DNA of 64,000 nt, from assembly GCA_021850325.1 (NCBI GenBank), contig JAJZMF010000048.1:1-64000 (forward strand), read 5' to 3'. The notes under the pieces are model-generated. The model saw only the letters and a list, made by a program, of their open reading frames with translations. It was not told the origin of the DNA and did not search any database. The translations under genes were made by a program, and so were the position numbers. Every line of letters begins with the position of its first letter. Position 1 is the first letter of the stretch. Of this stretch, positions 1 through 64,000 are shown in pieces. Source of the DNA: Actinomycetes bacterium (lineage in GTDB: Bacteria > Actinomycetota > Acidimicrobiia > Acidimicrobiales > Palsa-688).

Positions 1-2
1 GC

Positions 3-1544
3 CCGGCCCGTGGCGGGGCGGCCTCCGCGGCGGCGCTGGAGCTGACCGGCCCCGAGGCGGGGCTCGTCCGCCAGGCTCTTGCCCGGCGTCGCGAGGGCGC
101 CGGCCCGGGCATCGGCCCGGCCACCGGCGCCGGCCCGGCGCAGGGGCCTGCGCCCAGGTACGCCGACCTGTTGCAGGTGCCGCCCACCTACCGGGCGGTC
201 GAGCTCGTCCTGCAGGCGCTGGGCCGCGGCCCGGTGCTCGTGGTGGCGGCCAGCCGGGCCCGGGCGGAGGCGGGGCAGGCCGCCCTGCGCCACCACGTGG
301 GACGGGTGGCGCTCCTGCCCGAGGAGTGGCCCCTGGCCCGTTCCGGGGCGGACGTGGTGATCGGGGCGCGGGCCGCGGCCTGGGGGCCGTGCCCCGGCAT
401 GGGCTGTGCCGTGGTGCTGGACGCCCACGAGGAGGGGTTGCACCAGGAGCAGTCCCCCACATGGGATGCCACCGAGGTGGTGGCAGAGCGGGCGCGCCAG
501 GCCTCGGTGCCCTGCCTGTGGGTGTCGGCCTGTCCGAGCCTGGAGCTGGTCGAGGCGGCTCAGGCTGCTTACCTGGCGCCCGGGGACGCCGAGCGGTCCG
601 GCTGGGCGCCGCTGCGCACCATTGACCGACGGGCAGAGGACCCTGCGTCGGGGCTGTACTCGAGCGAGCTGGTGAACTGGCTCCGCTCGGCGCTCGGTGC
701 GCACCCGGAGCGGCTGGTGGTGTGCGTGCTCAACCGTACGGGCCGGGCGGCCCTGGCCATGTGCCGCTCCTGCGGCGAACTGGCTGCCTGCGAAGCCTGC
801 GGTGGGGCCGCCAGGGTGGTGGGGGAGGAGCTGGCATGCCGGCGCTGTGGCTTGCGGCGCCCCGTCGTGTGCGCCTCGTGCGGGTCGAGCGCCCTGCGCC
901 TGGGGCGTACCGGTGTGAGCCGGGCACGCGAGGACCTCGAGGCGCTCCTCGGCACCTCGGTGACCGAGGTGACCGGGGCCACGGGCTCCGTCGGCCGGGA
1001 CCGGGTGGTGGTGGGCACCGAGGCCGTGCTGCACCAGGAGGGCGAGCTGCGCCGGGCCGGGGGTGTGTCCACGATCGCCTTCCTGGACTTCGACCAGGAG
1101 ACGATGGCCCCCCGGTACCGGGCCGGCGAGCAGGCACTGGCCCTGCTGGCAAGGGCCTCACGCCTGGTGGGGGGGAGAGGGGGTGGCTGGGTGCTGGCCC
1201 AGACCCGCCAGCCGGGCCACCCGGTGCTGGAGGCTGCCCGTCGGGGTGACCCGGGGTGGCTGCTCGACCGCGAGGCCCCGGTGCGCCGGGCACTGGGGCT
1301 CCCGCCCTATGGGGCCCTGGCGCTCCTGAGCGGCCCGGGTGCGCCGGAGATGGCGGCGGGGCTGAGGGTCGGGCCGGGACAGAGGCCGGCCGTGGGAGGC
1401 GAGCGGGAGCTGGAGGTCACGGAGATGGCCGACGGGACCTGGGTGGTGCGCGCCGCCGGCCCCGGCCCCCTTGCTGAGGCGCTGCAGGCTGTGGGCCGGC
1501 CGGCCGGGAGGGTGCGGGTGGAGGTGGGGCCGCCCCGCTTCTAG
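3..1544 (+). CDS. priA: Primosomal protein N' (PriA), helicase-inactive actinobacterial type, 5' end outside window
   Basis: The frame is open from the first bases of the window, so the start lies upstream and only the C-terminal ~513 residues are seen. PriA acts in replication restart at stalled forks. Four CxxC pairs (CRSC, CEAC, CRRC, CASC) around nt 760-890 form the two zinc-binding modules that interrupt the PriA helicase core. The visible helicase part is degraded: DAHEE stands where a DEAH box is expected near nt 420, and no Walker A motif is visible in the part present. Actinobacterial PriA proteins are known to lack the ATPase motifs, so this one probably acts as a structural restart factor. 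Family assignment is firm from the zinc region. Confidence 0.85.
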   Translation, partial: PARGGAASAAALELTGPEAGLVRQALARRREGAGPGIGPATGAGPAQGPAPRYADLLQVPPTYRAVELVLQALGRGPVLVVAASRARAEAGQAALRHHVGRVALLPEEWPLARSGADVVIGARAAAWGPCPGMGCAVVLDAHEEGLHQEQSPTWDATEVVAERARQASVPCLWVSACPSLELVEAAQAAYLAPGDAERSGWAPLRTIDRRAEDPASGLYSSELVNWLRSALGAHPERLVVCVLNRTGRAALAMCRSCGELAACEACGGAARVVGEELACRRCGLRRPVVCASCGSSALRLGRTGVSRAREDLEALLGTSVTEVTGATGSVGRDRVVVGTEAVLHQEGELRRAGGVSTIAFLDFDQETMAPRYRAGEQALALLARASRLVGGRGGGWVLAQTRQPGHPVLEAARRGDPGWLLDREAPVRRALGLPPYGALALLSGPGAPEMAAGLRVGPGQRPAVGGERELEVTEMADGTWVVRAAGPGPLAEALQAVGRPAGRVRVEVGPPRF

Positions 1545-1592
1545 GCCGCTCGGTTCGGAGGTGGCCCGGGCCCGGTGGCCGGCTGGGCCCGG

Positions 1593-3401
1593 TCAGTCGC
1601 CGGTGCCGCCCGCCCAAGCCTCGTACAGGCGGGCGTAATGGCCGCCGGCCTCCAAGAGCTCCTGGTGGGTCCCGAGCTCGGCCAGGCCCTTTTCGTGGAC
1701 CACGGCCACCCGGTCGGCCTGGCGGGCGGCGTCGAGGCGGTGGGCCACGACGATGACGGTGCGCCCCTGGACGAGCTCGGCCAGGGCACGTTCGGTCTCG
1801 CGTTCGGTGCCCGGGTCGATGCTCGAGGTGGCCTCGTCCATGATGATCACGGCCGGGTCGGTGAGCGCCGCCCGGGCCAGGCTGACCAGCTGACGCTCAC
1901 CGGCCGAGAGGTGGGCACCCCGCTCGCCCACGTCGGTGTGGCCGCCCTGGGGCAGGCTGTCGACCCATTCCGCCAGGCCCAGGTGGTCGAGGGCCTGACG
2001 GGCCTCCTCCTGGCTGGCGCCCGGGCGGCCCAGGGCGACGTTGTCGAGCACGCTGCCCCGGAAGAGGAACCCCTCCTGGGGCAGGACGACGATCCTCTCC
2101 CGTACGTGCGACATCAGGGCGTGGCGGAGGTCCACCCCTCCGAAGCGGACCGAACCCGCCACCGGGTCATAGAGGCGCCCGGCCAGCTTGGCCAGGGTCG
2201 ACTTGCCCCCGCCCGTGGGGCCCACGAGCGCCAGCCGCTCGCCCGCTTCCACCCGCAGGTCCACCCCCTCCAGGACCATCCTCACCGGCCGGTCGGGCTC
2301 GGGGACCGGTCCGCCGTAGGCGAAGTGGACCCCGTCGAGCTCCAGGGCACCCCGGTCGGGCAGGGGGGCGGGGTCGGAGGGGGTCGGCATGGCCGGGTGG
2401 ACGTCCAGCAGCGCGTAGACGGTGGCGAGGGCGGCACCCGAGGACTGGAGCAGGTCGAAGAGGGAGGACAGGCTCGTGATGGCGTTGAACAGGTTGGCCA
2501 GGTAGAGGACGAAAGCGGCGACGACGCCCACGCTCACCAGGTGCGCCTGGACCATGAAAGCGCCCGCTACGAGGACGGCCACCGCGGACATCGCACCCGA
2601 CAGCTCGATCTTCGGGAAGAAGCGCGAGGACAGCCGCACGGTGGTGAGCTCTCCCTCGAGCTGGGACTGGTTGACCTGGCGGAAGCGCTCGATGGTGGGT
2701 TGCTCCTGGCGGAAGGCCTGGATGACCCGCACCCCGGCCAGGTTCTCGTCCAGGGAGGCCAGGGCGTCGCCGATGAGCAGGCGTACCCGGCTGTAGGCCC
2801 GGGTGGAGGCGGTACGGTAGCGGGCCGAGGCGATCACGGCCGGCAGCAGGGACGCCACCACTACCAGCCACAGCAGGGGCGACATCACGGCCAGGACCAC
2901 CATGACGGCGACGAACAGGCCGACGCTGGTGACGAAGCTCGAGAGGCCGCTCTGCACCAGGGTCTCGAGCACGTCGATGTCCGCCGTCATGCGTGAGAGC
3001 AGCTGGCCCGAGCTCTCCGACTCGAAGAAGGCCAGCGGTTGGGCCAGCAGGTGGCTGAAGACCTGCTTGCGCAGGCCGTTGAGGTAACGCTCGCCCGTCC
3101 CCGAGACGAGCAGGGTCTGCCAGCGGGTGAGCCCGAAGTAGGCCAGGCTGACCGCAACGTAGCTGGCCCCGGCCAGGTCGACCACGCCCATGGAGCGGTG
3201 CTGCACCAGCCCGTTGTTGATGGCGTAGGCCACCAGGGCCGGGCCGGCCAGGGTGGTGGCCAGGGAGGCGAGCAGTACGGTCACGGCCAGGACCAGCCGG
3301 CCCCGGTAGGGGCGCAGCGAGCCCAGGAAGGGCGCCAGCAGCGGGGCCCGCGCACCCGGCGGAGCAGCCACGTCCCGGTGGCGCCGCCTCAGGCGGGCCA
3401 C
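1593..3401 (-). CDS. ABC exporter half-transporter with canonical catalytic site (second subunit of heterodimer)
   Basis: A 602-residue membrane exporter half: a six-helix transmembrane domain in the first ~320 residues, then a nucleotide-binding domain. The ATPase has Walker A GPTGGGKST, a Q-loop glutamine (LPQEGF), signature LSAGE, Walker B IIMDEATS with its catalytic glutamate, and the H-loop histidine (VAHRLD). The start overlaps the end of the upstream ABC gene by 13 nt, so the two are co-translated and very probably form one heterodimer. The neighbour lacks the catalytic glutamate, so this subunit's Walker B glutamate serves the one consensus site. Substrate unknown; lipid or drug export is the usual role of this class. 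Confidence 0.92.
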   Translation of the reverse strand: MARLRRRHRDVAAPPGARAPLLAPFLGSLRPYRGRLVLAVTVLLASLATTLAGPALVAYAINNGLVQHRSMGVVDLAGASYVAVSLAYFGLTRWQTLLVSGTGERYLNGLRKQVFSHLLAQPLAFFESESSGQLLSRMTADIDVLETLVQSGLSSFVTSVGLFVAVMVVLAVMSPLLWLVVVASLLPAVIASARYRTASTRAYSRVRLLIGDALASLDENLAGVRVIQAFRQEQPTIERFRQVNQSQLEGELTTVRLSSRFFPKIELSGAMSAVAVLVAGAFMVQAHLVSVGVVAAFVLYLANLFNAITSLSSLFDLLQSSGAALATVYALLDVHPAMPTPSDPAPLPDRGALELDGVHFAYGGPVPEPDRPVRMVLEGVDLRVEAGERLALVGPTGGGKSTLAKLAGRLYDPVAGSVRFGGVDLRHALMSHVRERIVVLPQEGFLFRGSVLDNVALGRPGASQEEARQALDHLGLAEWVDSLPQGGHTDVGERGAHLSAGERQLVSLARAALTDPAVIIMDEATSSIDPGTERETERALAELVQGRTVIVVAHRLDAARQADRVAVVHEKGLAELGTHQELLEAGGHYARLYEAWAGGTGD

Positions 3402-5392
3402 AGGGCCCCCGGTGAGCCGCTGGCCGCACCGTCACCGGCCACCCTGGCGCCGGCCACGCTTTCGCCGGCCACCTCGGCGCCGGCCACCTCGGCGCCGGCT
3501 TCCAGGCCGAGGACGCGGCGATAGGCGGAGCTGGAGGCCAGCAGGGACTCGTGTGTGCCCTGGTCGACCACCTCTCCGTCCTGGACCAGGAGCACCCTGT
3601 CCGCGGCGGCGATCGTGGCCGGGCGGTGCGAGATTATGAGGGTCGTCCTGCCCGCCCGGGCCTGCGCAAGTGCCCGCACCATCTGCAGCTCGCGTGGGGC
3701 ATCGACGGCGGAGGTGGCGTCGTCCAGCACCAGGACCCTGGGGCCCGCGAGCAGCGCCCGGGCCAGGGCCAGCCGCTGGCGCTGGCCCCCCGAGAGCGAG
3801 AGGCCGCGTTCGCCGACCCGGGTCTGCATCCCGAGAGGCAGGGACTCGATCACCTCGTCCGCCTGGGCCAGGGAGACGGCCTGGGCCAGCTCGGCCTCGG
3901 TCGCCCCGGGCCTGCCGACGCGCAGGTTGGCGGCGATGGTGTCGTCGAAGAGGAAACTGTCCTCGAAGACCACGGCGACGGCCTGGCGGACGGTGTCGAT
4001 GGGCAACCGGCGGAGGTCGGCGCCGTCCAGGAGGACCCGGCCCTCGCCCGGGTCGTAGAGCCGGGCCAAGAGGGACAGGATGGTCGTCTTGCCCGAGCCG
4101 GTGGCACCCACCAGCGCCACGACCTCGCCCCCGGTGATGGTGGTGCTCATGCGCTGGAGGACGGGAGGGAGGGCTTCCCCAGGGGACCGCACCCTGCCAG
4201 CCCCCGTCCCGGCCGGGGGGGCGTGGCCGGGAGGGGGCTGGGAGGCCGTGAGGGCCGAGGGGCGCCCGGACGGGTAGGCGAAGCTGACCTCTTCGAAGAC
4301 CACCTGACCGGGGCCTTCCGGGAGCTCGACCGGCTCGTCGGGCTCGGGCACGCTGCTGCGCCGGTCGGCGATGGCGCTCAGGCGCTGGGCCGACACCAGT
4401 GCACGCTGCAGCATGACCACATAGGCGCCGATGGACTGGAGCGGGCCGGTGAGGGCCGCCAGGTAGGCGTTGAAGGCGACGAGCAGGCCGATGCTCAGGT
4501 GGTGGTGCAGGACCAGGTAGGCGCCGTACCAGTTGACCACGGCCAGCTCGAGCATGGGCACGGTGTTGAGGAAGGGCAGGTAGCGCGCCCTGGTGCGCAC
4601 CACGCGCATGGCGTCGCCCAGCACCCGGTCGGCTGCCCCGTCCAGACGGGCCTGCATGAGGGGCTCAGCGCCGAAGCCCTTGACGGCCCGCACGCCGGAC
4701 ACCGTCTCCTCGACCACGCCGGCGAGCGAGCCCCTCTGGCGCTGCAGGTCGGCGATGGCATTGCGTACCCGCTTGGAGAAGTGCTGAGAGGCCAGCGCCA
4801 CGAGGGGGAGCGCCACCAGGGCGAGGGCACCCAGCTCAGGGCTGCTCACCAGCATGACCACGGCTACGGTCACCGCCAGGGCGGCGTTGCCCACCCAGAA
4901 GGGCGCCGAGGCCACGACGGCCTGGATCTGGAACAGGTCGCTCGTGACCCTTGACAGCAGCTGTCCCCGGTTCATCGCGGTGTGGTAGGCGACGTCGAGG
5001 TAGAGCAGGTGGTCGTGGAACTGCCGGCGCATCTCGGACTCGACGCGGCGGGAAGCGACGCCGTTCCACCAGCGCCGTCCCCCGGCCGCTGCGGCGCCGA
5101 GCGTGCCCACGACGGCGATCACGCCCACGTAGGTGGCGAAGGTGCTCCAGTGGTGGGCGAGCAGGCCCTCGTTGACGGCGTCGCCGAGCAGGAGGGGCAC
5201 CGTCGCCACGGCGGCCATGGCACCGAGAGCGCTGAGGGTCGATGCCCACAGGACCCGCCAGTGCCCGTGCATGGCCTGGCGCAGGTATCGCCAGCCCTGG
5301 CGGGCAACGCTGGGGCTGGCGCCTGTGGCCTGGGAGATGGCCGCGGGCCGCGGGACGTCTGCGTGTCGAGGCTCCTCGGGCGCGCCGTTCAC
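3389..5392 (-). CDS. ABC exporter half-transporter with degenerate ATP site (first subunit of heterodimer)
   Basis: A 667-residue exporter half with an N-terminal transmembrane domain and a C-terminal ATPase. Walker A is GATGSGKTT and the signature is LSGGQ, but Walker B reads VLVLDDATS, with Asp for the catalytic Glu, and the Q-loop reads VFEDSF, with Glu for Gln. This is the asymmetric pattern known from heterodimeric exporters such as TM287/288, where one site binds ATP without efficient hydrolysis. A Pro/Gly-rich insert of about 30 residues lies between the A-loop region and Walker A. The C-terminal tail carries short repeats of the type GAEVA. First gene of a two-gene operon; the 3' end overlaps the partner's start. 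Confidence 0.92.
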   Translation of the reverse strand: MNGAPEEPRHADVPRPAAISQATGASPSVARQGWRYLRQAMHGHWRVLWASTLSALGAMAAVATVPLLLGDAVNEGLLAHHWSTFATYVGVIAVVGTLGAAAAGGRRWWNGVASRRVESEMRRQFHDHLLYLDVAYHTAMNRGQLLSRVTSDLFQIQAVVASAPFWVGNAALAVTVAVVMLVSSPELGALALVALPLVALASQHFSKRVRNAIADLQRQRGSLAGVVEETVSGVRAVKGFGAEPLMQARLDGAADRVLGDAMRVVRTRARYLPFLNTVPMLELAVVNWYGAYLVLHHHLSIGLLVAFNAYLAALTGPLQSIGAYVVMLQRALVSAQRLSAIADRRSSVPEPDEPVELPEGPGQVVFEEVSFAYPSGRPSALTASQPPPGHAPPAGTGAGRVRSPGEALPPVLQRMSTTITGGEVVALVGATGSGKTTILSLLARLYDPGEGRVLLDGADLRRLPIDTVRQAVAVVFEDSFLFDDTIAANLRVGRPGATEAELAQAVSLAQADEVIESLPLGMQTRVGERGLSLSGGQRQRLALARALLAGPRVLVLDDATSAVDAPRELQMVRALAQARAGRTTLIISHRPATIAAADRVLLVQDGEVVDQGTHESLLASSSAYRRVLGLEAGAEVAGAEVAGESVAGARVAGDGAASGSPGALWPA
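3432..3502 (+). repeat. Short GC-rich tandem repeat coding the GAEVA tail
   Basis: Imperfect 15-bp units related to GCCGGCCACCTCGGC repeat about four times. Read on the minus strand they encode the A-G-A-E-V-A-like tail of the exporter subunit. The copies nearest 3475-3500 are almost identical, consistent with slippage expansion. Confidence 0.7.
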
Positions 5393-5540
5393 CTGTCGGT
5401 GCGGCTTCGCTGTGCCTTCTAGCGCTCTCGCTTCAACCCACCCCTCTGTGCCCGTTCCACGGCGTTGGCCAGGCTAGCCCGGGAGTAGAGTTTGAGCAAT
5501 CGTTTTTTCGCCGCCCACCCAGCTCAGCGGCCCGGCACCC

Positions 5541-6380
5541 TCAGCCCGGTCCCGACCGCCCGTGCTTTGGGGGTCGTACAGCGGGGTGGGGGAGGAGGGG
5601 ACCTGAGGCCTCCCGGGCTGCCAGGTAGGCCGCCAGCTTACCCATGACCTCGCTACCGACGAGCGCCTCCAGTTCGTCGTGCATGTGGCGCCACACCGGC
5701 CGTCGGGCCGAGAACGCCTCACGCGCCTCCGTGCACCACCAGGCGAAGTCCTCACCGCCCGGGCCCCAGTGCGTACGCCCCCACTGGGACACGGTCGAGG
5801 TGACCGAGCCGTCCTCGTTGGTGACGTCCTCCCGTCGAAGGGGGAGCTGCCAGCACACGTCGGGTTTGTAGTCCATGGGGCGGGCCCCGTCCTCGAGGGC
5901 CGCCCGGTGCAGCGCGCACCCTGCCCCACCGGGGAAGCCCGGCCGGTTGAGGAAGACGCAGGCCCCGTCGACCAACCTCGTAGTGGCCGCCTGCCCCGGC
6001 CTCTGGCGTACGGTCCCACCCCTCCTGGCCCGGTCACGGAACTGCCACTGTTCGGCGCTCAGCCGGCGCGCTGCGGCCTGGACCCGGTCCACGTCCTGCT
6101 GGTCCACGAAGTGCGCGCCGTACGAGCAGCACCCCTGGGCCAGTTCGGCCGCAGGCTCTGTGAGCACGCCCTGGCAGCCCCGGCCGAAGACGCAGCGCCA
6201 GTTGGAGGTAAGGAAGGTGACGTCGAAGCGCCACGTCCTCAGCTCGCCCGGGGCCGCGAAGCTGACCCACTCCCGGGCGTCCGCCGGCGTGCCGGGCCAG
6301 CGGTCAGGGCGCCGGGGCGCCGCTGCGGCCCTGGGAGCGGCCGTCGGAGGGTGCGGCGGCCCGCCGCCGGGTGTGCTCAT
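5541..6380 (-). CDS. Conserved Cys-rich protein, possible metal-binding (YkgJ/DUF3109-like)
   Basis: 279 residues with a Pro/Ala-rich N-terminus. Cysteines sit at about 63, 69, 84, 85, 141 and 155, in the order C-x5-C, CC-x3-GAHF, then C and GCALH. This resembles the zinc/iron-chelating cluster of the YkgJ/DUF3109 group, but I could not confirm the family, and the function is unknown. The ATG overlaps the dipeptidase stop as ATGA, so the gene is translationally coupled downstream of it. No signal peptide or membrane segment is seen. The first Met is used because it makes the overlap. Confidence 0.72.
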   Translation of the reverse strand: MSTPGGGPPHPPTAAPRAAAAPRRPDRWPGTPADAREWVSFAAPGELRTWRFDVTFLTSNWRCVFGRGCQGVLTEPAAELAQGCCSYGAHFVDQQDVDRVQAAARRLSAEQWQFRDRARRGGTVRQRPGQAATTRLVDGACVFLNRPGFPGGAGCALHRAALEDGARPMDYKPDVCWQLPLRREDVTNEDGSVTSTVSQWGRTHWGPGGEDFAWWCTEAREAFSARRPVWRHMHDELEALVGSEVMGKLAAYLAAREASGPLLPHPAVRPPKHGRSGPG

Positions 6381-7807
6381 GGCCCGGGGTGCCCGGGCCG
6401 GGCGCGTACCAGGCCTTCCTGGGCGCCCAGTTCGACCAGGAGCTCTCCTGCAGCCAGCACGCCCCGCCAGAGCTGGCTGAGGTCCAGGCGCTCGTTGGGG
6501 GCGTGGAAGTTGTCCTCGGGCAGGGCGACGCCCAGGAAGATGACGGGTGCACCCAGGGCCCGGGCCAGCGCCTCCTCGGGGCCACTCCCCCCCGATCGCT
6601 CGAAGAGCGGGGCTGTGCCCCAGACCTTCTCGATGGCCCGTGACAGCGCCCGCACTGACGGGTGCTCGACGGGCGTCACCAAGGGGGCGACACCGCCATG
6701 GCGCTGCACGACGACCTCGACGCCCCTGGGCACGTGCTCGGCCACCCAGGCGCGGAACGCTTGCTCCACGGCGCCGGGCTGCTGGTCGGGCACCAGACGG
6801 AGCGCCAGTTTGAGGTTGGCGGTGGCAGGGACGATGGTCTTGGTCCCGGGCCCCCCGTAGCCCGAGTGGAGGCCCACCACCTCGGCCGTGGGGCGGCTCC
6901 CCGTGCGCTCGTAGGCGCTGCGCCCCGCCTCCCCCGTCAGGTAGCCGACACCTGCCTTGTCGAGGAAAGCCCGCTCGTCGAAGGGCAGGGCGGCCAAGGA
7001 GCCGGCTTCCTCGGGGCTGAGCTCGCGCACGTCGTCATAGAAGCCGTCGATGCTGACCCGGCCCCGGTCGTCGTGCAGGGCAGCAGCGAGCCGGGCCGCC
7101 ACCAGGGCGGCGTTTGGCACCGTACCTCCCCAGATCCCGCTGTGCAGGTCCGAGCGGGCGGTCCGCAGGCTGATGTCGAAGGCCACCAGGCCCCGCATGC
7201 CCACCGTGGTGGACGGCACGTCCGGGGCGACCATGGTCGTGTCGGAGACGACCACCAGGTCGCACGCCACACGCTCGCCCAGGCGGGCCAGCAGGTCCTC
7301 GAAGTGCGGGCTGCCCACCTCTTCTTCGCCCTCCACCAGGACCTTCACGTTGACGGGCAGGCCACCGAGCCGCTCCAGGACGCCCCGGACGGCAGCCAGC
7401 TGCATGAGGACCTGGCCCTTGTCGTCCGAGCACCCGCGGGCGCGCAGGACGCCGTTGCTGACGGTGGGGGAGAAGGGGGGCCCCTCCCACTCGTCCAGGG
7501 GGTCCACGGGCTGCACGTCGTGGTGCCCGTAGACCAGCACCGTCAGGGCCTGCGGCCCCGCTCCGAGCCATTCGCCGTACACGGCGGGCGCCCCGGTGCC
7601 GTCACCGCCCGGCCCGGTGGGCAGCACGGAGACATTTGTCAGCCCGGCGTCACGCATGAGGCCGGCACAGAACTCGGCCGAGCGGGCCACGTCGGAGGCA
7701 TGCGCCGGGTCGGCCGAGACCGAGGGGATACGTAGCCAGTCCACGAGGGTCGCCAGCAGTTCGTCACGGCAACCGTCGAGGTAGCCCGAAAGCAGTAGCT
7801 CGTCCAC
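6377..7807 (-). CDS. M20-family metallo-dipeptidase
   Basis: 476 residues, the usual size for the CNDP/PepV-like M20 dipeptidases that cut dipeptides with a di-zinc centre. Metal ligands and catalytic residues appear in the family order: YGHHDVQ (His and catalytic Asp), CSDDKG (bridging Asp), EGEEEVGS (catalytic Glu and ligand), SDTT (Asp), and NFHAPNE near the C-terminus (His). The dimerisation lid lies in between. Start is GTG; a TAGCGT box lies 8 nt upstream, suggesting a leaderless transcript. The following Cys-rich gene overlaps its stop. Cytoplasmic peptide turnover is the likely role. Confidence 0.92.
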   Translation of the reverse strand: MDELLLSGYLDGCRDELLATLVDWLRIPSVSADPAHASDVARSAEFCAGLMRDAGLTNVSVLPTGPGGDGTGAPAVYGEWLGAGPQALTVLVYGHHDVQPVDPLDEWEGPPFSPTVSNGVLRARGCSDDKGQVLMQLAAVRGVLERLGGLPVNVKVLVEGEEEVGSPHFEDLLARLGERVACDLVVVSDTTMVAPDVPSTTVGMRGLVAFDISLRTARSDLHSGIWGGTVPNAALVAARLAAALHDDRGRVSIDGFYDDVRELSPEEAGSLAALPFDERAFLDKAGVGYLTGEAGRSAYERTGSRPTAEVVGLHSGYGGPGTKTIVPATANLKLALRLVPDQQPGAVEQAFRAWVAEHVPRGVEVVVQRHGGVAPLVTPVEHPSVRALSRAIEKVWGTAPLFERSGGSGPEEALARALGAPVIFLGVALPEDNFHAPNERLDLSQLWRGVLAAGELLVELGAQEGLVRARPGHPGP

Positions 7808-7852
7808 CGTGCAAGACGCTACCGCGCCCGCCCACTGGGGGAGAATGGGCCC

Positions 7853-8059
7853 ATGGACATCGAAGCGGTCGCCGGCATCAGGGCCCGTCTGGAGGTGCTG
7901 GCAGACGAGCTCGCCGACCTGGGACGGGCCAGCCTACGGGAAGCCATAGACACCGACAGCCGGGCTGCCGTAGCCGACGAGCGGGCCCTGGGCCGGGCGC
8001 GCCGGGCCGTGCTCAAGGCCGTGGCCGTACTGGGGGGTGAACAGGCAGAGGAACCATGA
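7853..8059 (+). CDS. Small hypothetical helical protein (68 aa)
   Basis: Short ORF divergent from the dipeptidase. ATG start with GGGGGAG about 10 nt upstream. The product is charged, alanine-rich and predicted largely helical, with many Arg/Glu pairs and no cysteines, signal peptide or membrane segment. No family recognised. Supported by the ribosome binding site and by fitting the space between two genes without overlap. It could be spurious. Confidence 0.5.
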   Translation: MDIEAVAGIRARLEVLADELADLGRASLREAIDTDSRAAVADERALGRARRAVLKAVAVLGGEQAEEP

Positions 8060-8136
8060 TGTGCCCGGTCGGGGCGCCCGTGCACGGGGAACGGCGCCTG
8101 CGGCCGTCACCGTGCACGGTCCCTGCCTGTGGGCTG

Positions 8137-8691
8137 TTACTCGGCGGCCTTGACGGCGGCCACCTCGAACTCGAGGTTGACCTTCTCGCTCACCAGGACC
8201 CCGCCGGTCTCCAGGGCAGCGTTCCAGGTCACGCCCCAGTCCTTGCGGTTGATGGTGGTCCCACCCTCGAAGCCGATGCGCTGGTTGCCCCAGGGGTCGA
8301 TGGCTGCGCCCGTGTGCTCGAACTCGATGGTCACGGGCTTGGTGACGCCTCGCAGCGTCAGGTCGCCGGTGACGGTGTAGTTGTCCCCGTCACGCTTGAC
8401 GGAGGTGGACTTGAAGGTGATCTTGGGGTGCTCGTCGGCGGCCAGGAAGTCGTTGGTCCGCAGGTGGGCGTCACGGTCGGCGTTGCGGGTGTTGATGCTG
8501 GCCACGTCGATGCTCACCTCGACCGAGGAGTTGGCCGGGTTGTCCTCGTCGAAGTAGCCCGAGGCCTCGAACTCGTCGAAGGACCCGCGGACCTTGGTGA
8601 CCATGGCATGCCGGGCGGAGAACCCGATGCGGGAGTGGGCTTTGTCGATGCTGTAGCGGCCGCTCAGCTTGCTGGTCTCGGTGCTGGACAT
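8137..8691 (-). CDS. YceI-family lipocalin-like protein
   Basis: 184 residues matching the YceI fold, an eight-stranded barrel that binds isoprenoid or other lipid molecules. Family landmarks are the start GRYSIDKAHSRIGFSARH, the stretch TNDFLAADEHPKITFKST, and LTLRGVTKPV. No signal peptide, so a cytoplasmic form as is common in actinobacteria. The start is set at ATG 8691 by a strong AAGGAGG placed 7 nt upstream; the longer open frame into the MarR region is not coding. Divergent from a MarR regulator, with overlapping promoters, so control by that regulator is likely. Confidence 0.93.
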   Translation of the reverse strand: MSSTETSKLSGRYSIDKAHSRIGFSARHAMVTKVRGSFDEFEASGYFDEDNPANSSVEVSIDVASINTRNADRDAHLRTNDFLAADEHPKITFKSTSVKRDGDNYTVTGDLTLRGVTKPVTIEFEHTGAAIDPWGNQRIGFEGGTTINRKDWGVTWNAALETGGVLVSEKVNLEFEVAAVKAAE

Positions 8692-8730
8692 GTGACTGCC
8701 TCCTTGTTGGGCCTCGTTGGGCGATCTGCT

Positions 8731-8772
8731 GTCTAGCAACATAGGGGATACGTCATCTATTCCGTCTAGACT
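8731..8772. promoter_or_regulatory. yceI/marR divergent promoter with TCTAG repeat operator candidate
   Basis: TATGTT (minus strand, 8738-8743) is a -10 candidate for yceI and TAGACT (8767-8772) for marR. GTCTAG occurs at 8731-8736 and 8764-8769; because CTAG is self-complementary, the TCTAG/CTAGA arms also form an inverted repeat. Both copies abut or overlap the -10 boxes, as expected for a MarR autoregulatory operator. Inferred from sequence only. Confidence 0.45.
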
Positions 8773-8779
8773 GGAGCGG

Positions 8780-9400
8780 GTGGTCCCCGAGGCTGAGCCC
8801 GACGGTACGGGGCAGGACGTGGTGCGCTGGCTCGACCCGGAGGAGGAACGGGCCTGGCGCCTGTTCCAGTTCATGCAGATGCGCCTGAACGCCCGTCTGG
8901 CCAGAGACCTGGCCGTGCGTTCGGACCTGAGCTACCAGGACTACATGGTCCTGGTCGCCCTGACCGACCAGCCCGCGGGGCAGATGCGGGTATTCGAGCT
9001 CGCCCGTCAGCTGGGCTGGGAGAAGAGCCGGCTCTCGCACCAGGTGACACGGATGGAGGAGCGGGGCCTGGTGGCCAAGCGCCGGTGCGGGGAGGACCGG
9101 AGGGGCTCCACGGTGTCGGTCACCGAAGGGGGGCGGCGCAGCATCGCCGGGGCGGCACCGAGCCACCTGGAGGCAGTCCGGCGGCTCTTCGTCGACCGTC
9201 TCTCACCCGAACAGTTGGCCCTGCTGGCCGAGGTGTCCACCGTGGTGCTGCGGGCGGTGGCGGACGACGAGGCGGAGGAGCCGGGCTGCCCCGGGGCCGA
9301 AGAACGCTCGCCGTGCCCGTCGCAGGACGCGGGTGGCGCACCCGCTCCGGGCCCCGACGACGGAGGGGGGCAGGGCTGTGCCGGAGGTTGTGCCCCCTAG
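8780..9400 (+). CDS. MarR-family transcriptional regulator
   Basis: 206 residues from GTG 8780. The winged-helix core follows the MarR pattern: SYQDYMVLVALTD, the recognition region LGWEKSRLSHQVTRMEERGLV, and the wing GEDRRGSTVSVTEGG. The C-terminal ~40 residues are Pro/Gly/Cys-rich and extend beyond the usual fold. An upstream TTG at 8717 is possible, but GTG 8780 sits 7 nt after a TAGACT box and fits a leaderless start. Divergent from yceI, its likely target. The last 4 nt overlap the convergent LOG gene. Confidence 0.88.
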   Translation: MVPEAEPDGTGQDVVRWLDPEEERAWRLFQFMQMRLNARLARDLAVRSDLSYQDYMVLVALTDQPAGQMRVFELARQLGWEKSRLSHQVTRMEERGLVAKRRCGEDRRGSTVSVTEGGRRSIAGAAPSHLEAVRRLFVDRLSPEQLALLAEVSTVVLRAVADDEAEEPGCPGAEERSPCPSQDAGGAPAPGPDDGGGQGCAGGCAP

Positions 9401-10536
9401 TGCTGCCTGGCCCGCTGGCGGGCCGGGAGGGGCAGGCCACCGGGCATGGGCGGGGCACTGGGCAGGGCATTGAAGGCGTCGATGAGCCGGCGCAGCACGG
9501 CGTAGGACGCCCGGTCGAAGTGCATGGCCACCCGAGGGAGGCTGACGTGGTCGTCCTCGCGCAGCTCGTTGGGCAGGGGCCCGGGGAGGGCCTCCAGCCC
9601 GTCCGGTAGGCAGACCGAGGAGAACTCGTCCGACAGCGAAGCCAGTTCGGCCTTGGTGGGCGCGCTCTGGAGCCTGATCACGAGGCGGTCGCCCACCCAG
9701 CGCAGCGAGTGGTAGTTGCGGTAGAAGCCGAGCAGCTCACTGGCTGCTTCCAGGACATCGTCGGTGATCAGGTACAGGCTGGCGTCGTCGGCCGCCACCA
9801 GGCCCCGCCCGGCCACCTCGTCGGTGACGAAGTCGGCCCAGGCCCCCCAGTAGCTGCCCTCGGGGACGTCGAGCAGCACCACCGGAGCGGGCTCGGCCTT
9901 GCCCGTCTGCAGGAGGGTGAGGATCTCGAACGACTCGTCGAGGGTGCCGAAGCCACCGGGCAGGACGGCGTAACCGTCGGACTCCTTGACCAGCAGGAGC
10001 TTGCGGGTGAAGAAGTACTTCATCGAAACGAGCTTGGGGTCCGAGACGATGAACTGGTTCGCCACCTGCTCGAAGGGGAGCCGGATGTTGATCCCGAAGC
10101 TGTGCTCGGGGCCCGCCCCCTCCAGGCCGGCGGCCATGATCCCAGGCCCTGCACCTGTGACGGTGGACCAGCCCAGGCTGGCCAGGCGGGACGCCAGCTC
10201 CCGGGCCTGGGCGTACAGAGGGTCGGTGGACAGGGTGCGCGCCGAACCGAACATGGTCACCTTGCGGGTGTTGCGGTACGGAGCGAAGACCTCGAAGCCC
10301 TCGCGCATCTCCCTCAGGGCGGCATTGGCGATCTTCAGGTCGAGGCGGTCCGGGCGGCCCTTGGCCAGCCTGGCCACGTTGACCAGCATGTCCTGGACCT
10401 GGTCACGGTTGGAGCTCACCTCCAGGCGGTCCAGGACCTCCTGGAGCAGGCGGTCCACCTCGGGGTCGCCCGTAGCCGGGCCGCGGCCGTGCCCGGGGCC
10501 CTCGTTGGCCGGTCGCTCCTGCGGGCCGGTGCTCAA
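9397..10536 (-). CDS. LOG/TIGR00730-family Rossmann-fold protein
   Basis: About 379 residues. The core has PGGFGTLDE, the signature PGGxGTxxE of LOG-type proteins (phosphoribohydrolases acting on cytokinin-like nucleotides, often misnamed lysine decarboxylases), together with MFGSAR and SMKYFFTRK. It is longer than the minimal family, with a C-terminal extension. A TTG at 10536 overlaps the pgl stop as TTGA and is chosen as start. There is no clear Shine-Dalgarno, so the start is uncertain; a longer frame upstream only shadows pgl. Last gene of the pentose phosphate operon; it may act on phosphoribosyl or nucleotide substrates. Confidence 0.85.
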   Translation of the reverse strand: MSTGPQERPANEGPGHGRGPATGDPEVDRLLQEVLDRLEVSSNRDQVQDMLVNVARLAKGRPDRLDLKIANAALREMREGFEVFAPYRNTRKVTMFGSARTLSTDPLYAQARELASRLASLGWSTVTGAGPGIMAAGLEGAGPEHSFGINIRLPFEQVANQFIVSDPKLVSMKYFFTRKLLLVKESDGYAVLPGGFGTLDESFEILTLLQTGKAEPAPVVLLDVPEGSYWGAWADFVTDEVAGRGLVAADDASLYLITDDVLEAASELLGFYRNYHSLRWVGDRLVIRLQSAPTKAELASLSDEFSSVCLPDGLEALPGPLPNELREDDHVSLPRVAMHFDRASYAVLRRLIDAFNALPSAPPMPGGLPLPARQRARQH

Positions 10537-11204
10537 AGCGAGCGGGGGGCGGCCGCCCTGTCCACCAACCACAGCACGCGTCCCGCCTGCACCCGTCCGG
10601 CGGGCAGGTCCTCGCCTGCGAAGACCGCCTCCATTGCCGGGCGCTTCTCTGCTCCGGCCACTGTGAACACGACCAGGCGTGCCCGGGCGATACCGGTGTA
10701 GGTGAGGGTCATGCGCGGGTGCTTGTTGCGCCCGCTGGGGTCCTCGTTGAAAGCCACCAGCTGGCCCGGGTCGGCGTCCAACGCCTTGGAGCCGGGGAAG
10801 AGGCTGGCCGTGTGACCGTCGGGGCCCATCCCCAGGTGCACCAGGTCGAGCTGGCCCAGCTCCCCCAGCTTGAGCTGGTAGGCGTCGAGGGTCTCGTCGC
10901 AACGCATCGGGTGCACGGCGTTGGCCGCTCCCACCCGTTCCAGGAGCGCCGCCCGGGCCATACGCTCGTTCGAGTCCGGGTCGTCCGGCGGTACGCACCG
11001 CTCGTCCCCCCAGAAGAAGTTGACCACCAACCAGTCGATGGCGTGGGCGCCGTCGGCAGCCAGGCGCTCGTAGCAGGCGCGGGCCGTGTCCCCGCCGGAA
11101 AGGGCGATGTCGAACTCCTCGCCCGGCCTGGACTCGAAAGCCGCGACCACCTCGCGGGCGAACGCCCCCGGGACATCGTCGACTATCACGAGGTCACCGT
11201 TCAC
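10533..11204 (-). CDS. pgl: 6-phosphogluconolactonase
   Basis: 223 residues, usual for Pgl of the NagB-like fold, which hydrolyses 6-phosphogluconolactone to 6-phosphogluconate in the oxidative pentose phosphate pathway. Typical segments are ALSGGDTARACYERLA, FFWGDERCVPPDDPDSN, HLGMGPDGHTASLFPG and RMTLT. GTG start. Although it lies in the zwf operon, TAGGGT sits 7 nt before the start codon, so an extra leaderless promoter is possible. Its stop overlaps the LOG gene. Confidence 0.94.
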   Translation of the reverse strand: MNGDLVIVDDVPGAFAREVVAAFESRPGEEFDIALSGGDTARACYERLAADGAHAIDWLVVNFFWGDERCVPPDDPDSNERMARAALLERVGAANAVHPMRCDETLDAYQLKLGELGQLDLVHLGMGPDGHTASLFPGSKALDADPGQLVAFNEDPSGRNKHPRMTLTYTGIARARLVVFTVAGAEKRPAMEAVFAGEDLPAGRVQAGRVLWLVDRAAAPRSL

Positions 11205-11222
11205 GGCCTAGACCCTACAGGC

Positions 11223-12278
11223 TCAGGAAGCCAAGGCCGCAGCCGCAGCCAGCGCCCGCTCCCAGATGCGGTCGGCGCTCAGGTTGGAGACCGCGGCGGA
11301 CAGAGCGGACGTGAGCGAATCGTCGGGCAGGGGGAGCGCCTGGCTGTGGGTCATGCCGGACGACAGGGCCGCCCGGGCCCAGACCGCCCTGGTGCCGTCG
11401 TCCCGGTTCACCTGGAAGGTGCCCTGCTCGTCGCCGACCCGGGCCTCCAGGGTGATGTTGACGTGCTTGGCGTCCTGGAGCGACAGCTCGCGCGCCCGCA
11501 GGTCGAGCTGGGACATGAGCCAGCCGCCCAGCATGTGGCGCGGTCCCGGCTTCCCCTGGACACGGACCATGGTCACGCCCTGGAGGAAAGGCCGGTTGTG
11601 AGCCGGCTCGAACAGCCCGGCCAGCAGTTCCCTCCATGGCTGGAGCCGCACCCAGGAGAGGTCGACCACGGGGCGGCTGTTGGCCAGCTCGAGCAGGGTC
11701 CGGTAGGAATGCGCGATCTCGGGGGCCGACGGCCCGACGTCGCGGGTGTCGGCCACCACGGCCGTCGCCAGCTTGAGGAGGGGGTCGGCGGGGTCGGGGA
11801 CGGCACCCGGGAACCAGATGACCACGGGGAGGTCGGCGAGCACGAAGGGCCCGACGATGGAAGCCAGGTGGGAGGCAGCCTGGCCACCCACCCGGAGGTG
11901 GACCTCCTCGAAGAAGACCGGGTGGCCCTGGCCCGATGGGGGCTCGGCGCGCCAGAGCGAAGCCGAGGCGTCGATGGCCGGGGTGGCATCGGGCTCGGGG
12001 CTGAGAACGAGGGCCCGGCAGGGGTGATGGGCACCCAGGGAACGCACCGATGCGGCGCACTCCTCCATGTCGTCGTCCGGGCCGAGGACCATGATGACCG
12101 TCATGACTGCCGTGCGGGTGCCGGCCTCCTGGCCCGCCGACTGGCGCCGGAGCTCGGGCAGGGCCTCGACCACCTCGCCCAGGCTGGCACGGGCCTTCTC
12201 CCAGGTGTGCACGGCCCTCGGTGCGCCGGTGGTGCTCTGGGCGGCTGGTGGTGCACCGGCTGCAGCTCCGGCGCTCAA
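11223..12278 (-). CDS. opcA: Glucose-6-phosphate dehydrogenase assembly protein OpcA
   Basis: About 351 residues. OpcA is an actinobacterial and cyanobacterial factor that assembles or activates G6PDH. The match comes from TWEKARASLGEVVEALPELR, RTAVMTVIMVLGPDDDMEE, LPVVIWFPGA, and the conserved ending SLQDAKHVNITLEARVG. Start assigned to TTG 12278, which makes a TTGA overlap with the zwf stop and has GGAGG 5 nt upstream; GTG 12290 is an alternative. Next to zwf, its known partner gene. Confidence 0.9.
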   Translation of the reverse strand: MSAGAAAGAPPAAQSTTGAPRAVHTWEKARASLGEVVEALPELRRQSAGQEAGTRTAVMTVIMVLGPDDDMEECAASVRSLGAHHPCRALVLSPEPDATPAIDASASLWRAEPPSGQGHPVFFEEVHLRVGGQAASHLASIVGPFVLADLPVVIWFPGAVPDPADPLLKLATAVVADTRDVGPSAPEIAHSYRTLLELANSRPVVDLSWVRLQPWRELLAGLFEPAHNRPFLQGVTMVRVQGKPGPRHMLGGWLMSQLDLRARELSLQDAKHVNITLEARVGDEQGTFQVNRDDGTRAVWARAALSSGMTHSQALPLPDDSLTSALSAAVSNLSADRIWERALAAAAALAS

Positions 12279-13795
12279 GGCGTCCTCCACTGTCGTCCGT
12301 CTCGCTCGATGAGGGTGTCCGCCTGCCTCGGGCCCCAGGAACCGGAGGCGTACCCGGACAGAGGTGCGCCGCCCTTGCCCCAGGTGTCGAGCAGGGGTTG
12401 GACGATCCCCCAGGCCGTGTCCACCTCGTCGCTGCGGATGAACAGCGTCGGGTCGCCGACCATGGCGTCGAGCAGCAACCTCTCGTAGGCGTCGGGCGGC
12501 TCCTCCAGGAACGCGGCACCGTAGGAGAAGTCCATGAGCACGTCGCGCACCATGAACGCCTGCCCTGGGACCTTGGCACCGAAGCGCAGGGTCACACCCT
12601 CGTCGGGCTGGATGCGCATGACCAGGGCATTGGGGTTGAGCCCCAGAGCCGCCTGGCGGGGGAAGGCCAGGTGGGGCACCGCTTTGAACTGCAGGGCCAC
12701 CTCGGTGACCCGCTTGGGCAGGCGTTTGCCCGTGCGCACGTAGATGGGCACACCCGCCCAGCGCCAGTTGTCCACGCTCAGCTTCAGGGCCACATAGGTC
12801 TCGGTCTGGCTCTGCGGGCTGACGCCCGGCTCCTGGCGGTACCCGGGCACGGCGTTGCCCTCCACCCAGCCGCTGTCGTACTGCGCCCTGACTGCGATGT
12901 TGGGGACGTCCTGGGCTTGGGGGACGACGACAGAGCGCAGCGCCTTCACCTTTTCGTCCCGGATGCCCTGGGCGTCGATGGAGCCCGGTGGCTCCATGAG
13001 CGTGAGGGAGAGCACCTGCATGACGTGGTTCTGGACGATGTCCCGCAGCGCCCCGGCCGTTTCGTAGAAGTTGCCCCGCTTCTCCACGCCCACCGTCTCG
13101 GCCACGGTCACCTGGACGTGGTCGATGTAGTTGCGCGACCACAGAGGCTCGAATATGGCGTTGGCGAACCTCAGGGCGAGCACGTTCTGGACGGTCTCCT
13201 TGCCCAGGTAGTGGTCGATCCGGTAGATCTGGTCCTCGTCGAAGACCTCGTGCAGGGCGGCGTCGAGCTGCCTGGCCGTCTCCCGGTCCCGGCCGAAGGG
13301 CTTCTCGATCACCAGGCGGGCGGAGCCCCCGGGTTCGGGGCGGTTGAGCCCCACCTTGCCGAGCGCCCTCGCCACATCCCCGAAGACCTCGGGGATGGTG
13401 GCCAGGTAGTAGGTACGGTTGGCCCCCGTGCCCAGTGCCTCCTCGGTCTGGCGCACCCTGTCCCGCAGCGCGGTGAAGGTGTCGGGGTGGGAGTACTCGC
13501 CGGCCACGTAGGCGCTGTTCTTGATGATCTCGCCCCAACCGGGGCCGGCGTTGGGTACGGCGTCCGCCATGAGGTCCCGGAAGTCGTCGTCGGTCATCTC
13601 GGTGCGGGCCACGCCCACCACGGCGAAGGCGGCGGGCAGCAACCGCCGTCGCGACAGGCGTTCCAGCGCGGGCAAGAGCTTGCGGTGCGTGAGGTCGCCC
13701 GATGCACCGAAGACCACCAGGACCCCCGGAGGGGCCCGGCGGACGGTGTCCAGGCCTTCGGCCAGGGTGTTGGGCGGCAGCTCCAGGGCGGCCAT
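12275..13795 (-). CDS. zwf: Glucose-6-phosphate 1-dehydrogenase
   Basis: 506 residues, full length. Oxidises glucose-6-phosphate to 6-phosphogluconolactone with NADP. The nucleotide-binding motif is VVFGASGDLTHRKLLPAL; the active-site motif RIDHYLGKE (catalytic His in DHYLGK) and VIEKPFGRD are intact. Start at ATG 13795, 4 nt after the tal stop; the open frame extending into tal is a shadow. Downstream opcA overlaps its stop. Confidence 0.97.
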   Translation of the reverse strand: MAALELPPNTLAEGLDTVRRAPPGVLVVFGASGDLTHRKLLPALERLSRRRLLPAAFAVVGVARTEMTDDDFRDLMADAVPNAGPGWGEIIKNSAYVAGEYSHPDTFTALRDRVRQTEEALGTGANRTYYLATIPEVFGDVARALGKVGLNRPEPGGSARLVIEKPFGRDRETARQLDAALHEVFDEDQIYRIDHYLGKETVQNVLALRFANAIFEPLWSRNYIDHVQVTVAETVGVEKRGNFYETAGALRDIVQNHVMQVLSLTLMEPPGSIDAQGIRDEKVKALRSVVVPQAQDVPNIAVRAQYDSGWVEGNAVPGYRQEPGVSPQSQTETYVALKLSVDNWRWAGVPIYVRTGKRLPKRVTEVALQFKAVPHLAFPRQAALGLNPNALVMRIQPDEGVTLRFGAKVPGQAFMVRDVLMDFSYGAAFLEEPPDAYERLLLDAMVGDPTLFIRSDEVDTAWGIVQPLLDTWGKGGAPLSGYASGSWGPRQADTLIERDGRQWRTP

Positions 13796-13799
13796 GCGC

Positions 13800-14918
13800 C
13801 TAGCTCGCCGGGTGCTCGCGCGAGCGCAGGTCGTTCGCCTTGTCCTCCAGCGCCTGCAGGAGCTCGTCGAAGCTCTTGGAGAACGACGAGACGCCTTCCT
13901 CTTCCAGCTGGCGGGCCACGTCGGCCATGTCGATGCCTGCTTCGGCCAGGTCGTCCAGGTGCGCCTGGGCCTGGTCGACGTCCTGGTCCACCGAGCGTGC
14001 CACCACACCGTGGTCCTTGAAGGCGTCGACTGTGGCGTCGGGCATGGTGTTGACCGTGTGGGGGCCGATGAGCGTGCCCACGTAGAGCAGGTCGGGGTAG
14101 GCGGGGTTCTTGGTCGACGTCGAAGCCCACAGCGGCCGCTGCGGGTGTGCCCCCCGCTCGGCCAGGGCCTGCCAGCGCTCGCCACTGAACCTGCTCTCGA
14201 AGAGCCGGTAGGCCAGCTTGGCCTGTGCGACGGCCGCCTTGCCCCGCAGCGACGCCAGCTCCGGCCGGCCCGACCGGTCGAGGCGGCGGTCGACCTCGGT
14301 GTCCACTCTGCTCACGAAGAACGAAGCCACACTGTGCGTGCGTGACAGGTCCCCACCCGAGGCCGCCAGGGCCTCCAGGCCCGATATGTAAGCCTCTATC
14401 ACAGCTTCATACCTCTCGAGGCTGAAGATGAGCGTGACGTTGATGTTGCGGCCCTCGGAGATCATCTGCCGTACCGCCGGCACCCCGGCCTCGGTGGCCG
14501 GGATCTTCACCATCAGGTTGGGCATGTCGATGGTCTCGTGGAAGTGCCGCGCGTCCCGCACGGTGCGGTCGGTGTCATAGGCGAGACGGGGCGAGACCTC
14601 CAGGGAAACGAAGCCGTCACCGGTGCCGCTCTGCTCGTAGAGGGGGTGCAGGATCTCGAGCGCTGCCGTGACGTCGGCTGTGGCCATCTCCCAGAACGCC
14701 TGCTCCACCGAGCCGCCTTCGATGAGGCGCGCGAAGTCGGCCGTGTAGACATCGGTGCCGGTCATCGCCTTCTGGAAGATCGTGGGGTTGGACGTGACCC
14801 CGCGGATGCCCTCGTCCACCATGTTGGCCAAGCGGCCACTGCGGACCGCGTCGCGCGAGAGATTGTCGATCCAAGGGCTCTGGCCGCCCTCGTTGAAGAG
14901 CTGGTGGAGCAGGGTCAT
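13800..14918 (-). CDS. tal: Transaldolase (actinobacterial type)
   Basis: 372 residues, matching the long transaldolases of actinobacteria. It transfers a dihydroxyacetone unit between sugar phosphates. Landmarks: SLEVSPRLAYDT, NLMVKIPATEAG with the Schiff-base lysine, GRNINVTLIFSLERYE, and STSTKNPAYPDLLYV. The start is fixed by AGGAGGT 7 nt before ATG 14918. Four nt separate it from the upstream tkt stop and four from zwf. Core gene of the operon. Confidence 0.96.
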   Translation of the reverse strand: MTLLHQLFNEGGQSPWIDNLSRDAVRSGRLANMVDEGIRGVTSNPTIFQKAMTGTDVYTADFARLIEGGSVEQAFWEMATADVTAALEILHPLYEQSGTGDGFVSLEVSPRLAYDTDRTVRDARHFHETIDMPNLMVKIPATEAGVPAVRQMISEGRNINVTLIFSLERYEAVIEAYISGLEALAASGGDLSRTHSVASFFVSRVDTEVDRRLDRSGRPELASLRGKAAVAQAKLAYRLFESRFSGERWQALAERGAHPQRPLWASTSTKNPAYPDLLYVGTLIGPHTVNTMPDATVDAFKDHGVVARSVDQDVDQAQAHLDDLAEAGIDMADVARQLEEEGVSSFSKSFDELLQALEDKANDLRSREHPAS

Positions 14919-14922
14919 GGTG

Positions 14923-16944
14923 TTACCTCCTGGGGGCGTTGTCGTGCAGCAGGGCGCGGGCGCGGTCGGCCACGTTGTCGGCCGTGAAACCGAAGTGGGC
15001 CAGGACCTCGGCGCCGGGCCCGGAGGCGCCGAAGTGGTCGAGGGAGACCGAAGCGTCGGCCCATCGCTCCCAACCAAAACTGGAGGCCGCCTCCACGGCC
15101 AGGACCGGGGTGCCCTCTCCCAGCACTTCCCGCTTGTAGCTGTCGTCCTGGCGGTCGAACAGTTCCCAGCAGGGCATGGAGACCACGCGGGCGCCGGTGC
15201 CCTCGGCGGCGAGGGAGGCGGCGGCCTTGACGCAGAGCTGGACCTCCGAGCCGGTACCCACCAGGACGATGTCGGTGGGCCCTTCGGGCTCGGAGAGCAC
15301 GTAGGCGCCGCGGGAGAAGAGCTCGGCGCTCTCTGCCGTGCCGTCCAGGACGGGCAGGCCCTGGCGGGACAGGATGAGCGCCGTGGGACCGTCGTGGTCG
15401 ACGGCGACCCGGACAGCGTGCGCCGTCTCGTTGGCGTCCGCCGGTCGCACCACCCAGAGGTTGGGCATTGCCCTCATGGCGGCCAGCTGCTCCACCGGCT
15501 GGTGGGTCGGGCCGTCCTCGCCCAGGCCAACCGAGTCGTGGGTCCAGGAGTAGACGACCTTGCTGCGCGACAGCGCTGCGATGCGCACCGCTCCGCGCAT
15601 GTAGTCACTGAACACGAAGAAGGTCCCGCCTATGGGCAGCACCCCACCGTGGCGGGCCATGCCGACCATGGCTGCCCCCATGCCGTGCTCGCGTACCCCG
15701 TAGGCCACCGCCCGGCCCTCGGGGTGCTCAGCGGACTGCAGGGGCTCGCCGTCCAGTTTGGTGCCCGTGTTCCCCGTGAGGTCCGCTCCACCCGAGACCA
15801 GCGCCGGCACCTCCGAAGCCACGGCGTTGAGGCAGGACTTGAGGGCCTCGCGGGTGGCGACCTTGTCGCCCGCCTTCCAGACCGGGAGCCGCTTCTCCCA
15901 ACCGGGCAGGCCCCCCGCCGCCCACTGCGCGCCCCAGACGTGGCGGTCGTGGGACCCGACGGGCAGCTTGCTGTCCAGGCGGGCGGCCCAGGCCTCCCGC
16001 TTGGCACGTCCACGCCTGCCGGCCTCACGGTAGAACGAGAGGACCTCTTCGGGGACCCAGAACTGCTCGTCGGGCGGCAGTCCCATCAGCTGCTTGGTGG
16101 CGCGGATCTCGTCGGGGTCGAAGGGGGAGCCGTGCGCAGCCGAGGTGTCGGTCAGCTTCGGGGAGGGCCAGCCGATGTGCGAGCGCAACTGGAGGAAGCT
16201 GGGCCGGTCCTCCACGGCCATGGCACGGCGCAGGGCAGCCTCGAGCGCGCCCATGTCGTTGGCCACCTCACCCAGGGCCTCGGTGTGCCAGCCGTAGGCG
16301 TCGAAGCGCTTGAGGGCGTCGTCGCCGAGGGTGATCTCTGTCGGCCCGTCGATGGTTATGTGGTTGTCGTCGTAGACGCACACCAGGCGGCCCAGCCCGA
16401 GGTGACCGGCCAGGGAGGCCGCTTCATGGCTGACGCCCTCCATGAGGTCCCCGTCGGAGCAGATGACGAAGGTGTAATGGTCCACGAGGTCGGGGCTGTA
16501 GCGGGCCCGTAACAGCCGCTCCGCGGTGGCCAGGCCGACGGAGTTGGCGATGCCCTGGCCGAGCGGGCCGGTCGTGACCTCCACCCCGGGTAGCTCGTGC
16601 GCCTCGGGGTGCCCGGGCGTGCGGGAGCCGAGCTGGCGGAACTGCTTGATGTCATCGAGGCTCAGGTCGTAACCGGTGAGGTGGAGCATCGAGTACAGGA
16701 GCACCGATGCATGGCCGCAGGAAAGCACGAAGCGGTCACGGTCCGGCCAGTCGGGGGCCGAGGCGTCGTAGTTCATGACCCTCGACCACAGGACGTGCGC
16801 CAGGGGGGCCAGCGCCATGGCGGTGCCGGGGTGCCCGGCGTTGGCCTTGCGCGGCGCGTCCATGGCTAGGCCGCGCACGACGTTCACGGCCAGCTGTTCC
16901 ACGTCCCGGGCGCCATTGACCTGCGCCTGCGTTGTCTCGGTCAT
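14923..16944 (-). CDS. tkt: Transketolase
   Basis: 673 residues, full length. A thiamine diphosphate enzyme of the non-oxidative pentose phosphate pathway. Seen: [41 protein letters not shown], the ThDP-binding GDGDLMEG-like [15 protein letters not shown], and [17 protein letters not shown]. First gene of the minus-strand operon tkt-tal-zwf-opcA-pgl-LOG. TAGGTT lies 6 nt before the ATG, so the operon promoter probably gives a leaderless mRNA. Confidence 0.97.
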
Positions 16945-16950
16945 GGGCCC

Positions 16951-16956
16951 AACCTA
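16951..16956 (-). promoter_or_regulatory. -10 box of the pentose phosphate operon
   Basis: TAGGTT on the minus strand ends 6 nt before the tkt ATG, placing transcription start at or next to the start codon. No Shine-Dalgarno is seen in between. Confidence 0.5.
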
Positions 16957-17037
16957 CACGGTCCTGGCAGCCAACGGGCCGGGCCGACGAAGTCGGTAAG
17001 CGCAGCTGGGAGCCTTGTGCCGGGGGGCGGGGGGGCC

Positions 17038-17430
17038 TCAGGCCAGTGGCGGGAGCAACGTCAGTGGCACCACGGTGGCGTGCTCGGAGGGCACGAGCCG
17101 GCAGTGGGCCTCGATGGTGCCCAGGCGTGAGTACTCGAGCTCGGCCCGCACCAGCCGGTAGGTGAACTTGCCCGGTTCCACGCTGAACGGCGAGACGTTG
17201 CGGGCCACCTGTGCGCCGTCCTCGTCGTGGAAGACGACCTCGAGCACGCCGTTGGGCGGGTCGTCCCGCCTGGAGCGGATGAGGACCATCAGGTGCGGGG
17301 TCACGGTCACCGGCGGTGCGGCCGGCGCCGGCATTGAGAACATGGCCCCCAGGAGGTCCACCCGGGTGGACGGCCCGGGCACCGGCCGGAGCTCGAAGTT
17401 CTCGATGAACAGAGCGGAAACGATGTCCAT
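17038..17430 (-). CDS. Conserved hypothetical protein, beta-rich (130 aa)
   Basis: The product begins MDIVSALFIENFELRP and has alternating hydrophobic strands, a run of prolines near residue 35, and a long C-terminal strand region (FTYRLVRAELEYS). The start resembles a family of small actinobacterial beta-sandwich proteins of unknown function, possibly DUF6941-like; this is from memory and not confirmed. TAGGGT lies 9 nt before ATG, suggesting its own promoter. No signal peptide. Confidence 0.65.
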   Translation of the reverse strand: MDIVSALFIENFELRPVPGPSTRVDLLGAMFSMPAPAAPPVTVTPHLMVLIRSRRDDPPNGVLEVVFHDEDGAQVARNVSPFSVEPGKFTYRLVRAELEYSRLGTIEAHCRLVPSEHATVVPLTLLPPLA

Positions 17431-17471
17431 GGTGGGCCTACCCTAGGCCGGTGCGCCGGGCCACCGGCGGG

Positions 17472-18254
17472 TCACACCAGCTCTGGGTCCTGCTCCTGGT
17501 CGGCGTACACCTGACCACCCTGGGCCAGCGCGGTCAGGTGTACCTCGTCATGCCTGACCGAGAGCAGGTGCAGCTTCCGCGCCAGCTGGAGGACCCACCA
17601 CCCGTGGTCGAGCTGGCCGCTGGCCAGTGCGAAGCGGGCCGAGGTCGGTGCCGCATGGTGGTTGGAGTGGAGCCCCTCGCCCCAGGTCAGCGCGGCCAGC
17701 CACTGGTTGTTGGTGGCCAGGCCCGGGTAGGGCCGGCGCCCCCACTTGTGGCCGATGGCGTTCACGGCGGCGTTCAGGAGCAGGTAGCTCACGACGTGGG
17801 TGCCTGCGGCGACCAGGGCCATCTGCCATCCGAGCGTCGCCCACAGGACCACCAGGCCGATCAGCAGGCCCAGCCAGCCCCGGTCGAACAGTGCCTTGTC
17901 CCAAGCGTCGACCTTGATGTCCCGGCTGTACTTGCGGAGCGTCTCTGGGTCCCGGGCCGCCTTCTTGTACAAGCCGACGTTCCACAGCTGGACCTTCCAG
18001 TAGCCCTCGAGGACGGGCGAGTGCGGGTCGCCGGGCACATCGGTGTAGGCGTGGTGGCGGCGGTGCACTGCGGCCCACTCGCGGGGCTTGATACCGGTCG
18101 ACAGCCAGATCAGTGCCCTGAAGACGAAGGCAGTGCCCGGCTTGAGCACCAGCGCCCGGTGGGCCAGGGCCCGGTGCAGGTAGAGCGTGGTGAGCAGCAG
18201 GGCGAGCTGCGAGGTGAGGAGGCCGACGATGACGGCCACGAGGGCGTGAGGCAC
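17472..18254 (-). CDS. Acyl-CoA/fatty acid desaturase (membrane di-iron)
   Basis: About 260 residues with several hydrophobic segments. The three histidine boxes that bind the di-iron centre are present: HRALAH, HRRHHAYTD and HSNHHAAP, in the order of membrane acyl desaturases. It introduces a double bond in acyl chains and needs an electron donor such as ferredoxin. The start is uncertain: TTG 18275 gives 267 residues, but GTG 18254 sits 6 nt after TATCGT, the pattern seen at many genes here, and is preferred. Confidence 0.9.
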   Translation of the reverse strand: MPHALVAVIVGLLTSQLALLLTTLYLHRALAHRALVLKPGTAFVFRALIWLSTGIKPREWAAVHRRHHAYTDVPGDPHSPVLEGYWKVQLWNVGLYKKAARDPETLRKYSRDIKVDAWDKALFDRGWLGLLIGLVVLWATLGWQMALVAAGTHVVSYLLLNAAVNAIGHKWGRRPYPGLATNNQWLAALTWGEGLHSNHHAAPTSARFALASGQLDHGWWVLQLARKLHLLSVRHDEVHLTALAQGGQVYADQEQDPELV

Positions 18255-18428
18255 CCTGGCACGATACCATGCCAAACCCCTCCGACCGGGGCCCCTGTCC
18301 CGTTACGGGCCGGGCGAGCCCCTGGTCAAGGTGGGTGAAGCCCGCTGACGGGCACGGCACGGGGCCCGGGCTGTGCCGTCGCTGCCGTTCGCGTGCGGCC
18401 GTGTGCGCCCACCGGTTAGTTTTGGGCG

Positions 18429-18857
18429 ATGCCTGGTACCAACCCGGACAAGTCGTCACGAGGCCGCGCCGGCGCCAAGGACGGCGTGACCGAGCTGTTC
18501 CAGATGGCCCTGGCCTATGCCAAGCAGGAGACGCTGGACCCGGTCCTGGCCCAGCTGAAGGCCGTTGCGCGGGGTGTGGCCGGGGCGTTCCTGCTTGCCA
18601 TAGGGACTGTCCTGCTGGCGGTGGGCTTCGTGCGCGCGCTGCAGTCCGAGCTCGGGGGCGGGCCGGGGGCGGCCGTGGGCACCCTGGCCAGGACAGGTGC
18701 CGGCGGTGGGTACGTGGTCTTCCGGAACTCCCCCTACGGGGCCGGGGGCCACCTGTCGGGGGACTGGTCGTGGGTGCCCTACATGGGTGGGGCGCTGTTG
18801 TGCGTGGCGGTGGCCGGCTTCTGCGCCGCCCGGATCGTTAGGAGCAGCCGTCGATGA
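18429..18857 (+). CDS. Small membrane protein, holin-X/phage_holin_3_6-like
   Basis: 142 residues. The N-terminal soluble helix (TELFQMALAYAKQET) leads into a hydrophobic helix around residues 50-70, and a second membrane segment lies near the C-terminus (GGALLCVAVAGFCAA). This resembles actinobacterial holin-X/DUF1469 proteins, which despite the name are usually not phage genes. TAGTTT is 6 nt before ATG, suggesting a leaderless start. First gene of a run; its stop overlaps the next start as ATGA. Confidence 0.68.
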   Translation: MPGTNPDKSSRGRAGAKDGVTELFQMALAYAKQETLDPVLAQLKAVARGVAGAFLLAIGTVLLAVGFVRALQSELGGGPGAAVGTLARTGAGGGYVVFRNSPYGAGGHLSGDWSWVPYMGGALLCVAVAGFCAARIVRSSRR

Positions 18858-19093
18858 GCCCTTCTGGTGAGCGCCCCCAGGGGACCGGGCCGGACGGGCG
18901 GATCACGCCCGAGGACATCCGGCGCAAGGCCGAGGAGCTGGCGGGCGGTGTGCAGGACCAGGTCCGCGCTGCCCGCCCGGCGCTCAACTACGCCGCCATC
19001 GCTGCGGGTGCAGTGGTGGTGCTCGCTGCGTTCTGGTTGGGCCGGCGCAGTGGCAGGCGACGCTCGACCGTGGTCGAGATCCGTCGTGGCTGA
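18854..19093 (+). CDS. Small single-pass membrane protein (79 aa)
   Basis: A charged N-terminal half with an amphipathic helix (TPEDIRRKAEELAGGVQDQV), one hydrophobic segment of about 18 residues (YAAIAAGAVVVLAAFWLG), and a basic tail rich in Arg. ATGA overlap with the preceding holin-like gene. Probably a membrane partner of it. Family not recognised. Confidence 0.65.
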   Translation: MSPSGERPQGTGPDGRITPEDIRRKAEELAGGVQDQVRAARPALNYAAIAAGAVVVLAAFWLGRRSGRRRSTVVEIRRG

Positions 19094-19171
19094 GCGCGTG
19101 CCGGCACCTGCGGGTGCGGGGCCGGGGCGCCGGGCGACAGCCGAAGGCGCCCGGGGGGCGGGGGCGGGGCT

Positions 19172-19408
19172 GTGAGGCGGCTCACGAGCCTGCTGGTCAG
19201 CCGGGGCCTTCGCCGTGGCCTGCTGGGAGGCGAGCCGCTGTGGCTGGTCCTCGGGGGGCTGGGCCTGGTGCTGCGCCTTGCCCGTCGGGCAGGCCGCAAG
19301 CGCCGGGAGGTCGTCTTCGCCGAGGAGGTGCCCCTCGGTGGGAGCCTCGTCATCACCCACGTACCCCGCAGGGGCCACAATGGGCGCCGTGAAGGTCCTG
19401 CTTCGTAA
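19172..19408 (+). CDS. Small membrane-associated protein (78 aa)
   Basis: GTG start. One hydrophobic segment around residues 20-36 flanked by Arg-rich stretches, then a short soluble tail. Its 3' end overlaps the sulfur-carrier gene by 29 nt in another frame. Nothing identifies its function; it completes a trio of small membrane genes before the ttu genes. Confidence is moderate because it is short and basic. Confidence 0.5.
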   Translation: MRRLTSLLVSRGLRRGLLGGEPLWLVLGGLGLVLRLARRAGRKRREVVFAEEVPLGGSLVITHVPRRGHNGRREGPAS

Positions 19409-19589
19409 CCCCAGGCGGGAGGTCGAGGTGCCCGGGCCGGTAGGGGCCGTGGCCCTGCTGCGCCAGCTCGGCTACGTGCGCGAGGCGGTCCTGGTGATCG
19501 TCGACGGCGCGCTCGTGACCGGTGACGCGACCATCCCCGACGGTGCCCAGGTCGAGATCCGCCCCGTGGTTTCGGGTGGTGCCCGGTGA
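19380..19589 (+). CDS. ThiS/MoaD-like sulfur carrier, TtuB-type
   Basis: 69 residues with a beta-grasp pattern: KVLLRNPRREVEV, VGAVALLRQLGY, a strand pair VLVIVDGALV, then IPDGAQVEIRPVVSGG. The end is GG followed by Ala-Arg. In TtuB the C-terminal glycine is activated and thiolated to hand sulfur to TtuA, so two extra residues would need removal or tolerance. ATG 19380 has AGGGG 6 nt upstream. The next gene, TtuA-like, starts with a GTGA overlap, which makes a TtuB role much more likely than thiamine or molybdopterin synthesis. No E1-like activating enzyme is in the window. Confidence 0.75.
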   Translation: MGAVKVLLRNPRREVEVPGPVGAVALLRQLGYVREAVLVIVDGALVTGDATIPDGAQVEIRPVVSGGAR

Positions 19590-20521
19590 AGTGCCGGGTC
19601 TGCCGGGCGCCGGCCGTGGTCGAAGTGCGCCGCCACAATGCCGGTTTCTGCCGGGACTGCTTCCTCGGCCACTGCCGCTCCCAGGTGGAGCGGGCGGTCA
19701 AGGAGCACCGGATGATGGGCCCGGACGACCGCGTGCTGGTGGCCGTCTCGGGCGGCAAGGACTCGCTGGCCCTCTGGGACATCCTGGTGGAGCTCGGCTA
19801 CCGTGCCGACGGTCTGTACATAGGGCTGGGCATCGATGGTTACAGCGGCCCGTCGGGCGAACAGGCCCGTGCTTTCGCCCGCGCCCGGGGCCTGGAGCTG
19901 CTGGAGGTGGACCTGCCCGCCGACTACGGCTACGACGTCCGTAGCGGCGCCGCCGCGGACCGGCGGGTGCCGTGCTCGGCGTGCGGCTTGTCCAAGCGGC
20001 ACATCTTCGACCGGGTGGCCGTCCAGGGTGGCTACGACGTTGTCGCCACGGGCCACAACCTGGACGACGAGGCGGCCGTCCTGCTGGGCAACGTCCTGCG
20101 TTGGGACCTGGCCTACCTGGCCCGCCAGCGCCCCGTGCTCCCGGGAGGGGAGGGCTTCCCCCGCAAGGTGAAGCCGCTGGTGAAGCTGGGCGAGAGGGAG
20201 ATGGCCGCCTACTGCGTGCTGAAGGGCATCGACTACCAGGTCGAGGAGTGCCCGATGGCGGCGGGCAACCGGCACCTGGGCTACAAGGAGGCGCTCAACG
20301 TGATCGAGGAGCGCTCGCCCGGTGCCAAGGCATCGTTCTACAACGGCTTCCTGGAACGGGGGTCGGAGCTGGGCGCGGGCACGGCGGCCGCCGAACGCGA
20401 GGGCCTCCACCCCTGCCCCAGCTGCGGTGCGCCCACCACGTCGGCCGTGTGCGCCTTCTGCAAGCTGGTGGAGAAGGCGGGCGGTGACCCCCGGCGCCGC
20501 CTACCGGTCTCAGCCCGGTGA
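19586..20521 (+). CDS. ttuA: TtuA-like tRNA 2-thiolation enzyme
   Basis: 311 residues with the TtuA architecture. An N-terminal zinc finger (C3, C6, C22, C25) precedes the ATP-binding PP-loop SGGKDS at 55-60. Cluster cysteines C130 and C133 (PCSACG) and C222 (EECPMA) coincide, as far as I recall, with the three [4Fe-4S] ligands of Thermus TtuA. A C-terminal CPSCG...CAFC zinc ribbon follows. TtuA adenylates and thiolates tRNA U54, giving 2-thioribothymidine. The GTGA overlap with the sulfur carrier and with trmI downstream ties it to T-loop modification. A TtcA/TtuA relative acting at another position cannot be excluded. Confidence 0.85.
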   Translation: MKCRVCRAPAVVEVRRHNAGFCRDCFLGHCRSQVERAVKEHRMMGPDDRVLVAVSGGKDSLALWDILVELGYRADGLYIGLGIDGYSGPSGEQARAFARARGLELLEVDLPADYGYDVRSGAAADRRVPCSACGLSKRHIFDRVAVQGGYDVVATGHNLDDEAAVLLGNVLRWDLAYLARQRPVLPGGEGFPRKVKPLVKLGEREMAAYCVLKGIDYQVEECPMAAGNRHLGYKEALNVIEERSPGAKASFYNGFLERGSELGAGTAAAEREGLHPCPSCGAPTTSAVCAFCKLVEKAGGDPRRRLPVSAR

Positions 20522-21330
20522 GCGGGGAAGGCGCGCCGGAGGCCCCGCGGCCCCGGGGGCCCTTCGCGGCGGGTGAGCGGGTCGTGCTGTTCGACTCCAA
20601 GAGCCGCCGCTACCTGGTCGCCCTCGCCGAGGGGGGCGAGTTCCACTCCCACGCCGGCGTCCTGCCCCATGCCGAGCTGATCGGCAGGGAGGAGGGGACA
20701 GTGGTGCGCTCCAACCGGGGCGCCCGCTACATCGCGGTACGGCCGACCTTGGCCGAGGTGGTCCTCAAGATGCCGAGGGGCGCCCAGGTCATCTACCCCA
20801 AGGACCTGGGCCCGATCCTGGTCCTGGGCGACGTGTTCCCCGGTGCCCGTGTCCTGGAGTCGGGACTGGGCTCCGGGGCGCTGTCCATGGCCCTCCTGCG
20901 GGCGGGGGCGGACGTCACGGGCTACGAGCTGAGGGAGGACTTCGCCCGCCGGGCGGTCTCCAATGTCACTGCGTTCCTGGGCGAGGAGGTGCTCGCTCGC
21001 TACCACGTCGAGGTCCGTGACGTCTACGAGGGCATCGGCCCCCGGGACCTGGACCGGGTCCTGCTCGACCTGCCCGAGCCCTGGCGGGTCGTGGAGCACG
21101 CCGCCGCCGCCCTGCGGCCGGGCGGGATCCTCCTGTCCTACCTGCCGACGGTCCCCCAGGTCATGGCCCTGCGCGAGGCGCTCGACAAGGCGGGCTTCGC
21201 CCTGGCCGAGACGGTGGAGGTGATGCAGAGGGGCTGGCACATAGACGGCCAGTCGGTCAGGCCCGACCACCGGATGGTCGGCCACACCGGCTTCCTCACC
21301 TCGGCGCGGTTGCTGGCCCTGGAGCCGTGA
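20518..21330 (+). CDS. trmI: tRNA (adenine-58-N1)-methyltransferase TrmI
   Basis: 270 residues, full-length TrmI. The N-terminal beta domain (ERVVLFDSKSRRYLVAL) precedes the SAM-binding domain with LESGLGSGALSMAL as motif I and DVYEGIGPRDLDRVLLDLPEP including the DLPEP motif. It makes m1A58 in the tRNA T-loop. The GTG start overlaps the ttuA stop, and its own stop overlaps the next gene. TrmI commonly lies upstream of arc/mpa in actinobacteria. Confidence 0.95.
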   Translation: MSGEGAPEAPRPRGPFAAGERVVLFDSKSRRYLVALAEGGEFHSHAGVLPHAELIGREEGTVVRSNRGARYIAVRPTLAEVVLKMPRGAQVIYPKDLGPILVLGDVFPGARVLESGLGSGALSMALLRAGADVTGYELREDFARRAVSNVTAFLGEEVLARYHVEVRDVYEGIGPRDLDRVLLDLPEPWRVVEHAAAALRPGGILLSYLPTVPQVMALREALDKAGFALAETVEVMQRGWHIDGQSVRPDHRMVGHTGFLTSARLLALEP

Positions 21331-22517
21331 ACGCCTTCGACCTGGGCATCCTGGTAGCGGCCGCCCTGGCCGCCCTGGGGGGTTGGCGGATCGGCTTCCT
21401 GGCGCGCGTGTTCTCCTGGTTGGGACTGGGGGCCGGTCTGTACCTGGCCGTGCGCTTCCTGCCCAACATCGTGACATTCGTCCACCTCTCGGGTTCCGTC
21501 CCCCGGGTCGCCCTGGCCATTGTGGTGCTGCTGGCGGGGGCCTTCGTCGGCCAGGCCGTCGGGCTGATGCTCGGGGGCCGGCTCCACTCGGTGCTCCCCT
21601 TCGGTGGGGTGCGCACCGTGGACCGGGCCGTGGGGTCGCTGCTCGGGGTGGCGGGGGTGCTGGCCGCAGTGTGGCTCCTGGCGCCTTCCCTGGCCGCGGT
21701 GCCGGGTACGTTGTCCCAGCTGACGACGGGCTCAGTGATCGCCCGGTGGGTGAGCCGGGCCACACAGGCCGAGGGGATCAACCCTCCCGACACGCTGCAG
21801 GCTCTGCGCCGCCTGGTGGGCCAGGGAGGGTTCCCCCAGGTCTTCACCTCGTTCGGGCCCAGCCAGGACACAGGCAACCCACCGCTGCACGACCCGCTCG
21901 CTGCCGCGGTGCTGGCAGGCGCAGAGCGCTCGACGGTGAAGGTGGTGGGGCAGGCCTGCGGCCGCTTGCAGGAGGGGAGCGGGTTCGCGGTGGCCCCTGA
22001 CCTGGTGGTGACCAACGCACACGTGGTCGCCGGTGAGCCCCCCGGGCAGACCGAGGTGCTGCTGCCGGGCCACCTCCTGCCCAAGCCGGCAACGGTAGTG
22101 CTGTACAACCCCGACGTGGACCTCGCCCTGCTCTCGGTGCCGGGGCTGGGCCAGCGGGCGCTGCCCCTGGGCTCTGCTGTCTCGGGTGAGAAGGGGGCCG
22201 TGCTCGGCCACCCCAACGGACAGGACCCTCTCGCCGTGCAGCCGGCCGTGGTCGCCGACCAGGTGACAGCGCGGGGGGAGGACCTCTACAACACCCGCAC
22301 CACGACCAGGAAGGTGCTCGTGCTGGCAGCACGGCTGACCTACGGTGACTCGGGGGCGCCCCTAGTGGACCGGGGTGGCGAGGTCGTGGGCGTGGCCTTC
22401 GCCATCGCCCCGGACCGTGCCACCACGGCTTACGCGCTGAGCACCAGCGAGCTGTTGCCGCTCCTGCGCCAGCCCCGGGGGCGAGCGGTCAGCACCCGTA
22501 CCTGCGTCGGGGGCTGA
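21327..22517 (+). CDS. marP: MarP-like membrane serine protease (CvpA domain plus trypsin-like domain)
   Basis: 396 residues. Four hydrophobic helices in residues 1-120 match the CvpA (colicin V production) membrane domain, followed by a periplasmic trypsin-like domain. The triad is visible: H232 in TNAHVV, D265 in NPDVDLAL and S342 in YGDSGAPL. Two cysteines may form a disulfide as in MarP. In Mycobacterium MarP protects against acid and oxidative stress by acting on the envelope. GTGA overlap with trmI suggests co-translation. Good match in length and domain order. Confidence 0.92.
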   Translation: MNAFDLGILVAAALAALGGWRIGFLARVFSWLGLGAGLYLAVRFLPNIVTFVHLSGSVPRVALAIVVLLAGAFVGQAVGLMLGGRLHSVLPFGGVRTVDRAVGSLLGVAGVLAAVWLLAPSLAAVPGTLSQLTTGSVIARWVSRATQAEGINPPDTLQALRRLVGQGGFPQVFTSFGPSQDTGNPPLHDPLAAAVLAGAERSTVKVVGQACGRLQEGSGFAVAPDLVVTNAHVVAGEPPGQTEVLLPGHLLPKPATVVLYNPDVDLALLSVPGLGQRALPLGSAVSGEKGAVLGHPNGQDPLAVQPAVVADQVTARGEDLYNTRTTTRKVLVLAARLTYGDSGAPLVDRGGEVVGVAFAIAPDRATTAYALSTSELLPLLRQPRGRAVSTRTCVGG

Positions 22518-22566
22518 GAGCCTCCGCGCACCGGGGCCGGCACCCGGCCCTGCGCCCTGCCTGCGC

Positions 22567-22572
22567 TAACCT
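22567..22572 (+). promoter_or_regulatory. Candidate -10 box of the homospermidine operon
   Basis: TAACCT would start transcription near 22579, leaving a GC-rich leader of about 65 nt before ATG 22646. The leader ends in a purine-rich stretch (GGGAAGGTGGTGGGAAAG) that contains the ribosome binding site. No clear -35 box. Confidence 0.35.
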
Positions 22573-22645
22573 TGACGTTCTTTGGCAGGTGCGGGCCAGG
22601 CCGCCGTGCGGGCCCCGGGACTTGGGAAGGTGGTGGGAAAGCCAC

Positions 22646-23848
22646 ATGCAACCTGTTGGTGCCGTGGGACTCGACGAGGTAACCGGCTTGACTACACCCA
22701 TCGCCAGGTTCCTGGACGGCAATTCGCACCTGCCGACCCCGTTCCTGGTCTTCGACCTGGACGTGGTGGCTCTGCGCTACCACCAGCTGCGCGAGGCCCT
22801 GCCCATGGCCAAGGTCTTCTACGCCGTCAAGGCCAACCCGGCCGAGGAGGTGCTGGCCCGCCTGGACAGCATCGGTTCCAGCTTCGACGTGGCCAGCCGG
22901 GGGGAGATCGAGCGCTGCCTGAACCTGGGCATCGACCCGTCACGCCTGGCCTATGGCAACACGATCAAGAAGGAGCGTGACATCGCCTTCGCCTTCGAGC
23001 AGGGTGTGACCACGTTCACGGTGGACGCCGAGGCAGAGCTCGAGAAGGTGGTCCGCCAGGCGCCGGGCAGCACCGTCTACGTCCGTACCGCCACCGACGG
23101 GACGGGGGCCGACTGGCCCTTGTCACGCAAGTTCGGCTGCGACCTCTCCGAGGCAGCCGCCCTGGTCCGCCGGGCGGCCTGGGCCGGGATGAGCTTCGGT
23201 CTCTCGTTCCACGTCGGCTCCCAGCAGCGTGACGTGCAGGCCTGGGAGCGCCCCCTGGCCGACGTGGGCGACCTGCTCCGCCAACTGCGGGGCGAGGGCC
23301 TGGAGGCCGTCGGGCTGAACCTCGGGGGTGGCTTCCCGTCCCACTATGTCGACCCTGTGCCGGAGCTGGCGGCCTATGGCACGGCGATCCGCCGTTCCCT
23401 GGCTGCCCACCTGGGGGACTTCGGGGGCGAGGTGCTCGTGGAGCCGGGCCGGTACCTGGTGGGTGACGCCGGGGTCATCGAGACGGAGGTGGTGCTCATC
23501 TCCCGACGCCCCGACAACGACGAAGCCCGTTGGGTCTACCTCGACATCGGCATGTTCAACGGGCTCACCGAGACGCTGGACGAGTCGATCCGCTACCGGG
23601 TGGGCACTCCCGGCGACCGGGCCAACCAGGGCCCTGTGGTGCTGGCCGGGCCCTCGTGCGACAGTGCCGACGTCCTGTACGAGAAGGCCGGGTACCAGCT
23701 CCCCCTGGACCTCCGGATCGGGGACCGGGTGCGGCTGCTGTCGACCGGGGCCTACACCTCCTCCTACTCGTCGGTGTGGTTCAACGGTTTCGAGCCTCTG
23801 CGCTGCTTCTTTGTCTCTGCCGAGGACCAGGGCGTGGTGGCGGCATGA
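22646..23848 (+). CDS. Ornithine decarboxylase (PLP fold type III)
   Basis: 400 residues. The PLP-binding lysine K62 lies in YAVKANP; other family landmarks are FHVGSQ, LNLGGGFP, the phosphate-binding EPGRY, the active-site cysteine in CDSADVL, and SSYSSVWFNGF at the end. It is eukaryote/alphaproteobacteria-like ODC rather than the large bacterial form. Lysine or diaminopimelate decarboxylase relatives are alternatives, but the downstream homospermidine synthase, whose ATG overlaps this stop as ATGA, favours putrescine production from ornithine. ATG 22646 is chosen for the purine-rich site before it. Confidence 0.88.
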   Translation: MQPVGAVGLDEVTGLTTPIARFLDGNSHLPTPFLVFDLDVVALRYHQLREALPMAKVFYAVKANPAEEVLARLDSIGSSFDVASRGEIERCLNLGIDPSRLAYGNTIKKERDIAFAFEQGVTTFTVDAEAELEKVVRQAPGSTVYVRTATDGTGADWPLSRKFGCDLSEAAALVRRAAWAGMSFGLSFHVGSQQRDVQAWERPLADVGDLLRQLRGEGLEAVGLNLGGGFPSHYVDPVPELAAYGTAIRRSLAAHLGDFGGEVLVEPGRYLVGDAGVIETEVVLISRRPDNDEARWVYLDIGMFNGLTETLDESIRYRVGTPGDRANQGPVVLAGPSCDSADVLYEKAGYQLPLDLRIGDRVRLLSTGAYTSSYSSVWFNGFEPLRCFFVSAEDQGVVAA

Positions 23849-25275
23849 GCGGTTACCCCACGTACGGGCCTCTGGGCGGGCCTGTGCTCATGATCGGGTC
23901 GGGCTCGATCGCCCACGGCACCCTGCCCCTCCTGCTCCGGCACTTCGACCTCGCCCCCGACGACATCACCGTGCTCGGCCCGGAGACCGCCGACGACCCG
24001 GTCCTGGGCAAGCTCGGGGTGCGCACCGTTCAGGCCGCCGTGACCAGGGACAACTACCGGGAGCTGCTGACGCCCCTGCTCGTGCAGTCCGGCCGCAGGG
24101 CTTTTTGCGTGAACCTTTCCGTCGACACCTCCTCGGTGGCGATCATGGTCCTCTGCCGGGAACTGGGCTGCCTGTACATCGACACGGTCGTGGAGCCGTG
24201 GCCGGGCTTCTACGACGACCCGACCGCACCCCTGGCCGCCCGCACCAACTACGCCCTCCGGGAGACGGTGCTGGCCGAGCGGGCGGCCCACCCGGGGGGG
24301 ACGACCGCCGTTTCGGCCTGCGGGGCCAACCCGGGCATGGTCTCCTGGTTCGTCAAGCAGGCCCTTCTCGACGTCGCCGCCCGCACCGGCGTCGACGGCC
24401 CCGAGCCCACCTCGAGGCAGGAGTGGGCATCGCTCATGGCCCGCTGCGGGGTCAAAGGCGTGCACATCGCGGAGCGGGACACCCAGCGGTCACGCTCGCC
24501 CAAGTGCGTGGGCACGTTCGTCAACACCTGGTCGGTCGACGGCTTCATCTCCGAGGGCCTGCAGCCGGCCGAGCTCGGCTGGGGGACGCACGAGAAGTGG
24601 GCGCCGCCCCACAGCCACCGCCACAGCCAGGCCGACGCCCCCTCCATCTACCTGAGCCGTCCCGGGGCGGACACCCGGGTGCGCACCTGGTGCCCCACGG
24701 CGGGGCCGCAGTACGGGCTGTGCGTCACCCACAACGAGTCGATCTCGGTCGCCGACTACTTCACCCTGAGGGAGGCCGGCGAGGTCGTCTACAGGCCGAC
24801 CTGCCACTACGCGTACCACCCCGCCGACGATGCCCTCCTCTCCTGGCACGAGCTGTTCGGCCGGGGCTGTGCCACCCCGGAGCGCCAGGTAGTCCTGGAC
24901 GAGGCCGACGTGCTGGACGGGGTGGACGAGCTCGGCGTGCTGCTCTACGGCCATCGGGCCAATGCCTACTGGTACGGGTCGCGCCTCTCCATCGAGGAGA
25001 CCAGGGCCCTGGCCCCCTTCCAGAACGCGACCGGGCTGCAGGTCACCTCAGCCGTGCTGGCAGGCATGGTATGGGCCATCGAGAACCCTGACCGGGGCAT
25101 CGTCGAGGCCGACGAGATGGACTTCCGGCGCTGCCTGGAGGTGCAGGTCCCCTACCTGGGGCCCGTCGAGGGCCACTTCACCGACTGGCACCCTCTCCAG
25201 AGCCGCTCCGCACTGTTCCCCGACGACCGTGACGACGACGACCCCTGGCAGTTCCGCAACGTGCTGGTGCACTGA
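23845..25275 (+). CDS. Homospermidine synthase
   Basis: 476 residues, the usual bacterial length. The NAD-binding start VLMIGSGSIAHGTLPLL resembles saccharopine dehydrogenase-like folds; YIDTVVEPWPGFYDD, CGANPGMVSWFVKQAL and HRANAYWYGSRLS are typical of this enzyme. It joins two putrescines into sym-homospermidine with NAD as redox cofactor. The start is fixed by the ATGA overlap with the decarboxylase; the longer frame upstream is a shadow. Together they form a complete two-step polyamine route from ornithine. Confidence 0.93.
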   Translation: MSGYPTYGPLGGPVLMIGSGSIAHGTLPLLLRHFDLAPDDITVLGPETADDPVLGKLGVRTVQAAVTRDNYRELLTPLLVQSGRRAFCVNLSVDTSSVAIMVLCRELGCLYIDTVVEPWPGFYDDPTAPLAARTNYALRETVLAERAAHPGGTTAVSACGANPGMVSWFVKQALLDVAARTGVDGPEPTSRQEWASLMARCGVKGVHIAERDTQRSRSPKCVGTFVNTWSVDGFISEGLQPAELGWGTHEKWAPPHSHRHSQADAPSIYLSRPGADTRVRTWCPTAGPQYGLCVTHNESISVADYFTLREAGEVVYRPTCHYAYHPADDALLSWHELFGRGCATPERQVVLDEADVLDGVDELGVLLYGHRANAYWYGSRLSIEETRALAPFQNATGLQVTSAVLAGMVWAIENPDRGIVEADEMDFRRCLEVQVPYLGPVEGHFTDWHPLQSRSALFPDDRDDDDPWQFRNVLVH

Positions 25276-25415
25276 GGGCAGGCTTGTCGGCGGTCAGGGG
25301 CGGGAAGCGGGTGGTGGGCAAAAGCCGGCTTCCTACTGTTGCCCGAACAGTCCGCAGGCCCGGTGGCGGTGGTGCTGAGCAGCACCACACGGAGGTCAAA
25401 GGGCCCTCTGGGCCC

Positions 25416-25649
25416 CTATTCCTCTATGAAGATGCACTCCCCGGGGCATTCCTCAGCCGCCTCCCGGGTCGCGTCCTCCATGTCCTCTGGCACGAGAGCC
25501 AGGCCGGCATGCCCACCCGGGTCGCTGAAGATCTTGTCACCCTCTTTGACGTAGGACAGACCATCGTCCAACAAGGTGAACACTGCGGGCGCGATCTCCT
25601 CGCAGAGGCCGTCGCCGGTGCAGAGATCCTGGTCGATCCAGACCTTCAT
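25416..25649 (-). CDS. Small ferredoxin, likely [3Fe-4S] type
   Basis: 77 residues starting MKVWIDQDLC. The cluster motif is CTGDGLC plus a distant CPGEC, so the second cysteine of a 4Fe-4S motif is replaced by Asp, as in single-cluster 3Fe-4S ferredoxins that feed cytochromes P450 and desaturases. Acidic throughout. A clear promoter with TTGACA lies 51 nt upstream. It is divergent from arc. The partner is unknown; the desaturase at 17.5-18.3 kb is one possible electron acceptor. Confidence 0.88.
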   Translation of the reverse strand: MKVWIDQDLCTGDGLCEEIAPAVFTLLDDGLSYVKEGDKIFSDPGGHAGLALVPEDMEDATREAAEECPGECIFIEE

Positions 25650-25699
25650 TTCGCTGTACGTTCCCTCGTGATGTCCGTGCACACCGCTGTGCGGCTTAC

Positions 25700-25729
25700 A
25701 AACTACCGGCACGACCCGCCAAGTGTCAA
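25700..25729 (-). promoter_or_regulatory. Ferredoxin promoter (TTGACA-18-TAGTTT)
   Basis: On the minus strand TTGACA (25724-25729) and TAGTTT (25700-25705) are 18 nt apart, a near-consensus housekeeping promoter. Transcription would start near 25693, about 43 nt before the ferredoxin ATG. Confidence 0.65.
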
Positions 25730-25788
25730 CGACGGCCCAGGCCAGGGGCCCGCGTAGGGCCGTGCACCGGCTCGGCGGTCCCTGGCTG

Positions 25789-25794
25789 TAACGT
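25789..25794 (+). promoter_or_regulatory. -10 box upstream of arc
   Basis: TAACGT, the same hexamer found 6 nt before dop, lies 77 nt before the arc ATG. The leader ends in AGAGGAGGTGG, a strong ribosome binding site. Confidence 0.4.
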
Positions 25795-25871
25795 CGGGTG
25801 GAGGCAGGCCGAGAGGCCGCGAGGCCGTCCCGGGGGCGTCCGGGAGGCCCAGCCAGAGGAGGTGGTACCGC

Positions 25872-27647
25872 ATGGCCGATCAGACCGGGGGCCAGGCACG
25901 CGACCGGGAGATGGCGGAGCTGCGTGCTCAGAGCAGCTCCTTGGAGGGCCAGGTTGCGGCACTGGAGGAGGAAGTGGCGGTCCTCCGCCGCCGCTTGGCG
26001 GAGGCACCCAGGCGGGTGCGTACCCTGGAGGAGCGGCTGCTGGAGACCAAGGGACAGCTCCAGCAGGCCTTGTCGCAGAACGAGCGGCTCACCTACACCC
26101 TGCGTGAGGCCCGGGAGCACATCGCCTCCCTGCGGGAGGAGGTGGACAAGCTCACCCAGCCCCCCTCCGCCTACGGCACCTTCCTGGCCGTGAACCCCGA
26201 CGGCACGGCCGACGTGTTCTCGGGCGGTCGCAAGATGCGGGTGTCCCTGCACCCCGGCCTGGACCCGGCGGAGCTGCGCCGGGGACAGGAGGTCGTGCTC
26301 AACGAGTCGCTCAACGTGGTCATGGCCCGCTCCAGCGACCTGTCGGGTGAGGTCGTCACGCTGAAGGAACTGCTCGAGGACGGACGGCGGGGCATCGTGG
26401 TGGCCCGGGCCGACGAGGAGCGGGTGGTGGAGCTCGCAGATGACCTGGTGGGCCAGAAGCTGAGGGCCGGTGACTCGCTGCTCATGGACGCCCGGTCCAA
26501 CCTCCTGCTGGAGAAGCTGCCCCGGCCCGAGGTCGAGGACCTGGTCCTGGAGGAGGTCCCCGACATCTCCTACGAGGACGTGGGCGGCCTGGACCCCCAG
26601 ATCGAACAGATCACCGACGCCGTAGAGCTTCCGTTCCTGTACCGGGACCTGTTCGCCGACCACCGCCTGCCCGCTCCCAAGGGGATACTCCTGTACGGGC
26701 CGCCGGGCTGCGGCAAGACCCTCATCGCCAAGGCGGTGGCCAACTCCCTGGCCAAGAAGGTCGCGGCAAGCTCGGGCAACGGCGCAGCGCGCAGTTACTT
26801 CCTCAACATCAAGGGCCCCGAGCTGCTCAACAAGTACGTGGGTGAGACCGAGCGCCAGATCCGCCTCGTCTTCCAGAGGGCCCGCGAAAAGAGCGAGGAG
26901 GGTGTCCCCGTAATCGTCTTCTTCGACGAGATGGACTCACTGTTCCGCACCCGGGGCAGCGGGATCTCCTCCGACGTGGAGTCGACCATCGTGCCCCAGT
27001 TGCTGGCCGAGATCGATGGCGTTGAGGCGTTGAAGAACGTCATAGTGATCGGCGCGTCCAACCGGGAGGACCTGATCGACCCCGCGATCCTGCGCCCCGG
27101 CCGCCTGGACGTCAAGATCAAGATCGAGCGCCCCGACGAGGCGGCGGCGGCGCAGATATTCGCCCGCTACCTGACAGCGGACCTGCCCCTGGACCAGGAC
27201 GAGGTCGCCACCCTGGGCGGTGGGGACCGCGAAAAGGCGGTGCGGCTCATGATCGAGCGCACGGTCGAGGAGATGTACCGCGACGACGAGGCCAACCAGT
27301 TCCTGGAGGTGACCTACCAGAACGGCGACAAGGAGACGATGTTCTACAAGGACTTCGCCTCGGGGGCCATGGTCGAGAACATCGTGCGCCGGGCGAAGAA
27401 GCTGTCGATCAAGCGCCAGATCGCCCAACAGGGCCGCGGTATCCGGACCCAGGACCTGCTGGACTCGATCAAGCAGGAGTACAAGGAGCACGAGGACCTG
27501 CCCAACACGACGAACCCGGACGACTGGGCCAAGATCTCGGGCAAGAAGGGCGAGCGCATCGTCTACATCCGTACGATCACCTCACAGGGCGACCAGACCA
27601 AGGGCGGTCGTTCGATCGAGCGGGTGGCGACGGGCCAGTACCTCTAG
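25872..27647 (+). CDS. arc: Proteasome-associated AAA ATPase ARC/Mpa
   Basis: 591 residues, full length. An N-terminal coiled coil (about 10-95) binds Pup. The OB region follows, then the AAA domain with Walker A GPPGCGKT at 276-283 and Walker B FFDEMD at 350-355. The C-terminus is GQYL, matching the penultimate-Tyr motif that opens the 20S gate. The hexamer unfolds pupylated proteins into the PrcBA core. Strong AGGAGG site 7-12 nt before ATG. The next proteasome genes are separated by one minus-strand gene. Confidence 0.97.
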
Positions 27648-27669
27648 CGGTTGGCCGCCGCCCGTCGGC

Positions 27670-28566
27670 TCAGCGGTGGCCGCTGGTGCCCAGGACGGCA
27701 CCGAAGGAGCGCTCGAAGGCGGCCCGGTCGGCCCTGAAGGGCTCGCCGGGCCGTGGCCAGTGGAAGACCAGGTCCGTCACACCGGCGGCCTCGTAGTGAC
27801 CGACCATGTCCTCGAGCTCTCCGGGGGAGGAGAAGGCGGGCGCCAGCCTCAGCCCGGTGAGCACCATCCGGCGTACCGCGCCCGGCTGGCGCCCGGCAGA
27901 GGCGCACTCCTCGTCGAGCTCGGAGCACTCGCGGGCCACTGCGGCGGCGCCCGGCCCAGGCGCCTGGAGGTCCCCGTCGCAGCCGGACCGGCCGTAGGTC
28001 ACCCAGTAGTCGCCGTAGCGGGCGGCCAGGCGCAGGGTGCGACGGCCGGCGGCAGCAATGGCGAAGCCCAGGCGGGGTTGCTGGGTGCAGCCGGGCAGTA
28101 CCCGGCCCTCGTCGACCGTGTACCACTGCCCGGACCAGCTGGCGGCGGGCTCGGTGAGCAGGAGGTCGAGCACCTGGACGAACTCCTCGAAGCGGCTCGC
28201 CCGGTCAGCCGGGGACAGGAGGCCCTGGCCCAGGGCGGTGGCGTCGAAGCCCGTGCCGCCCGCCCCCAGCCCCGCCACCGCTCTGCCTCCCGAGATGTCG
28301 TCGAGGGCCACGAGCTCCTTGGCGAGCGTCAGGGGGTGGCGGAAGTTGGGCGATGCCACGAGCGGCCCGAGCCTGGCCCGCCCGGTGGCGGTCGCGGCGG
28401 CCACGAGGGTGGGAAGGGCTGCGAACCACGGCCCGTCGCGCAGCGTGCGCCAGCTCAGGTGGTCGTAGGTCCACAGGTGCTCGAAGCCCATCTGCTCGGC
28501 CTGCTGCCACAGGCCCCGCCCTTCGGGCCAACGGTGCTCGGGCAGGAGGACGGCTCCGAAGTGCAT
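27670..28566 (-). CDS. LLM-class flavin-dependent oxidoreductase
   Basis: 298 residues of luciferase-like TIM-barrel type. Family landmarks: FGAVLLPEHRWPEG at the start, LWTYDHLSWR, ARLGPLVASPNFRHPLTLAKELVALDDISGGR, and a C-terminal GVTDLVFHWPRPGEPF. Such enzymes use FMN or F420; the cofactor cannot be told here. It lies on the opposite strand between arc and dop, with TAGGGT 5 nt before its ATG, so it is independently transcribed. No obvious link to the proteasome. Confidence 0.88.
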   Translation of the reverse strand: MHFGAVLLPEHRWPEGRGLWQQAEQMGFEHLWTYDHLSWRTLRDGPWFAALPTLVAAATATGRARLGPLVASPNFRHPLTLAKELVALDDISGGRAVAGLGAGGTGFDATALGQGLLSPADRASRFEEFVQVLDLLLTEPAASWSGQWYTVDEGRVLPGCTQQPRLGFAIAAAGRRTLRLAARYGDYWVTYGRSGCDGDLQAPGPGAAAVARECSELDEECASAGRQPGAVRRMVLTGLRLAPAFSSPGELEDMVGHYEAAGVTDLVFHWPRPGEPFRADRAAFERSFGAVLGTSGHR

Positions 28567-28614
28567 GCCCGACCCTACGTCGCCCCGGTCGGCCTCAATG
28601 CCGGCCGGGCGGGG

Positions 28615-28620
28615 TAACGT
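28615..28620 (+). promoter_or_regulatory. -10 box of the dop-pup-prcBA operon
   Basis: TAACGT ends 6 nt before the GTG start of dop, placing transcription start at the start codon. The divergent LLM gene has TAGGGT at 28572-28577 on the minus strand. Confidence 0.5.
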
Positions 28621-28626
28621 CGGCGC

Positions 28627-30120
28627 GTGGCCATTGCGAAGGTGCTGGGAATGGAGACCGAGTACGGGATCATCGTGCGCGGAGCCGGTGAGCCCAACCC
28701 CATCGCTGCCTCGTCTGCCCTGATCAACGCCTATGTGGCCTCGCTGGCGCGGCGCATCGACTGGGACTTCCAGGACGAGTCACCGGCGCGGGACGCCCGG
28801 GGCTTCGTGCGCGATGTGCAACTGGCGCCCGAGGTGGAGACCCACCTGGTCAACGCGGTGCTCACCAACGGTGCCCGCTACTACGTCGACCACGCCCACC
28901 CGGAGTACTCGGGGCCGGAGTGCTCCACGGCGCGAGAGGCTGTGCTCTACGACAAGGCCGGTGAAGCGGTCCTGGCCCGCTCGGTCGCCGCGGCAGCCCG
29001 CCTGCTCGGGCCCGGCCAGCAGATCAGCGTCTACAAGAACAACTCCGACGGCAAGGGCAACTCCTACGGTGCCCACGAGAACTACCTGATGGACCGTGCC
29101 GTGCCCTTCACCCGGGTGGTCCGCCATGCCATCCCCCACTTCGTGACCCGGCAGGTCTACACCGGGGCGGGCAAGGTCGGTACTGAGGCCCCGGGGGCGG
29201 AGGACGTGGAGTTCCAGATCACCCAGCGGGCCGACTTCTTCGAGGAGGAGGTGGGCCTGGAGACCACCCTGAAGAGGCCCATCGTGAACACCCGGGACGA
29301 GCCCCACTGCGATGCCCAGAAGTACCGGCGCCTGCACGTGATACTCGGGGACGCCAACCTCTCCGAGGTGGCGGACCTGCTCAAGGTCGGCACCACGGCA
29401 CTGGTCCTGGCCATGGTCGAGGACAACTGGTTCGCGGCCCAGGGCCGTGACTACACCCTGGCCCGGCCCGTGGCTGCCATGCGCCAGGTCTCCAACGACC
29501 TGAGCCTCCGCCAGCCGTTGGAGATGGCGGACGGGCGGGCCATGACCGCGCTGGAGGTGCAGTGGGAGCACTTCGACCTGGCCCGCAAGTACGCAGATGA
29601 CCTCGGGCTGTCCCCCCTGGGCGGGGAGGAGGCCGGCCGTGAGGTCCTACGCCTGTGGGAGGAGGTGCTGAGCGGGCTGGAGACCGACCCCATGGGCATG
29701 GCCACCAGGCTCGACTGGGTGGCCAAGTACCGGATGGTGAACGGTTACCGTGACCGCCATGGCCTACGCTGGCGGGACCCCAAGTTGTTGGCCATGGACC
29801 TGCAGTACCACGACGTCCGCCCGGAGCGCTCGCTGTACGCGAGGTGCGGCATGGAGCGCCTGCTCGGGGCGGAGGAGGTGGAACGGGCGATGACGGAACC
29901 GCCGACCACCACCCGTGCGTACTTCCGTGGGCGTTGCCTGCAGCGCTGGCCCCAGGCAATCGTGGCGGCCAACTGGGACTCCCTGGTGTTCGACCTGGGT
30001 GGGGACCCGCTGCGCCGGGTACCAATGATGGAGCCGCTCAGAGGTACGGCGGCCCATGTCGATGAGTTACTGGCACGGTGTTCCACTCCAGCGGAACTCT
30101 TGGAGCAGCTGGGCGCTTGA
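28627..30120 (+). CDS. dop: Pup deamidase/depupylase Dop
   Basis: 497 residues of glutamine-synthetase-like fold. The ATP/Mg-binding start KVLGMETEYGI and HPEYSGPECS, YKNNSDGKGNSYGAHENY and RPIVNTRDEPH are typical. The extended loop after residue 40 (QDESPARDARGF) distinguishes Dop from PafA. It cleaves Pup from substrates; the deamidase step is not needed here because Pup already ends in Glu. GTG start, leaderless by position. Pup follows after 15 nt. Confidence 0.96.
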   Translation: MAIAKVLGMETEYGIIVRGAGEPNPIAASSALINAYVASLARRIDWDFQDESPARDARGFVRDVQLAPEVETHLVNAVLTNGARYYVDHAHPEYSGPECSTAREAVLYDKAGEAVLARSVAAAARLLGPGQQISVYKNNSDGKGNSYGAHENYLMDRAVPFTRVVRHAIPHFVTRQVYTGAGKVGTEAPGAEDVEFQITQRADFFEEEVGLETTLKRPIVNTRDEPHCDAQKYRRLHVILGDANLSEVADLLKVGTTALVLAMVEDNWFAAQGRDYTLARPVAAMRQVSNDLSLRQPLEMADGRAMTALEVQWEHFDLARKYADDLGLSPLGGEEAGREVLRLWEEVLSGLETDPMGMATRLDWVAKYRMVNGYRDRHGLRWRDPKLLAMDLQYHDVRPERSLYARCGMERLLGAEEVERAMTEPPTTTRAYFRGRCLQRWPQAIVAANWDSLVFDLGGDPLRRVPMMEPLRGTAAHVDELLARCSTPAELLEQLGA

Positions 30121-30135
30121 GGAGGGACGGAAGAC

Positions 30136-30333
30136 ATGGCTGAGAGAGAGCAGATAAAAAAGCAGGCACCCTCACGTGCCGAGCCGGAGCAGGTCGAGGA
30201 GGTACCCGCCGGTTCCAAACGGGGCGACGAGCTCAAGGCGGAGCTGGACGAGCTCCTGGACGAGATCGACGAGGTCTTGGAGGACAACGCCGAGGAGTTC
30301 GTGAAGTCCTACGTCCAAAAGGGAGGGGAGTAG
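30136..30333 (+). CDS. pup: Prokaryotic ubiquitin-like protein Pup (Glu-ending)
   Basis: 65 residues, acidic and disordered in the first half, with the ARC-binding helix in the second ([16 protein letters not shown]). The C-terminus is GGE, so PafA can ligate it to substrate lysines directly, unlike the GGQ form of Mycobacterium and Streptomyces that must be deamidated. GGAGGGA ribosome site before ATG. Lies between dop and prcB. Confidence 0.97.
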
Positions 30334-30407
30334 TCCGGCCAGGCCGTGTGCGCCCGCACCGGCCCGTCGCGCCCAGGCCGTGCAGCCACTAGGGTCGGTA
30401 GCCACTT

Positions 30408-31289
30408 ATGAGCCTTCCGATTTTCACCCCGGCCGAAGGCCCCGGGCCGTCTTTCCACGAGCTGTTGAAGCGAACGGGCCTGTCGCCCCTCGCGGCCCCG
30501 GCGGTGGGCGGAACGGCTGTCCCCAACGGGCCCCAGGGCATGCCGTTCGACCTGGTGCACGGGACGACGATCTGTGCCGTGCGCTACCGCGAAGGGGTCG
30601 TGATGGCAGGTGACCGCCGGGCCACGGCCGGTTCCGCCATCGCCCACCGGACCATGGAGAAGGTCCACCCCGCGGACAGCCACAGCGGTGTGGCGATCGC
30701 AGGGGCAGCGGGCCCGGCCATGGAGATGGTACGGATATTCCAGCTCCAGTTGGAGCACTACGAGAAGGTCGAGGGACAGGCCCTGAGCCTGGACGGCAAG
30801 GCCAACCAGCTGTCCCAGATGGTGCGGGGCAACCTGGCCATGGCCATGCAGGGTTTCGTCGTGGTGCCGCTGTTCGCCGGCTACGACCTGCGCCGGGGCC
30901 GGGGGCGCATCTACACCTACGACCCGACCGGGGGCCGCTACGAGGAGACCGACTACCACGCCGACGGTTCGGGGGGCAGGGACGCCCGCACCACCATCAA
31001 GCTCGGTTTCCGGGAGGACATGACCCGGGAGGAGGCGGTGGAGCTCTGCGTGAGGGCCTTGTGGCAGGCGGCTGACGAGGACTCGGCGACCGGTGGCCCG
31101 GACGCTGTGCGGGGCATATACCCGACGGTGGCCACCATCACGGCCGAGGGCTTCGCCCGGGTGGCCGAGCCAGAGGTGGCAGGTACGTTCGCCGGCCTGG
31201 TGGAGCTCCTGCGAGCCACCGAGACGCGTCAGCTGCCGGCCGGGGAACAGGGGGCCCACAGTGCTTCGAGAGGAGGTGAGCGCCGGTGA
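30408..31289 (+). CDS. prcB: 20S proteasome beta subunit
   Basis: 293 residues. A propeptide of 52 residues ends HG before Thr53, the expected N-terminal nucleophile (HGTTICAVRY). GVVMAGDRRAT and the catalytic lysine region follow. The rings of beta subunits carry proteolytic activity inside the core. TAGGGT lies 12 nt before ATG, so an additional promoter is possible. The stop overlaps the prcA GTG start. Confidence 0.97.
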   Translation: MSLPIFTPAEGPGPSFHELLKRTGLSPLAAPAVGGTAVPNGPQGMPFDLVHGTTICAVRYREGVVMAGDRRATAGSAIAHRTMEKVHPADSHSGVAIAGAAGPAMEMVRIFQLQLEHYEKVEGQALSLDGKANQLSQMVRGNLAMAMQGFVVVPLFAGYDLRRGRGRIYTYDPTGGRYEETDYHADGSGGRDARTTIKLGFREDMTREEAVELCVRALWQAADEDSATGGPDAVRGIYPTVATITAEGFARVAEPEVAGTFAGLVELLRATETRQLPAGEQGAHSASRGGERR

Positions 31290-32053
31290 CCATGCCCTTC
31301 TACGTGGCGCCCGAGCAGTTCATGAAGGACAAGGCGGACTTCGCCCGTAAGAACATCGCCCGCGGCCGGCCGCTCGTGGCCACCGTGTACCAGAACGGCG
31401 TCCTCATCTGCTCGGAGAACCCCTCCCGCTCGTTGCACAAGGTGAGCGAGATATACGACCGCATCGCTTTCGGCGGCGTGGGCAAGTACAACGAGTTCGA
31501 CCAGCTCCGGGTCTCCGGGGTGCAGCACGCCGACCTCAAGGGCTACCAGTTCAGCCGCGAGGACGTCGACGCCCGGTCGTTGGCCAACCTGTACGCCCGC
31601 TACATGGGCAACATCTTCACCCACGAGATGAAGCCTCTCGAGGTCGAGATCCTGGTCGCTGAGGTGGGCGCCCGGCCGGGAGAGGACCAGATGTTCCACA
31701 TCCTCTACGACGGCACAGTGGTGGACGAGGTGCGCTTCACCGTTCTCGGCGGTGAAGCGGACGCGATCAGCACCCGTATGGCGGAGTCCTTCCGTCCCGA
31801 CTGGCCCCTGGCTGAGGCCCTGGCCGCGTCGGTCCGCGCCCTGGCCGGCCCGGACAGGCGGATCGGCACCCAGGAACTGGAGGTGGCGGTGCTCGACCGG
31901 GCCAACGGGCGCCGTGCCTTCCGTCGCGTGCTCGAGGCCGAGGTGGGCGAGCTGCTGGCCCAGGCCGAGGAGACGCCGACGGCCGGGACCGCTGACCGGG
32001 CCGAGGGGGCCGATGGCGAGGAAGCTGCCCGAGGTGGCGCCGGGGAGGCGTGA
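31286..32053 (+). CDS. prcA: 20S proteasome alpha subunit
   Basis: 255 residues. It starts MTMPFYVAPEQFMKDKADFARKNI in a form typical of bacterial alpha subunits, whose N-termini gate the core. No catalytic Thr, as expected. The Glu/Ala-rich C-terminal tail is variable in the family. GTG start in a GTGA overlap with prcB. The C-terminal 25 residues look disordered. Confidence 0.96.
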   Translation: MTMPFYVAPEQFMKDKADFARKNIARGRPLVATVYQNGVLICSENPSRSLHKVSEIYDRIAFGGVGKYNEFDQLRVSGVQHADLKGYQFSREDVDARSLANLYARYMGNIFTHEMKPLEVEILVAEVGARPGEDQMFHILYDGTVVDEVRFTVLGGEADAISTRMAESFRPDWPLAEALAASVRALAGPDRRIGTQELEVAVLDRANGRRAFRRVLEAEVGELLAQAEETPTAGTADRAEGADGEEAARGGAGEA

Positions 32054-32062
32054 GCCTCCCGG

Positions 32063-32551
32063 TCAGACCACGAAGTGGGCCAGGAGCGGTGCGCCGGCCA
32101 GCAGCAGAGCGGCCGCCGCGGCCAGCGCCCGGCGCCAGCGGAGGGCCCGGCTGTGCGGCCGCAGGTCGACGACCGGCTCGTCGAGCTGAGCGACCGGCCC
32201 CCCGGGGTCTTCCGGGCCATCGCCGTGGGGGGCCCCGGGCACCGGCCGGGCTGGCCGGGGCCGCGCCCCGCCGCTGCCCCCTCTCGCGCTGCCGGCCCGG
32301 GAACGGGAGGGGGCAGCGGCGGTGGTGGTGGCGAAGGCGGCCTCCACTTCGTCGGCCAGCAGGAGCGCCGCGGCCAGTTCGGCCTGGCCCGCTTCCACCA
32401 TGACCCGCACCGCTCCGAAGGGGTAGGGGCCGGCGAGGTTCCCCTGGAGGTGGGTCACGATGCCCTCGGCTCCCAGGCGGGCGGCGAGGACGCGCGCATG
32501 CCAGGCGTCAGGGACGGTCCGGAGGTGGACCATCCGCAAACCTCCAGCCAT
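32063..32551 (-). CDS. DUF2007-like protein with C-terminal membrane anchor
   Basis: 162 residues. The N-terminal ~70 (VHLRTVPDAWHARVLAARLGAEGI...GPYPFGAVRVMVEAGQAELAAALL) match the DUF2007 putative signal-transducing fold, which resembles PII. A Pro/Gly/Arg linker follows, then a single hydrophobic helix at the end (AAAAALLLAGAPLLAHFVV). It lies on the opposite strand between prcA and pafA, converging with prcA. Role unknown. Confidence 0.7.
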   Translation of the reverse strand: MAGGLRMVHLRTVPDAWHARVLAARLGAEGIVTHLQGNLAGPYPFGAVRVMVEAGQAELAAALLLADEVEAAFATTTAAAPSRSRAGSARGGSGGARPRPARPVPGAPHGDGPEDPGGPVAQLDEPVVDLRPHSRALRWRRALAAAAALLLAGAPLLAHFVV

Positions 32552-32654
32552 GCGCCAACCCTAGTCCAGGCAACCTGGCGGTGCTGGTGGCGCGCATGGC
32601 CTCATCGGGCGGGGTAGCCTGCGCAGCAGTGGGTACTGGCAAGAGGTAGGGGCT

Positions 32655-34013
32655 TTGGAACGGCGCATATTCGGCCTGGAGAACGAGTACGGGGTCACTT
32701 GCACCCTGCGCGGCCAGCGCCGCCTGAGCCCTGACGAGGTGGCCCGGTACCTGTTCCGGCGGGTGGTGTCCTGGGGGCGGTCCTCCAACGTGTTCCTGGA
32801 GAACGGGGCCCGCCTCTACCTGGACGTCGGCAGCCACCCCGAGTACGCCACGCCCGAGTGCGACTCCATAAGCGACCTGGTAGTGCACGACAAGGCGGGG
32901 GAGCGGGTGCTCGAGCACCTGGTCGTCTCCGCTGAGGCCAGGTTGCGCGAAGAGGGTATCCGCGGGGTCATCTTCCTGTTCAAGAACAACACGGACTCGG
33001 CGGGCAACTCCTACGGGTGCCATGAGAACTACCTCACCACGCGTCGTGACGACTTCACCCACTACGCCGAGGTGCTCATCCCGTTCCTCATCTCGCGCCA
33101 GATATTCGCCGGCTCGGGGAAGGTCCTGCAGACGGCGCGGGGCGCGCAGTACTGCATCAGCCAGCGGGCGGAGCACATCTGGGAGAGCGTGTCGTCGGCC
33201 ACCACCCGGAGCCGGCCCATCATCAACACGCGGGACGAGCCCCACGCCGACGCCGAACGCTACCGGCGCCTGCATGTGATCGTGGGTGACTCGAACATGA
33301 GCGAGTACGCCACCTTCCTGAAGGTGGGCACCACGAGCATCATGCTGCGGATGCTCGAGGACAGCTCGGTCGTCATGCGCGACATGACCCTGGAGAACCC
33401 GATCCGGGCCATACGGGAGATCAGCCACGACACGACCTGCCGGCGCAAGGTGCGCCTGGCGAACGGGCGGGAGGCGAGCGCCCTCGACATCCAGTCCGAG
33501 TACCTGGAACGGGCACAGCGTTACCAGCAGGCCAAAGGCTTCTCGCCCCTGGAGGACCGGGCACTTCAGATGTGGGAGCACTGCCTCAAAGGGCTCGAGA
33601 ACGACCCCTGGTCGTTGGACCGGGAGTGCGACTGGGTCATCAAGCACAAGCTCATCGAGGCCTACCGGGAACGGGAGGGGATCCCGCTCACCCATCCCAA
33701 GGTGGCCCTGATGGACCTGCAGTACCACGACGTCAACCGCCAGCGGGGCCTCTACTACCGCATGCAGCAGCGGGGCATGGTGGAGCGGATGGTGACCGAC
33801 GAGGAGATCGACCGGGCGATCGACGAGCCGCCCCAGACGACCCGGGCGCGCCTACGGGGTGAGTTCATCCGCAAGGCAAAGGAGCGCCGCCGGGACTTCA
33901 CCGTGGACTGGGTGCACCTCAAGCTGAACGACCAGGCCCAGCGCACGGTGCTGTGCAAGGACCCCTTCAAGGCCCGTGACGAGCGGGTGGAGAAGCTCAT
34001 CGCCTCCCTGTGA
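32655..34013 (+). CDS. pafA: Pup ligase PafA
   Basis: 452 residues of glutamine-synthetase-like fold. [14 protein letters not shown] carries the Mg-binding glutamates; [29 protein letters not shown] and [12 protein letters not shown] mark the active site. It lacks the Dop loop. PafA activates the C-terminal Glu of Pup with ATP and joins it to substrate lysines. TTG start with a purine-rich site upstream (AGAGGTAGGGG). Followed by pafB and pafC. Confidence 0.97.
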
Positions 34014-34060
34014 GCCACCCGGCCCCGGCCCCGACGGGCCGGCCCGCGCGAGGTGCTGGT

Positions 34061-34066
34061 TAGCAT
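34061..34066 (+). promoter_or_regulatory. -10 box of pafBC
   Basis: TAGCAT ends 6 nt before the pafB GTG, so pafBC probably has its own leaderless promoter within the pafA-pafB gap. Confidence 0.5.
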
Positions 34067-34072
34067 GGGACC

Positions 34073-35044
34073 GTGGACCGGCTCGAACGCCTGGTGAACC
34101 TGGTCGTGGCGCTGTTGGACACGCGCCGCCCCCTGACCCGCGAAGAGCTGCGCGAACGCGTCGGCGGCTACAGCGACGACGAGGAGGCCTTCCGCCGCAA
34201 CTTCGAGCGGGACAAGGAGCTGTTGCGGGACATGGGCGTGCCCCTGCTCGCCGAGCCCCTGGACCCCCTGGTGCCCGACGGAGCAGTGGGCTACCGCGTG
34301 CCGAAGGACCTTTACCAACTGGAGGACCCGGGCCTGGACGAGGAGGAGCTCATGGCGCTCAGCCTGGCCGGCTCGGCGGTGGCCCTGGAGGGCCCGGGCC
34401 AAGCCGCCGTCACGAGCGCGCTGCGCAAGCTGGCGGGGGCCTCAGCCAACGCAGGTGGGAGCATCGCCCGTCCGGAGGGCCAGGGCGCGGCCCTGGCCGA
34501 CCTGCCCGTGGGGGAGACGGTCGCGGCCCTCTTTGCCGGGGTGGCGGCGCGCCAAGCGGTGTCGTTCACCTACAACGGCGAGCGCCGGGTGGTGGACCCC
34601 TACCGCCTGTCCTACCGTCAGGGCCGCTGGTACCTGGCGGGCTACGACCACGCCCGGGGGGCAGAGCGTTTGTTCCGTGCCGACCGGGCCGGGCCCCCGG
34701 TGGCCACGGAGGGCCCGCCGGGTGCGTTCGAGCTGCCCGACGAGGTTGCGGGTGGTCCTCCGCCTCCCTGGCGCCTGGGTGACGACGAGGAGGTCGTGGC
34801 CCTGGTCAGGGTGGACCCGGGTTACAGCGAATGGGCCGAGCGGGTGGCGGGGCAGGGCGCGGTGGTCGAACGGGGCACCAGTGGCACGTACCTCGAGCTG
34901 CGGGTCACCAACCGGGAGGCCTTCCGGGGGTTCGTGCTGGGCTTCCTGGAGCACGCCGAGGTGGTGGGCCCGCCCGAGCTGCGCGAGGAGATGGTCGAAT
35001 GGCTCCGCACCGTGGCTGCGGGAGCCCCGGAGGTGCTGCGGTGA
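34073..35044 (+). CDS. pafB: WYL-domain transcriptional regulator PafB
   Basis: 323 residues. An N-terminal winged helix (ERLVNLVVALLDTRRPLTREELRERV) precedes a WYL domain with GRWYLAGYDHARGAERLFRADR and a WCX-type C-terminal region. PafB and PafC act together in DNA-damage gene activation in mycobacteria. GTG start; stop overlaps pafC as GTGA, which suits a fixed 1:1 ratio. Confidence 0.94.
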   Translation: MDRLERLVNLVVALLDTRRPLTREELRERVGGYSDDEEAFRRNFERDKELLRDMGVPLLAEPLDPLVPDGAVGYRVPKDLYQLEDPGLDEEELMALSLAGSAVALEGPGQAAVTSALRKLAGASANAGGSIARPEGQGAALADLPVGETVAALFAGVAARQAVSFTYNGERRVVDPYRLSYRQGRWYLAGYDHARGAERLFRADRAGPPVATEGPPGAFELPDEVAGGPPPPWRLGDDEEVVALVRVDPGYSEWAERVAGQGAVVERGTSGTYLELRVTNREAFRGFVLGFLEHAEVVGPPELREEMVEWLRTVAAGAPEVLR

Positions 35045-36003
35045 GCCGGCCCGCTGCGGCGGACCGCCTGGCCCGCCTGCTGGCCGTGGTGCCCTGGGTG
35101 GTGGCACAGCAGGGCCCGACCGTGCGCGAGGTGTGCGAGCGCTTCGGTGTCTCGGAGAGGGACCTTCTGGCCGACCTGCAGCTCCTCTTCATGTGCGGCG
35201 TCTACCCCTTCACCCCCGACTCCCTGATCGAGGTGGACGTGGACGACGGCCGCGTCTGGGTCCGCTTCGCCGACTGGTTCCGCCACCCTCTGAGGCTCAC
35301 CGCAGCCGAGGGGCTGGCGCTCGTCGCCGCTGCCCGCGCCCTGCTCGAGGTGCCGGCCCGAGCCGACGACATCGGGGCCGAGGCAGGCAGGCGTGCCCTG
35401 CGCAGCGCGCTGTCCAAGCTGGAGGGAGTGCTCGGCCCTGCCAGTGGCGGGGCAGTGGACGTAGAGCTCGGTGACGCGCCCCAGGGCATCCTGACCAGCC
35501 TGAACGAGGCGGTGGAGGCCAGGCGCAAGGTCCTTCTCGAGTACTACTCGTTCGGTCGTGATGCCACCAGTGAGCGGGTGGTGCACCCGTGGCGCGTCTT
35601 CTCCTCCGAAGGCCACTGGTACCTGCTCGGCTGGTGCGAGCGGGTGCGGGCGCGGCGGCTCTTCCGGGTCGACCGCGTCCGGTCGGCCGAGGCCCTGGAG
35701 GACGGGTTCGCGCCCCCCGAGGACCCTGGGCCGCTAAGCGTGTACGAAGGTGGCGCCGATGACCAGCTGGTGGTGCTGGACCTGTCTCCCGGCGCTGCCT
35801 GGGTGGCCGACCAGTACCCGAACGAGGGAGTGGAAGCAGCCGGTGACGGCCACCTGCAGGTCCGGCTCCGGGTGAGCTCGACCGCCTGGCTGGAACGCCT
35901 TCTGCTGCGTGCCGGGCCCGAGGTGGCGGTGGTGTCGGGACCGGACGGCGTCGGGGCTGCCGCCGCCCGACGGGTGCTGGCCGTCTACGACCAGGTGCCC
36001 TGA
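35041..36003 (+). CDS. pafC: WYL-domain transcriptional regulator PafC
   Basis: 320 residues. Helix-turn-helix region (TVREVCERFGVSERDLLADLQLL) followed by the WYL segment GHWYLLGWCERVRARRLFRVDR and a C-terminal WCX domain. It forms a heterodimer or fused unit with PafB in other actinobacteria. GTG 35041 makes the overlap with pafB and replaces the longer shadow frame starting in pafB. Followed by lepB. Confidence 0.93.
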   Translation: MSRPAAADRLARLLAVVPWVVAQQGPTVREVCERFGVSERDLLADLQLLFMCGVYPFTPDSLIEVDVDDGRVWVRFADWFRHPLRLTAAEGLALVAAARALLEVPARADDIGAEAGRRALRSALSKLEGVLGPASGGAVDVELGDAPQGILTSLNEAVEARRKVLLEYYSFGRDATSERVVHPWRVFSSEGHWYLLGWCERVRARRLFRVDRVRSAEALEDGFAPPEDPGPLSVYEGGADDQLVVLDLSPGAAWVADQYPNEGVEAAGDGHLQVRLRVSSTAWLERLLLRAGPEVAVVSGPDGVGAAAARRVLAVYDQVP

Positions 36004-36076
36004 CCGGCTGGTCGGTACCCGTCCCCATGGTGCCCTGCAACTGGCGCCGCCGCTGCTGACGGGTACCTTGGGAGAG

Positions 36077-36715
36077 GTGACGCTGACCGGCCAGGAGCCC
36101 GCCGAGCGCGCCTCCGGACCGGTGGGCGAGCCGCCGAGGGACCGCCGTACCGTCGTCGTCGAGTGGGTCGTGATCGTGGTCGTGGCACTGGTGGCGGCGC
36201 TGCTGGTCAAGACGTTCGCTCTGCAGGCGTTCTACATCCCGTCCCAGTCCATGGAGCCCACCCTGTTGCCCGGGGACCGGGTGCTGGTCAACAAGCTCGC
36301 CTACGACTTCCACCCCGTGCACCAGGGCGATGTCGTTGTCTTCCGCCGTCCGCCCCGTGACCAGAGCCTTGGCATATCCGACCTCATCAAGCGGGTCGTC
36401 GCCGGGCCCGGGCAGACGGTGCGGGTGGCGGGGTGCGCCGTGTACGTGAACGGCGTCGAGATGCCCCAGCCCTACCTGCCTGCCACCTGGCGTGACCCCG
36501 GCTCGCCCTACTGCACGACGTGGCCGACCACGGGGTGCGCCCCTCCCGGCTGCCTCCCCAACCCCTACCGGGTGCCCGCGGGCTACTACTTCGTCATGGG
36601 GGACAACCGCGCCGACTCCTACGACTCCCGCTACTGGGGCCCGCTCCCGGCCAGCTTCATCGTCGGCCGGGCCTTCGTGCGCCTCTGGCCCCCCGGGAGG
36701 CTGGGCTTGCTTTAG
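36077..36715 (+). CDS. lepB: Signal peptidase I
   Basis: 212 residues. One N-terminal membrane helix (about 27-47), then box B with catalytic Ser58 (PSQSMEPTLLPGD), the general base Lys105 (DLIKRVVAGPG) and the C-terminal box MGDNRADSYDSRYWGPL. It cuts signal peptides of Sec and Tat substrates outside the membrane. GTG 36077 is preferred: TACCTT lies 7 nt before it. A cysteine pair in an insert (TGCAPPGC) may form a disulfide. Lies between pafC and the tat genes. Confidence 0.95.
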   Translation: MTLTGQEPAERASGPVGEPPRDRRTVVVEWVVIVVVALVAALLVKTFALQAFYIPSQSMEPTLLPGDRVLVNKLAYDFHPVHQGDVVVFRRPPRDQSLGISDLIKRVVAGPGQTVRVAGCAVYVNGVEMPQPYLPATWRDPGSPYCTTWPTTGCAPPGCLPNPYRVPAGYYFVMGDNRADSYDSRYWGPLPASFIVGRAFVRLWPPGRLGLL

Positions 36716-36905
36716 GCTGGGAACGGCCCTGGGAGCAGGGTGCAACAACTCGGGCGCAGCTTGCGCTAAGAAGTTCGGGAAGTGGACATCCTCGTGGCTG
36801 CCTTGGCTCGGACAAGGCTCAAGGGGTTTGGCTGGACGCCGATATCACTGTCAGTGGTTCAGTTGCCCGAGCCCAGGCCCGGGGGTGGATAGGAGGAGCG
36901 CCAAG

Positions 36906-37250
36906 GTGGCAACGGTCAGGGCCAGCTGCCCGACTTGTGGGGACGTCGAGCTCACGACGCGCGAGGTGCAGGTGCAGGTGTGCTCAGCCACCGACGAGGG
37001 CACCTATTCGTTCCTTTGCCCGAGCTGCCGGCTTATAGTCAACAAGCCGGCGGAACCTCGGGTGGTGGAGCTGCTGGTCTCAGCCGGTGTCCGGCTGGTC
37101 AACTGGGACATGCCGGCTGAGCTGTCGGAGGCCAAGTACGGGCCGGCGATCAACTACGACGACCTCTTGGCGTTCCACTTCGAGGTCGAATCTGAGAATT
37201 GGCTGGAACATGTGATCGCTGCAGGTGGCGGCAGCCTGGGTTCCCGGTAG
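36906..37250 (+). CDS. Zinc-ribbon-containing conserved hypothetical protein
   Basis: 114 residues. Two cysteine pairs, CPTCG near residue 8 and CPSC near 39, form a zinc ribbon around strands (ELTTREVQVQV). The C-terminal half is helical, containing YDDLLAFHFEVESENWLE. GTG start with AGGAGG about 9 nt upstream. Similar short proteins occur in actinobacteria but the function is not known to me. The 190-nt gap before it holds no gene. Confidence 0.7.
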   Translation: MATVRASCPTCGDVELTTREVQVQVCSATDEGTYSFLCPSCRLIVNKPAEPRVVELLVSAGVRLVNWDMPAELSEAKYGPAINYDDLLAFHFEVESENWLEHVIAAGGGSLGSR

Positions 37251-37260
37251 GGTTGAGGGC

Positions 37261-37449
37261 GTGAACTGGTACTGGGTCGGTCCGCTGGCCATCGGTGGGG
37301 TTGGCGCGGCGCTCTTCGCGTTGTTCACGGGCGCCCTGCAGCGGGAGGCCCGCCGTCTTCAGACGGTGAAGGCGGAGGTCGAGCGTGCCCGTCGTCGTCC
37401 CCGTGGGGACGCTCCCAACGGGTTCAGGCTCCCCACCGGCCGTTACTGA
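37261..37449 (+). CDS. Small membrane protein with basic tail (62 aa)
   Basis: GTG start 10 nt after the preceding stop. One hydrophobic helix at residues 3-23 (WYWVGPLAIGGVGAALFAL), then a coiled, Arg/Glu-rich tail. Probably a membrane-anchored accessory; not recognised. Coordinates fit tightly between neighbours, supporting it as real. Confidence 0.6.
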   Translation: MNWYWVGPLAIGGVGAALFALFTGALQREARRLQTVKAEVERARRRPRGDAPNGFRLPTGRY

Positions 37450-37585
37450 GCTCCAGCCGTACCTTGCCGTCCGGCCTCCTCTAGGCCGTAGCAAGGGCCC
37501 TGCACGCCTCGGTGTGCCCGGTCGCCCAAGGGCCACCTGGTTGTGCCCGGTGCCACCGGCGCCACGACGGTAGGCTCTCTGGCTG

Positions 37586-37945
37586 GTGAACATAGACCCA
37601 GAGAAGCTGCTGGTCGTCTTTGTGATCGCGCTCATCGTGCTCGGTCCCAACCGGCTGCCCCAAGCCGCCCGCTCGCTCGGGCGAGGCCTGGCCGAGCTGC
37701 GCAAGTACACCTCAGCCGTGCGCACGGAGGTTGACCAGGTGCTGGCCGAGCCCCGGGCGATCATCCAATCGGCGGTGTACGAGGCCGACCTGCGTCCCGG
37801 CATGCCCTTCTCGCCGAACAGCAGCGACGCCCAGGGCGTGGAGGCGGGCCCCGGCACCACGGTGGCCGAGGTCGCTGACTTCACCGTGCCGCCTGCCTAC
37901 CGGGACGTCGTAGGCGAAGCACCCGACGACCCGGCCCTCAACTGA
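37586..37945 (+). CDS. tatA: Sec-independent translocase protein TatA/TatB
   Basis: 119 residues. Short membrane helix (LLVVFVIALIVLGPNRLP), with the conserved LGP-x-RLP hinge, followed by the amphipathic helix ARSLGRGLAELRKY and an acidic C-terminal region. The Arg-Leu-Pro pattern and long tail fit TatA or TatB, which cannot be separated by sequence here. TAGGCT lies 9 nt before the GTG. The stop overlaps the tatC start (TGATG). Confidence 0.9.
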   Translation: MNIDPEKLLVVFVIALIVLGPNRLPQAARSLGRGLAELRKYTSAVRTEVDQVLAEPRAIIQSAVYEADLRPGMPFSPNSSDAQGVEAGPGTTVAEVADFTVPPAYRDVVGEAPDDPALN

Positions 37946-38775
37946 TGACGGCCCCTGTCCTCGGCAATGGGAGCGGTGCCCCGGGCACCGCGGGTGAGCC
38001 GGGTGCTGCCGGCCTGAACGGAGCAGGCGAGCTCGGGCCCGACGACCAGGGCGGGCGCATGACCCTGGTCGAGCACCTGGCCGAGCTCCGGCGCAGGGTG
38101 CTCGTCTCCGTGGGCGCCGTACTGGTCACCGCCATCGCCGGGTGGTTCCTCTACCAGCCGGTCCTGCACTTCATAGGTGAGGGTTACGTCGCCTTCTGCC
38201 GGCACCACCCTTCACGGGTGCTGTCGTGCAACCTGCTCGTGAACGAACCGGCACAGGGCTTCCTCACAAGGTTGAAGCTTTCCTCGTACCTGGCCGTGGC
38301 CCTGGCTGCGCCGGTCTGGCTCTGGCAGGTCTGGCGCTTCATCACGCCCGGCCTGCGGCGCAACGAGAAGCGCTACGCCGTGCCCTTCGTGCTCTCGGCG
38401 ATGCTCCTTTTCTGCATGGGTGTCGCCGTGGCCATCGTCGTCTGGCCGAAGGCGCTCAACTGGCTGATCGGGGTCAGCGGGTCGGGTGTTTCAGCTGCCT
38501 ACACGCTGAGCTCCTACGTGAGCCTCTACGTGCTCGTTTGCCTGGTGTTCGGGCTGGTCTTCCTCTACCCGATCGTGGTGGTCTTCTTGATGGTGGCGGG
38601 AGTGGTCCCGACCGCGCGCTGGCGCAAGTGGCGCAGGCCGGCGATCGTGGTGCTGTGCGCGGTGGCCGCGGTGGTCACACCGAGCAACGACCCCTTCACG
38701 TTCCTCGCCATGGCGGTACCGATGGTCGTGCTGTACGAGCTGTCGATCCTGGTGGGCCGCCTGCTCAGGAAGTGA
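37945..38775 (+). CDS. tatC: Sec-independent translocase protein TatC
   Basis: 276 residues with six membrane helices. Family motifs are MTLVEHLAELRRRVL at about 39 and FITPGLRRNEKRY near the middle. TatC is the receptor for twin-arginine signal peptides. A 38-residue Gly/Pro-rich extension precedes the usual start; Met39 could be the true start, but the overlap with tatA supports the longer form. The last 11 nt overlap the convergent radical SAM gene. Confidence 0.95.
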   Translation: MTAPVLGNGSGAPGTAGEPGAAGLNGAGELGPDDQGGRMTLVEHLAELRRRVLVSVGAVLVTAIAGWFLYQPVLHFIGEGYVAFCRHHPSRVLSCNLLVNEPAQGFLTRLKLSSYLAVALAAPVWLWQVWRFITPGLRRNEKRYAVPFVLSAMLLFCMGVAVAIVVWPKALNWLIGVSGSGVSAAYTLSSYVSLYVLVCLVFGLVFLYPIVVVFLMVAGVVPTARWRKWRRPAIVVLCAVAAVVTPSNDPFTFLAMAVPMVVLYELSILVGRLLRK

Positions 38776-40354
38776 CGCCCATGGTGGCCTGGGCCGGGAG
38801 CGCCGAGAGCCGTGCCACGTGGTCCCGGGCCCGCTCGGAGCCCCACCAGGTCGCCAGCTGACGCCTGGCGTAGAGCCTGACCGCGGGCAACCACAGGGCT
38901 TCGACCATCTGGTGGCGGGCATGCGCCGGGAGACGGGAGCGCATGAGGTTGGTCACCTCGTCCCACCTGCTGGCACGGGCCGCCCTGAGCAGCCCGGGCA
39001 GTGCGCCGACGAGGCCGGGCCGAAGGGCGCCCAGGACGGCGGGGAGGTGCGAGAGGGTGCCGAGGGCGGCGCTGCGGGCGGTGCGGGGCCAGGAGTAGAA
39101 GTGCCGGGTCGCCTCGATCAGGCTCAACTGGAGCTCGAGGGGGCTCGTCCTCAGGGGGCGCATGACGACCTGGTGGCCGTCGAAGAGCGACCAGTCCTCG
39201 GAGAGGATCCGCCCCTCCTTCATGGCACGGTCCCACAGGCGGGTGCCCGGTAGGGGCGTCTGGGCCATGAGCTGGTAGGTGTCGATGCCCGTCGCCCGGG
39301 CGAAGTCGGCCGTGGCCATGGGGGCCGAGCTGTCGTCGGTGTCCAGGCCGGCCACGAACATGCCGTGGACGGCGATGCCGTGCTCGTGGAAGGCTGCCAC
39401 CGCCTTGCGTGCCGTGGCCACGGAGGAGCGCTTGCCCAGCTGGGCCAGGCCCTCATCGGAGGCGGACTCGAAGCCGATCATGGTCATCCGGGCACCCGCC
39501 AGGCGCATGAGGCTCAGGAAGGCGTGGTCCACCTCGCCCGTGCGCCCCGGTGCCAGGACCACGTCCGCCCTCACCTGGGCCGACCAGGGGGCGGTGAGGC
39601 CCCGGGCGACCATGGTCTCCAGCAGCGCGGTGGCCCGGGCCTTGTTGACGACGAAGTTGTCGTCGTAGAAGAAGATGCTCTCGGCGTCCAGCCTCGCCAG
39701 TTCGTCGGCCACCGCCGCCACCGGACGGTGCCTGACGCGGCGGGAGAACATGGCGGTCACCGAGCAGAACTCGCAGTCGAAGGGGCACCCCCACTGGGTC
39801 ATGACGGGCTTGGTGGTGAGGTGCTGGTAACCGGCCATGAGGGTGAGGTCCGGGGCCGGGAGGCGAGCGAAGTCGGCCTGGGACGTCATCGGGCGGTCGG
39901 GGTTGTGCCGGTGGGACCCGTCCCCGGCCCGCCATGACAGCCCGGCCAGCCGGCCCAGGGCCTTTTCGTCGCCCTCATGCTCCATCCAGGACACCAGCTC
40001 GAGCATGGTGGCCTGCCCCTCGCCCCGGGCGACGAAGGGGGCATGCTCCAGGGCCTCGTCCGCCCGGTAGGTGACGTGGGGCCCGCCCAGCACCACGGGC
40101 ACGCCGGCCCGTGCCAGGTGGTCGGCGAGCCGGTAGGCGGCAGGCGCCGTGGCGGTGGTGGAGGAGATCCCCACCACGTCCGAGGACATGCAGGTGGCGA
40201 GGTCGACCGGCGCCAGGACTTCTGCCTGGACGCTCACCTCGTGGCCGGCCTGGGTGAGCAGTGCGCCGATCAGTGGCAGCCCGAGCCGGGGCAAGCGGGA
40301 AAAATCGTAGACAGTCGGCCCCGCAGGGCGCGGCTCGACCAGGCAGGCGCGCAT
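38765..40354 (-). CDS. B12-binding-domain radical SAM protein
   Basis: 529 residues. The N-terminal ~130 form a Rossmann-like B12-binding type domain (LPRLGLPLIGALLTQAGHEVSV, VPVVLGGPHVTYRADEAL) without a clear DxHxxG cobalamin-ligand motif. The radical SAM cluster motif CPFDCEFC follows, with EFCSVTAMF and DDNFVVNKARA. Members modify lipids, hopanoids or tetrapyrroles; the substrate here is unknown. It lies between tatC and helY on the opposite strand, converging with tatC. Confidence 0.88.
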   Translation of the reverse strand: MRACLVEPRPAGPTVYDFSRLPRLGLPLIGALLTQAGHEVSVQAEVLAPVDLATCMSSDVVGISSTTATAPAAYRLADHLARAGVPVVLGGPHVTYRADEALEHAPFVARGEGQATMLELVSWMEHEGDEKALGRLAGLSWRAGDGSHRHNPDRPMTSQADFARLPAPDLTLMAGYQHLTTKPVMTQWGCPFDCEFCSVTAMFSRRVRHRPVAAVADELARLDAESIFFYDDNFVVNKARATALLETMVARGLTAPWSAQVRADVVLAPGRTGEVDHAFLSLMRLAGARMTMIGFESASDEGLAQLGKRSSVATARKAVAAFHEHGIAVHGMFVAGLDTDDSSAPMATADFARATGIDTYQLMAQTPLPGTRLWDRAMKEGRILSEDWSLFDGHQVVMRPLRTSPLELQLSLIEATRHFYSWPRTARSAALGTLSHLPAVLGALRPGLVGALPGLLRAARASRWDEVTNLMRSRLPAHARHQMVEALWLPAVRLYARRQLATWWGSERARDHVARLSALPAQATMGVTS

Positions 40355-40510
40355 GGCCCGAGCCGACCAAGAGGTCGCTCAGGCCCGGCAGGGTGCCAAG
40401 TCCCTGGCGGCCGGGACCAAAGTCACATCGAGCTGCCTTGGGGTGCGCGTGACGCCGAGCTGCGCCGGTCGGCGGCCGGGGGCCGCGCCGCATTGCGGTA
40501 CAAAGGTCGC

Positions 40511-43240
40511 GTGGCTCTCACAGCGTCCCATCGGGCAGGCCCACCGGGGGGCGACCTGAGGTCGTCGTTCCTGGCCGGCCTCAGCTTCGAGCCGGACCCC
40601 TACCAGCTCGAGGCCCTGCAGGCCCTGGACGAGGGCCACAGCGTGGTCGTCGCTGCGCCCACGGGCTCGGGCAAGACGCTCGTGGCCGACTACGCCGTGG
40701 CCAGGGCGCTGGCCGAGGGGGGCAAGACCTTCTACACCACGCCCCTCAAAGCGCTGTCGAACCAGAAGTACGGGGACTACGTCCGGCTCCACGGCGCCGG
40801 GAGGGTGGGCCTGCTCACGGGGGACAACTCCATCAACGGTGAGGCGCCGGTGGTGGTGATGACGACCGAGGTCCTGCGGAACATGGTCTACGCCGGGTCC
40901 GCCACCCTGAGCGGCCTGCGCTACGTGGTGCTGGACGAGGTCCACTACCTCCAGGACCCCTACCGGGGACCGGTCTGGGAGGAGGTCATCATCCACCTGC
41001 CCCCGGAGGTGGACCTGGTCTGCCTGTCGGCGACCGTGTCGAACGCCGAAGAGCTGGCGGACTGGGTGGCCACAGTGCGCGGCTCGACCCGGGCCGTCAT
41101 CGAGGAGCGTCGGCCGGTCCCCCTGCACAACCTCTTCATGGTGGGGGACCGCCACAGCGACAGCGTGCTGCTCATGCCCACTCTGGTCGAAGGCCAGCCC
41201 AACCCCCGTGGCCTCGCCCTGGGCCCTCCTGCGCCCTCGGGCCTGCAAGCCCGCAGGCGTAGCCGCCTCTTCGCCCCCCGGCGTACGGAGGCGGTGGAGC
41301 TGCTGGACCAGGAGGGCCTACTGCCCGCCATCTACTTCATCTTCAGCCGGGCCGGCTGCGACGAAGCCGTACGCCAGTGCCTGCGGGAGACCAGGCGCCT
41401 GACGAGCGCCGCCGAGCGGCGCCAGATCCGGGCCATCGCCGAGGAGGCGGCGAACAACCTCTCGGCCGCCGACCTCGAGGCACTGGGCTACGGGTCGTGG
41501 CTGGCGGGGCTGGAGGCAGGCTTCGCCGCCCACCATGCCGGGCTCGTGCCACCGTTCAAGGAGGCGGTGGAGAAGTGCTTCGCGGCCGGCCTGGTGAAGG
41601 TGGTCTTCGCCACCGAGACACTGGCACTGGGGATCAACATGCCCGCCCGCTCGGTCGTGGTGGAACGGCTGTCCAAGTTCGGGGGCGAACGGGTGGAGCC
41701 CCTCACGCCGGGCGAGTACACCCAGCTCACCGGCCGGGCAGGGCGCCGGGGCACTGACGACGAGGGCTATGCCGTAGTCCTCTGGGCGGCCAACGTCAGC
41801 TTCGACCAGGTGGCATCGCTGGCCGGTTCGCGCACCTACACCCTCACCTCCAGCTTCCGGCCCACCTACAACATGGCCACCAACCTGGTGCGCCGCTGCT
41901 CACCGGAGAACGCCCACCACCTGCTGAACCTCTCCTTCGCCCAGTACCGGGCCGATGCCGAGGTCGTCCGCCTGGAGCGCCAGCTCGAACGGGCCCGGGC
42001 GGAGCTCGTCGTGGCCAGGCAGGGTGCGCACTGCGAGCTGGGCGACGTCTTCGAGTACCGGCGGGCCATGGCCCCGGCGACCGGCGACGGGCCGGAGGCG
42101 GGCCGCCGGGCCGGTCCCAGGCAGGTGCTCGAGGCCATGGCCCGGCTGCGGCCGGGCGATGTCATCCTGCTGCCGGCGGAGCGGCACCGCGGCCCGGGCA
42201 AGGGGGACCATGCTGCCGTGGTGGCCACCTACCAGCGCCGGCGGGGGGAGGTGGGCCTCCGGGCGCTCACGGTGGACCGCAGGCTGGTGAGCCTCGGCGC
42301 CCGGGACTTCCGGGTGCCGCCGCTCGCCGTGGGCAGGGTGGAGCTCCCCACCCCGTTCGCACCGAGCAGCCGGGCCTTCCAGCGGCGGACCGCCGCCGCC
42401 CTGGAGGCGGGCTACGCCCGAGCCGTTGGCGGGCCGGCGGAGAGGCGCCGTGGGCGCGACCTGGCGGGCATGGCGGTGGCGAGCTGCCCCGACCTGCGGT
42501 CCCACCTGCGCGCCGCGGGGAGGACAGAGCGGCTCGGCCGTCAGGTGGAACGCCTCGAGGCGCAGGTGGTGGGCCGCACGGAGTCGCTCGCCCGGCAGTT
42601 CGACCGGGTCCTCGAGCTCCTGGGGAGCTGGGGCTACCTGAAGGACTGGGCGCTCACGCCGCCGGGGGAGCGCCTGTCGCGCATCTACCACCCCATGGAC
42701 CTGTTGGTGGCCGAGTCCTCCGAGAGGGGCATGTTCGAGGGGTTGCGGCCCGCCGAGCTGGCTGCGCTGGTCTCCGCGTTCACCTACGAACCGAGAGGCC
42801 CGGCCGGCCCGGAGGAACTGGCCCCCCAGGCCCCCAGCCGCCGCGCCCAGGAACGCTGGGAGGCTCTCCAGGCGCTCTCGGCCGAACTGGCCGCGGCCGA
42901 GGCGCACAGGGGCCTACCGGTTACGCGCCGGCCCGACCTGGGCTTCGCCCGGGCCGCCTTCGAGTGGGCGAGCGGCCGGAGCCTGGCCCGGGTGCTCGTG
43001 CCTGCCGACCAGGGGGGGCGTCAAGGGCCACCGACCATGTCGGCGGGCGACTTCGTCCGCAACATCAAGCAGCTGGTCGACCTGCTGCGCCAGCTGGCGG
43101 AGGTCCTACCGGGCAACGCTGAGGCCATGGCCGCCAGTGAGGCGGCGGCCCTGCTGTTCCGGGGCGTGGTGGTCGTTTCGTCGCTGCCCGGGACGGGGCC
43201 GGCCAGGGGCCCCTTGAGGCCGGCCACCCCCGGTCCCTAA
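40511..43240 (+). CDS. helY: Ski2-like DEAD/H helicase HelY
   Basis: 909 residues, close to mycobacterial HelY. Motif I APTGSGKTLVA, motif II DEVH, motif III LSATVSN, and motif VI QLTGRAGRRGTD define an active superfamily 2 helicase; the C-terminal part with DSHCT-like domain follows. GTG 40511 has AAAGG 5 nt before it; the longer upstream frame shadows the radical SAM gene. Order tatA-tatC-helY is as in Mycobacterium. Its stop codon TAA lies inside the TAACCT box of the next gene. Confidence 0.94.
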   Translation: MALTASHRAGPPGGDLRSSFLAGLSFEPDPYQLEALQALDEGHSVVVAAPTGSGKTLVADYAVARALAEGGKTFYTTPLKALSNQKYGDYVRLHGAGRVGLLTGDNSINGEAPVVVMTTEVLRNMVYAGSATLSGLRYVVLDEVHYLQDPYRGPVWEEVIIHLPPEVDLVCLSATVSNAEELADWVATVRGSTRAVIEERRPVPLHNLFMVGDRHSDSVLLMPTLVEGQPNPRGLALGPPAPSGLQARRRSRLFAPRRTEAVELLDQEGLLPAIYFIFSRAGCDEAVRQCLRETRRLTSAAERRQIRAIAEEAANNLSAADLEALGYGSWLAGLEAGFAAHHAGLVPPFKEAVEKCFAAGLVKVVFATETLALGINMPARSVVVERLSKFGGERVEPLTPGEYTQLTGRAGRRGTDDEGYAVVLWAANVSFDQVASLAGSRTYTLTSSFRPTYNMATNLVRRCSPENAHHLLNLSFAQYRADAEVVRLERQLERARAELVVARQGAHCELGDVFEYRRAMAPATGDGPEAGRRAGPRQVLEAMARLRPGDVILLPAERHRGPGKGDHAAVVATYQRRRGEVGLRALTVDRRLVSLGARDFRVPPLAVGRVELPTPFAPSSRAFQRRTAAALEAGYARAVGGPAERRRGRDLAGMAVASCPDLRSHLRAAGRTERLGRQVERLEAQVVGRTESLARQFDRVLELLGSWGYLKDWALTPPGERLSRIYHPMDLLVAESSERGMFEGLRPAELAALVSAFTYEPRGPAGPEELAPQAPSRRAQERWEALQALSAELAAAEAHRGLPVTRRPDLGFARAAFEWASGRSLARVLVPADQGGRQGPPTMSAGDFVRNIKQLVDLLRQLAEVLPGNAEAMAASEAAALLFRGVVVVSSLPGTGPARGPLRPATPGP

Positions 43241-43243
43241 CCT
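43238..43243 (+). promoter_or_regulatory. -10 box overlapping the helY stop codon
   Basis: TAACCT starts with the helY stop codon and ends 6 nt before ATC 43250, the same arrangement as at the leaderless genes of this window. Confidence 0.45.
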
Positions 43244-43249
43244 GGGCGC

Positions 43250-44254
43250 ATCCGAAGCTGGCTGCTCGATGAGTCACCGGGGGAGTACCGGTGGGGGGAG
43301 GCCGGGCCGGCCCGCCCGGGACCGGGCCAGGTGGCGGTGCGCATGGTGGCGAGCGCGCTCAACCACATGGACCTGTGGCTGCGCCAGGGACTGCCCAGGC
43401 CGGGCCGTCTCCCCATGGTGCCGGGCTGCGACGGCGCCGGTACGGTCAGCGAGGTGGGGGAGGGCGCCGGCCCCTGGGCGCCCGGGGACGAGGTGGTCGT
43501 CAACCCTTCCATCGCCTGCGGCCACTGCCCTGCCTGCCTGGCCGACCGCTCGGTCGACTGCGCGCAGTGGGGGATCCTGGGCGAGCACTACTGGGGCACC
43601 CACGGCGAGGAGGTGGTCGTGCCCGGTGCGAACCTGGTCCGACGCCCGCCCGGCCTGTCCTGGGAGGAGTCGGCCGCCTACGGCCTGTGCGCGTTGACCG
43701 CCTACCGGATGCTGCAACGGGCGCGTCTGCGTGCCGGCGAACGGCTGTTGGTGGTGGGCGCCGGCGGTGGCGTGGCCAGTATGGCCATCGCCATAGGTGC
43801 CCGGACCGGCGCGGAGGTGCTCGCCACCTCGCGCCACGAGGCCAAGCGCCGGCGGGCGCTCGAGCTCGGGGCCGCCGAGGCCTTCGCAACGGGCGGGCCC
43901 GTACCGGTCAAGGCCGACGTGGTCGTCGACAGCAGCGGCTCGGCCACCTGGGCCGCCTCGGTGCGGTCCCTGGCCCGGGGAGGCCGCCTGGTCCTGTGCG
44001 GTGCCACGGGCGGTGCCCGGGTGGAGCTCGACCTGGCCCGCCTCTTCTACTCCCAACAGGAAGTGATCGGCTCCACGATGGGCACCTACCGGGAGTTCGC
44101 GGAGGTCACCAAGTTGGTGGCCGACGGCCTGCCGGTGGTCGTCGACAGCGTCCACCGCCTGGCCGACTACCCCTCGGCCCTGGACCGGCTCGGTGCGGGG
44201 GACCAGTTCGGCAAGGTCGTGCTCGACCACCGAGGTGTCACCACCACGACGTGA
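43250..44254 (+). CDS. Zinc-dependent alcohol dehydrogenase/quinone oxidoreductase, apparent ATC start
   Basis: 334 residues if read from 43250. Medium-chain dehydrogenase: structural-zinc cysteines in ACGHCPACLADRSVDC, NAD(P)-binding GAGGGVASMAIAIG, and NHMDLWLR near the start. Coding similarity to the family's N-terminal strand (IRSWLLDESPGEYRW ... PGPGQVAVRM) continues upstream of the first GTG (43331) to an ATC at 43250, where a Met is expected; helY ends 10 nt before. TAACCT sits 6 nt upstream. GTG 43331 would remove the first strand. Substrate unknown. Confidence 0.88.
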   Translation: MRSWLLDESPGEYRWGEAGPARPGPGQVAVRMVASALNHMDLWLRQGLPRPGRLPMVPGCDGAGTVSEVGEGAGPWAPGDEVVVNPSIACGHCPACLADRSVDCAQWGILGEHYWGTHGEEVVVPGANLVRRPPGLSWEESAAYGLCALTAYRMLQRARLRAGERLLVVGAGGGVASMAIAIGARTGAEVLATSRHEAKRRRALELGAAEAFATGGPVPVKADVVVDSSGSATWAASVRSLARGGRLVLCGATGGARVELDLARLFYSQQEVIGSTMGTYREFAEVTKLVADGLPVVVDSVHRLADYPSALDRLGAGDQFGKVVLDHRGVTTTT

Positions 44255-44345
44255 CCGGCGGGTAGGAGGCCGACGAGGCAGGTGGCGCCGGACGGGCCCA
44301 GCATCCAACACCGGGACCAGCCCGGACCGTAGGCTGACTGGTCGC

Positions 44346-45998
44346 ATGGGCGACAACAGCGTGGAGCTTCCCTACGTCGCGGAGACCTGGAGCCCTGACG
44401 AGGCCGAGGTCCTGCGGCGCTACTTCACAAACCTCGAGGGACCTGTCTTCGCCCTGGTCAACCTGCCCGAGGTGGTCAAGGGCGCCCTGTTCGCACGCTA
44501 CTCGAGGTCGGCAAAGAGCCTGCGCCGTCTCTTCCTGGACGAGTTCGTCGGCGACCTCGACGTCAGCGGTGACCACGGGGTGGACGCGACGGTCGGCCTG
44601 GCGCGGGCCGAGCAGCTGTACGAGAAGGTCTTCTTCGAGTACGGCGACGACTCCGTGGCCCAGCTGGGTGGCGTCCACCTGGCCTGTGAGCAGGCTTCCA
44701 ACCTGCTCACCAAGGTCCTGGAGCGGGGCCGGCTCATGTCCTACATGGAGAAGTCGACCCGCTACGTGGCCTACGACAGCCGGTTGCCGAGCGGCCATTA
44801 CCGGTACTACCGCAGCCCCGAGGTGCTGGCATCCTCGCTCGGGGCACGCTACGTCGGCGACATGGACCGCCTCTTCGATGCCTATGCCACGGCGCTGCCG
44901 GTGGCCTACGACTGGTTCGCCCGCAGTTCGGCCGTCGAGGGGGCCGGCAGCGACTTCGCCTATCGCCAGGCCCTCAAGGCCAAGGCGTTCGACACCCTGC
45001 GCGGCCTCCTGCCCGCCGCTGCGACCTCCAACCTGGGCATCTACGGGTCGGGCCAGGGTTATGAAGGCCTGCTCGTGCGCATGCGCGCCCACCCGTTGCC
45101 CGAGGCCCGTGCCTATGCCGACATGATGCTCGCCGAACTGCGCAAGGTCATACCGTCCTGGGTCCGCCGGGTGGACGTGGCCGACCGTGGGAACGCCTGG
45201 TCCGCCTACATCGACAAGAACACCTCCTCCATGTCGGACCTGGCGTCAGCCATCTTCGGGGACCAGGTCGAGGTGGCGGGTGGCCCTGGCAGCGGCCCGG
45301 TCGTCGACCTGGTCGACTGGGACCCCCAGGCCGAGGAAAAGGTCGTGGTGGCGATGCTCTACCCTTTCACCCACCTCTCGGAGGCGGAGCTGGTCGAGCG
45401 CGTGGCGCTCATGCCCCACGAGCAGCGGCTCGAGGTCATGCAGAGGTACGCCGGTGAGCGGCTCAACCGTCGCCACCGCCCCGGCCGGGCCCTGGAGAGG
45501 GCGTACTACCGGTTCGATGTCGTCTCCGACTACGGCGCCTTCCGGGACCTCCAGCGCCACCGGATGCTGACGGTTGAGTGGCAGGGCCTGACCCCCCATC
45601 ACGGCTACACCATGCCCGAGGCGGTCGTCGAGGCCGGGTTGGAGGGTGCCTACACCCAGGCCATGGAGCGTTCGGCAGCGCTGTACGCAGTACTGGCTGC
45701 CCAGTTCGGCCCGACGGTCGCCGGTTATGCCGTGACATTGGCCCACCGGGCCCGCTATTCGCTCCAGCTCAACGCCCGCGAAGCCATGCACGTGCTCGAG
45801 CTGCGCACGACCGCCCAGGGCCACCCCGAGTACCGCCGAGTCGGCCAGCAGATGCACACGCTCATCGCCCAGAAGGCCGGCCACCGGGCCCTGGCGCAGA
45901 TGATGAGCTTTGTCGACCACTCCACCTACGGCGACGAGCTGGGACGTCTGGAAGCCGAGAGGCGCGCCCAGGAGCGTCGCAGCGGCCAGGTGGGCTGA
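44346..45998 (+). CDS. Tandem ThyX-like (FAD-dependent thymidylate synthase-like) protein
   Basis: 550 residues, about twice the size of ThyX, with two ThyX-like halves. In the first, RGRLMSYMEKSTRY aligns with the ThyX motif RHR-x7-S, keeping the Ser but with Gly for His. In the second, RHRMLTVEWQG keeps RHR but has Gly for Ser. Long forms like this occur in actinobacteria and are usually annotated as thymidylate synthase; activity is uncertain. TAGGCT lies 10 nt before ATG. The stop codon lies within an intrinsic terminator. Confidence 0.85.
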   Translation: MGDNSVELPYVAETWSPDEAEVLRRYFTNLEGPVFALVNLPEVVKGALFARYSRSAKSLRRLFLDEFVGDLDVSGDHGVDATVGLARAEQLYEKVFFEYGDDSVAQLGGVHLACEQASNLLTKVLERGRLMSYMEKSTRYVAYDSRLPSGHYRYYRSPEVLASSLGARYVGDMDRLFDAYATALPVAYDWFARSSAVEGAGSDFAYRQALKAKAFDTLRGLLPAAATSNLGIYGSGQGYEGLLVRMRAHPLPEARAYADMMLAELRKVIPSWVRRVDVADRGNAWSAYIDKNTSSMSDLASAIFGDQVEVAGGPGSGPVVDLVDWDPQAEEKVVVAMLYPFTHLSEAELVERVALMPHEQRLEVMQRYAGERLNRRHRPGRALERAYYRFDVVSDYGAFRDLQRHRMLTVEWQGLTPHHGYTMPEAVVEAGLEGAYTQAMERSAALYAVLAAQFGPTVAGYAVTLAHRARYSLQLNAREAMHVLELRTTAQGHPEYRRVGQQMHTLIAQKAGHRALAQMMSFVDHSTYGDELGRLEAERRAQERRSGQVG

Positions 45999-46019
45999 GA
46001 GACCTGGCCCGGTTTTTTT
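45984..46019 (+). terminator. Intrinsic terminator after the ThyX-like gene
   Basis: Perfect 8-bp arms GGCCAGGT (45984-45991) and ACCTGGCC (46002-46009) with a 10-nt loop, then CGG and seven T. The upstream arm and loop contain the last codons and the stop TGA (45996-45998). Confidence 0.85.
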
Positions 46020-46457
46020 GAAGGCGCCCTGAGCAGCGGATCTGTACAGAACCCCAGTTGGGGGCCACTTCGAGGCCCTTGCCCGGCTGGGGTGCGGTAC
46101 GCGAACATGCAGAGCCGGGCCCTGTGGGAGACCTGCAGGTCCTTATCAGGATGGCCCGGGGCGCCAAGTAGACAACGGCAGCTGCACGCTCGAGGTCCCG
46201 GTCACCCAGCGTGCGTTGACGGCCCCAAAGGCCCCCGGGCCGGCCTTGCCCGGCCGGCCAGCCGCCCCGGGCCGTCCGGCGGCGTTGCCGCCCACCTGTC
46301 AGCCCTGAAGCTGTACCCTAACCACGCCGGTCCGCAGGGCCGGCGCGGCGCTTCCCGACTGGTGGGGGCCTCACCCGTTTGCTTACCATGCCTGCGCCGC
46401 TACAGCGCGGTGCGTGCCATCCTGTGTGCTGAAATGCCTGCCGAAGGAACCAACCCA
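46020..46457. other. Non-coding stretch with small palindromes, no gene seen
   Basis: Between the terminator and DUF4193 no convincing ORF, tRNA or known RNA was found. TCTGTACAGA (46041-46050) and GACCTGCAGGTC (46130-46141) are perfect palindromes, and CCCCAGTTGGGG (46052-46063) is a short hairpin. A GC-rich stem (GGCCGGCC...GGCCGGCC, near 46233-46260) follows. The region could hold a structured leader or small RNA. Confidence 0.35.
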
Positions 46458-46940
46458 ATGCCTGACCACGACGACTTCGACGACGACCTCGACGAAGGCC
46501 CCCCCATGTCGGAGGACATGGACGAGGACATGGAACTCGAGCCGGAGGAGCTGGGCGAGGACGACCTCGATGACGGCGACATCGACGTGGAGGAGGGCGA
46601 CGACGACGGTGAGGTCGGTGAGGCCGACGACGACGGTGACGCCGTCCTGTCCTCCGAGGAGGAGGAGGAGTACGAGGAGGAGGAAGAGGAGGACGGCGAC
46701 GACGTCGAGGCCAGCCTGGACGTCATCTTGAAGTCCCGCCTCGTCGTCTCCGACGAGGAGGACGAGGAGGAGGAGGACGAGGAGGAGGAAGAGGACACGG
46801 AGGGCGACGACAGGGGAGAGCCCTCGGCCCGCGTCCTGCCCAAGCAGCCGGGCGAGTTCGTCTGCCAGTCCTGCTTCCTCGTCAAGCACCAGAGCCAACT
46901 GGCAGACAAGGAGAGGGGCCTCTGCCGGGACTGCGTCTGA
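46458..46940 (+). CDS. DUF4193 protein with expanded acidic region
   Basis: 160 residues. The C-terminal module EFVCQSCFLVKHQSQLAD...GLCRDC is the DUF4193 signature of actinobacteria, two CxxC pairs able to bind zinc. The rest is extraordinarily acidic, with runs of Glu and Asp through residues 5-125 coded by GAG/GAC repeats. Known members are usually nearer 100 residues. ATG 46458 has GAAGGA about 9 nt upstream; ATG 46434 in frame is an alternative. Function unknown. Confidence 0.9.
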   Translation: MPDHDDFDDDLDEGPPMSEDMDEDMELEPEELGEDDLDDGDIDVEEGDDDGEVGEADDDGDAVLSSEEEEEYEEEEEEDGDDVEASLDVILKSRLVVSDEEDEEEEDEEEEEDTEGDDRGEPSARVLPKQPGEFVCQSCFLVKHQSQLADKERGLCRDCV

Positions 46941-47021
46941 GCTGTCCCTGGAGCCGGGCGGGCCGCCCGGCCCGAGCACCCGGGCACCTTGGTTGGCCCG
47001 TGACGGCGCTACGTTGGGGGC

Positions 47022-47690
47022 ATGAGCGACCCGACCGGACGTAAGGGGCCCGTGGACCTGGTCTTCGACCTGGCGCTGTACGCACCGGTGGGACTGGCCT
47101 ACTCGCTCGCCGACCTGCTCCCCGCCCTGGCCCGTCGTGGACGTGACCGGCTCGAGCCGCAGATCTCGTTGGCCCGGAGCGTGGGCCAGTTCGCTGTCAA
47201 CCAGGGGGCCCGGCAGGCCCGGTCCGTGGTCGAGGGCCTGGCCGGCCCGGCCGGGCCCGTCCTCAGAGGGCTCACCCGCACCCCCGGCCGGTTCGGGCGC
47301 CCACGCTGGCCTTCGCCGTCAGGCGCACCACAGACAGGCGTGCCCGGGCACCAGGAGCGTGCACGCGGTGCTGAACGGGCTGAGCACGGCCCCGACCACC
47401 CCTCTGCGCCCCGCGTGCAGCCCACCGGTGCCGCAGCCGCCGGCGGCGCCGTCCGGGCCCCGCACAGCACCACGAGCGGGCCGGAGCATGGGCAGGGCCA
47501 CGGGGGTGCTGCCCACGCTCCCTCGGTGGAGGAGCTGGCCATCCCGAGCTACGACTCCCTGTCTGCCTCCCAGGTCGTGCACCGCCTGGCCGGCCTCTCG
47601 CGCGAAGAGGTGAGGGCGGTGCGGGCTTACGAGGCCGCGACGCGGGCCCGGCGGACCATCGTCGCCCGCGCCGACCAGCTGCTGGCTTGA
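47022..47690 (+). CDS. Conserved hypothetical, possibly lipid-droplet-associated-like
   Basis: 222 residues. The N-terminus has an amphipathic hydrophobic part (VDLVFDLALYAPVGLAYSLADLLPALA). A long Pro/Gly/His-rich linker leads to a conserved C-terminal helix region (YDSLSASQVVHRLAGLSREE). Both ends recall actinobacterial proteins annotated as lipid droplet-associated, from memory. TACGTT lies 6 nt before ATG. The stop overlaps the acetyltransferase start as TTGA. Confidence 0.68.
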   Translation: MSDPTGRKGPVDLVFDLALYAPVGLAYSLADLLPALARRGRDRLEPQISLARSVGQFAVNQGARQARSVVEGLAGPAGPVLRGLTRTPGRFGRPRWPSPSGAPQTGVPGHQERARGAERAEHGPDHPSAPRVQPTGAAAAGGAVRAPHSTTSGPEHGQGHGGAAHAPSVEELAIPSYDSLSASQVVHRLAGLSREEVRAVRAYEAATRARRTIVARADQLLA

Positions 47691-48178
47691 CTCTGCCCGC
47701 GGGCCCTCCGCAGGCTCGGCCGGCATCGGAGGACGACCTGGGCGCCCTGGTCGGGCTCTATCAGGAGTGCCTGGCCGAGCTGGCGGTTTCCAGGGGCGGC
47801 CCCGTCCTGGCCGGCCAGGGCCGGGGCACCGTACGGGCAGACATCGAGCGGTCCTTCCTGGACCAACTGGGCTCGCCTTCAGCCATGCTGAGCGTGGCCA
47901 CCGACGAGGGGGCCGTCGTGGGTTACCTGAGCGCCTCCCGCTACGAACTGGACGACGGCAGCCCGCTGGCCCGGGTGGGCGAGCTCTTCGTGAGCGGCGC
48001 CTGTCGCCGGAGGGGCGCCGGTAGGGCCTTGGCGGCCCAGCTCCTGGACTGGGCCGAGGGGCAGGGTTGCGTCGGTGTGGACGCCCACGCCCTTCCGGGC
48101 AGCCGGGCCGCGAAGAGCTTCTTCGAGGGCCACGGTTTCACGGCCCGTCTCCTGGTCATGCACCGCCGGCTGGCCTGA
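47687..48178 (+). CDS. GNAT-family N-acetyltransferase
   Basis: 163 residues. The acetyl-CoA-binding signature is RRRGAGRALAAQLLDWA after the strand ARVGELFVSGAC, and the C-terminal GSRAAKSFFEGHGF is typical of GNAT. Substrate not predictable. TTG start overlapping the previous stop (TTGA), so translationally coupled. Confidence 0.9.
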   Translation: MTLPAGPPQARPASEDDLGALVGLYQECLAELAVSRGGPVLAGQGRGTVRADIERSFLDQLGSPSAMLSVATDEGAVVGYLSASRYELDDGSPLARVGELFVSGACRRRGAGRALAAQLLDWAEGQGCVGVDAHALPGSRAAKSFFEGHGFTARLLVMHRRLA

Positions 48179-48210
48179 CCCGGCAGCGGGGCCCGCCGGG
48201 CCGATGGCCT

Positions 48211-49920
48211 TCAGTCCCCGGGTGAGGCCTGCTCGTCCTCGGCGGGGCCGGCGGTGGGCGCCGTAGCGACTTCACCTGCCGGGCCCGGGACCTCGGGCGC
48301 CGGTGCGGGGGAGACCGGCAGCACGGTGCCCTCTGGGCCTTCGGGCAGCACGGTGCCCTCTGGGCCTTCGGGCAGCACGGTGCCCTCTGGGCCTTCGGGC
48401 ACAGTGGCCGTTGGCTCGGCGGCGCTCGACGGCTCGTCCGCGGCGGCGACCGGCGCCTCCGCAGTTACCACCTGCTCGGTGGGGACCTCCCGGGTGGGCT
48501 GCGCCGCCTGCCGGGACGGCCTGGGGGCACCCCCTGGCCGCGGGCCGTGCTGGCCGTGACGCTGCGGGGCGCGGCCGGGCGGCACCGGGCGGGGTGGCCC
48601 GGGGGGCGGCGGTACGGGCAGGCCCAGCAGGGGGGCCAGGCCGGGCACGCGACCACACTGCTGGCGGGCAACGTCGAGCTGCTCAGCCGTGGCCTGCTCG
48701 GGCAGGCCCTCGGGCTTCACCGCCCGGCGTACCGGGCTCTCCGAGACCGCCTGCAGGACGGCCAACCAGCGGTCAGCCGGGACGGACGCAGCCAGTGCTG
48801 CCCCCGCGGCGTCCTTGAGCCTCGTCGCCAGCTCGGCAGACAGCCGGGCCACGGGGTCGGGGGGCCGGCTGGCGAGGCGCAGCGCCCGCAGCACGTGCCC
48901 TTCGTCCAGGTGACGGACGAGGTCGGTCGCCCACTCGGACCGGTGCGCCTCGACGCGACGGTCGAGGGCCTCCCGGAGCGCCACGGCAAGGTCCCGGGAC
49001 GCCTCGTCCCGCGCCACGTCCGAACCGCTGACCAGAGAGCGCAGGTCACGCATGGCGAGGTCCTCGCCGGCCTTGAGGGCGGCCTCCGCCCGGTCCCGCC
49101 ACTCGGCGGCCTTGACCCTGGACACGAGCGACTCGGCGATGGCCAGGACGCCCTCGGTGCTGGGCTCGGGCCGGCCCTCCTCCCGTGCCTTCTCCCGCTC
49201 GAAGTGCAGTGCGGTGCGCACCGCCGGGATGCCACCCCGCAGGAGCTGCTGGGCTATGGGCTGCTGCTCGGCGGGCAGGCTCTCCAACATCGCGTTGCGG
49301 TGGGCGTTCCCGACACTGAGACGTCGCTGGCGTTGCTGGGCTGCCCGGCCGTCGGCCTCCGCCCGGTCCCGCCCGGGCCCGCCCGTCCGCCGGCCCGCCG
49401 GTGCTCCGGCGGCTGCTGTCTCGGCCCGCTCGCCCTCCGTCTCGACCGGCCGGCCCGGTCGTCCGGGGCCGCGGCCGGGACCGGGGAACGGCCTCGTCGC
49501 CCGGGCCGGCCGGTCACGGTTGGCCCGCTCCTGACGGTCTCCTGGCTCCCGCTCGGCGCGCGCCGGGCGCTCACCGGGGCCGCCCGTGCGGCCTCCGGTG
49601 CCGGTATGCCTGCGCTCGCCGCGCTCGGTGCGGCCACGACTGGCCAGTTGAGTGGTGACCCCGCCCGTGTTGGGACGCTCGATCAGCTCTATACGGTTGG
49701 GGTCTCCGGCCCTCGGTGCACGGGGTGGCTCGACCGATACGACCGTAATGCCGTCGATGCCGAAGTCGGCCTCAGCCCGCACGACGTCCCCCGTCTTGGC
49801 TCCCTCGTAGAGCACGGAGCTCTCGAGGACCCCTTTCGGGTTGAGGGCGCCGGCGGCACGCCAGGTCCAGGTGCCGTCCGGCCGCGCGCTGGTCAGCTCA
49901 ATCTCGATGCGGCGGGCCAC
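48211..49920 (-). CDS. Low-complexity protein with N-terminal beta-barrel-like domain
   Basis: 569 residues. Residues 1-70 look like a small OB/TRAM-type barrel (ELTSARPDGTWTWRAAG...TGDVVRAEADF). Residues 85-200 are Arg/Gly/Pro-rich like RNA-binding RGG regions. The middle (about 210-410) is helical with many Glu/Arg. The C-terminus is Pro/Ala-rich and carries PEGPEGTVL three times. TAGCTT lies 6 nt before the GTG. A nucleic-acid-binding role is inference only. Divergent from the 50027 gene. Confidence 0.7.
   Translation of the reverse strand: MARRIEIELTSARPDGTWTWRAAGALNPKGVLESSVLYEGAKTGDVVRAEADFGIDGITVVSVEPPRAPRAGDPNRIELIERPNTGGVTTQLASRGRTERGERRHTGTGGRTGGPGERPARAEREPGDRQERANRDRPARATRPFPGPGRGPGRPGRPVETEGERAETAAAGAPAGRRTGGPGRDRAEADGRAAQQRQRRLSVGNAHRNAMLESLPAEQQPIAQQLLRGGIPAVRTALHFEREKAREEGRPEPSTEGVLAIAESLVSRVKAAEWRDRAEAALKAGEDLAMRDLRSLVSGSDVARDEASRDLAVALREALDRRVEAHRSEWATDLVRHLDEGHVLRALRLASRPPDPVARLSAELATRLKDAAGAALAASVPADRWLAVLQAVSESPVRRAVKPEGLPEQATAEQLDVARQQCGRVPGLAPLLGLPVPPPPGPPRPVPPGRAPQRHGQHGPRPGGAPRPSRQAAQPTREVPTEQVVTAEAPVAAADEPSSAAEPTATVPEGPEGTVLPEGPEGTVLPEGPEGTVLPVSPAPAPEVPGPAGEVATAPTAGPAEDEQASPGD
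48317..48397 (+). repeat. 27-bp tandem repeat, three copies
   Basis: Three consecutive near-identical 27-bp units (48317-48343, 48344-48370, 48371-48397) in frame, coding the nonapeptide PEGPEGTVL on the minus strand. Length is a multiple of three, so copy number can vary without frameshift. Confidence 0.9.
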
Positions 49921-50019
49921 GGCACCAAGCTACAACTTCACCGCCGTGGCGCAAATCGTGGCCTGGGGCCTGGCGACGGCCCCTGGTCCGTCCCCGGAGG
50001 GGGCCGCGTGGCCTATATT

Positions 50020-50032
50020 CGTCACTGTGACG
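50020..50032. promoter_or_regulatory. Palindrome CGTCACWGTGACG, site A
   Basis: CGTCACTGTGACG is a perfect inverted repeat around a central T. It overlaps the GTG start of the next gene and follows TATATT (50014-50019). The same 13-mer recurs at 57640 and 59417. Confidence 0.55.
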
Positions 50033-50443
50033 GATTTCAGGCCCTGTGCGTGGTGCGGGCGGCCCATCGAGCAGAGCGGTGGACGGGGCAGGCCCCGTGC
50101 CTACTGCCGGCGCAGCTGCCGCCAGCGTGACTTCGAGGCCAGGCGGCGGGCAAGGGAGCTGGGGCTCGCGGAGACCGACCTGGTCGTCACCCGACGCCAG
50201 GTCGAGGTCCTGGACGACCTCGTGTACGTGCTCGGCTGTGCTGTCGCCGACGTGGACGCACAGCTGGCTTCGGACCGCTCGGCGGCCCAGTTGGAGCGCA
50301 GCCTGAGCTGGCTGCTGGAAGCAGCGCGTCCCCTGCTGAGCGCCGGTGAGCACCTGAGAGGGGGCCAACCGGCGACGCCGGCCCCTGCGGCCTCCCGGGC
50401 CGGCACCACCGACGGCGCGGCCCGGGAAGGCAACGGGGCCTGA
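50027..50443 (+). CDS. Zinc-finger-like conserved hypothetical protein
   Basis: 138 residues. The N-terminal CAWCGRPIEQSG...AYCRRSC has two CxxC-type pairs, followed by basic RQRDFEARRRAREL, and then helices. Similar short zinc proteins occur in actinobacteria; a DNA- or RNA-binding role is inferred. GTG 50027 lies 7 nt after TATATT and within palindrome A, so the start is probably leaderless and repressible. Confidence 0.72.
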   Translation: MTDFRPCAWCGRPIEQSGGRGRPRAYCRRSCRQRDFEARRRARELGLAETDLVVTRRQVEVLDDLVYVLGCAVADVDAQLASDRSAAQLERSLSWLLEAARPLLSAGEHLRGGQPATPAPAASRAGTTDGAAREGNGA

Positions 50444-50446
50444 GGC

Positions 50447-51718
50447 TCAGGCCGGCAACCCGTAGGGCAGGTTGGCGGCCTCGGCCTCGATCACCACGAG
50501 GCGGTTGTACTTGGCCACCCTCTCGCCGCGGGCCGGCGCACCGGTCTTGAGCTGGCCCGCCCCGCTCGCCACGGCGAGGTCGGCGATGAACGTGTCCGGC
50601 GTCTCACCCGAGCGGTGGGAGATGAACTGGGTGTAGCCGGCGCCCCGGCAGACCGCGATGGCTTCGAGGGTCTCGGTCACCGTACCGATCTGGTTGAGCT
50701 TGATCAGCGCCGAGTTGGCCGCCTTGCGCTCGATACCCTCACGGATGATGGCCGGGTTGGTGACGAACAGGTCGTCGCCCACCAGCTGGACGCGCTCGCC
50801 CAGGCGGGCCGTCAGCTTGACCCAGCCCTCCCAGTCGTTCTCGGCCAGGCCGTCCTCGATCGACCAGATGGGGTAGCGGCTGACCAGCTCCTCGTAGCGG
50901 TCGATCATCTGGTCGGTGCTGAGACGCACTCCCGGCGAGTAGCGGTAGCTGCCGTCCTCCTCGCGCATCTCGGAGGAGGCGGGGTCGAGCGCGATGCCGA
51001 CGCCATCGCGCCCTGCTGTGTAGCCGGCGGCCCCGATCGCCTCCACGAGCAGGTCGAGCACCTCCTCGGGGGTGCCCAGGGCGGGGGCGAAGCCTCCTTC
51101 GTCGCCCAGGCCGGTCGAGTGCTTACGCGAGTGCAGGATGCCCCGGAGGGCCTGGTATATCTCGGCGCCCGCCCGCAGGGCCTCGGCAAAGTTGCGGGCA
51201 CCGAGCGGGGCGAGCATGAACTCCTGGAACTCGAGCGGGTTCTGGGCGTGGGCACCCCCGTTGACGACGTTGAAGCTGGGGACGGGCAGGCGCAGCAGGC
51301 TCTGGTCGGGCGAGAGCCAACGGTAGAGGGGCTTGCCGTCGGCCAGGGCCATGGCGCGGGCGGCCGCCATCGACACCCCGACCGTTGCGTTGGCCCCCAG
51401 GCGGCTCTTGGTCTCCGTCCCGTCCAGCTCGATGACTGCATTGTCCAGCTCGGCCAGGCTCGTCCACGACTTGCCGCTCAGCAGGCCGTCGATCTCGGTG
51501 TTGACGTTGCCCATGGCCTTGGTGACCCCTGCGCCCTTGAAGCGCGCCGGGTCGCCGTCCCGCAGTTCCACCGCCTCCCGGGTGCCGGTGGAGGCACCTG
51601 ACGGCACGCCCGCCACGCCTGTGGCGCCGTTGTCCAGCTCAACCGTTACCTCGAGCGTCGGCCTCCCCCGCGAGTCGAGTATTTCCAGTGCGTGGACCTT
51701 GGAGACCGTATAGGCCAT
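50447..51718 (-). CDS. eno: Enolase
   Basis: 423 residues, full length. Interconverts 2-phosphoglycerate and phosphoenolpyruvate. Seen: EILDSRGRPTLEVTV, GVPSGASTGTREAVELRD, GLGDEGGFAP, SIEDGLAENDWEGW, LVGDDLFVTN with Mg ligands, and the signature ALIKLNQIGTVTET, with HRSGETPDTFIADLAV. ATG 51718 chosen; TTG 51727 in frame is possible. The stop lies 4 nt from the convergent zinc-finger gene. Confidence 0.97.
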   Translation of the reverse strand: MAYTVSKVHALEILDSRGRPTLEVTVELDNGATGVAGVPSGASTGTREAVELRDGDPARFKGAGVTKAMGNVNTEIDGLLSGKSWTSLAELDNAVIELDGTETKSRLGANATVGVSMAAARAMALADGKPLYRWLSPDQSLLRLPVPSFNVVNGGAHAQNPLEFQEFMLAPLGARNFAEALRAGAEIYQALRGILHSRKHSTGLGDEGGFAPALGTPEEVLDLLVEAIGAAGYTAGRDGVGIALDPASSEMREEDGSYRYSPGVRLSTDQMIDRYEELVSRYPIWSIEDGLAENDWEGWVKLTARLGERVQLVGDDLFVTNPAIIREGIERKAANSALIKLNQIGTVTETLEAIAVCRGAGYTQFISHRSGETPDTFIADLAVASGAGQLKTGAPARGERVAKYNRLVVIEAEAANLPYGLPA

Positions 51719-51880
51719 CTGGGACAAGCCTCACTTTCGTGCTGGTGTGAAAACGTCTGCGTCAGGGCTCTCGCGCCACAGGTGCCACGGGCGCGCACAT
51801 CGACCCTAGTCGGAGGGGCGCCGAGGCGACCAAGGTCGAAGGTAACCTGCCCGTTGCCCCGTCCAGGGGCACCCCAGGCC

Positions 51881-52078
51881 TCAGATCGAGCGTGTGAAGA
51901 GCAGTACGGCCAGGACTACGCCCAGCACGCCCACCAGGAGCAGCACCCCGGCCTGCGCAGCCCGGGCGGCCAGCTTGAGCCCGCCCCAGACCAGGACGGC
52001 GAGCGCTGCGACGATCACGACCACGCCCGCGAGGTCGTGCTTGCTGAAGGAGGTCCCGGAGGCGGCCAGAAGGTGCAC
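51881..52078 (-). CDS. Small two-helix membrane protein (65 aa)
   Basis: Two hydrophobic helices (LAGVVVIVAALAVLVWGGL and VLLLVGVLGVVLAVLLF) joined by a short basic loop. GTG 52078, preceded at 7 nt by TAGATT, suggests a leaderless start; the longer frame upstream is not membrane-like. Family not recognised. Confidence 0.6.
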   Translation of the reverse strand: MHLLAASGTSFSKHDLAGVVVIVAALAVLVWGGLKLAARAAQAGVLLLVGVLGVVLAVLLFTRSI

Positions 52079-52360
52079 CTGGCCGAATCTAATGCCTCCC
52101 GCAGCCCGCCGCCCACCCTGAGCAGCCCTGCTCGGCCGGGGCTGGGCCCTTGCAGGCCGGTGGAGGAGGCCCCGCCAGGGTGCCGCCGGGTGGGCACGGT
52201 GCCCGCCAGGAGCTGCGCGTTCTGCGCGATTTGCCGACCTTGTTGCGCAGGCAGCAGAAGTTCGGGGCCCAGGCCCCCGTGGCGGCCCCGGCACCTTCAG
52301 GGTGGGGTGCGCCGGGCCGACAGGAAGGGGTGGCAGAACGCCAAGGGAAAGGCCACCCGA

Positions 52361-55006
52361 TTGAGCAGGGACGCTGAGGAGCGCGCCGAGACCCGGGTAC
52401 ACAGCAACTGGTTGCCCGAGGGCAGGGCCGTGGCCTTCGCCGTTGTCATGGTCGCCCTGAGCTCCTGGGAGACGTACCTGGCAACGGGGGCCACCGGCGT
52501 GCCCCAGCACTCCCTGCCCGCCCTCTTCCCCCTGGTCGCCCTAGGGGTGTGGGCCGCTGCCCGCTACCCGGTGAGCGTGGGGGGGCGGCGCATGACGGTC
52601 GCCGTCCAGGCCTGCGAAGCGCCGGCCCTGTTGGGGGTGGTCTTCCTGCCGCCCACCTTGACGGTGGTCGCCTTCTCGCTCGGCTACCTGCCCGCCACCT
52701 GGCCCTCCCGCCGTTCCTGGGCCCAGGTGATGGCGAACTGGGCCTGCTACCTCGTGCCGCTGAGCGTGGCGCCCGTCCTCTACCACCGCCTGGCCGGCCA
52801 GGCTGACGCCCGCAGCGCGGCCGGGTGGCTCGCCGGCGCTGTCGTGCTGGCGGTACTGGTGGTGGGGGAGGCCGTCCTCGCCTCGGGCATGCTGGCACTG
52901 TTGCACCGGAGGTGGCGACGCCGCCCCGGGTGGCCGGCCGCCCTGGACGTCACGGCCCGGCTGGCGGCCGGGGCAGGGGTCGGCCTGGTGGCCACCGTGC
53001 TCGTGGACGTCTACCCCTGGACGGTCGTGCTCTTCTCGGCGGTGGCGGTGGCCGCGGCCGTGGCCTACCGGGCCACTGTTGTCGCCATCCGGCGCTACGC
53101 CAACCTGCATGCCGTGTACGAGTCCACCCGCCGGCTCGCCCCCCTCACCGACGCCCACGAGGTCATGGCCGCGGTGCTCCAGGACGCGCTCCGGCTGCTG
53201 CGGGCGACCCACGTCGAGGTCGTGGTGCCCCTGGACAAGCCGGTCGACCACCTGGTGAGCCGGGCGGTCCTGGGCCGGGACGGCCGGCCGCGCTTCGCCC
53301 ACGGTGAGCTCATGACCAGGCTGGACAAGCTGGCCCAGGCGGGCGGGGGAGCGGTCTACCCCGGCGGTCCCGAGGACGCCGAGGTGACCGGGTTGCTCGA
53401 CGACGCCGGCATCGGCAACGCCATGGTCGCCCCGCTCAACTCCGACAGCACGCCCTCGGGGTACCTCATGGTGGCGGACCGGCCCTTCGGCGAGGAGCAG
53501 TTCCGCCCGTCCGACCTGAAGCTGTTCGAGACCCTGGCCACCAACGCAGGTGCAGCGCTGCGCCGCAGCGACCTCATGTGCCAGCTGCGCAGCGAGGTCT
53601 CGGTGCGCCAGTACCAGTCGCGCCACGACACCCTCACCGGCCTGCCCAACCGCCTGGCCCTCTCGGACCGCCTGCACGACGTACTGGGCTCGGAGGCCGA
53701 GGGTGACGTCGCCGTGCTGTTCGTCGACATCGAGGGGTTCAAGGACGTCAACGACACTCTGGGCCACGTGACCGGCGACGCGGTGCTGCGGGAGGTGGCG
53801 GGCCGGCTCCTCGGCCTGGGCCGCGGCCCCGAGATCGTGGCGCGGCTGGGAGGCGACGAGTTCGCCGTCCTCCTGAGCAGTGTGGTGGGCCGGGAGGAGC
53901 TCGAGCCGGCGGCGGCGCAGCTGCTCGCCATGCTCGCCCAGCCCATCGAGGTGGGCGAGCTGCGCCTCGACCTGCGGGCCAGCCTGGGCGTGGCCCTCAC
54001 CGGCGCCGACGACAGGCTCCCGGACGCGCTCAGCCTGATGAGGCACGCCGAGGTGGCCATGTACATGGCCAAGGAGGCGGGTGGGGGCGTTCAGTTCTAC
54101 GACGCGGCGCGGGACCGCTCGACGGTGCGGCGCCTGACCCTGGCCACGGAACTGCGGCGTGCCCTGGGGACCGATGCCCTCGACGTGTGGTACCAACCCC
54201 TGGTGTCGCTGGGCACGGGCGAGGTCACCGGCTGCGAAGCCCTCCTGCGCTGGCAGCACGCGGAGTTCGGTCCCATCTCGCCCTCGGAGTTCATACCGGT
54301 GGCGGAGAACGCAGGGCTCATCGACGACCTGACGTGGTGGGTGCTCGAACGCGCCCTGGGCCAGCTCAAGGCGTGGCGCGAGATGCTGCCCGGGCTCCGG
54401 ATGTCGGTCAACCTCTCGGCTCGCTCCCTGGCCAACGGGTCGGTCCCCGACCGGGTCGTCACGGCGCTGGGGGAGGCAGGGCTGCCGCCGGAGGCCCTCA
54501 TCCTGGAGCTCACCGAGTCCTCGATGATGACCGACGCCGAGAGCTCGACCAGGGCCCTGCGCGAACTGCGCGGCCTGGGTATCGGCCTGGCCCTGGACGA
54601 CTACGGGACGGGCTACTCCTCCCTCAGCCGTCTGAAGGACCTGCCGTTCAATGACCTGAAGATCGACGGCGAGTTCGTGAGGGAGATGGTGAACGACCGG
54701 GCCGACGAAGCCATAGTCAGGTCCACCATCGAGCTCGCCCGCAACCTCGGCCGTACGGTGGTCGCCGAGGGGGTGGAGGACAAGACAACGCTGCACCGCC
54801 TGGCCAGCCTGGGCTGCCATACGGCCCAGGGCTTCTACCTCGCCCGGCCCCAACCCGCTGCCGAGTGCGAGCTGTGGCTGGCCGCATCGGTGCGCTGGCC
54901 CGCCACCGTGGCCAATGGGGGCGGGCGCCGTCAGGGCCGGGCCCGCGCCGCAGGCGGGCCGGGCGCGGCCAGCTGGTCGAGGACGCCCAGAGCCGCCGAG
55001 GCCTGA
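52361..55006 (+). CDS. Membrane GGDEF-EAL protein (c-di-GMP synthesis and/or breakdown)
   Basis: About 881 residues. An N-terminal membrane sensor with six or so helices (to about 250), a GAF-like region, then GGDEF with intact GGDEF at 497-501 and an EAL domain with EALLRW at 626-631, NLSAR, ELTESS, DDYGTGYSS, KIDGEFV and AEGVE. Both catalytic sets appear complete, so it could make and break c-di-GMP, with one activity probably dominant. No RxxD inhibitory site was checked. TTG 52361 has AAGGGAAAGG before it; the start is uncertain. Confidence 0.9.
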   Translation: MSRDAEERAETRVHSNWLPEGRAVAFAVVMVALSSWETYLATGATGVPQHSLPALFPLVALGVWAAARYPVSVGGRRMTVAVQACEAPALLGVVFLPPTLTVVAFSLGYLPATWPSRRSWAQVMANWACYLVPLSVAPVLYHRLAGQADARSAAGWLAGAVVLAVLVVGEAVLASGMLALLHRRWRRRPGWPAALDVTARLAAGAGVGLVATVLVDVYPWTVVLFSAVAVAAAVAYRATVVAIRRYANLHAVYESTRRLAPLTDAHEVMAAVLQDALRLLRATHVEVVVPLDKPVDHLVSRAVLGRDGRPRFAHGELMTRLDKLAQAGGGAVYPGGPEDAEVTGLLDDAGIGNAMVAPLNSDSTPSGYLMVADRPFGEEQFRPSDLKLFETLATNAGAALRRSDLMCQLRSEVSVRQYQSRHDTLTGLPNRLALSDRLHDVLGSEAEGDVAVLFVDIEGFKDVNDTLGHVTGDAVLREVAGRLLGLGRGPEIVARLGGDEFAVLLSSVVGREELEPAAAQLLAMLAQPIEVGELRLDLRASLGVALTGADDRLPDALSLMRHAEVAMYMAKEAGGGVQFYDAARDRSTVRRLTLATELRRALGTDALDVWYQPLVSLGTGEVTGCEALLRWQHAEFGPISPSEFIPVAENAGLIDDLTWWVLERALGQLKAWREMLPGLRMSVNLSARSLANGSVPDRVVTALGEAGLPPEALILELTESSMMTDAESSTRALRELRGLGIGLALDDYGTGYSSLSRLKDLPFNDLKIDGEFVREMVNDRADEAIVRSTIELARNLGRTVVAEGVEDKTTLHRLASLGCHTAQGFYLARPQPAAECELWLAASVRWPATVANGGGRRQGRARAAGGPGAASWSRTPRAAEA

Positions 55007-55021
55007 GCGCGCCCCCACGCC

Positions 55022-55049
55022 TTGTCGGCCCGGCGTCCCCGGTTAGCAT
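55022..55049 (+). promoter_or_regulatory. Promoter TTGTCG-16-TAGCAT
   Basis: TTGTCG at 55022-55027 and TAGCAT at 55044-55049, spaced 16 nt. The transcript leader of about 33 nt holds GGAGG 8 nt before the TTG at 55089. Confidence 0.55.
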
Positions 55050-55088
55050 GAGGCGCCCGCCTCGCCACATGCCCCGGAGGCACCCGAC

Positions 55089-56150
55089 TTGGCCCTTTCG
55101 GACACCAGCACGGCCCGCTTCGCTGCCCTGGCCCCGCCATCGTTCTCATCGCTGCCCGCCCGGGTGCAGGAGGACCTCCGCCGGGTGGGGGAGCTGCTGT
55201 GGGAGAACGCCCCCTCGGTGGACAGGGAAGGGCACCTGCCCGGTCCGAACCTGGACGCCCTGGCCCGAGCGGGCCTCTACGGTGCCGTGGCACCGACGGA
55301 GGTAGGAGGCCTGGGCCTGGACCAGGCGCAGCTGTGCGCCGTCACCGAGGAGCTGGCCGGAAGTTGTGCCGCCACGACGTTCGTATGGGCCCAGCACCTG
55401 CGTTTCCTACGGGCGATGCTCGACACCTCGGTGCCCGAGCCCCTGCGCCAGGAGTGGCGCGAAGCCGTCGTGGCCGGGCGCGCCCGGGCTGGGGTGGTGC
55501 TCACGGGCCTGATGCCCGGCCCGGCCCGGCTCATCGCCCGTCCCGCCCGGACAGGTTGGTCGCTGCACGGCCAGGCGCCGTGGGTGAGCGGCTGGGGCCT
55601 GGTCGACGTGGTCTACGTGGCGGCGGCCACCGAGGACGGCCAACTCCTGAGCTGTGCCCTGCCTGCCCGCCCGGCCGAGGGGCTCGAGGTGGTCCCGACG
55701 CCGCTCGCCGCCCTGGCCGCCACCCGCACGGTCCGGCTCGGCTTCGACGGCGTGGTGGTGGCGTCCGCTGACGTCCTGGGCCTGGTGCCCATGGAGCGCG
55801 CCCGCGAACAGAGCGAGAACCTCCGCCTCAACGGCTCTTTCGCCCTCGGGGTGGCCCGCCGGTGCTGCGCCCTGTTGGGGCCGGTGCCGGAACTGGAGGC
55901 CGAGCTGGTGCGTTGTCGCGACGACCTGGACGACGCCGGCCCCGCGCAGGCCCCTCAGGCCCGCGCCCGGGCCAGCCTGCTGGCGGTGCGCTGTGCCGAC
56001 GCCCTGGCCGTGGCCCGGGGGAGCGGTTCGGCAGTCACCGGTGACGTCTCCGAGCGACTGCGGCGTGAAGCCTCGTTGTTCCTGGTCTTCGGGGCCCGCC
56101 CGGCCATCCGCCAAGCCATGCTCGCCCGGCTGGGCGCCACACCCGGCTGA
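55089..56150 (+). CDS. Acyl-CoA dehydrogenase-like flavoprotein
   Basis: 353 residues. Typical features: GLYGAVAPTEVGGLGLDQAQLCAVTEELAG at the start, a middle beta domain with PWVSGWGLVDVVYVAA, and a helical C-terminus. The usual catalytic Glu is not obvious and the C-terminal domain is short compared with true acyl-CoA dehydrogenases (~380). It could be a DszC-like or other flavin oxidoreductase. TTG start with GGAGG. The stop lies in a tandem repeat. Confidence 0.82.
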   Translation: MALSDTSTARFAALAPPSFSSLPARVQEDLRRVGELLWENAPSVDREGHLPGPNLDALARAGLYGAVAPTEVGGLGLDQAQLCAVTEELAGSCAATTFVWAQHLRFLRAMLDTSVPEPLRQEWREAVVAGRARAGVVLTGLMPGPARLIARPARTGWSLHGQAPWVSGWGLVDVVYVAAATEDGQLLSCALPARPAEGLEVVPTPLAALAATRTVRLGFDGVVVASADVLGLVPMERAREQSENLRLNGSFALGVARRCCALLGPVPELEAELVRCRDDLDDAGPAQAPQARARASLLAVRCADALAVARGSGSAVTGDVSERLRREASLFLVFGARPAIRQAMLARLGATPG

Positions 56151-56179
56151 GGGCCACACCCGGCTGAGGGCCAGACCCG
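56136..56179 (+). repeat. 17-bp tandem repeat over the stop codon
   Basis: GCCACACCCGGCTGAGG occurs at 56136-56152 and 56153-56169, with a third partial copy (GCCAGACCCG) after. The first TGA is the stop of the acyl-CoA dehydrogenase-like gene. Confidence 0.8.
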
Positions 56180-56245
56180 ACGGGGGCGGGGAGGGGAGGG
56201 CTCAGCGGGGGAGAGCGACCCTCTCCCGGCCCTGCCCGCCTGTGC

Positions 56246-56392
56246 TCAGCGGGCTGGGAGCCGGTAGCCCTGGCAGCGCTTGCACCACCAGCGGTAGTTG
56301 AGCCGGCCCCGGCAACGAGGGCACCGGTAGGCGCCGAGCCGGGCCAGGAGGACGTGCGCGCCCCAGGCCGCCAGGCCGGTCCACTTGAACAT
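56246..56392 (-). CDS. Zinc-ribbon microprotein (48 aa)
   Basis: Short protein with a basic hydrophobic start (FKWTGLAAWGAHVLLARLG) and a zinc ribbon of two pairs, CPRC and CKRC, around RLNYRWW. ATG 56392 has AAGAGA just upstream, and TAGGAT (56446-56451, minus) about 54 nt before it can act as promoter. Conserved-looking; function unknown. Confidence 0.62.
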   Translation of the reverse strand: MFKWTGLAAWGAHVLLARLGAYRCPRCRGRLNYRWWCKRCQGYRLPAR

Positions 56393-56460
56393 TCTCTTGG
56401 GTCGCAGGGCCAGCTCCTTGCCAGGGGCCGGTTCAGCCCCGGCGCATCCTACCGTGCTCC

Positions 56461-57570
56461 TCAGGGCACCCAACTGACCACGGCGTCCACCCCGTCGGCC
56501 AGCGACGGCAGGGTGGCGACGAGCACGGGCCGGGCGCCCGGCCCGGTGGCCGGGACGCGGTAGAGCTGCGGTCGCCCGCTGCCCAGTTGGGACATGAAGG
56601 CGACCTCTCCGCGCCCGTTGGACACGAAGAAGTTGTTGGTCCGGCTGTTGGCTGGTAGCAGGTCGAACTGCTTGTGGGGTGCCGTCAGGCCGAGGACGTA
56701 GGGCACCTGCTCCACCGTCTCGCAGAGCAACCGGGTGGTGCTCACCCAGGCCACGGGGTTGCAGCTCCCGGCCCAGGCCCAATAGCTGCCCTTGGCCTCC
56801 GTGAGCATGTCGGCACCCTGGAAGTAGGTGATCCCCGAGCCCGGGTAACCGGCCCCTGCCGGGACTGCCTTACCTTGGACCACCCCGCTGCGCCCGTCCG
56901 GCGAGGTCACAGTGCCCTCCCGGATGGGCAGGCTGCTCACGGGTGCCAACAGGAACTGGTCGTTGTTGCCGGCGTACATCGACTCCACGACCTTGCCGTG
57001 GGAGCTCGGGTGCTGCCCGCCCACCGGCTCGGAGTACATGACGTTGGCGCCGGTCTGCCACCAGATTGCCTCCGAGGTGGGGCTGAAGGCACCCCGCGTG
57101 TCGTTGGTGAGGGGTGCGCCGAAGCCCGCCTGCCTGGGCTCGGTGCGGCTGACATCGGTGAACCTGCCCGAGGCGAGGTCCCGGTAGCCGATGTCGTTGG
57201 CACCGTCGGCGAGGGTGGCCCCGGCCAGCTCGTAACGGAAGCTCAGGTCGTAGTGCTCGAGGAAGTTCAGACGGTGGCCCTCGTCCGGGCAGCTCTGGCC
57301 GGGGAAGAAGTGGGCGGCCAGGACCGAGCCATCGGCGGGGTCGAGGAGCTTCAACTGCAGCCACCCACCCGTCCCATAGGTCGGGACGTAGCAGTTCGCC
57401 ACCAGTATGCCCGGCCCTCTCAGGGCCGCCGGGCTGCCCTTGTCCAGCCCGACCGGTTTGGCCGCTGCTCCTGCGGGCCCGCTGGGCCCCAGCGCTGCTC
57501 CCATCAGGGCCAGCACGACCAGCGCCGCTGAGCCGGGCCGACCTGGTGCGTACCTGGTGGCTCTCGTCAT
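56461..57570 (-). CDS. Secreted protein with signal peptide
   Basis: 369 residues. N-terminal signal: basic TRATRY, hydrophobic core SAALVVLALMGAALG, and a GAAA cleavage region near residue 36. The mature part is beta-rich (HFFPGQSCPDEGHRL, YRDLASGRF, GITYFQG, AFMSQLGSGRPQLYRV) with the look of a degenerate beta-propeller, including four cysteines. No catalytic signature. Divergent from the next secreted beta-propeller, with palindrome B between them. Function unknown. Confidence 0.82.
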   Translation of the reverse strand: MTRATRYAPGRPGSAALVVLALMGAALGPSGPAGAAAKPVGLDKGSPAALRGPGILVANCYVPTYGTGGWLQLKLLDPADGSVLAAHFFPGQSCPDEGHRLNFLEHYDLSFRYELAGATLADGANDIGYRDLASGRFTDVSRTEPRQAGFGAPLTNDTRGAFSPTSEAIWWQTGANVMYSEPVGGQHPSSHGKVVESMYAGNNDQFLLAPVSSLPIREGTVTSPDGRSGVVQGKAVPAGAGYPGSGITYFQGADMLTEAKGSYWAWAGSCNPVAWVSTTRLLCETVEQVPYVLGLTAPHKQFDLLPANSRTNNFFVSNGRGEVAFMSQLGSGRPQLYRVPATGPGARPVLVATLPSLADGVDAVVSWVP

Positions 57571-57639
57571 GAATGGATCCTCCTACCACCGGGCCGCCCT
57601 CACCAGGGGCAGTTGTGCCCGGTGGCGCGGGCACAATTA

Positions 57640-57652
57640 CGTCACTGTGACG
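57640..57652. promoter_or_regulatory. Palindrome CGTCACWGTGACG, site B
   Basis: CGTCACTGTGACG in the 163-nt gap between two divergent secreted-protein genes. Read on the minus strand the surrounding 20 nt (ATATCGTCACAGTGACGTAA) match those of site C except the central base. Confidence 0.6.
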
Positions 57653-57733
57653 ATATACGTGGGCGAGCAGAGGAGGCCCGGTGGCGGCCGGGTGGTGGGA
57701 ACCAGCCCCCCGGTCGCCGGGCTTATCCCTGGC

Positions 57734-59155
57734 GTGCGACCACTGTTCACCGGTACCTGGCCGGGCCCCGGGGCCGGGGCCCCGCACCCGGTAGCCCGCC
57801 TGCGACGGGCCCTGGGCGGCCTGGCAGCAACGGCGATAGCCCTCTCGCCCGTTGCCACGACGACCCGCGCCACCGGCTGGGTGGGCCGAGGAGAGCTGGC
57901 GGTGGTGGTGCACGGCAGGTTGGCGCTGTACTCGCGCACGGGCGTGCGGCGCTACGTACCGGGCCGGGGGGAGGTGAGCCAGCCGCGCTGGTCCGCCGAC
58001 GGACGCTGGGTGGCGTTCCTCAGGCCGAGCCCCACGCCCGCTGAGCCCGGGCGCCAGCCCCAGCTGTGGACGGCCCGGGCCAACGGCACCGACGTGAGGC
58101 GTGTAACCCCGGTCGGTACGCCGGTGGGCGCGTGGCAGTGGGCACCGTCCGGGCCCGACGTCCTGGGCTACGAAGTGCCGGCCCGGTCAGGCCCGGGCCC
58201 GGTCGGCTACTACACCGACCTGGTGGCGGCCACGATGCCGGCTTCGGGTACGGGGGCCCCTGCCGTGCGCCGCCTCGCCCGGCTGGGTGTTGACAGCGGC
58301 GGCCTGGCATGGTCGCCCAGCGGCTCTGAGCTGGCGGTCAGCTACCGGCCGTCGGTGGGCGCCCGTACCACGGTGGCCGTCACTCCGGCCACCCACTGGG
58401 CGCCCAGGGCGCTCGGCGGGCTCACCAGCGGCCCGGGCAGCTGTGTGCAGCTGCAGGGCTGGTGGCCCGATGGCCAGGGGCTGATCGTGTGGGAAGACCC
58501 GTACTGCTCCGCCAGCATCGCCGCCGACGGCCTGGCGCTGGCCAGCGCCGGCCTGGACGCCGCTCACCCCTCCGTGCTCGCCACGACCCTCGTCCACCCC
58601 GAATGGGTGGCCTGGTCCCCGGGGGGCCGGAGCGTCGCCATCGTCGCCGGAGGCAACCGGGAGGTCTGGTACGGGGGCAAGCACATCGAGCTGTGCCGGG
58701 TGCCCTCGGGTTCCTGCCACGCCCTTCCTGTCCCCTCCGGCCGGATGGCCCTGCTCCCGGCATGGACGACCGCCGGCAGGCTCCTGTACGACCTGGCGCC
58801 GGCGGCGCCGGCGCCTTCGTCCCAGGCTCCCTCGACAGGAGCCGGCACGGGGGGCTGGCAGCCGGGCGGCCCGTTCAGCGAAGCCAGCTCTGCGGCCTGG
58901 TACAGCGCCATGCGCCTCTACGAGGCGGGCCCGGACGGCAAGGGGCCCCGCTACCTGGCCGCTGCCGGCCCGGGGGCGCACGACCCGCTGGTAACGAGCC
59001 ACGGGCTGCTGTTCGTGCGCGCGACGGGCCTGTGGTACCTCGCCGACGGCAGCCGGGGCCCGGTGGAGGTGGCCAGCGGCCTCGGCGACCCGTCTCCCTT
59101 CGGCAACTACTACGGCTATGTGGAGTGGTCGCAGGACTTCGCCTGGCACGTCTAG
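57734..59155 (+). CDS. Secreted TolB-like beta-propeller protein
   Basis: About 473 residues from GTG 57734, with a signal-like segment (LRRALGGLAATAIALSPVATT) near residue 25. PD40/TolB-type blades are seen: SQPRWSADGRWVAFLRP with TARANGTDVRRVTP, then GGLAWSPSGSELAVSY, and EWVAWSPGGRSVAIVAG. Starts at GTG 57695 or 57647 (inside palindrome B) are possible. Role unknown; perhaps envelope binding or regulation, as for LpqB. Pairs with the divergent secreted gene. Confidence 0.82.
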   Translation: MRPLFTGTWPGPGAGAPHPVARLRRALGGLAATAIALSPVATTTRATGWVGRGELAVVVHGRLALYSRTGVRRYVPGRGEVSQPRWSADGRWVAFLRPSPTPAEPGRQPQLWTARANGTDVRRVTPVGTPVGAWQWAPSGPDVLGYEVPARSGPGPVGYYTDLVAATMPASGTGAPAVRRLARLGVDSGGLAWSPSGSELAVSYRPSVGARTTVAVTPATHWAPRALGGLTSGPGSCVQLQGWWPDGQGLIVWEDPYCSASIAADGLALASAGLDAAHPSVLATTLVHPEWVAWSPGGRSVAIVAGGNREVWYGGKHIELCRVPSGSCHALPVPSGRMALLPAWTTAGRLLYDLAPAAPAPSSQAPSTGAGTGGWQPGGPFSEASSAAWYSAMRLYEAGPDGKGPRYLAAAGPGAHDPLVTSHGLLFVRATGLWYLADGSRGPVEVASGLGDPSPFGNYYGYVEWSQDFAWHV

Positions 59156-59554
59156 CCCCAGCTGTCGGGAGGCCCGGTCCCGGGGCCCCCGTGGCTTACT
59201 TTACATAACGGCCCTTATCGGCTGAGCAGCAGTACGGGTCCCAGAGACGAAAGGGCCCCAGGCGGGCGCTGCAGGTACGGACGGGGCCCGGTCCAACTGG
59301 TGGTAGCTTGCCCCGGCCCGGCGGGCGACGTGGGGTCACCACCCCGCCTCGTACATGTGCGACGTGAGGCGACAGCCGGACCGCCCGTTCGACGTGCCTG
59401 AACGCGGGCTCAATATCGTCACTGTGACGTAAGTCCAATGCCGGGGCGAGCTCCTCACGGCACAGGGGCCCGGCTCCTCGCCCTCTTCCTCCACGATGCG
59501 CCGGGCGGCTGCGACGATCCCGGCCCCCGGCCCGGGCCCAGCGTGCCCGTCAGC
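59156..59554. other. Gene-free stretch between convergent genes, with palindrome C
   Basis: No supported gene. Contains palindrome C at 59417-59429 and, near 59200-59220, an AT-richer stretch (TTTACATAACGGCCCTTATC) with an imperfect ATAA/TTAT inverted repeat, unusual in this GC-rich DNA. A weak small transcript could start here. Confidence 0.4.
59417..59429. promoter_or_regulatory. Palindrome CGTCACWGTGACG, site C
   Basis: CGTCACTGTGACG, flanked by AATAT and TAAG, in the gap between two convergent genes. The GTG within it is followed by ACG TAA, so it is not a start codon here. Confidence 0.6.
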
Positions 59555-60019
59555 TCAGTGGCCGGCACCCAGAGCGAAGACCGGGTGCTTGGGGGCGACG
59601 GCCGCGATCTCCTCGTCACTGGCCCCGGCACCCACCCCTTCGAAGAAGGCGCCGGTCTCGGCGCCCCAGTGCGCGAGGTAGGCCCGCAGTACCGGCACCT
59701 TGTCCTCCCCCACCACCTCCATCGCCACGTGGTGCGTGCGCCGGCGCCCGAGGACGAGGTCGAGCTCCCCGCCTGCGGCGCGCACGTTGCGCACCCACTG
59801 GGTCTCCCCCCGCGGTGCCACGAGGTAGTCCCTGCCATCGTGGTGCAGGAGGTTGACCGGCGTGCTCTGAGGCTGCCCCGTCTTGCGCCCCCTCACCACC
59901 AGCACCCGGCTCCCCCGGACGCTCAGGCCCAACCGCGTCGCACCGGCCACTGCCGCGTTCAGTACACGCCTCGTGACCCATCCGGGCGCCCGGTAGTGAG
60001 CTGTCGCCCCGCTGTCCAT
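59555..60019 (-). CDS. Deazaflavin (F420)-type nitroreductase family protein
   Basis: 154 residues of the DDN split-barrel family. VLVVRGRKTGQPQSTPVNLLHHDGRDYLVAPRGETQWVRNVRAAG is the typical binding region (only short parts quoted here: GRKTG, STPVNLL, GETQWVRN). Members use F420 or bind related flavins to reduce quinones or nitro compounds. Start ATG 60019 has AGGAAGG 5 nt upstream. TAGGCT (60071-60076, minus) is a likely -10 box. Confidence 0.88.
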   Translation of the reverse strand: MDSGATAHYRAPGWVTRRVLNAAVAGATRLGLSVRGSRVLVVRGRKTGQPQSTPVNLLHHDGRDYLVAPRGETQWVRNVRAAGGELDLVLGRRRTHHVAMEVVGEDKVPVLRAYLAHWGAETGAFFEGVGAGASDEEIAAVAPKHPVFALGAGH

Positions 60020-60215
60020 GAGCACCTTCCTCGGTACGGGAGCCCGCTTCGGTCGGCAACCCTGCCGACCAGCCTAGCCAACGGTGCCTGCCAGGTCCTG
60101 CGGTGGGGGCGGCCGGCCCTGCGGGCCGGGGCAGCTCTCGGGTCGGCCGCCTGTGCCGCTCCTCGACCGCTCTCATGGGCCGAGCGGCGAGGCTCCGGTG
60201 CCCGCTCGCGCTGCC

Positions 60216-60221
60216 TAGGCT
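60216..60221 (+). promoter_or_regulatory. -10 box of the aldo/keto reductase
   Basis: TAGGCT, 71 nt before the start codon; the same hexamer serves the divergent F420-type gene at 60071-60076 on the other strand. Confidence 0.4.
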
Positions 60222-60292
60222 GTGGGCCGCCGGCGCAACCGGCCCGCTCTGCAAGGACCCACGGACTTTTCACTACCCAACAAGGAGAACGC

Positions 60293-61303
60293 GTGCCCTG
60301 GACTGCCGCCAGTAACCGCTACGACACCATTACCTACCGCCGCTGTGGGACAAGTGGCATCGTCCTGCCACCGGTGGCCCTCGGCCTGTGGCAGAACTTC
60401 GGGGCCAGCCGGCCCCTGGAGACCTCGCGCCACATCGTCCGCCGGGCCTTCGACCTCGGGGTGACCCACTTCGACCTGGCGAACAACTACGGGCCGCCCT
60501 ACGGTACGGCCGAGGAGACCTTCGGCCGCATCATGGCCCAGGACCTGCGGCCCTACAGGGACGAGCTGATCATCTCCAGCAAGGCCGGTTACGACATGTG
60601 GCCCGGTCCCTACGGCGACGGCGGCAGCCGCAAGTACGTCCTGGCCAGCCTGGACCAGAGCCTCCGGCGGATGGGCCTTGACTACGTCGACATCTTCTAC
60701 TCCCACCGTCCTGACCCCAACACCCCGCTCGAGGAGACCATGGGCGCCCTGGCTACGGCGGTGCACCAGGGCAAGGCGCTCTACGCCGCGATCTCCAACT
60801 ACCCCGCAGAGCTGACCGACCGCGCCGCTGCCCTGCTGGCCGACATGGGCGCCCCCCTGCTGGTCCACCAGCCCTCGTACTCGATCTTCAACCGGTGGGT
60901 GGAGCCGGACCTGTTGGACGTGCTCCGCCGGCGAGGGGTGGGCACGGCCGTGTTCTCGCCCCTGGCGCAGGGGCTCTTGAGCGACCGGTACCTCCAGGGT
61001 ATCCCTGAGGGTTCACGGGCCAGCCAGAGGGGCTCCCTGGCGCCCGAGAGCATCTCGGAGGACAAGCTGGCCCGGGTACGGGGCCTCAGCGGGATCGCCA
61101 CTGCCCGCGGCCAGGCCCTCTCCCAGATGGCACTGGCGTGGGTGCTGCGCGACCCCGTGGTGACGACGGCCATCATCGGTGTGAGCAGCGTGGCCCAGCT
61201 CGAGTCCAACCTGGCCGCCCTGGGCAACCTCGACTTCAGCGCCGAGGAGCTGCAGCAGATCGACCGTTACGCGGCCGCCCCAGGCCAGACGCTCCCCCGC
61301 TAA
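60293..61303 (+). CDS. Aldo/keto reductase (YghZ/Gpr-like)
   Basis: 336 residues, TIM-barrel NADPH oxidoreductase. THFDLANNYGPPYGTAEETFG (catalytic Asp and Tyr region), ISSKAGYDMWPGPYGDGGSRK with catalytic Lys, DYVDIFYSHRPDP with His, and SPLAQGLLSDRY identify the AKR14/YghZ group that reduces methylglyoxal and similar aldehydes. GTG start with AAGGAG 5-6 nt upstream. Followed by a transposon remnant. Confidence 0.94.
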   Translation: MPWTAASNRYDTITYRRCGTSGIVLPPVALGLWQNFGASRPLETSRHIVRRAFDLGVTHFDLANNYGPPYGTAEETFGRIMAQDLRPYRDELIISSKAGYDMWPGPYGDGGSRKYVLASLDQSLRRMGLDYVDIFYSHRPDPNTPLEETMGALATAVHQGKALYAAISNYPAELTDRAAALLADMGAPLLVHQPSYSIFNRWVEPDLLDVLRRRGVGTAVFSPLAQGLLSDRYLQGIPEGSRASQRGSLAPESISEDKLARVRGLSGIATARGQALSQMALAWVLRDPVVTTAIIGVSSVAQLESNLAALGNLDFSAEELQQIDRYAAAPGQTLPR

Positions 61304-61491
61304 GCCTCGACCCACCGCGCAGCACCGGTTCGGCGAACGCCAGGTGCTGTTGGTAGATGACCGCGGGGTGCGGCAGCACCTCGGGAGCGTCAACCGGTTG
61401 ATGGGCGCGCAGATCAAGGCTCCTGACGTTCGTCTCGGTTGTCAGCGTGTGGGTGATCGTCTGCGGTCACGCTCGTCCGCCGGGCGAGCGC
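61304..61491. other. Junction between aldo/keto reductase and transposon remnant
   Basis: No complete gene. On the minus strand an open frame (61305-61440) encodes a plausible peptide including VRSLDLRAHQPVDAP and AVIYQQHLAFAEPVL but has no start codon. It may be the remnant of another inserted gene. Confidence 0.3.
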
Positions 61492-62277
61492 TCAGGTGGG
61501 CGCGAAGGCGACGGCACGCAGGTCGGTGAGCGCCTGGGCGAAGCGAAGCGCCCAGGGCCAGCGCTGCGGCATGCGCAAGGTGGGCCGGCCGGAGCGGTTG
61601 ACCAGCCGGCCGGGCACGGCGAAGTAGCGGGTGCGCAGGGTGCGGGCGACGACGAGAGTCTCGTGCTCTTCAACCAGACCACCGAGCGCCGCGGTCCATC
61701 GCATGAGATTGTGCGCCAGCACGGCGCAGCACAGCCACGCGGCGTTGGCCGAGAGGTTGCCCGACGGGCAGTGCCCCATGCCCGCACCCTCTTTGAGGTC
61801 GTCGATGGCGAGCTCGACGACGGCGTGGTGACGGTGGAAGGCGTCGAGCTCGACGGCGCTGCCCTCGAGATCGGTCAGGAAGGCGAAGTGGCGCCAGTCG
61901 GGCCACAAGCCGGCCTGGATGCCCGCCAGGCGGGTGCGGCGGACGGCGAGACGGCGTCCCTTGTAGGTGCACTCGGCCACCTCGGCGCCCCCACCTTCGG
62001 GGTAGGCGACCTCGGTCCAGGCGTCCTCGTCGATGCTGGCGATGACCTTGGCCAGGGCCTTGGTCCCGGCGCGCACGGCCATGGTGTAGTTGGCCCCGAG
62101 GCGCCCCAAGGTGGCGATGGTCTCTCTCGACCAGAACCCCGAGTCAAAGCCCACATCGCGCAGGCCGTCGAGAACCCATCTCGGCTCTCTTCCCCTCGCT
62201 TCTCGGCGCGACGCTGGGTCAACTCGAAGCCCGCTAGGAGCCACTCGCGCTCGGCGAAGGTGGGAGACCTCCGGCAT
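61492..62277 (-). pseudogene. IS1380-family transposase remnant (N-terminal half missing)
   Basis: The C-terminal ~220 residues of an IS1380 transposase: FDSGFWSRETIATLG, YTMAVRAGTKAL, WPDWRHFAFLTDL, VVELAIDDLKEGAGMGHCPSG, and LCCAVLAHNLMRWTA. The DDE Asp in FDSGF and Glu in DLKEG remain but the first catalytic Asp is absent. Upstream of about 62150 the frame no longer resembles the family, so the element is truncated or frameshifted and inactive. Full members are roughly 450 residues. Its inverted repeats were not found. Confidence 0.85.
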
Positions 62278-62585
62278 GTCCGGGGCAGGCGGATTGGCGC
62301 CCGGGCCCGCGATCAGACATTATCAAGCCGTATAACGGATCCTCTTATACGACCGGATATAGCCTGATGCGGCCCGGTAGCTCGTTCGGCGGGCGGGTGT
62401 GGAGGTGGCGGGCGCAGTCGGCCGCTTGGGCTCGCCCGTGTTCGGCCACCTCGACCAGCTCTGTGGGGAGGGGCGCCGAGCGCAGGGCCGCCGGGGTGGC
62501 CTAGGCAAGTACGACATCGGGCAGGCATCGCACCTGGTATCCTCGGCGCTCAGCAGCTCGGGAACAGGCAAATGGAGGCCGCGAC
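62278..62585. other. Region between transposon remnant and last gene
   Basis: No supported gene. CGTATAA (62329-62335) and TTATACG (62345-62351) form a 7-bp inverted repeat in an AT-richer patch, a possible operator or hairpin. A minus-strand frame ending at about 62346 gives a protein-like stretch (ELVEVAEHGRAQAADCARH) with no credible start; it may be a decayed gene. Confidence 0.35.
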
Positions 62586-64000
62586 GTGCTCGAGCGTCTC
62601 AGTCGTATTTCTGCCGCAGCTATTGTGATAGCGGGTACTTCGGTAGCCTTGGCCGGCTCCGCCCTAGCCGTCGGTCCGGCGCAGGGCCCACCATCTGCCT
62701 GCAGCCTGCTGACCCAGGCCGACTTGTCGACGGTGTTCGAGGTGAGCGGGGTGCAGTTCCGTTCCCTTTCGGGCCAACCGAGCGGCAAAGCCCCTGCATG
62801 GTCGACATGTGTGGTGACTGCCAACGGTGGTTGGCGCATGAGCGAAGGCATCGACTTCTTCGCGAACGCCGGGGCGGCCAGGGTTTACATCGATCGGCTG
62901 GTGTCCGCGGGGCGGTACCAGATCGTCAAGGGTGTCGGTGACGAGCTGGCTGTCGACAAAGGAGAGCTTTGGTCCCTGGCCGGGCCCGATGTCGTGTGGG
63001 CCTGGGAGAGCCCGGCCAAAGCGCAGCCTCCTACGAGATCAGCCCAACAGGTGGCGCTGGCTAAAAAGTTGATCGGTCGTCTGGGACAGTCACCGCCGGC
63101 AACGCCGGACGGCTTGGCGCCGGGCGCCACGACGACGACGGTCGCAGTGGGGGACCGGGGGGACGAGGGGCAGTTCGCTTGTAGCCTGATCAGCGGCGCC
63201 GATGTCACCGCGACGCTCGGGCTGCGGACTGTGCAACGAGCTCCCAATGGGGGCAACTTCGCCTACGGGGGTCGCCCCGGCTACAGCAATTGCTTGTTGA
63301 CCGCATCCGGGGGCTGGGCCCTGCAGATGACGGTGGCCATCTACAGTTCCGACGGCGCCGCGGCACAGGCATTCGCACGTGCCGCCGAGGGCGGGCGCAC
63401 GGCGCGCCTCGGGGACGGTTCGCTCATCGAGGCATCATCGGGGCCGGGGATTGACTCGAGCTCGGACCTGTTGCACGGGCACAACCTGGTCACGCTCGGT
63501 GTCACGGGTGCGGCTGGTGCGCCGCCGACGGTCGCCGGGATGCTGGCACTGGCTGAGAGGATCGACGGCCACTTCGCGCGTCCGGTGTCCCAGCCGGCAC
63601 CACCCGAGCCCGGGCCCGGAGACATTGCTCCATGCGCGACACCCACCGCTGTGCTCGCTACGTTCGTCGGCTCGACGGTGACCCCGACGCCGGCTTTCAC
63701 CGGTATAGAGGGCACCTTGGAGTGCGATTTCGAGATCGCCGGGGCCGGGACCTATTACCTCGACACCACGACGACGGCCGGTTGGAGCGAGCGCGGGGGG
63801 CGGGGCTCCCTTTCCCAGCTGGTGGACCGGCAACTGCGGGCGTTCCGGCCGCCGCCCGGTGCACCGTTCCAGCCGCCCCCTCCGCTCTCCGAGGGGCCGG
63901 ACACCTCCTATGCCGGGCCAGACGGGTACGTCATCGATCTGACCGTTCCCAACCAGCACGGGAACCCGGTCAGGGTAGTCGTCATAGGCGAGGAGTCAAC
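62586..64000 (+). CDS. Secreted protein with three tandem Cys-pair repeats, 3' end outside window
   Basis: The open frame runs from GTG 62586 to the window end (471 codons seen) without a stop. GGAGG lies 7 nt before the GTG. Signal peptide: ERLSRISAAAIVIAGTSV with cleavage after ALA near residue 28. The mature part repeats a domain three times, each with two cysteines: ACSLLTQADL...STCVVTANGGW, FACSLISGADV...SNCLLTASGGW, and APCATPTAVL...LECDFEIAG. They resemble DUF3558-like exported domains, linked by Pro/Thr regions. Base composition is milder than its neighbours. Likely a cell-surface protein of unknown role, adjacent to mobile DNA. Confidence 0.85.
   Translation, partial: MLERLSRISAAAIVIAGTSVALAGSALAVGPAQGPPSACSLLTQADLSTVFEVSGVQFRSLSGQPSGKAPAWSTCVVTANGGWRMSEGIDFFANAGAARVYIDRLVSAGRYQIVKGVGDELAVDKGELWSLAGPDVVWAWESPAKAQPPTRSAQQVALAKKLIGRLGQSPPATPDGLAPGATTTTVAVGDRGDEGQFACSLISGADVTATLGLRTVQRAPNGGNFAYGGRPGYSNCLLTASGGWALQMTVAIYSSDGAAAQAFARAAEGGRTARLGDGSLIEASSGPGIDSSSDLLHGHNLVTLGVTGAAGAPPTVAGMLALAERIDGHFARPVSQPAPPEPGPGDIAPCATPTAVLATFVGSTVTPTPAFTGIEGTLECDFEIAGAGTYYLDTTTTAGWSERGGRGSLSQLVDRQLRAFRPPPGAPFQPPPPLSEGPDTSYAGPDGYVIDLTVPNQHGNPVRVVVIGEES

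Follow-up and report, generated by a model that had tools for sequence, protein, structure and literature searches.

Comparative evidence for a conserved ATC or ATA start codon in a leaderless-type dehydrogenase gene of one actinobacterial family

The window analysed here is a stretch of 64,000 nucleotides on the forward strand of contig JAJZMF010000048.1, which belongs to a draft assembly of 49 contigs (GCA_021850325.1, genome G000). It contains a helY-type helicase gene followed by the gene of a zinc-binding dehydrogenase (Table 1). The junction between them reads cccTAACCTgggcgcATCcgaagcTGG: the helY stop codon TAA provides the first three bases of the box TAACCT, and six bases separate this box from an ATC codon. 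The dehydrogenase frame is free of stop codons from 43241 to 44251, and the earliest ATG, GTG or TTG codon that it contains is the GTG at 43331.

Both Pfam domains of the dehydrogenase exceed the Pfam cut-off, and the closest solved chain in a profile search is 2eih (E = 1e-83). The AlphaFold model has a mean pLDDT of 92.9; residues 2–6 and 13–17 form strands. The gene that follows (44346–45998) looks by sequence like a ThyX-type flavin-dependent thymidylate synthase and has homologs in G001, G004 and G017. Two tandem matches to zinc-type alcohol dehydrogenases, about 1 kb apart, were also noted (L002 and L005, G000:C35:38115-40127).

Table 1. Features at the junction of helY and the dehydrogenase gene (window coordinates).
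Feature	Position	Strand	Basis
helY-type DEAD/DSHCT helicase gene, 5' limit putative	40520..43240	+	Pfam DEAD 2e-28, DSHCT 2e-26; ORF end; stop TAA 43238-43240
TTGAGG, possible -35 element, 18 nt upstream of the -10 box	43214..43219	+	weak: 4/6 matches to TTGACA
TAACCT, -10-like box (TANNNT), TAA common with the helY stop	43238..43243	+	sequence; TANNNT spacing in orthologs
ATC start codon, predicted transcript 5' end	43250..43252	+	aligned with ortholog ATG/GTG starts
Zinc-binding medium-chain dehydrogenase/reductase, 334 aa + stop TGA (44252-44254)	43250..44254	+	Pfam ADH_N 4e-24, ADH_zinc_N 8e-19; AlphaFold model
GTG codon 28, first canonical in-frame start, rejected as true start	43331..43333	+	would lose strands 2-6, 13-17 and W4, L6, P10, G11

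Orthologs of the dehydrogenase were drawn from the GTDB family of the window, from its order and from public genomes. The non-redundant set has 76 members, which at the position of 43250 carry ATG (60), GTG (11), ATC (four) or ATA (one), with no other codon represented. Twenty more order-level loci, partly overlapping with this set, have ATG (16) or GTG (4). ATC is found in the window genome, G010, G022 and G025, and ATA in G017, all of them within the family; GTG occupies the position in G001, which is of the same genus as the window, and in G004, G018 and G026 of the family. The ATC/ATA sequences are divergent, with 66–70% protein identity to that of the window, and none has ATG. Given the local composition, ATC, ATA or ATT would occur at a given codon with a chance of 0.7–2.2% per sequence, so that five cases out of five at the aligned Met are not attributable to chance. 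An ortholog match at E ≤ 1e-60 is absent from 22 of the 32 family genomes.

In the tree, the five ATC/ATA genes and that of G001 form one clade (support 95/92), to which the GTG-started genes of G004 and G018 are sister; the wider class has mainly ATG. To account for this distribution it suffices to assume one origin of ATC/ATA and a subsequent reversion of G001 to GTG, the sequence of changes being ambiguous. Judged from the aligned sequences, the ATC/ATA start is a lasting trait of the dehydrogenase gene within one bacterial family.

The start itself is tightly bracketed. All five ATC/ATA genes have an in-frame stop codon at -12, with which the -10 box begins, and a tryptophan at codon 4 is invariant across 28 aligned orthologs, these five included. 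Between the two, the five genes offer no plausible start other than ATC/ATA. With a TANNNT box and an in-frame stop at -12 on one side and the invariant Trp4 on the other, ATC/ATA is therefore the sole plausible start. Over codons 2–27, pairwise differences number 85, 82 and 149 at the first, second and third codon positions, an excess that was matched in two of 20,000 column shuffles. The DNA upstream lacks such a codon-position pattern (0.67, 0.59 and 0.70 differences per site). By this measure, codons 2–27 evolve under protein-level constraint.

These data bear out the original prediction in several respects: it had placed ATC 43250 at the expected Met, which agrees with the aligned starts of the 76 orthologs and the conservation of codons 2–27, and had extended the coding pattern upstream of GTG 43331, where the frame is open and evolves as protein. 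Initiation at that GTG, the next canonical start, was rejected. The comparison with relatives that had been called for places the ortholog starts at the 43250 position rather than at 43331, and a start at codon 28 would sacrifice the invariant W4, L6, P10 and G11. It would also cost two strands, as residues 2–6 and 13–17 are strands in the model; the loss of the first strand and of the conserved N-terminus had been foreseen.

A start-lost pseudogene, or an ATG miscalled as ATC by sequencing or assembly, is very improbable and was rejected as well. The window does come from a single draft assembly, but four further assembled genomes of the family bring to five those with ATC or ATA, which excludes a miscalled ATG in practice, and the frame and N-terminus are under protein-level constraint.

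The region upstream of the start was then compared among orthologs. Of 84 ortholog rows, 73 carry a TANNNT box 12–14 nt ahead of the start codon; in the five ATC/ATA genes its position is -12 without exception. This spacing, which would put the start of transcription on the start codon or immediately beside it, supports a leaderless arrangement, as originally proposed from TAACCT lying 6 nt before ATC. No conserved -35 signal above control was detected across orthologs. Pairing with the anti-Shine-Dalgarno sequence amounts to -3.5 kcal/mol in the window genome, +0.2 in G017 and -2.5 in G022, that is, these three are without Shine-Dalgarno sequence; the -10 region pairs with -9.2 kcal/mol in G010 and -7.4 kcal/mol in G025.

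The helY gene is also found just upstream of the dehydrogenase in G001, G010, G017, G022 and G025. Only in the window genome and G022 does its stop overlap the -10 box, at -12 relative to ATC, and in both the helY TAA is in the frame of the dehydrogenase. In G010, G017 and G025, helY ends 77–112 nt upstream and in other frames. The proposed use of the helY stop as -10 box is thus correct for the window, but it extends to just one (G022) of the four other ATC/ATA genomes. From these layouts, the overlap is a local economy, not a conserved design. The common frame could recall a HelY-dehydrogenase fusion made by read-through of the helY stop codon, an idea given hardly any credence as the frames differ in G010, G017 and G025, where helY ends upstream.

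The same neighbourhood raises the question of a helY read-through transcript, on which ATC would mainly be used through re-initiation or a weak Shine-Dalgarno sequence, the mRNA not being leaderless. Two observations speak for it: helY directly precedes the dehydrogenase gene, with a stop at -12 in two genomes (that of the window and G022), and G010 and G025 show Shine-Dalgarno-like pairing. In G010 and G025, initiation helped in this way could take place on a helY transcript that reads through. As a general explanation it is rather unlikely, since the helY stop varies in position (-12, -77, -95, -112) and frame, three of the five genomes are without Shine-Dalgarno sequence, and it is the spacing of the -10 box that is conserved.

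The extent of such initiation was examined in a census of leaderless-type starts covering 1.263 Mb of the 3.18 Mb of G000 (1015 predicted genes on contigs C31, C15, C17, C25, C21, C13 and C26). A site was defined as TANNNT 6 or 7 bases before an in-frame codon near the gene start. ATG was found at 58 sites (34 with 6-nt and 24 with 7-nt spacing) and GTG at 76 (39 and 37, respectively), 134 together. TTG was found once (2.7 expected), CTG nine times (11.5 expected) and ATC four times (3.2 expected). Among the four ATC sites, only 43250 is without an upstream canonical start, and no other credible leaderless-type start at ATC, ATA or ATT was found in this 1.26 Mb. Nor did a pairwise comparison of G000 genes with those of G001, G004 and G017 yield a second convincing case, the candidate list being noisy. 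As ATG and GTG make up the leaderless-type starts elsewhere in the census, the dehydrogenase is an exception; use of ATC/ATA/ATT starts throughout the genome was rejected for want of an excess at the leaderless-type sites censused.

ARAGORN analysis of 43 tRNA loci identified one initiator tRNA, with a CAU anticodon and a GGG/CCC stem; none of the 43 resembles an initiator while having a different anticodon. A recoded genome or altered initiator tRNA was rejected, as the CAU initiator is ordinary and the censused leaderless-type sites show no excess of AUH starts.

The infC gene, which encodes IF3, starts with ATA behind AAGGAG in all seven family genomes with a readable infC N-terminus (G000, G001, G017, G022, G010, G004 and G018; loci L159, at G000:C12 near 14015-14221, L160, L161, L163, L164, L165 and L167), with a Shine-Dalgarno pairing of about -9 kcal/mol. 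Such an arrangement fits with autoregulation of IF3, known from E. coli and S. aureus. Because infC starts with ATA in seven family genomes, near-cognate codons probably function in initiation in this lineage.

Comparison thus establishes the position of the start, the conservation of ATC/ATA in the clade and, in the sequence examined, the restriction to one gene. We consider it probable that the dehydrogenase is read from ATC 43250 on a leaderless mRNA by the normal initiator tRNA, and that this initiation is weak and sensitive to IF3. The -10 box TAACCT, overlapping the helY stop, would direct a transcript beginning at 43250. The initiator tRNA with its CAU anticodon would take AUC as a near-cognate start at the 5' end and insert fMet, giving the predicted N-terminus fMet/Met-RSWLLDESPGEYR. 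Initiation would be weak, and throttling by IF3, whose own gene is AUA-started, may keep the enzyme dose low. A weak and IF3-sensitive start is made likely by two precedents: in S. aureus, output from conserved AUU/AUA starts is around 10% of that from AUG (PMC13009471), and some leaderless mRNAs are inhibited by excess IF3 (PMC9031893). It is a more tentative suggestion that a lineage-conserved AUC/AUA on a leaderless mRNA without Shine-Dalgarno sequence acts as an IF3-responsive throttle, and that the dehydrogenase and the AUA-started infC make up a small IF3-controlled gene set.

A rival reading, judged less probable than not, is that the same ATC start is merely tolerated: little enzyme would be needed, and ATG would have drifted to ATC/ATA without regulatory meaning. 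Codon turnover within the clade (GTG in G001, ATA versus ATC in g16) and the 22 family genomes without an ortholog match are in keeping with it. The odd codon is not essential, as the nearest genome, G001, has GTG. Drift accounts less well for five divergent sequences that keep A-T-C/A and never ATG, and for leaderless starts that are ATG/GTG only elsewhere in the censused genome.

Leaderless translation is described as requiring AUG, or GUG in actinobacteria. Confirmed initiation at ATC on a leaderless mRNA would show that, in nature, a near-cognate codon can serve as start at a bare 5' end, without AUG/GUG or a strong Shine-Dalgarno sequence. The dehydrogenase start would then be suited to testing how IF3 discriminates on leaderless mRNAs. 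Gene callers limited to ATG, GTG and TTG truncate the N-terminus of such proteins.

In the literature searched, no report of an AUC start on a leaderless mRNA was found, and the dehydrogenase shares features with two known groups. Like leaderless genes of actinobacteria (mycobacteria, Streptomyces), it would have its start codon at or near the 5' end of the mRNA, as deduced from TANNNT about 6–7 nt before the start. Theirs is AUG or GUG, whereas that of the dehydrogenase is AUC or AUA; an AUG/GUG start is usual but not strictly defining for this group. The review PMC9031893 describes AUG as the efficient leaderless start, joined by GUG in certain actinobacteria.

The second group comprises genes with AUH starts. 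Like infC of E. coli and S. aureus (AUU/AUA), the dehydrogenase has a near-cognate start kept by evolution, here AUC or AUA and conserved in relatives. It differs in that infC has a clear Shine-Dalgarno sequence (AAGGAG in the family of the window), whereas the dehydrogenase looks leaderless and lacks one in three genomes out of five; moreover, infC encodes a translation factor and the dehydrogenase gene does not. Outside these two groups stands Deinococcus deserti, a bacterium noted for leaderless mRNAs. Non-canonical initiation codons were reportedly described in it by Baudet in 2010 (as cited in PMC3564903), a likeness to the present case. Within the AUH group, the staphylococcal cvfC1 and ccpN (AUU/AUA) are, like the dehydrogenase gene, ordinary genes with a conserved non-canonical start, which in their case gives low translation (PMC13009471). 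The AUU start of pcnB in E. coli, cited in the same source, likewise goes with low translation. In the S. aureus cases, the weak start is guided by extended pairing with a Shine-Dalgarno sequence, whereas the dehydrogenase has a -10 box in that position. As read from these sequences, it is a conserved near-cognate start, of a kind already known from infC and pcnB, placed in a leaderless setting.
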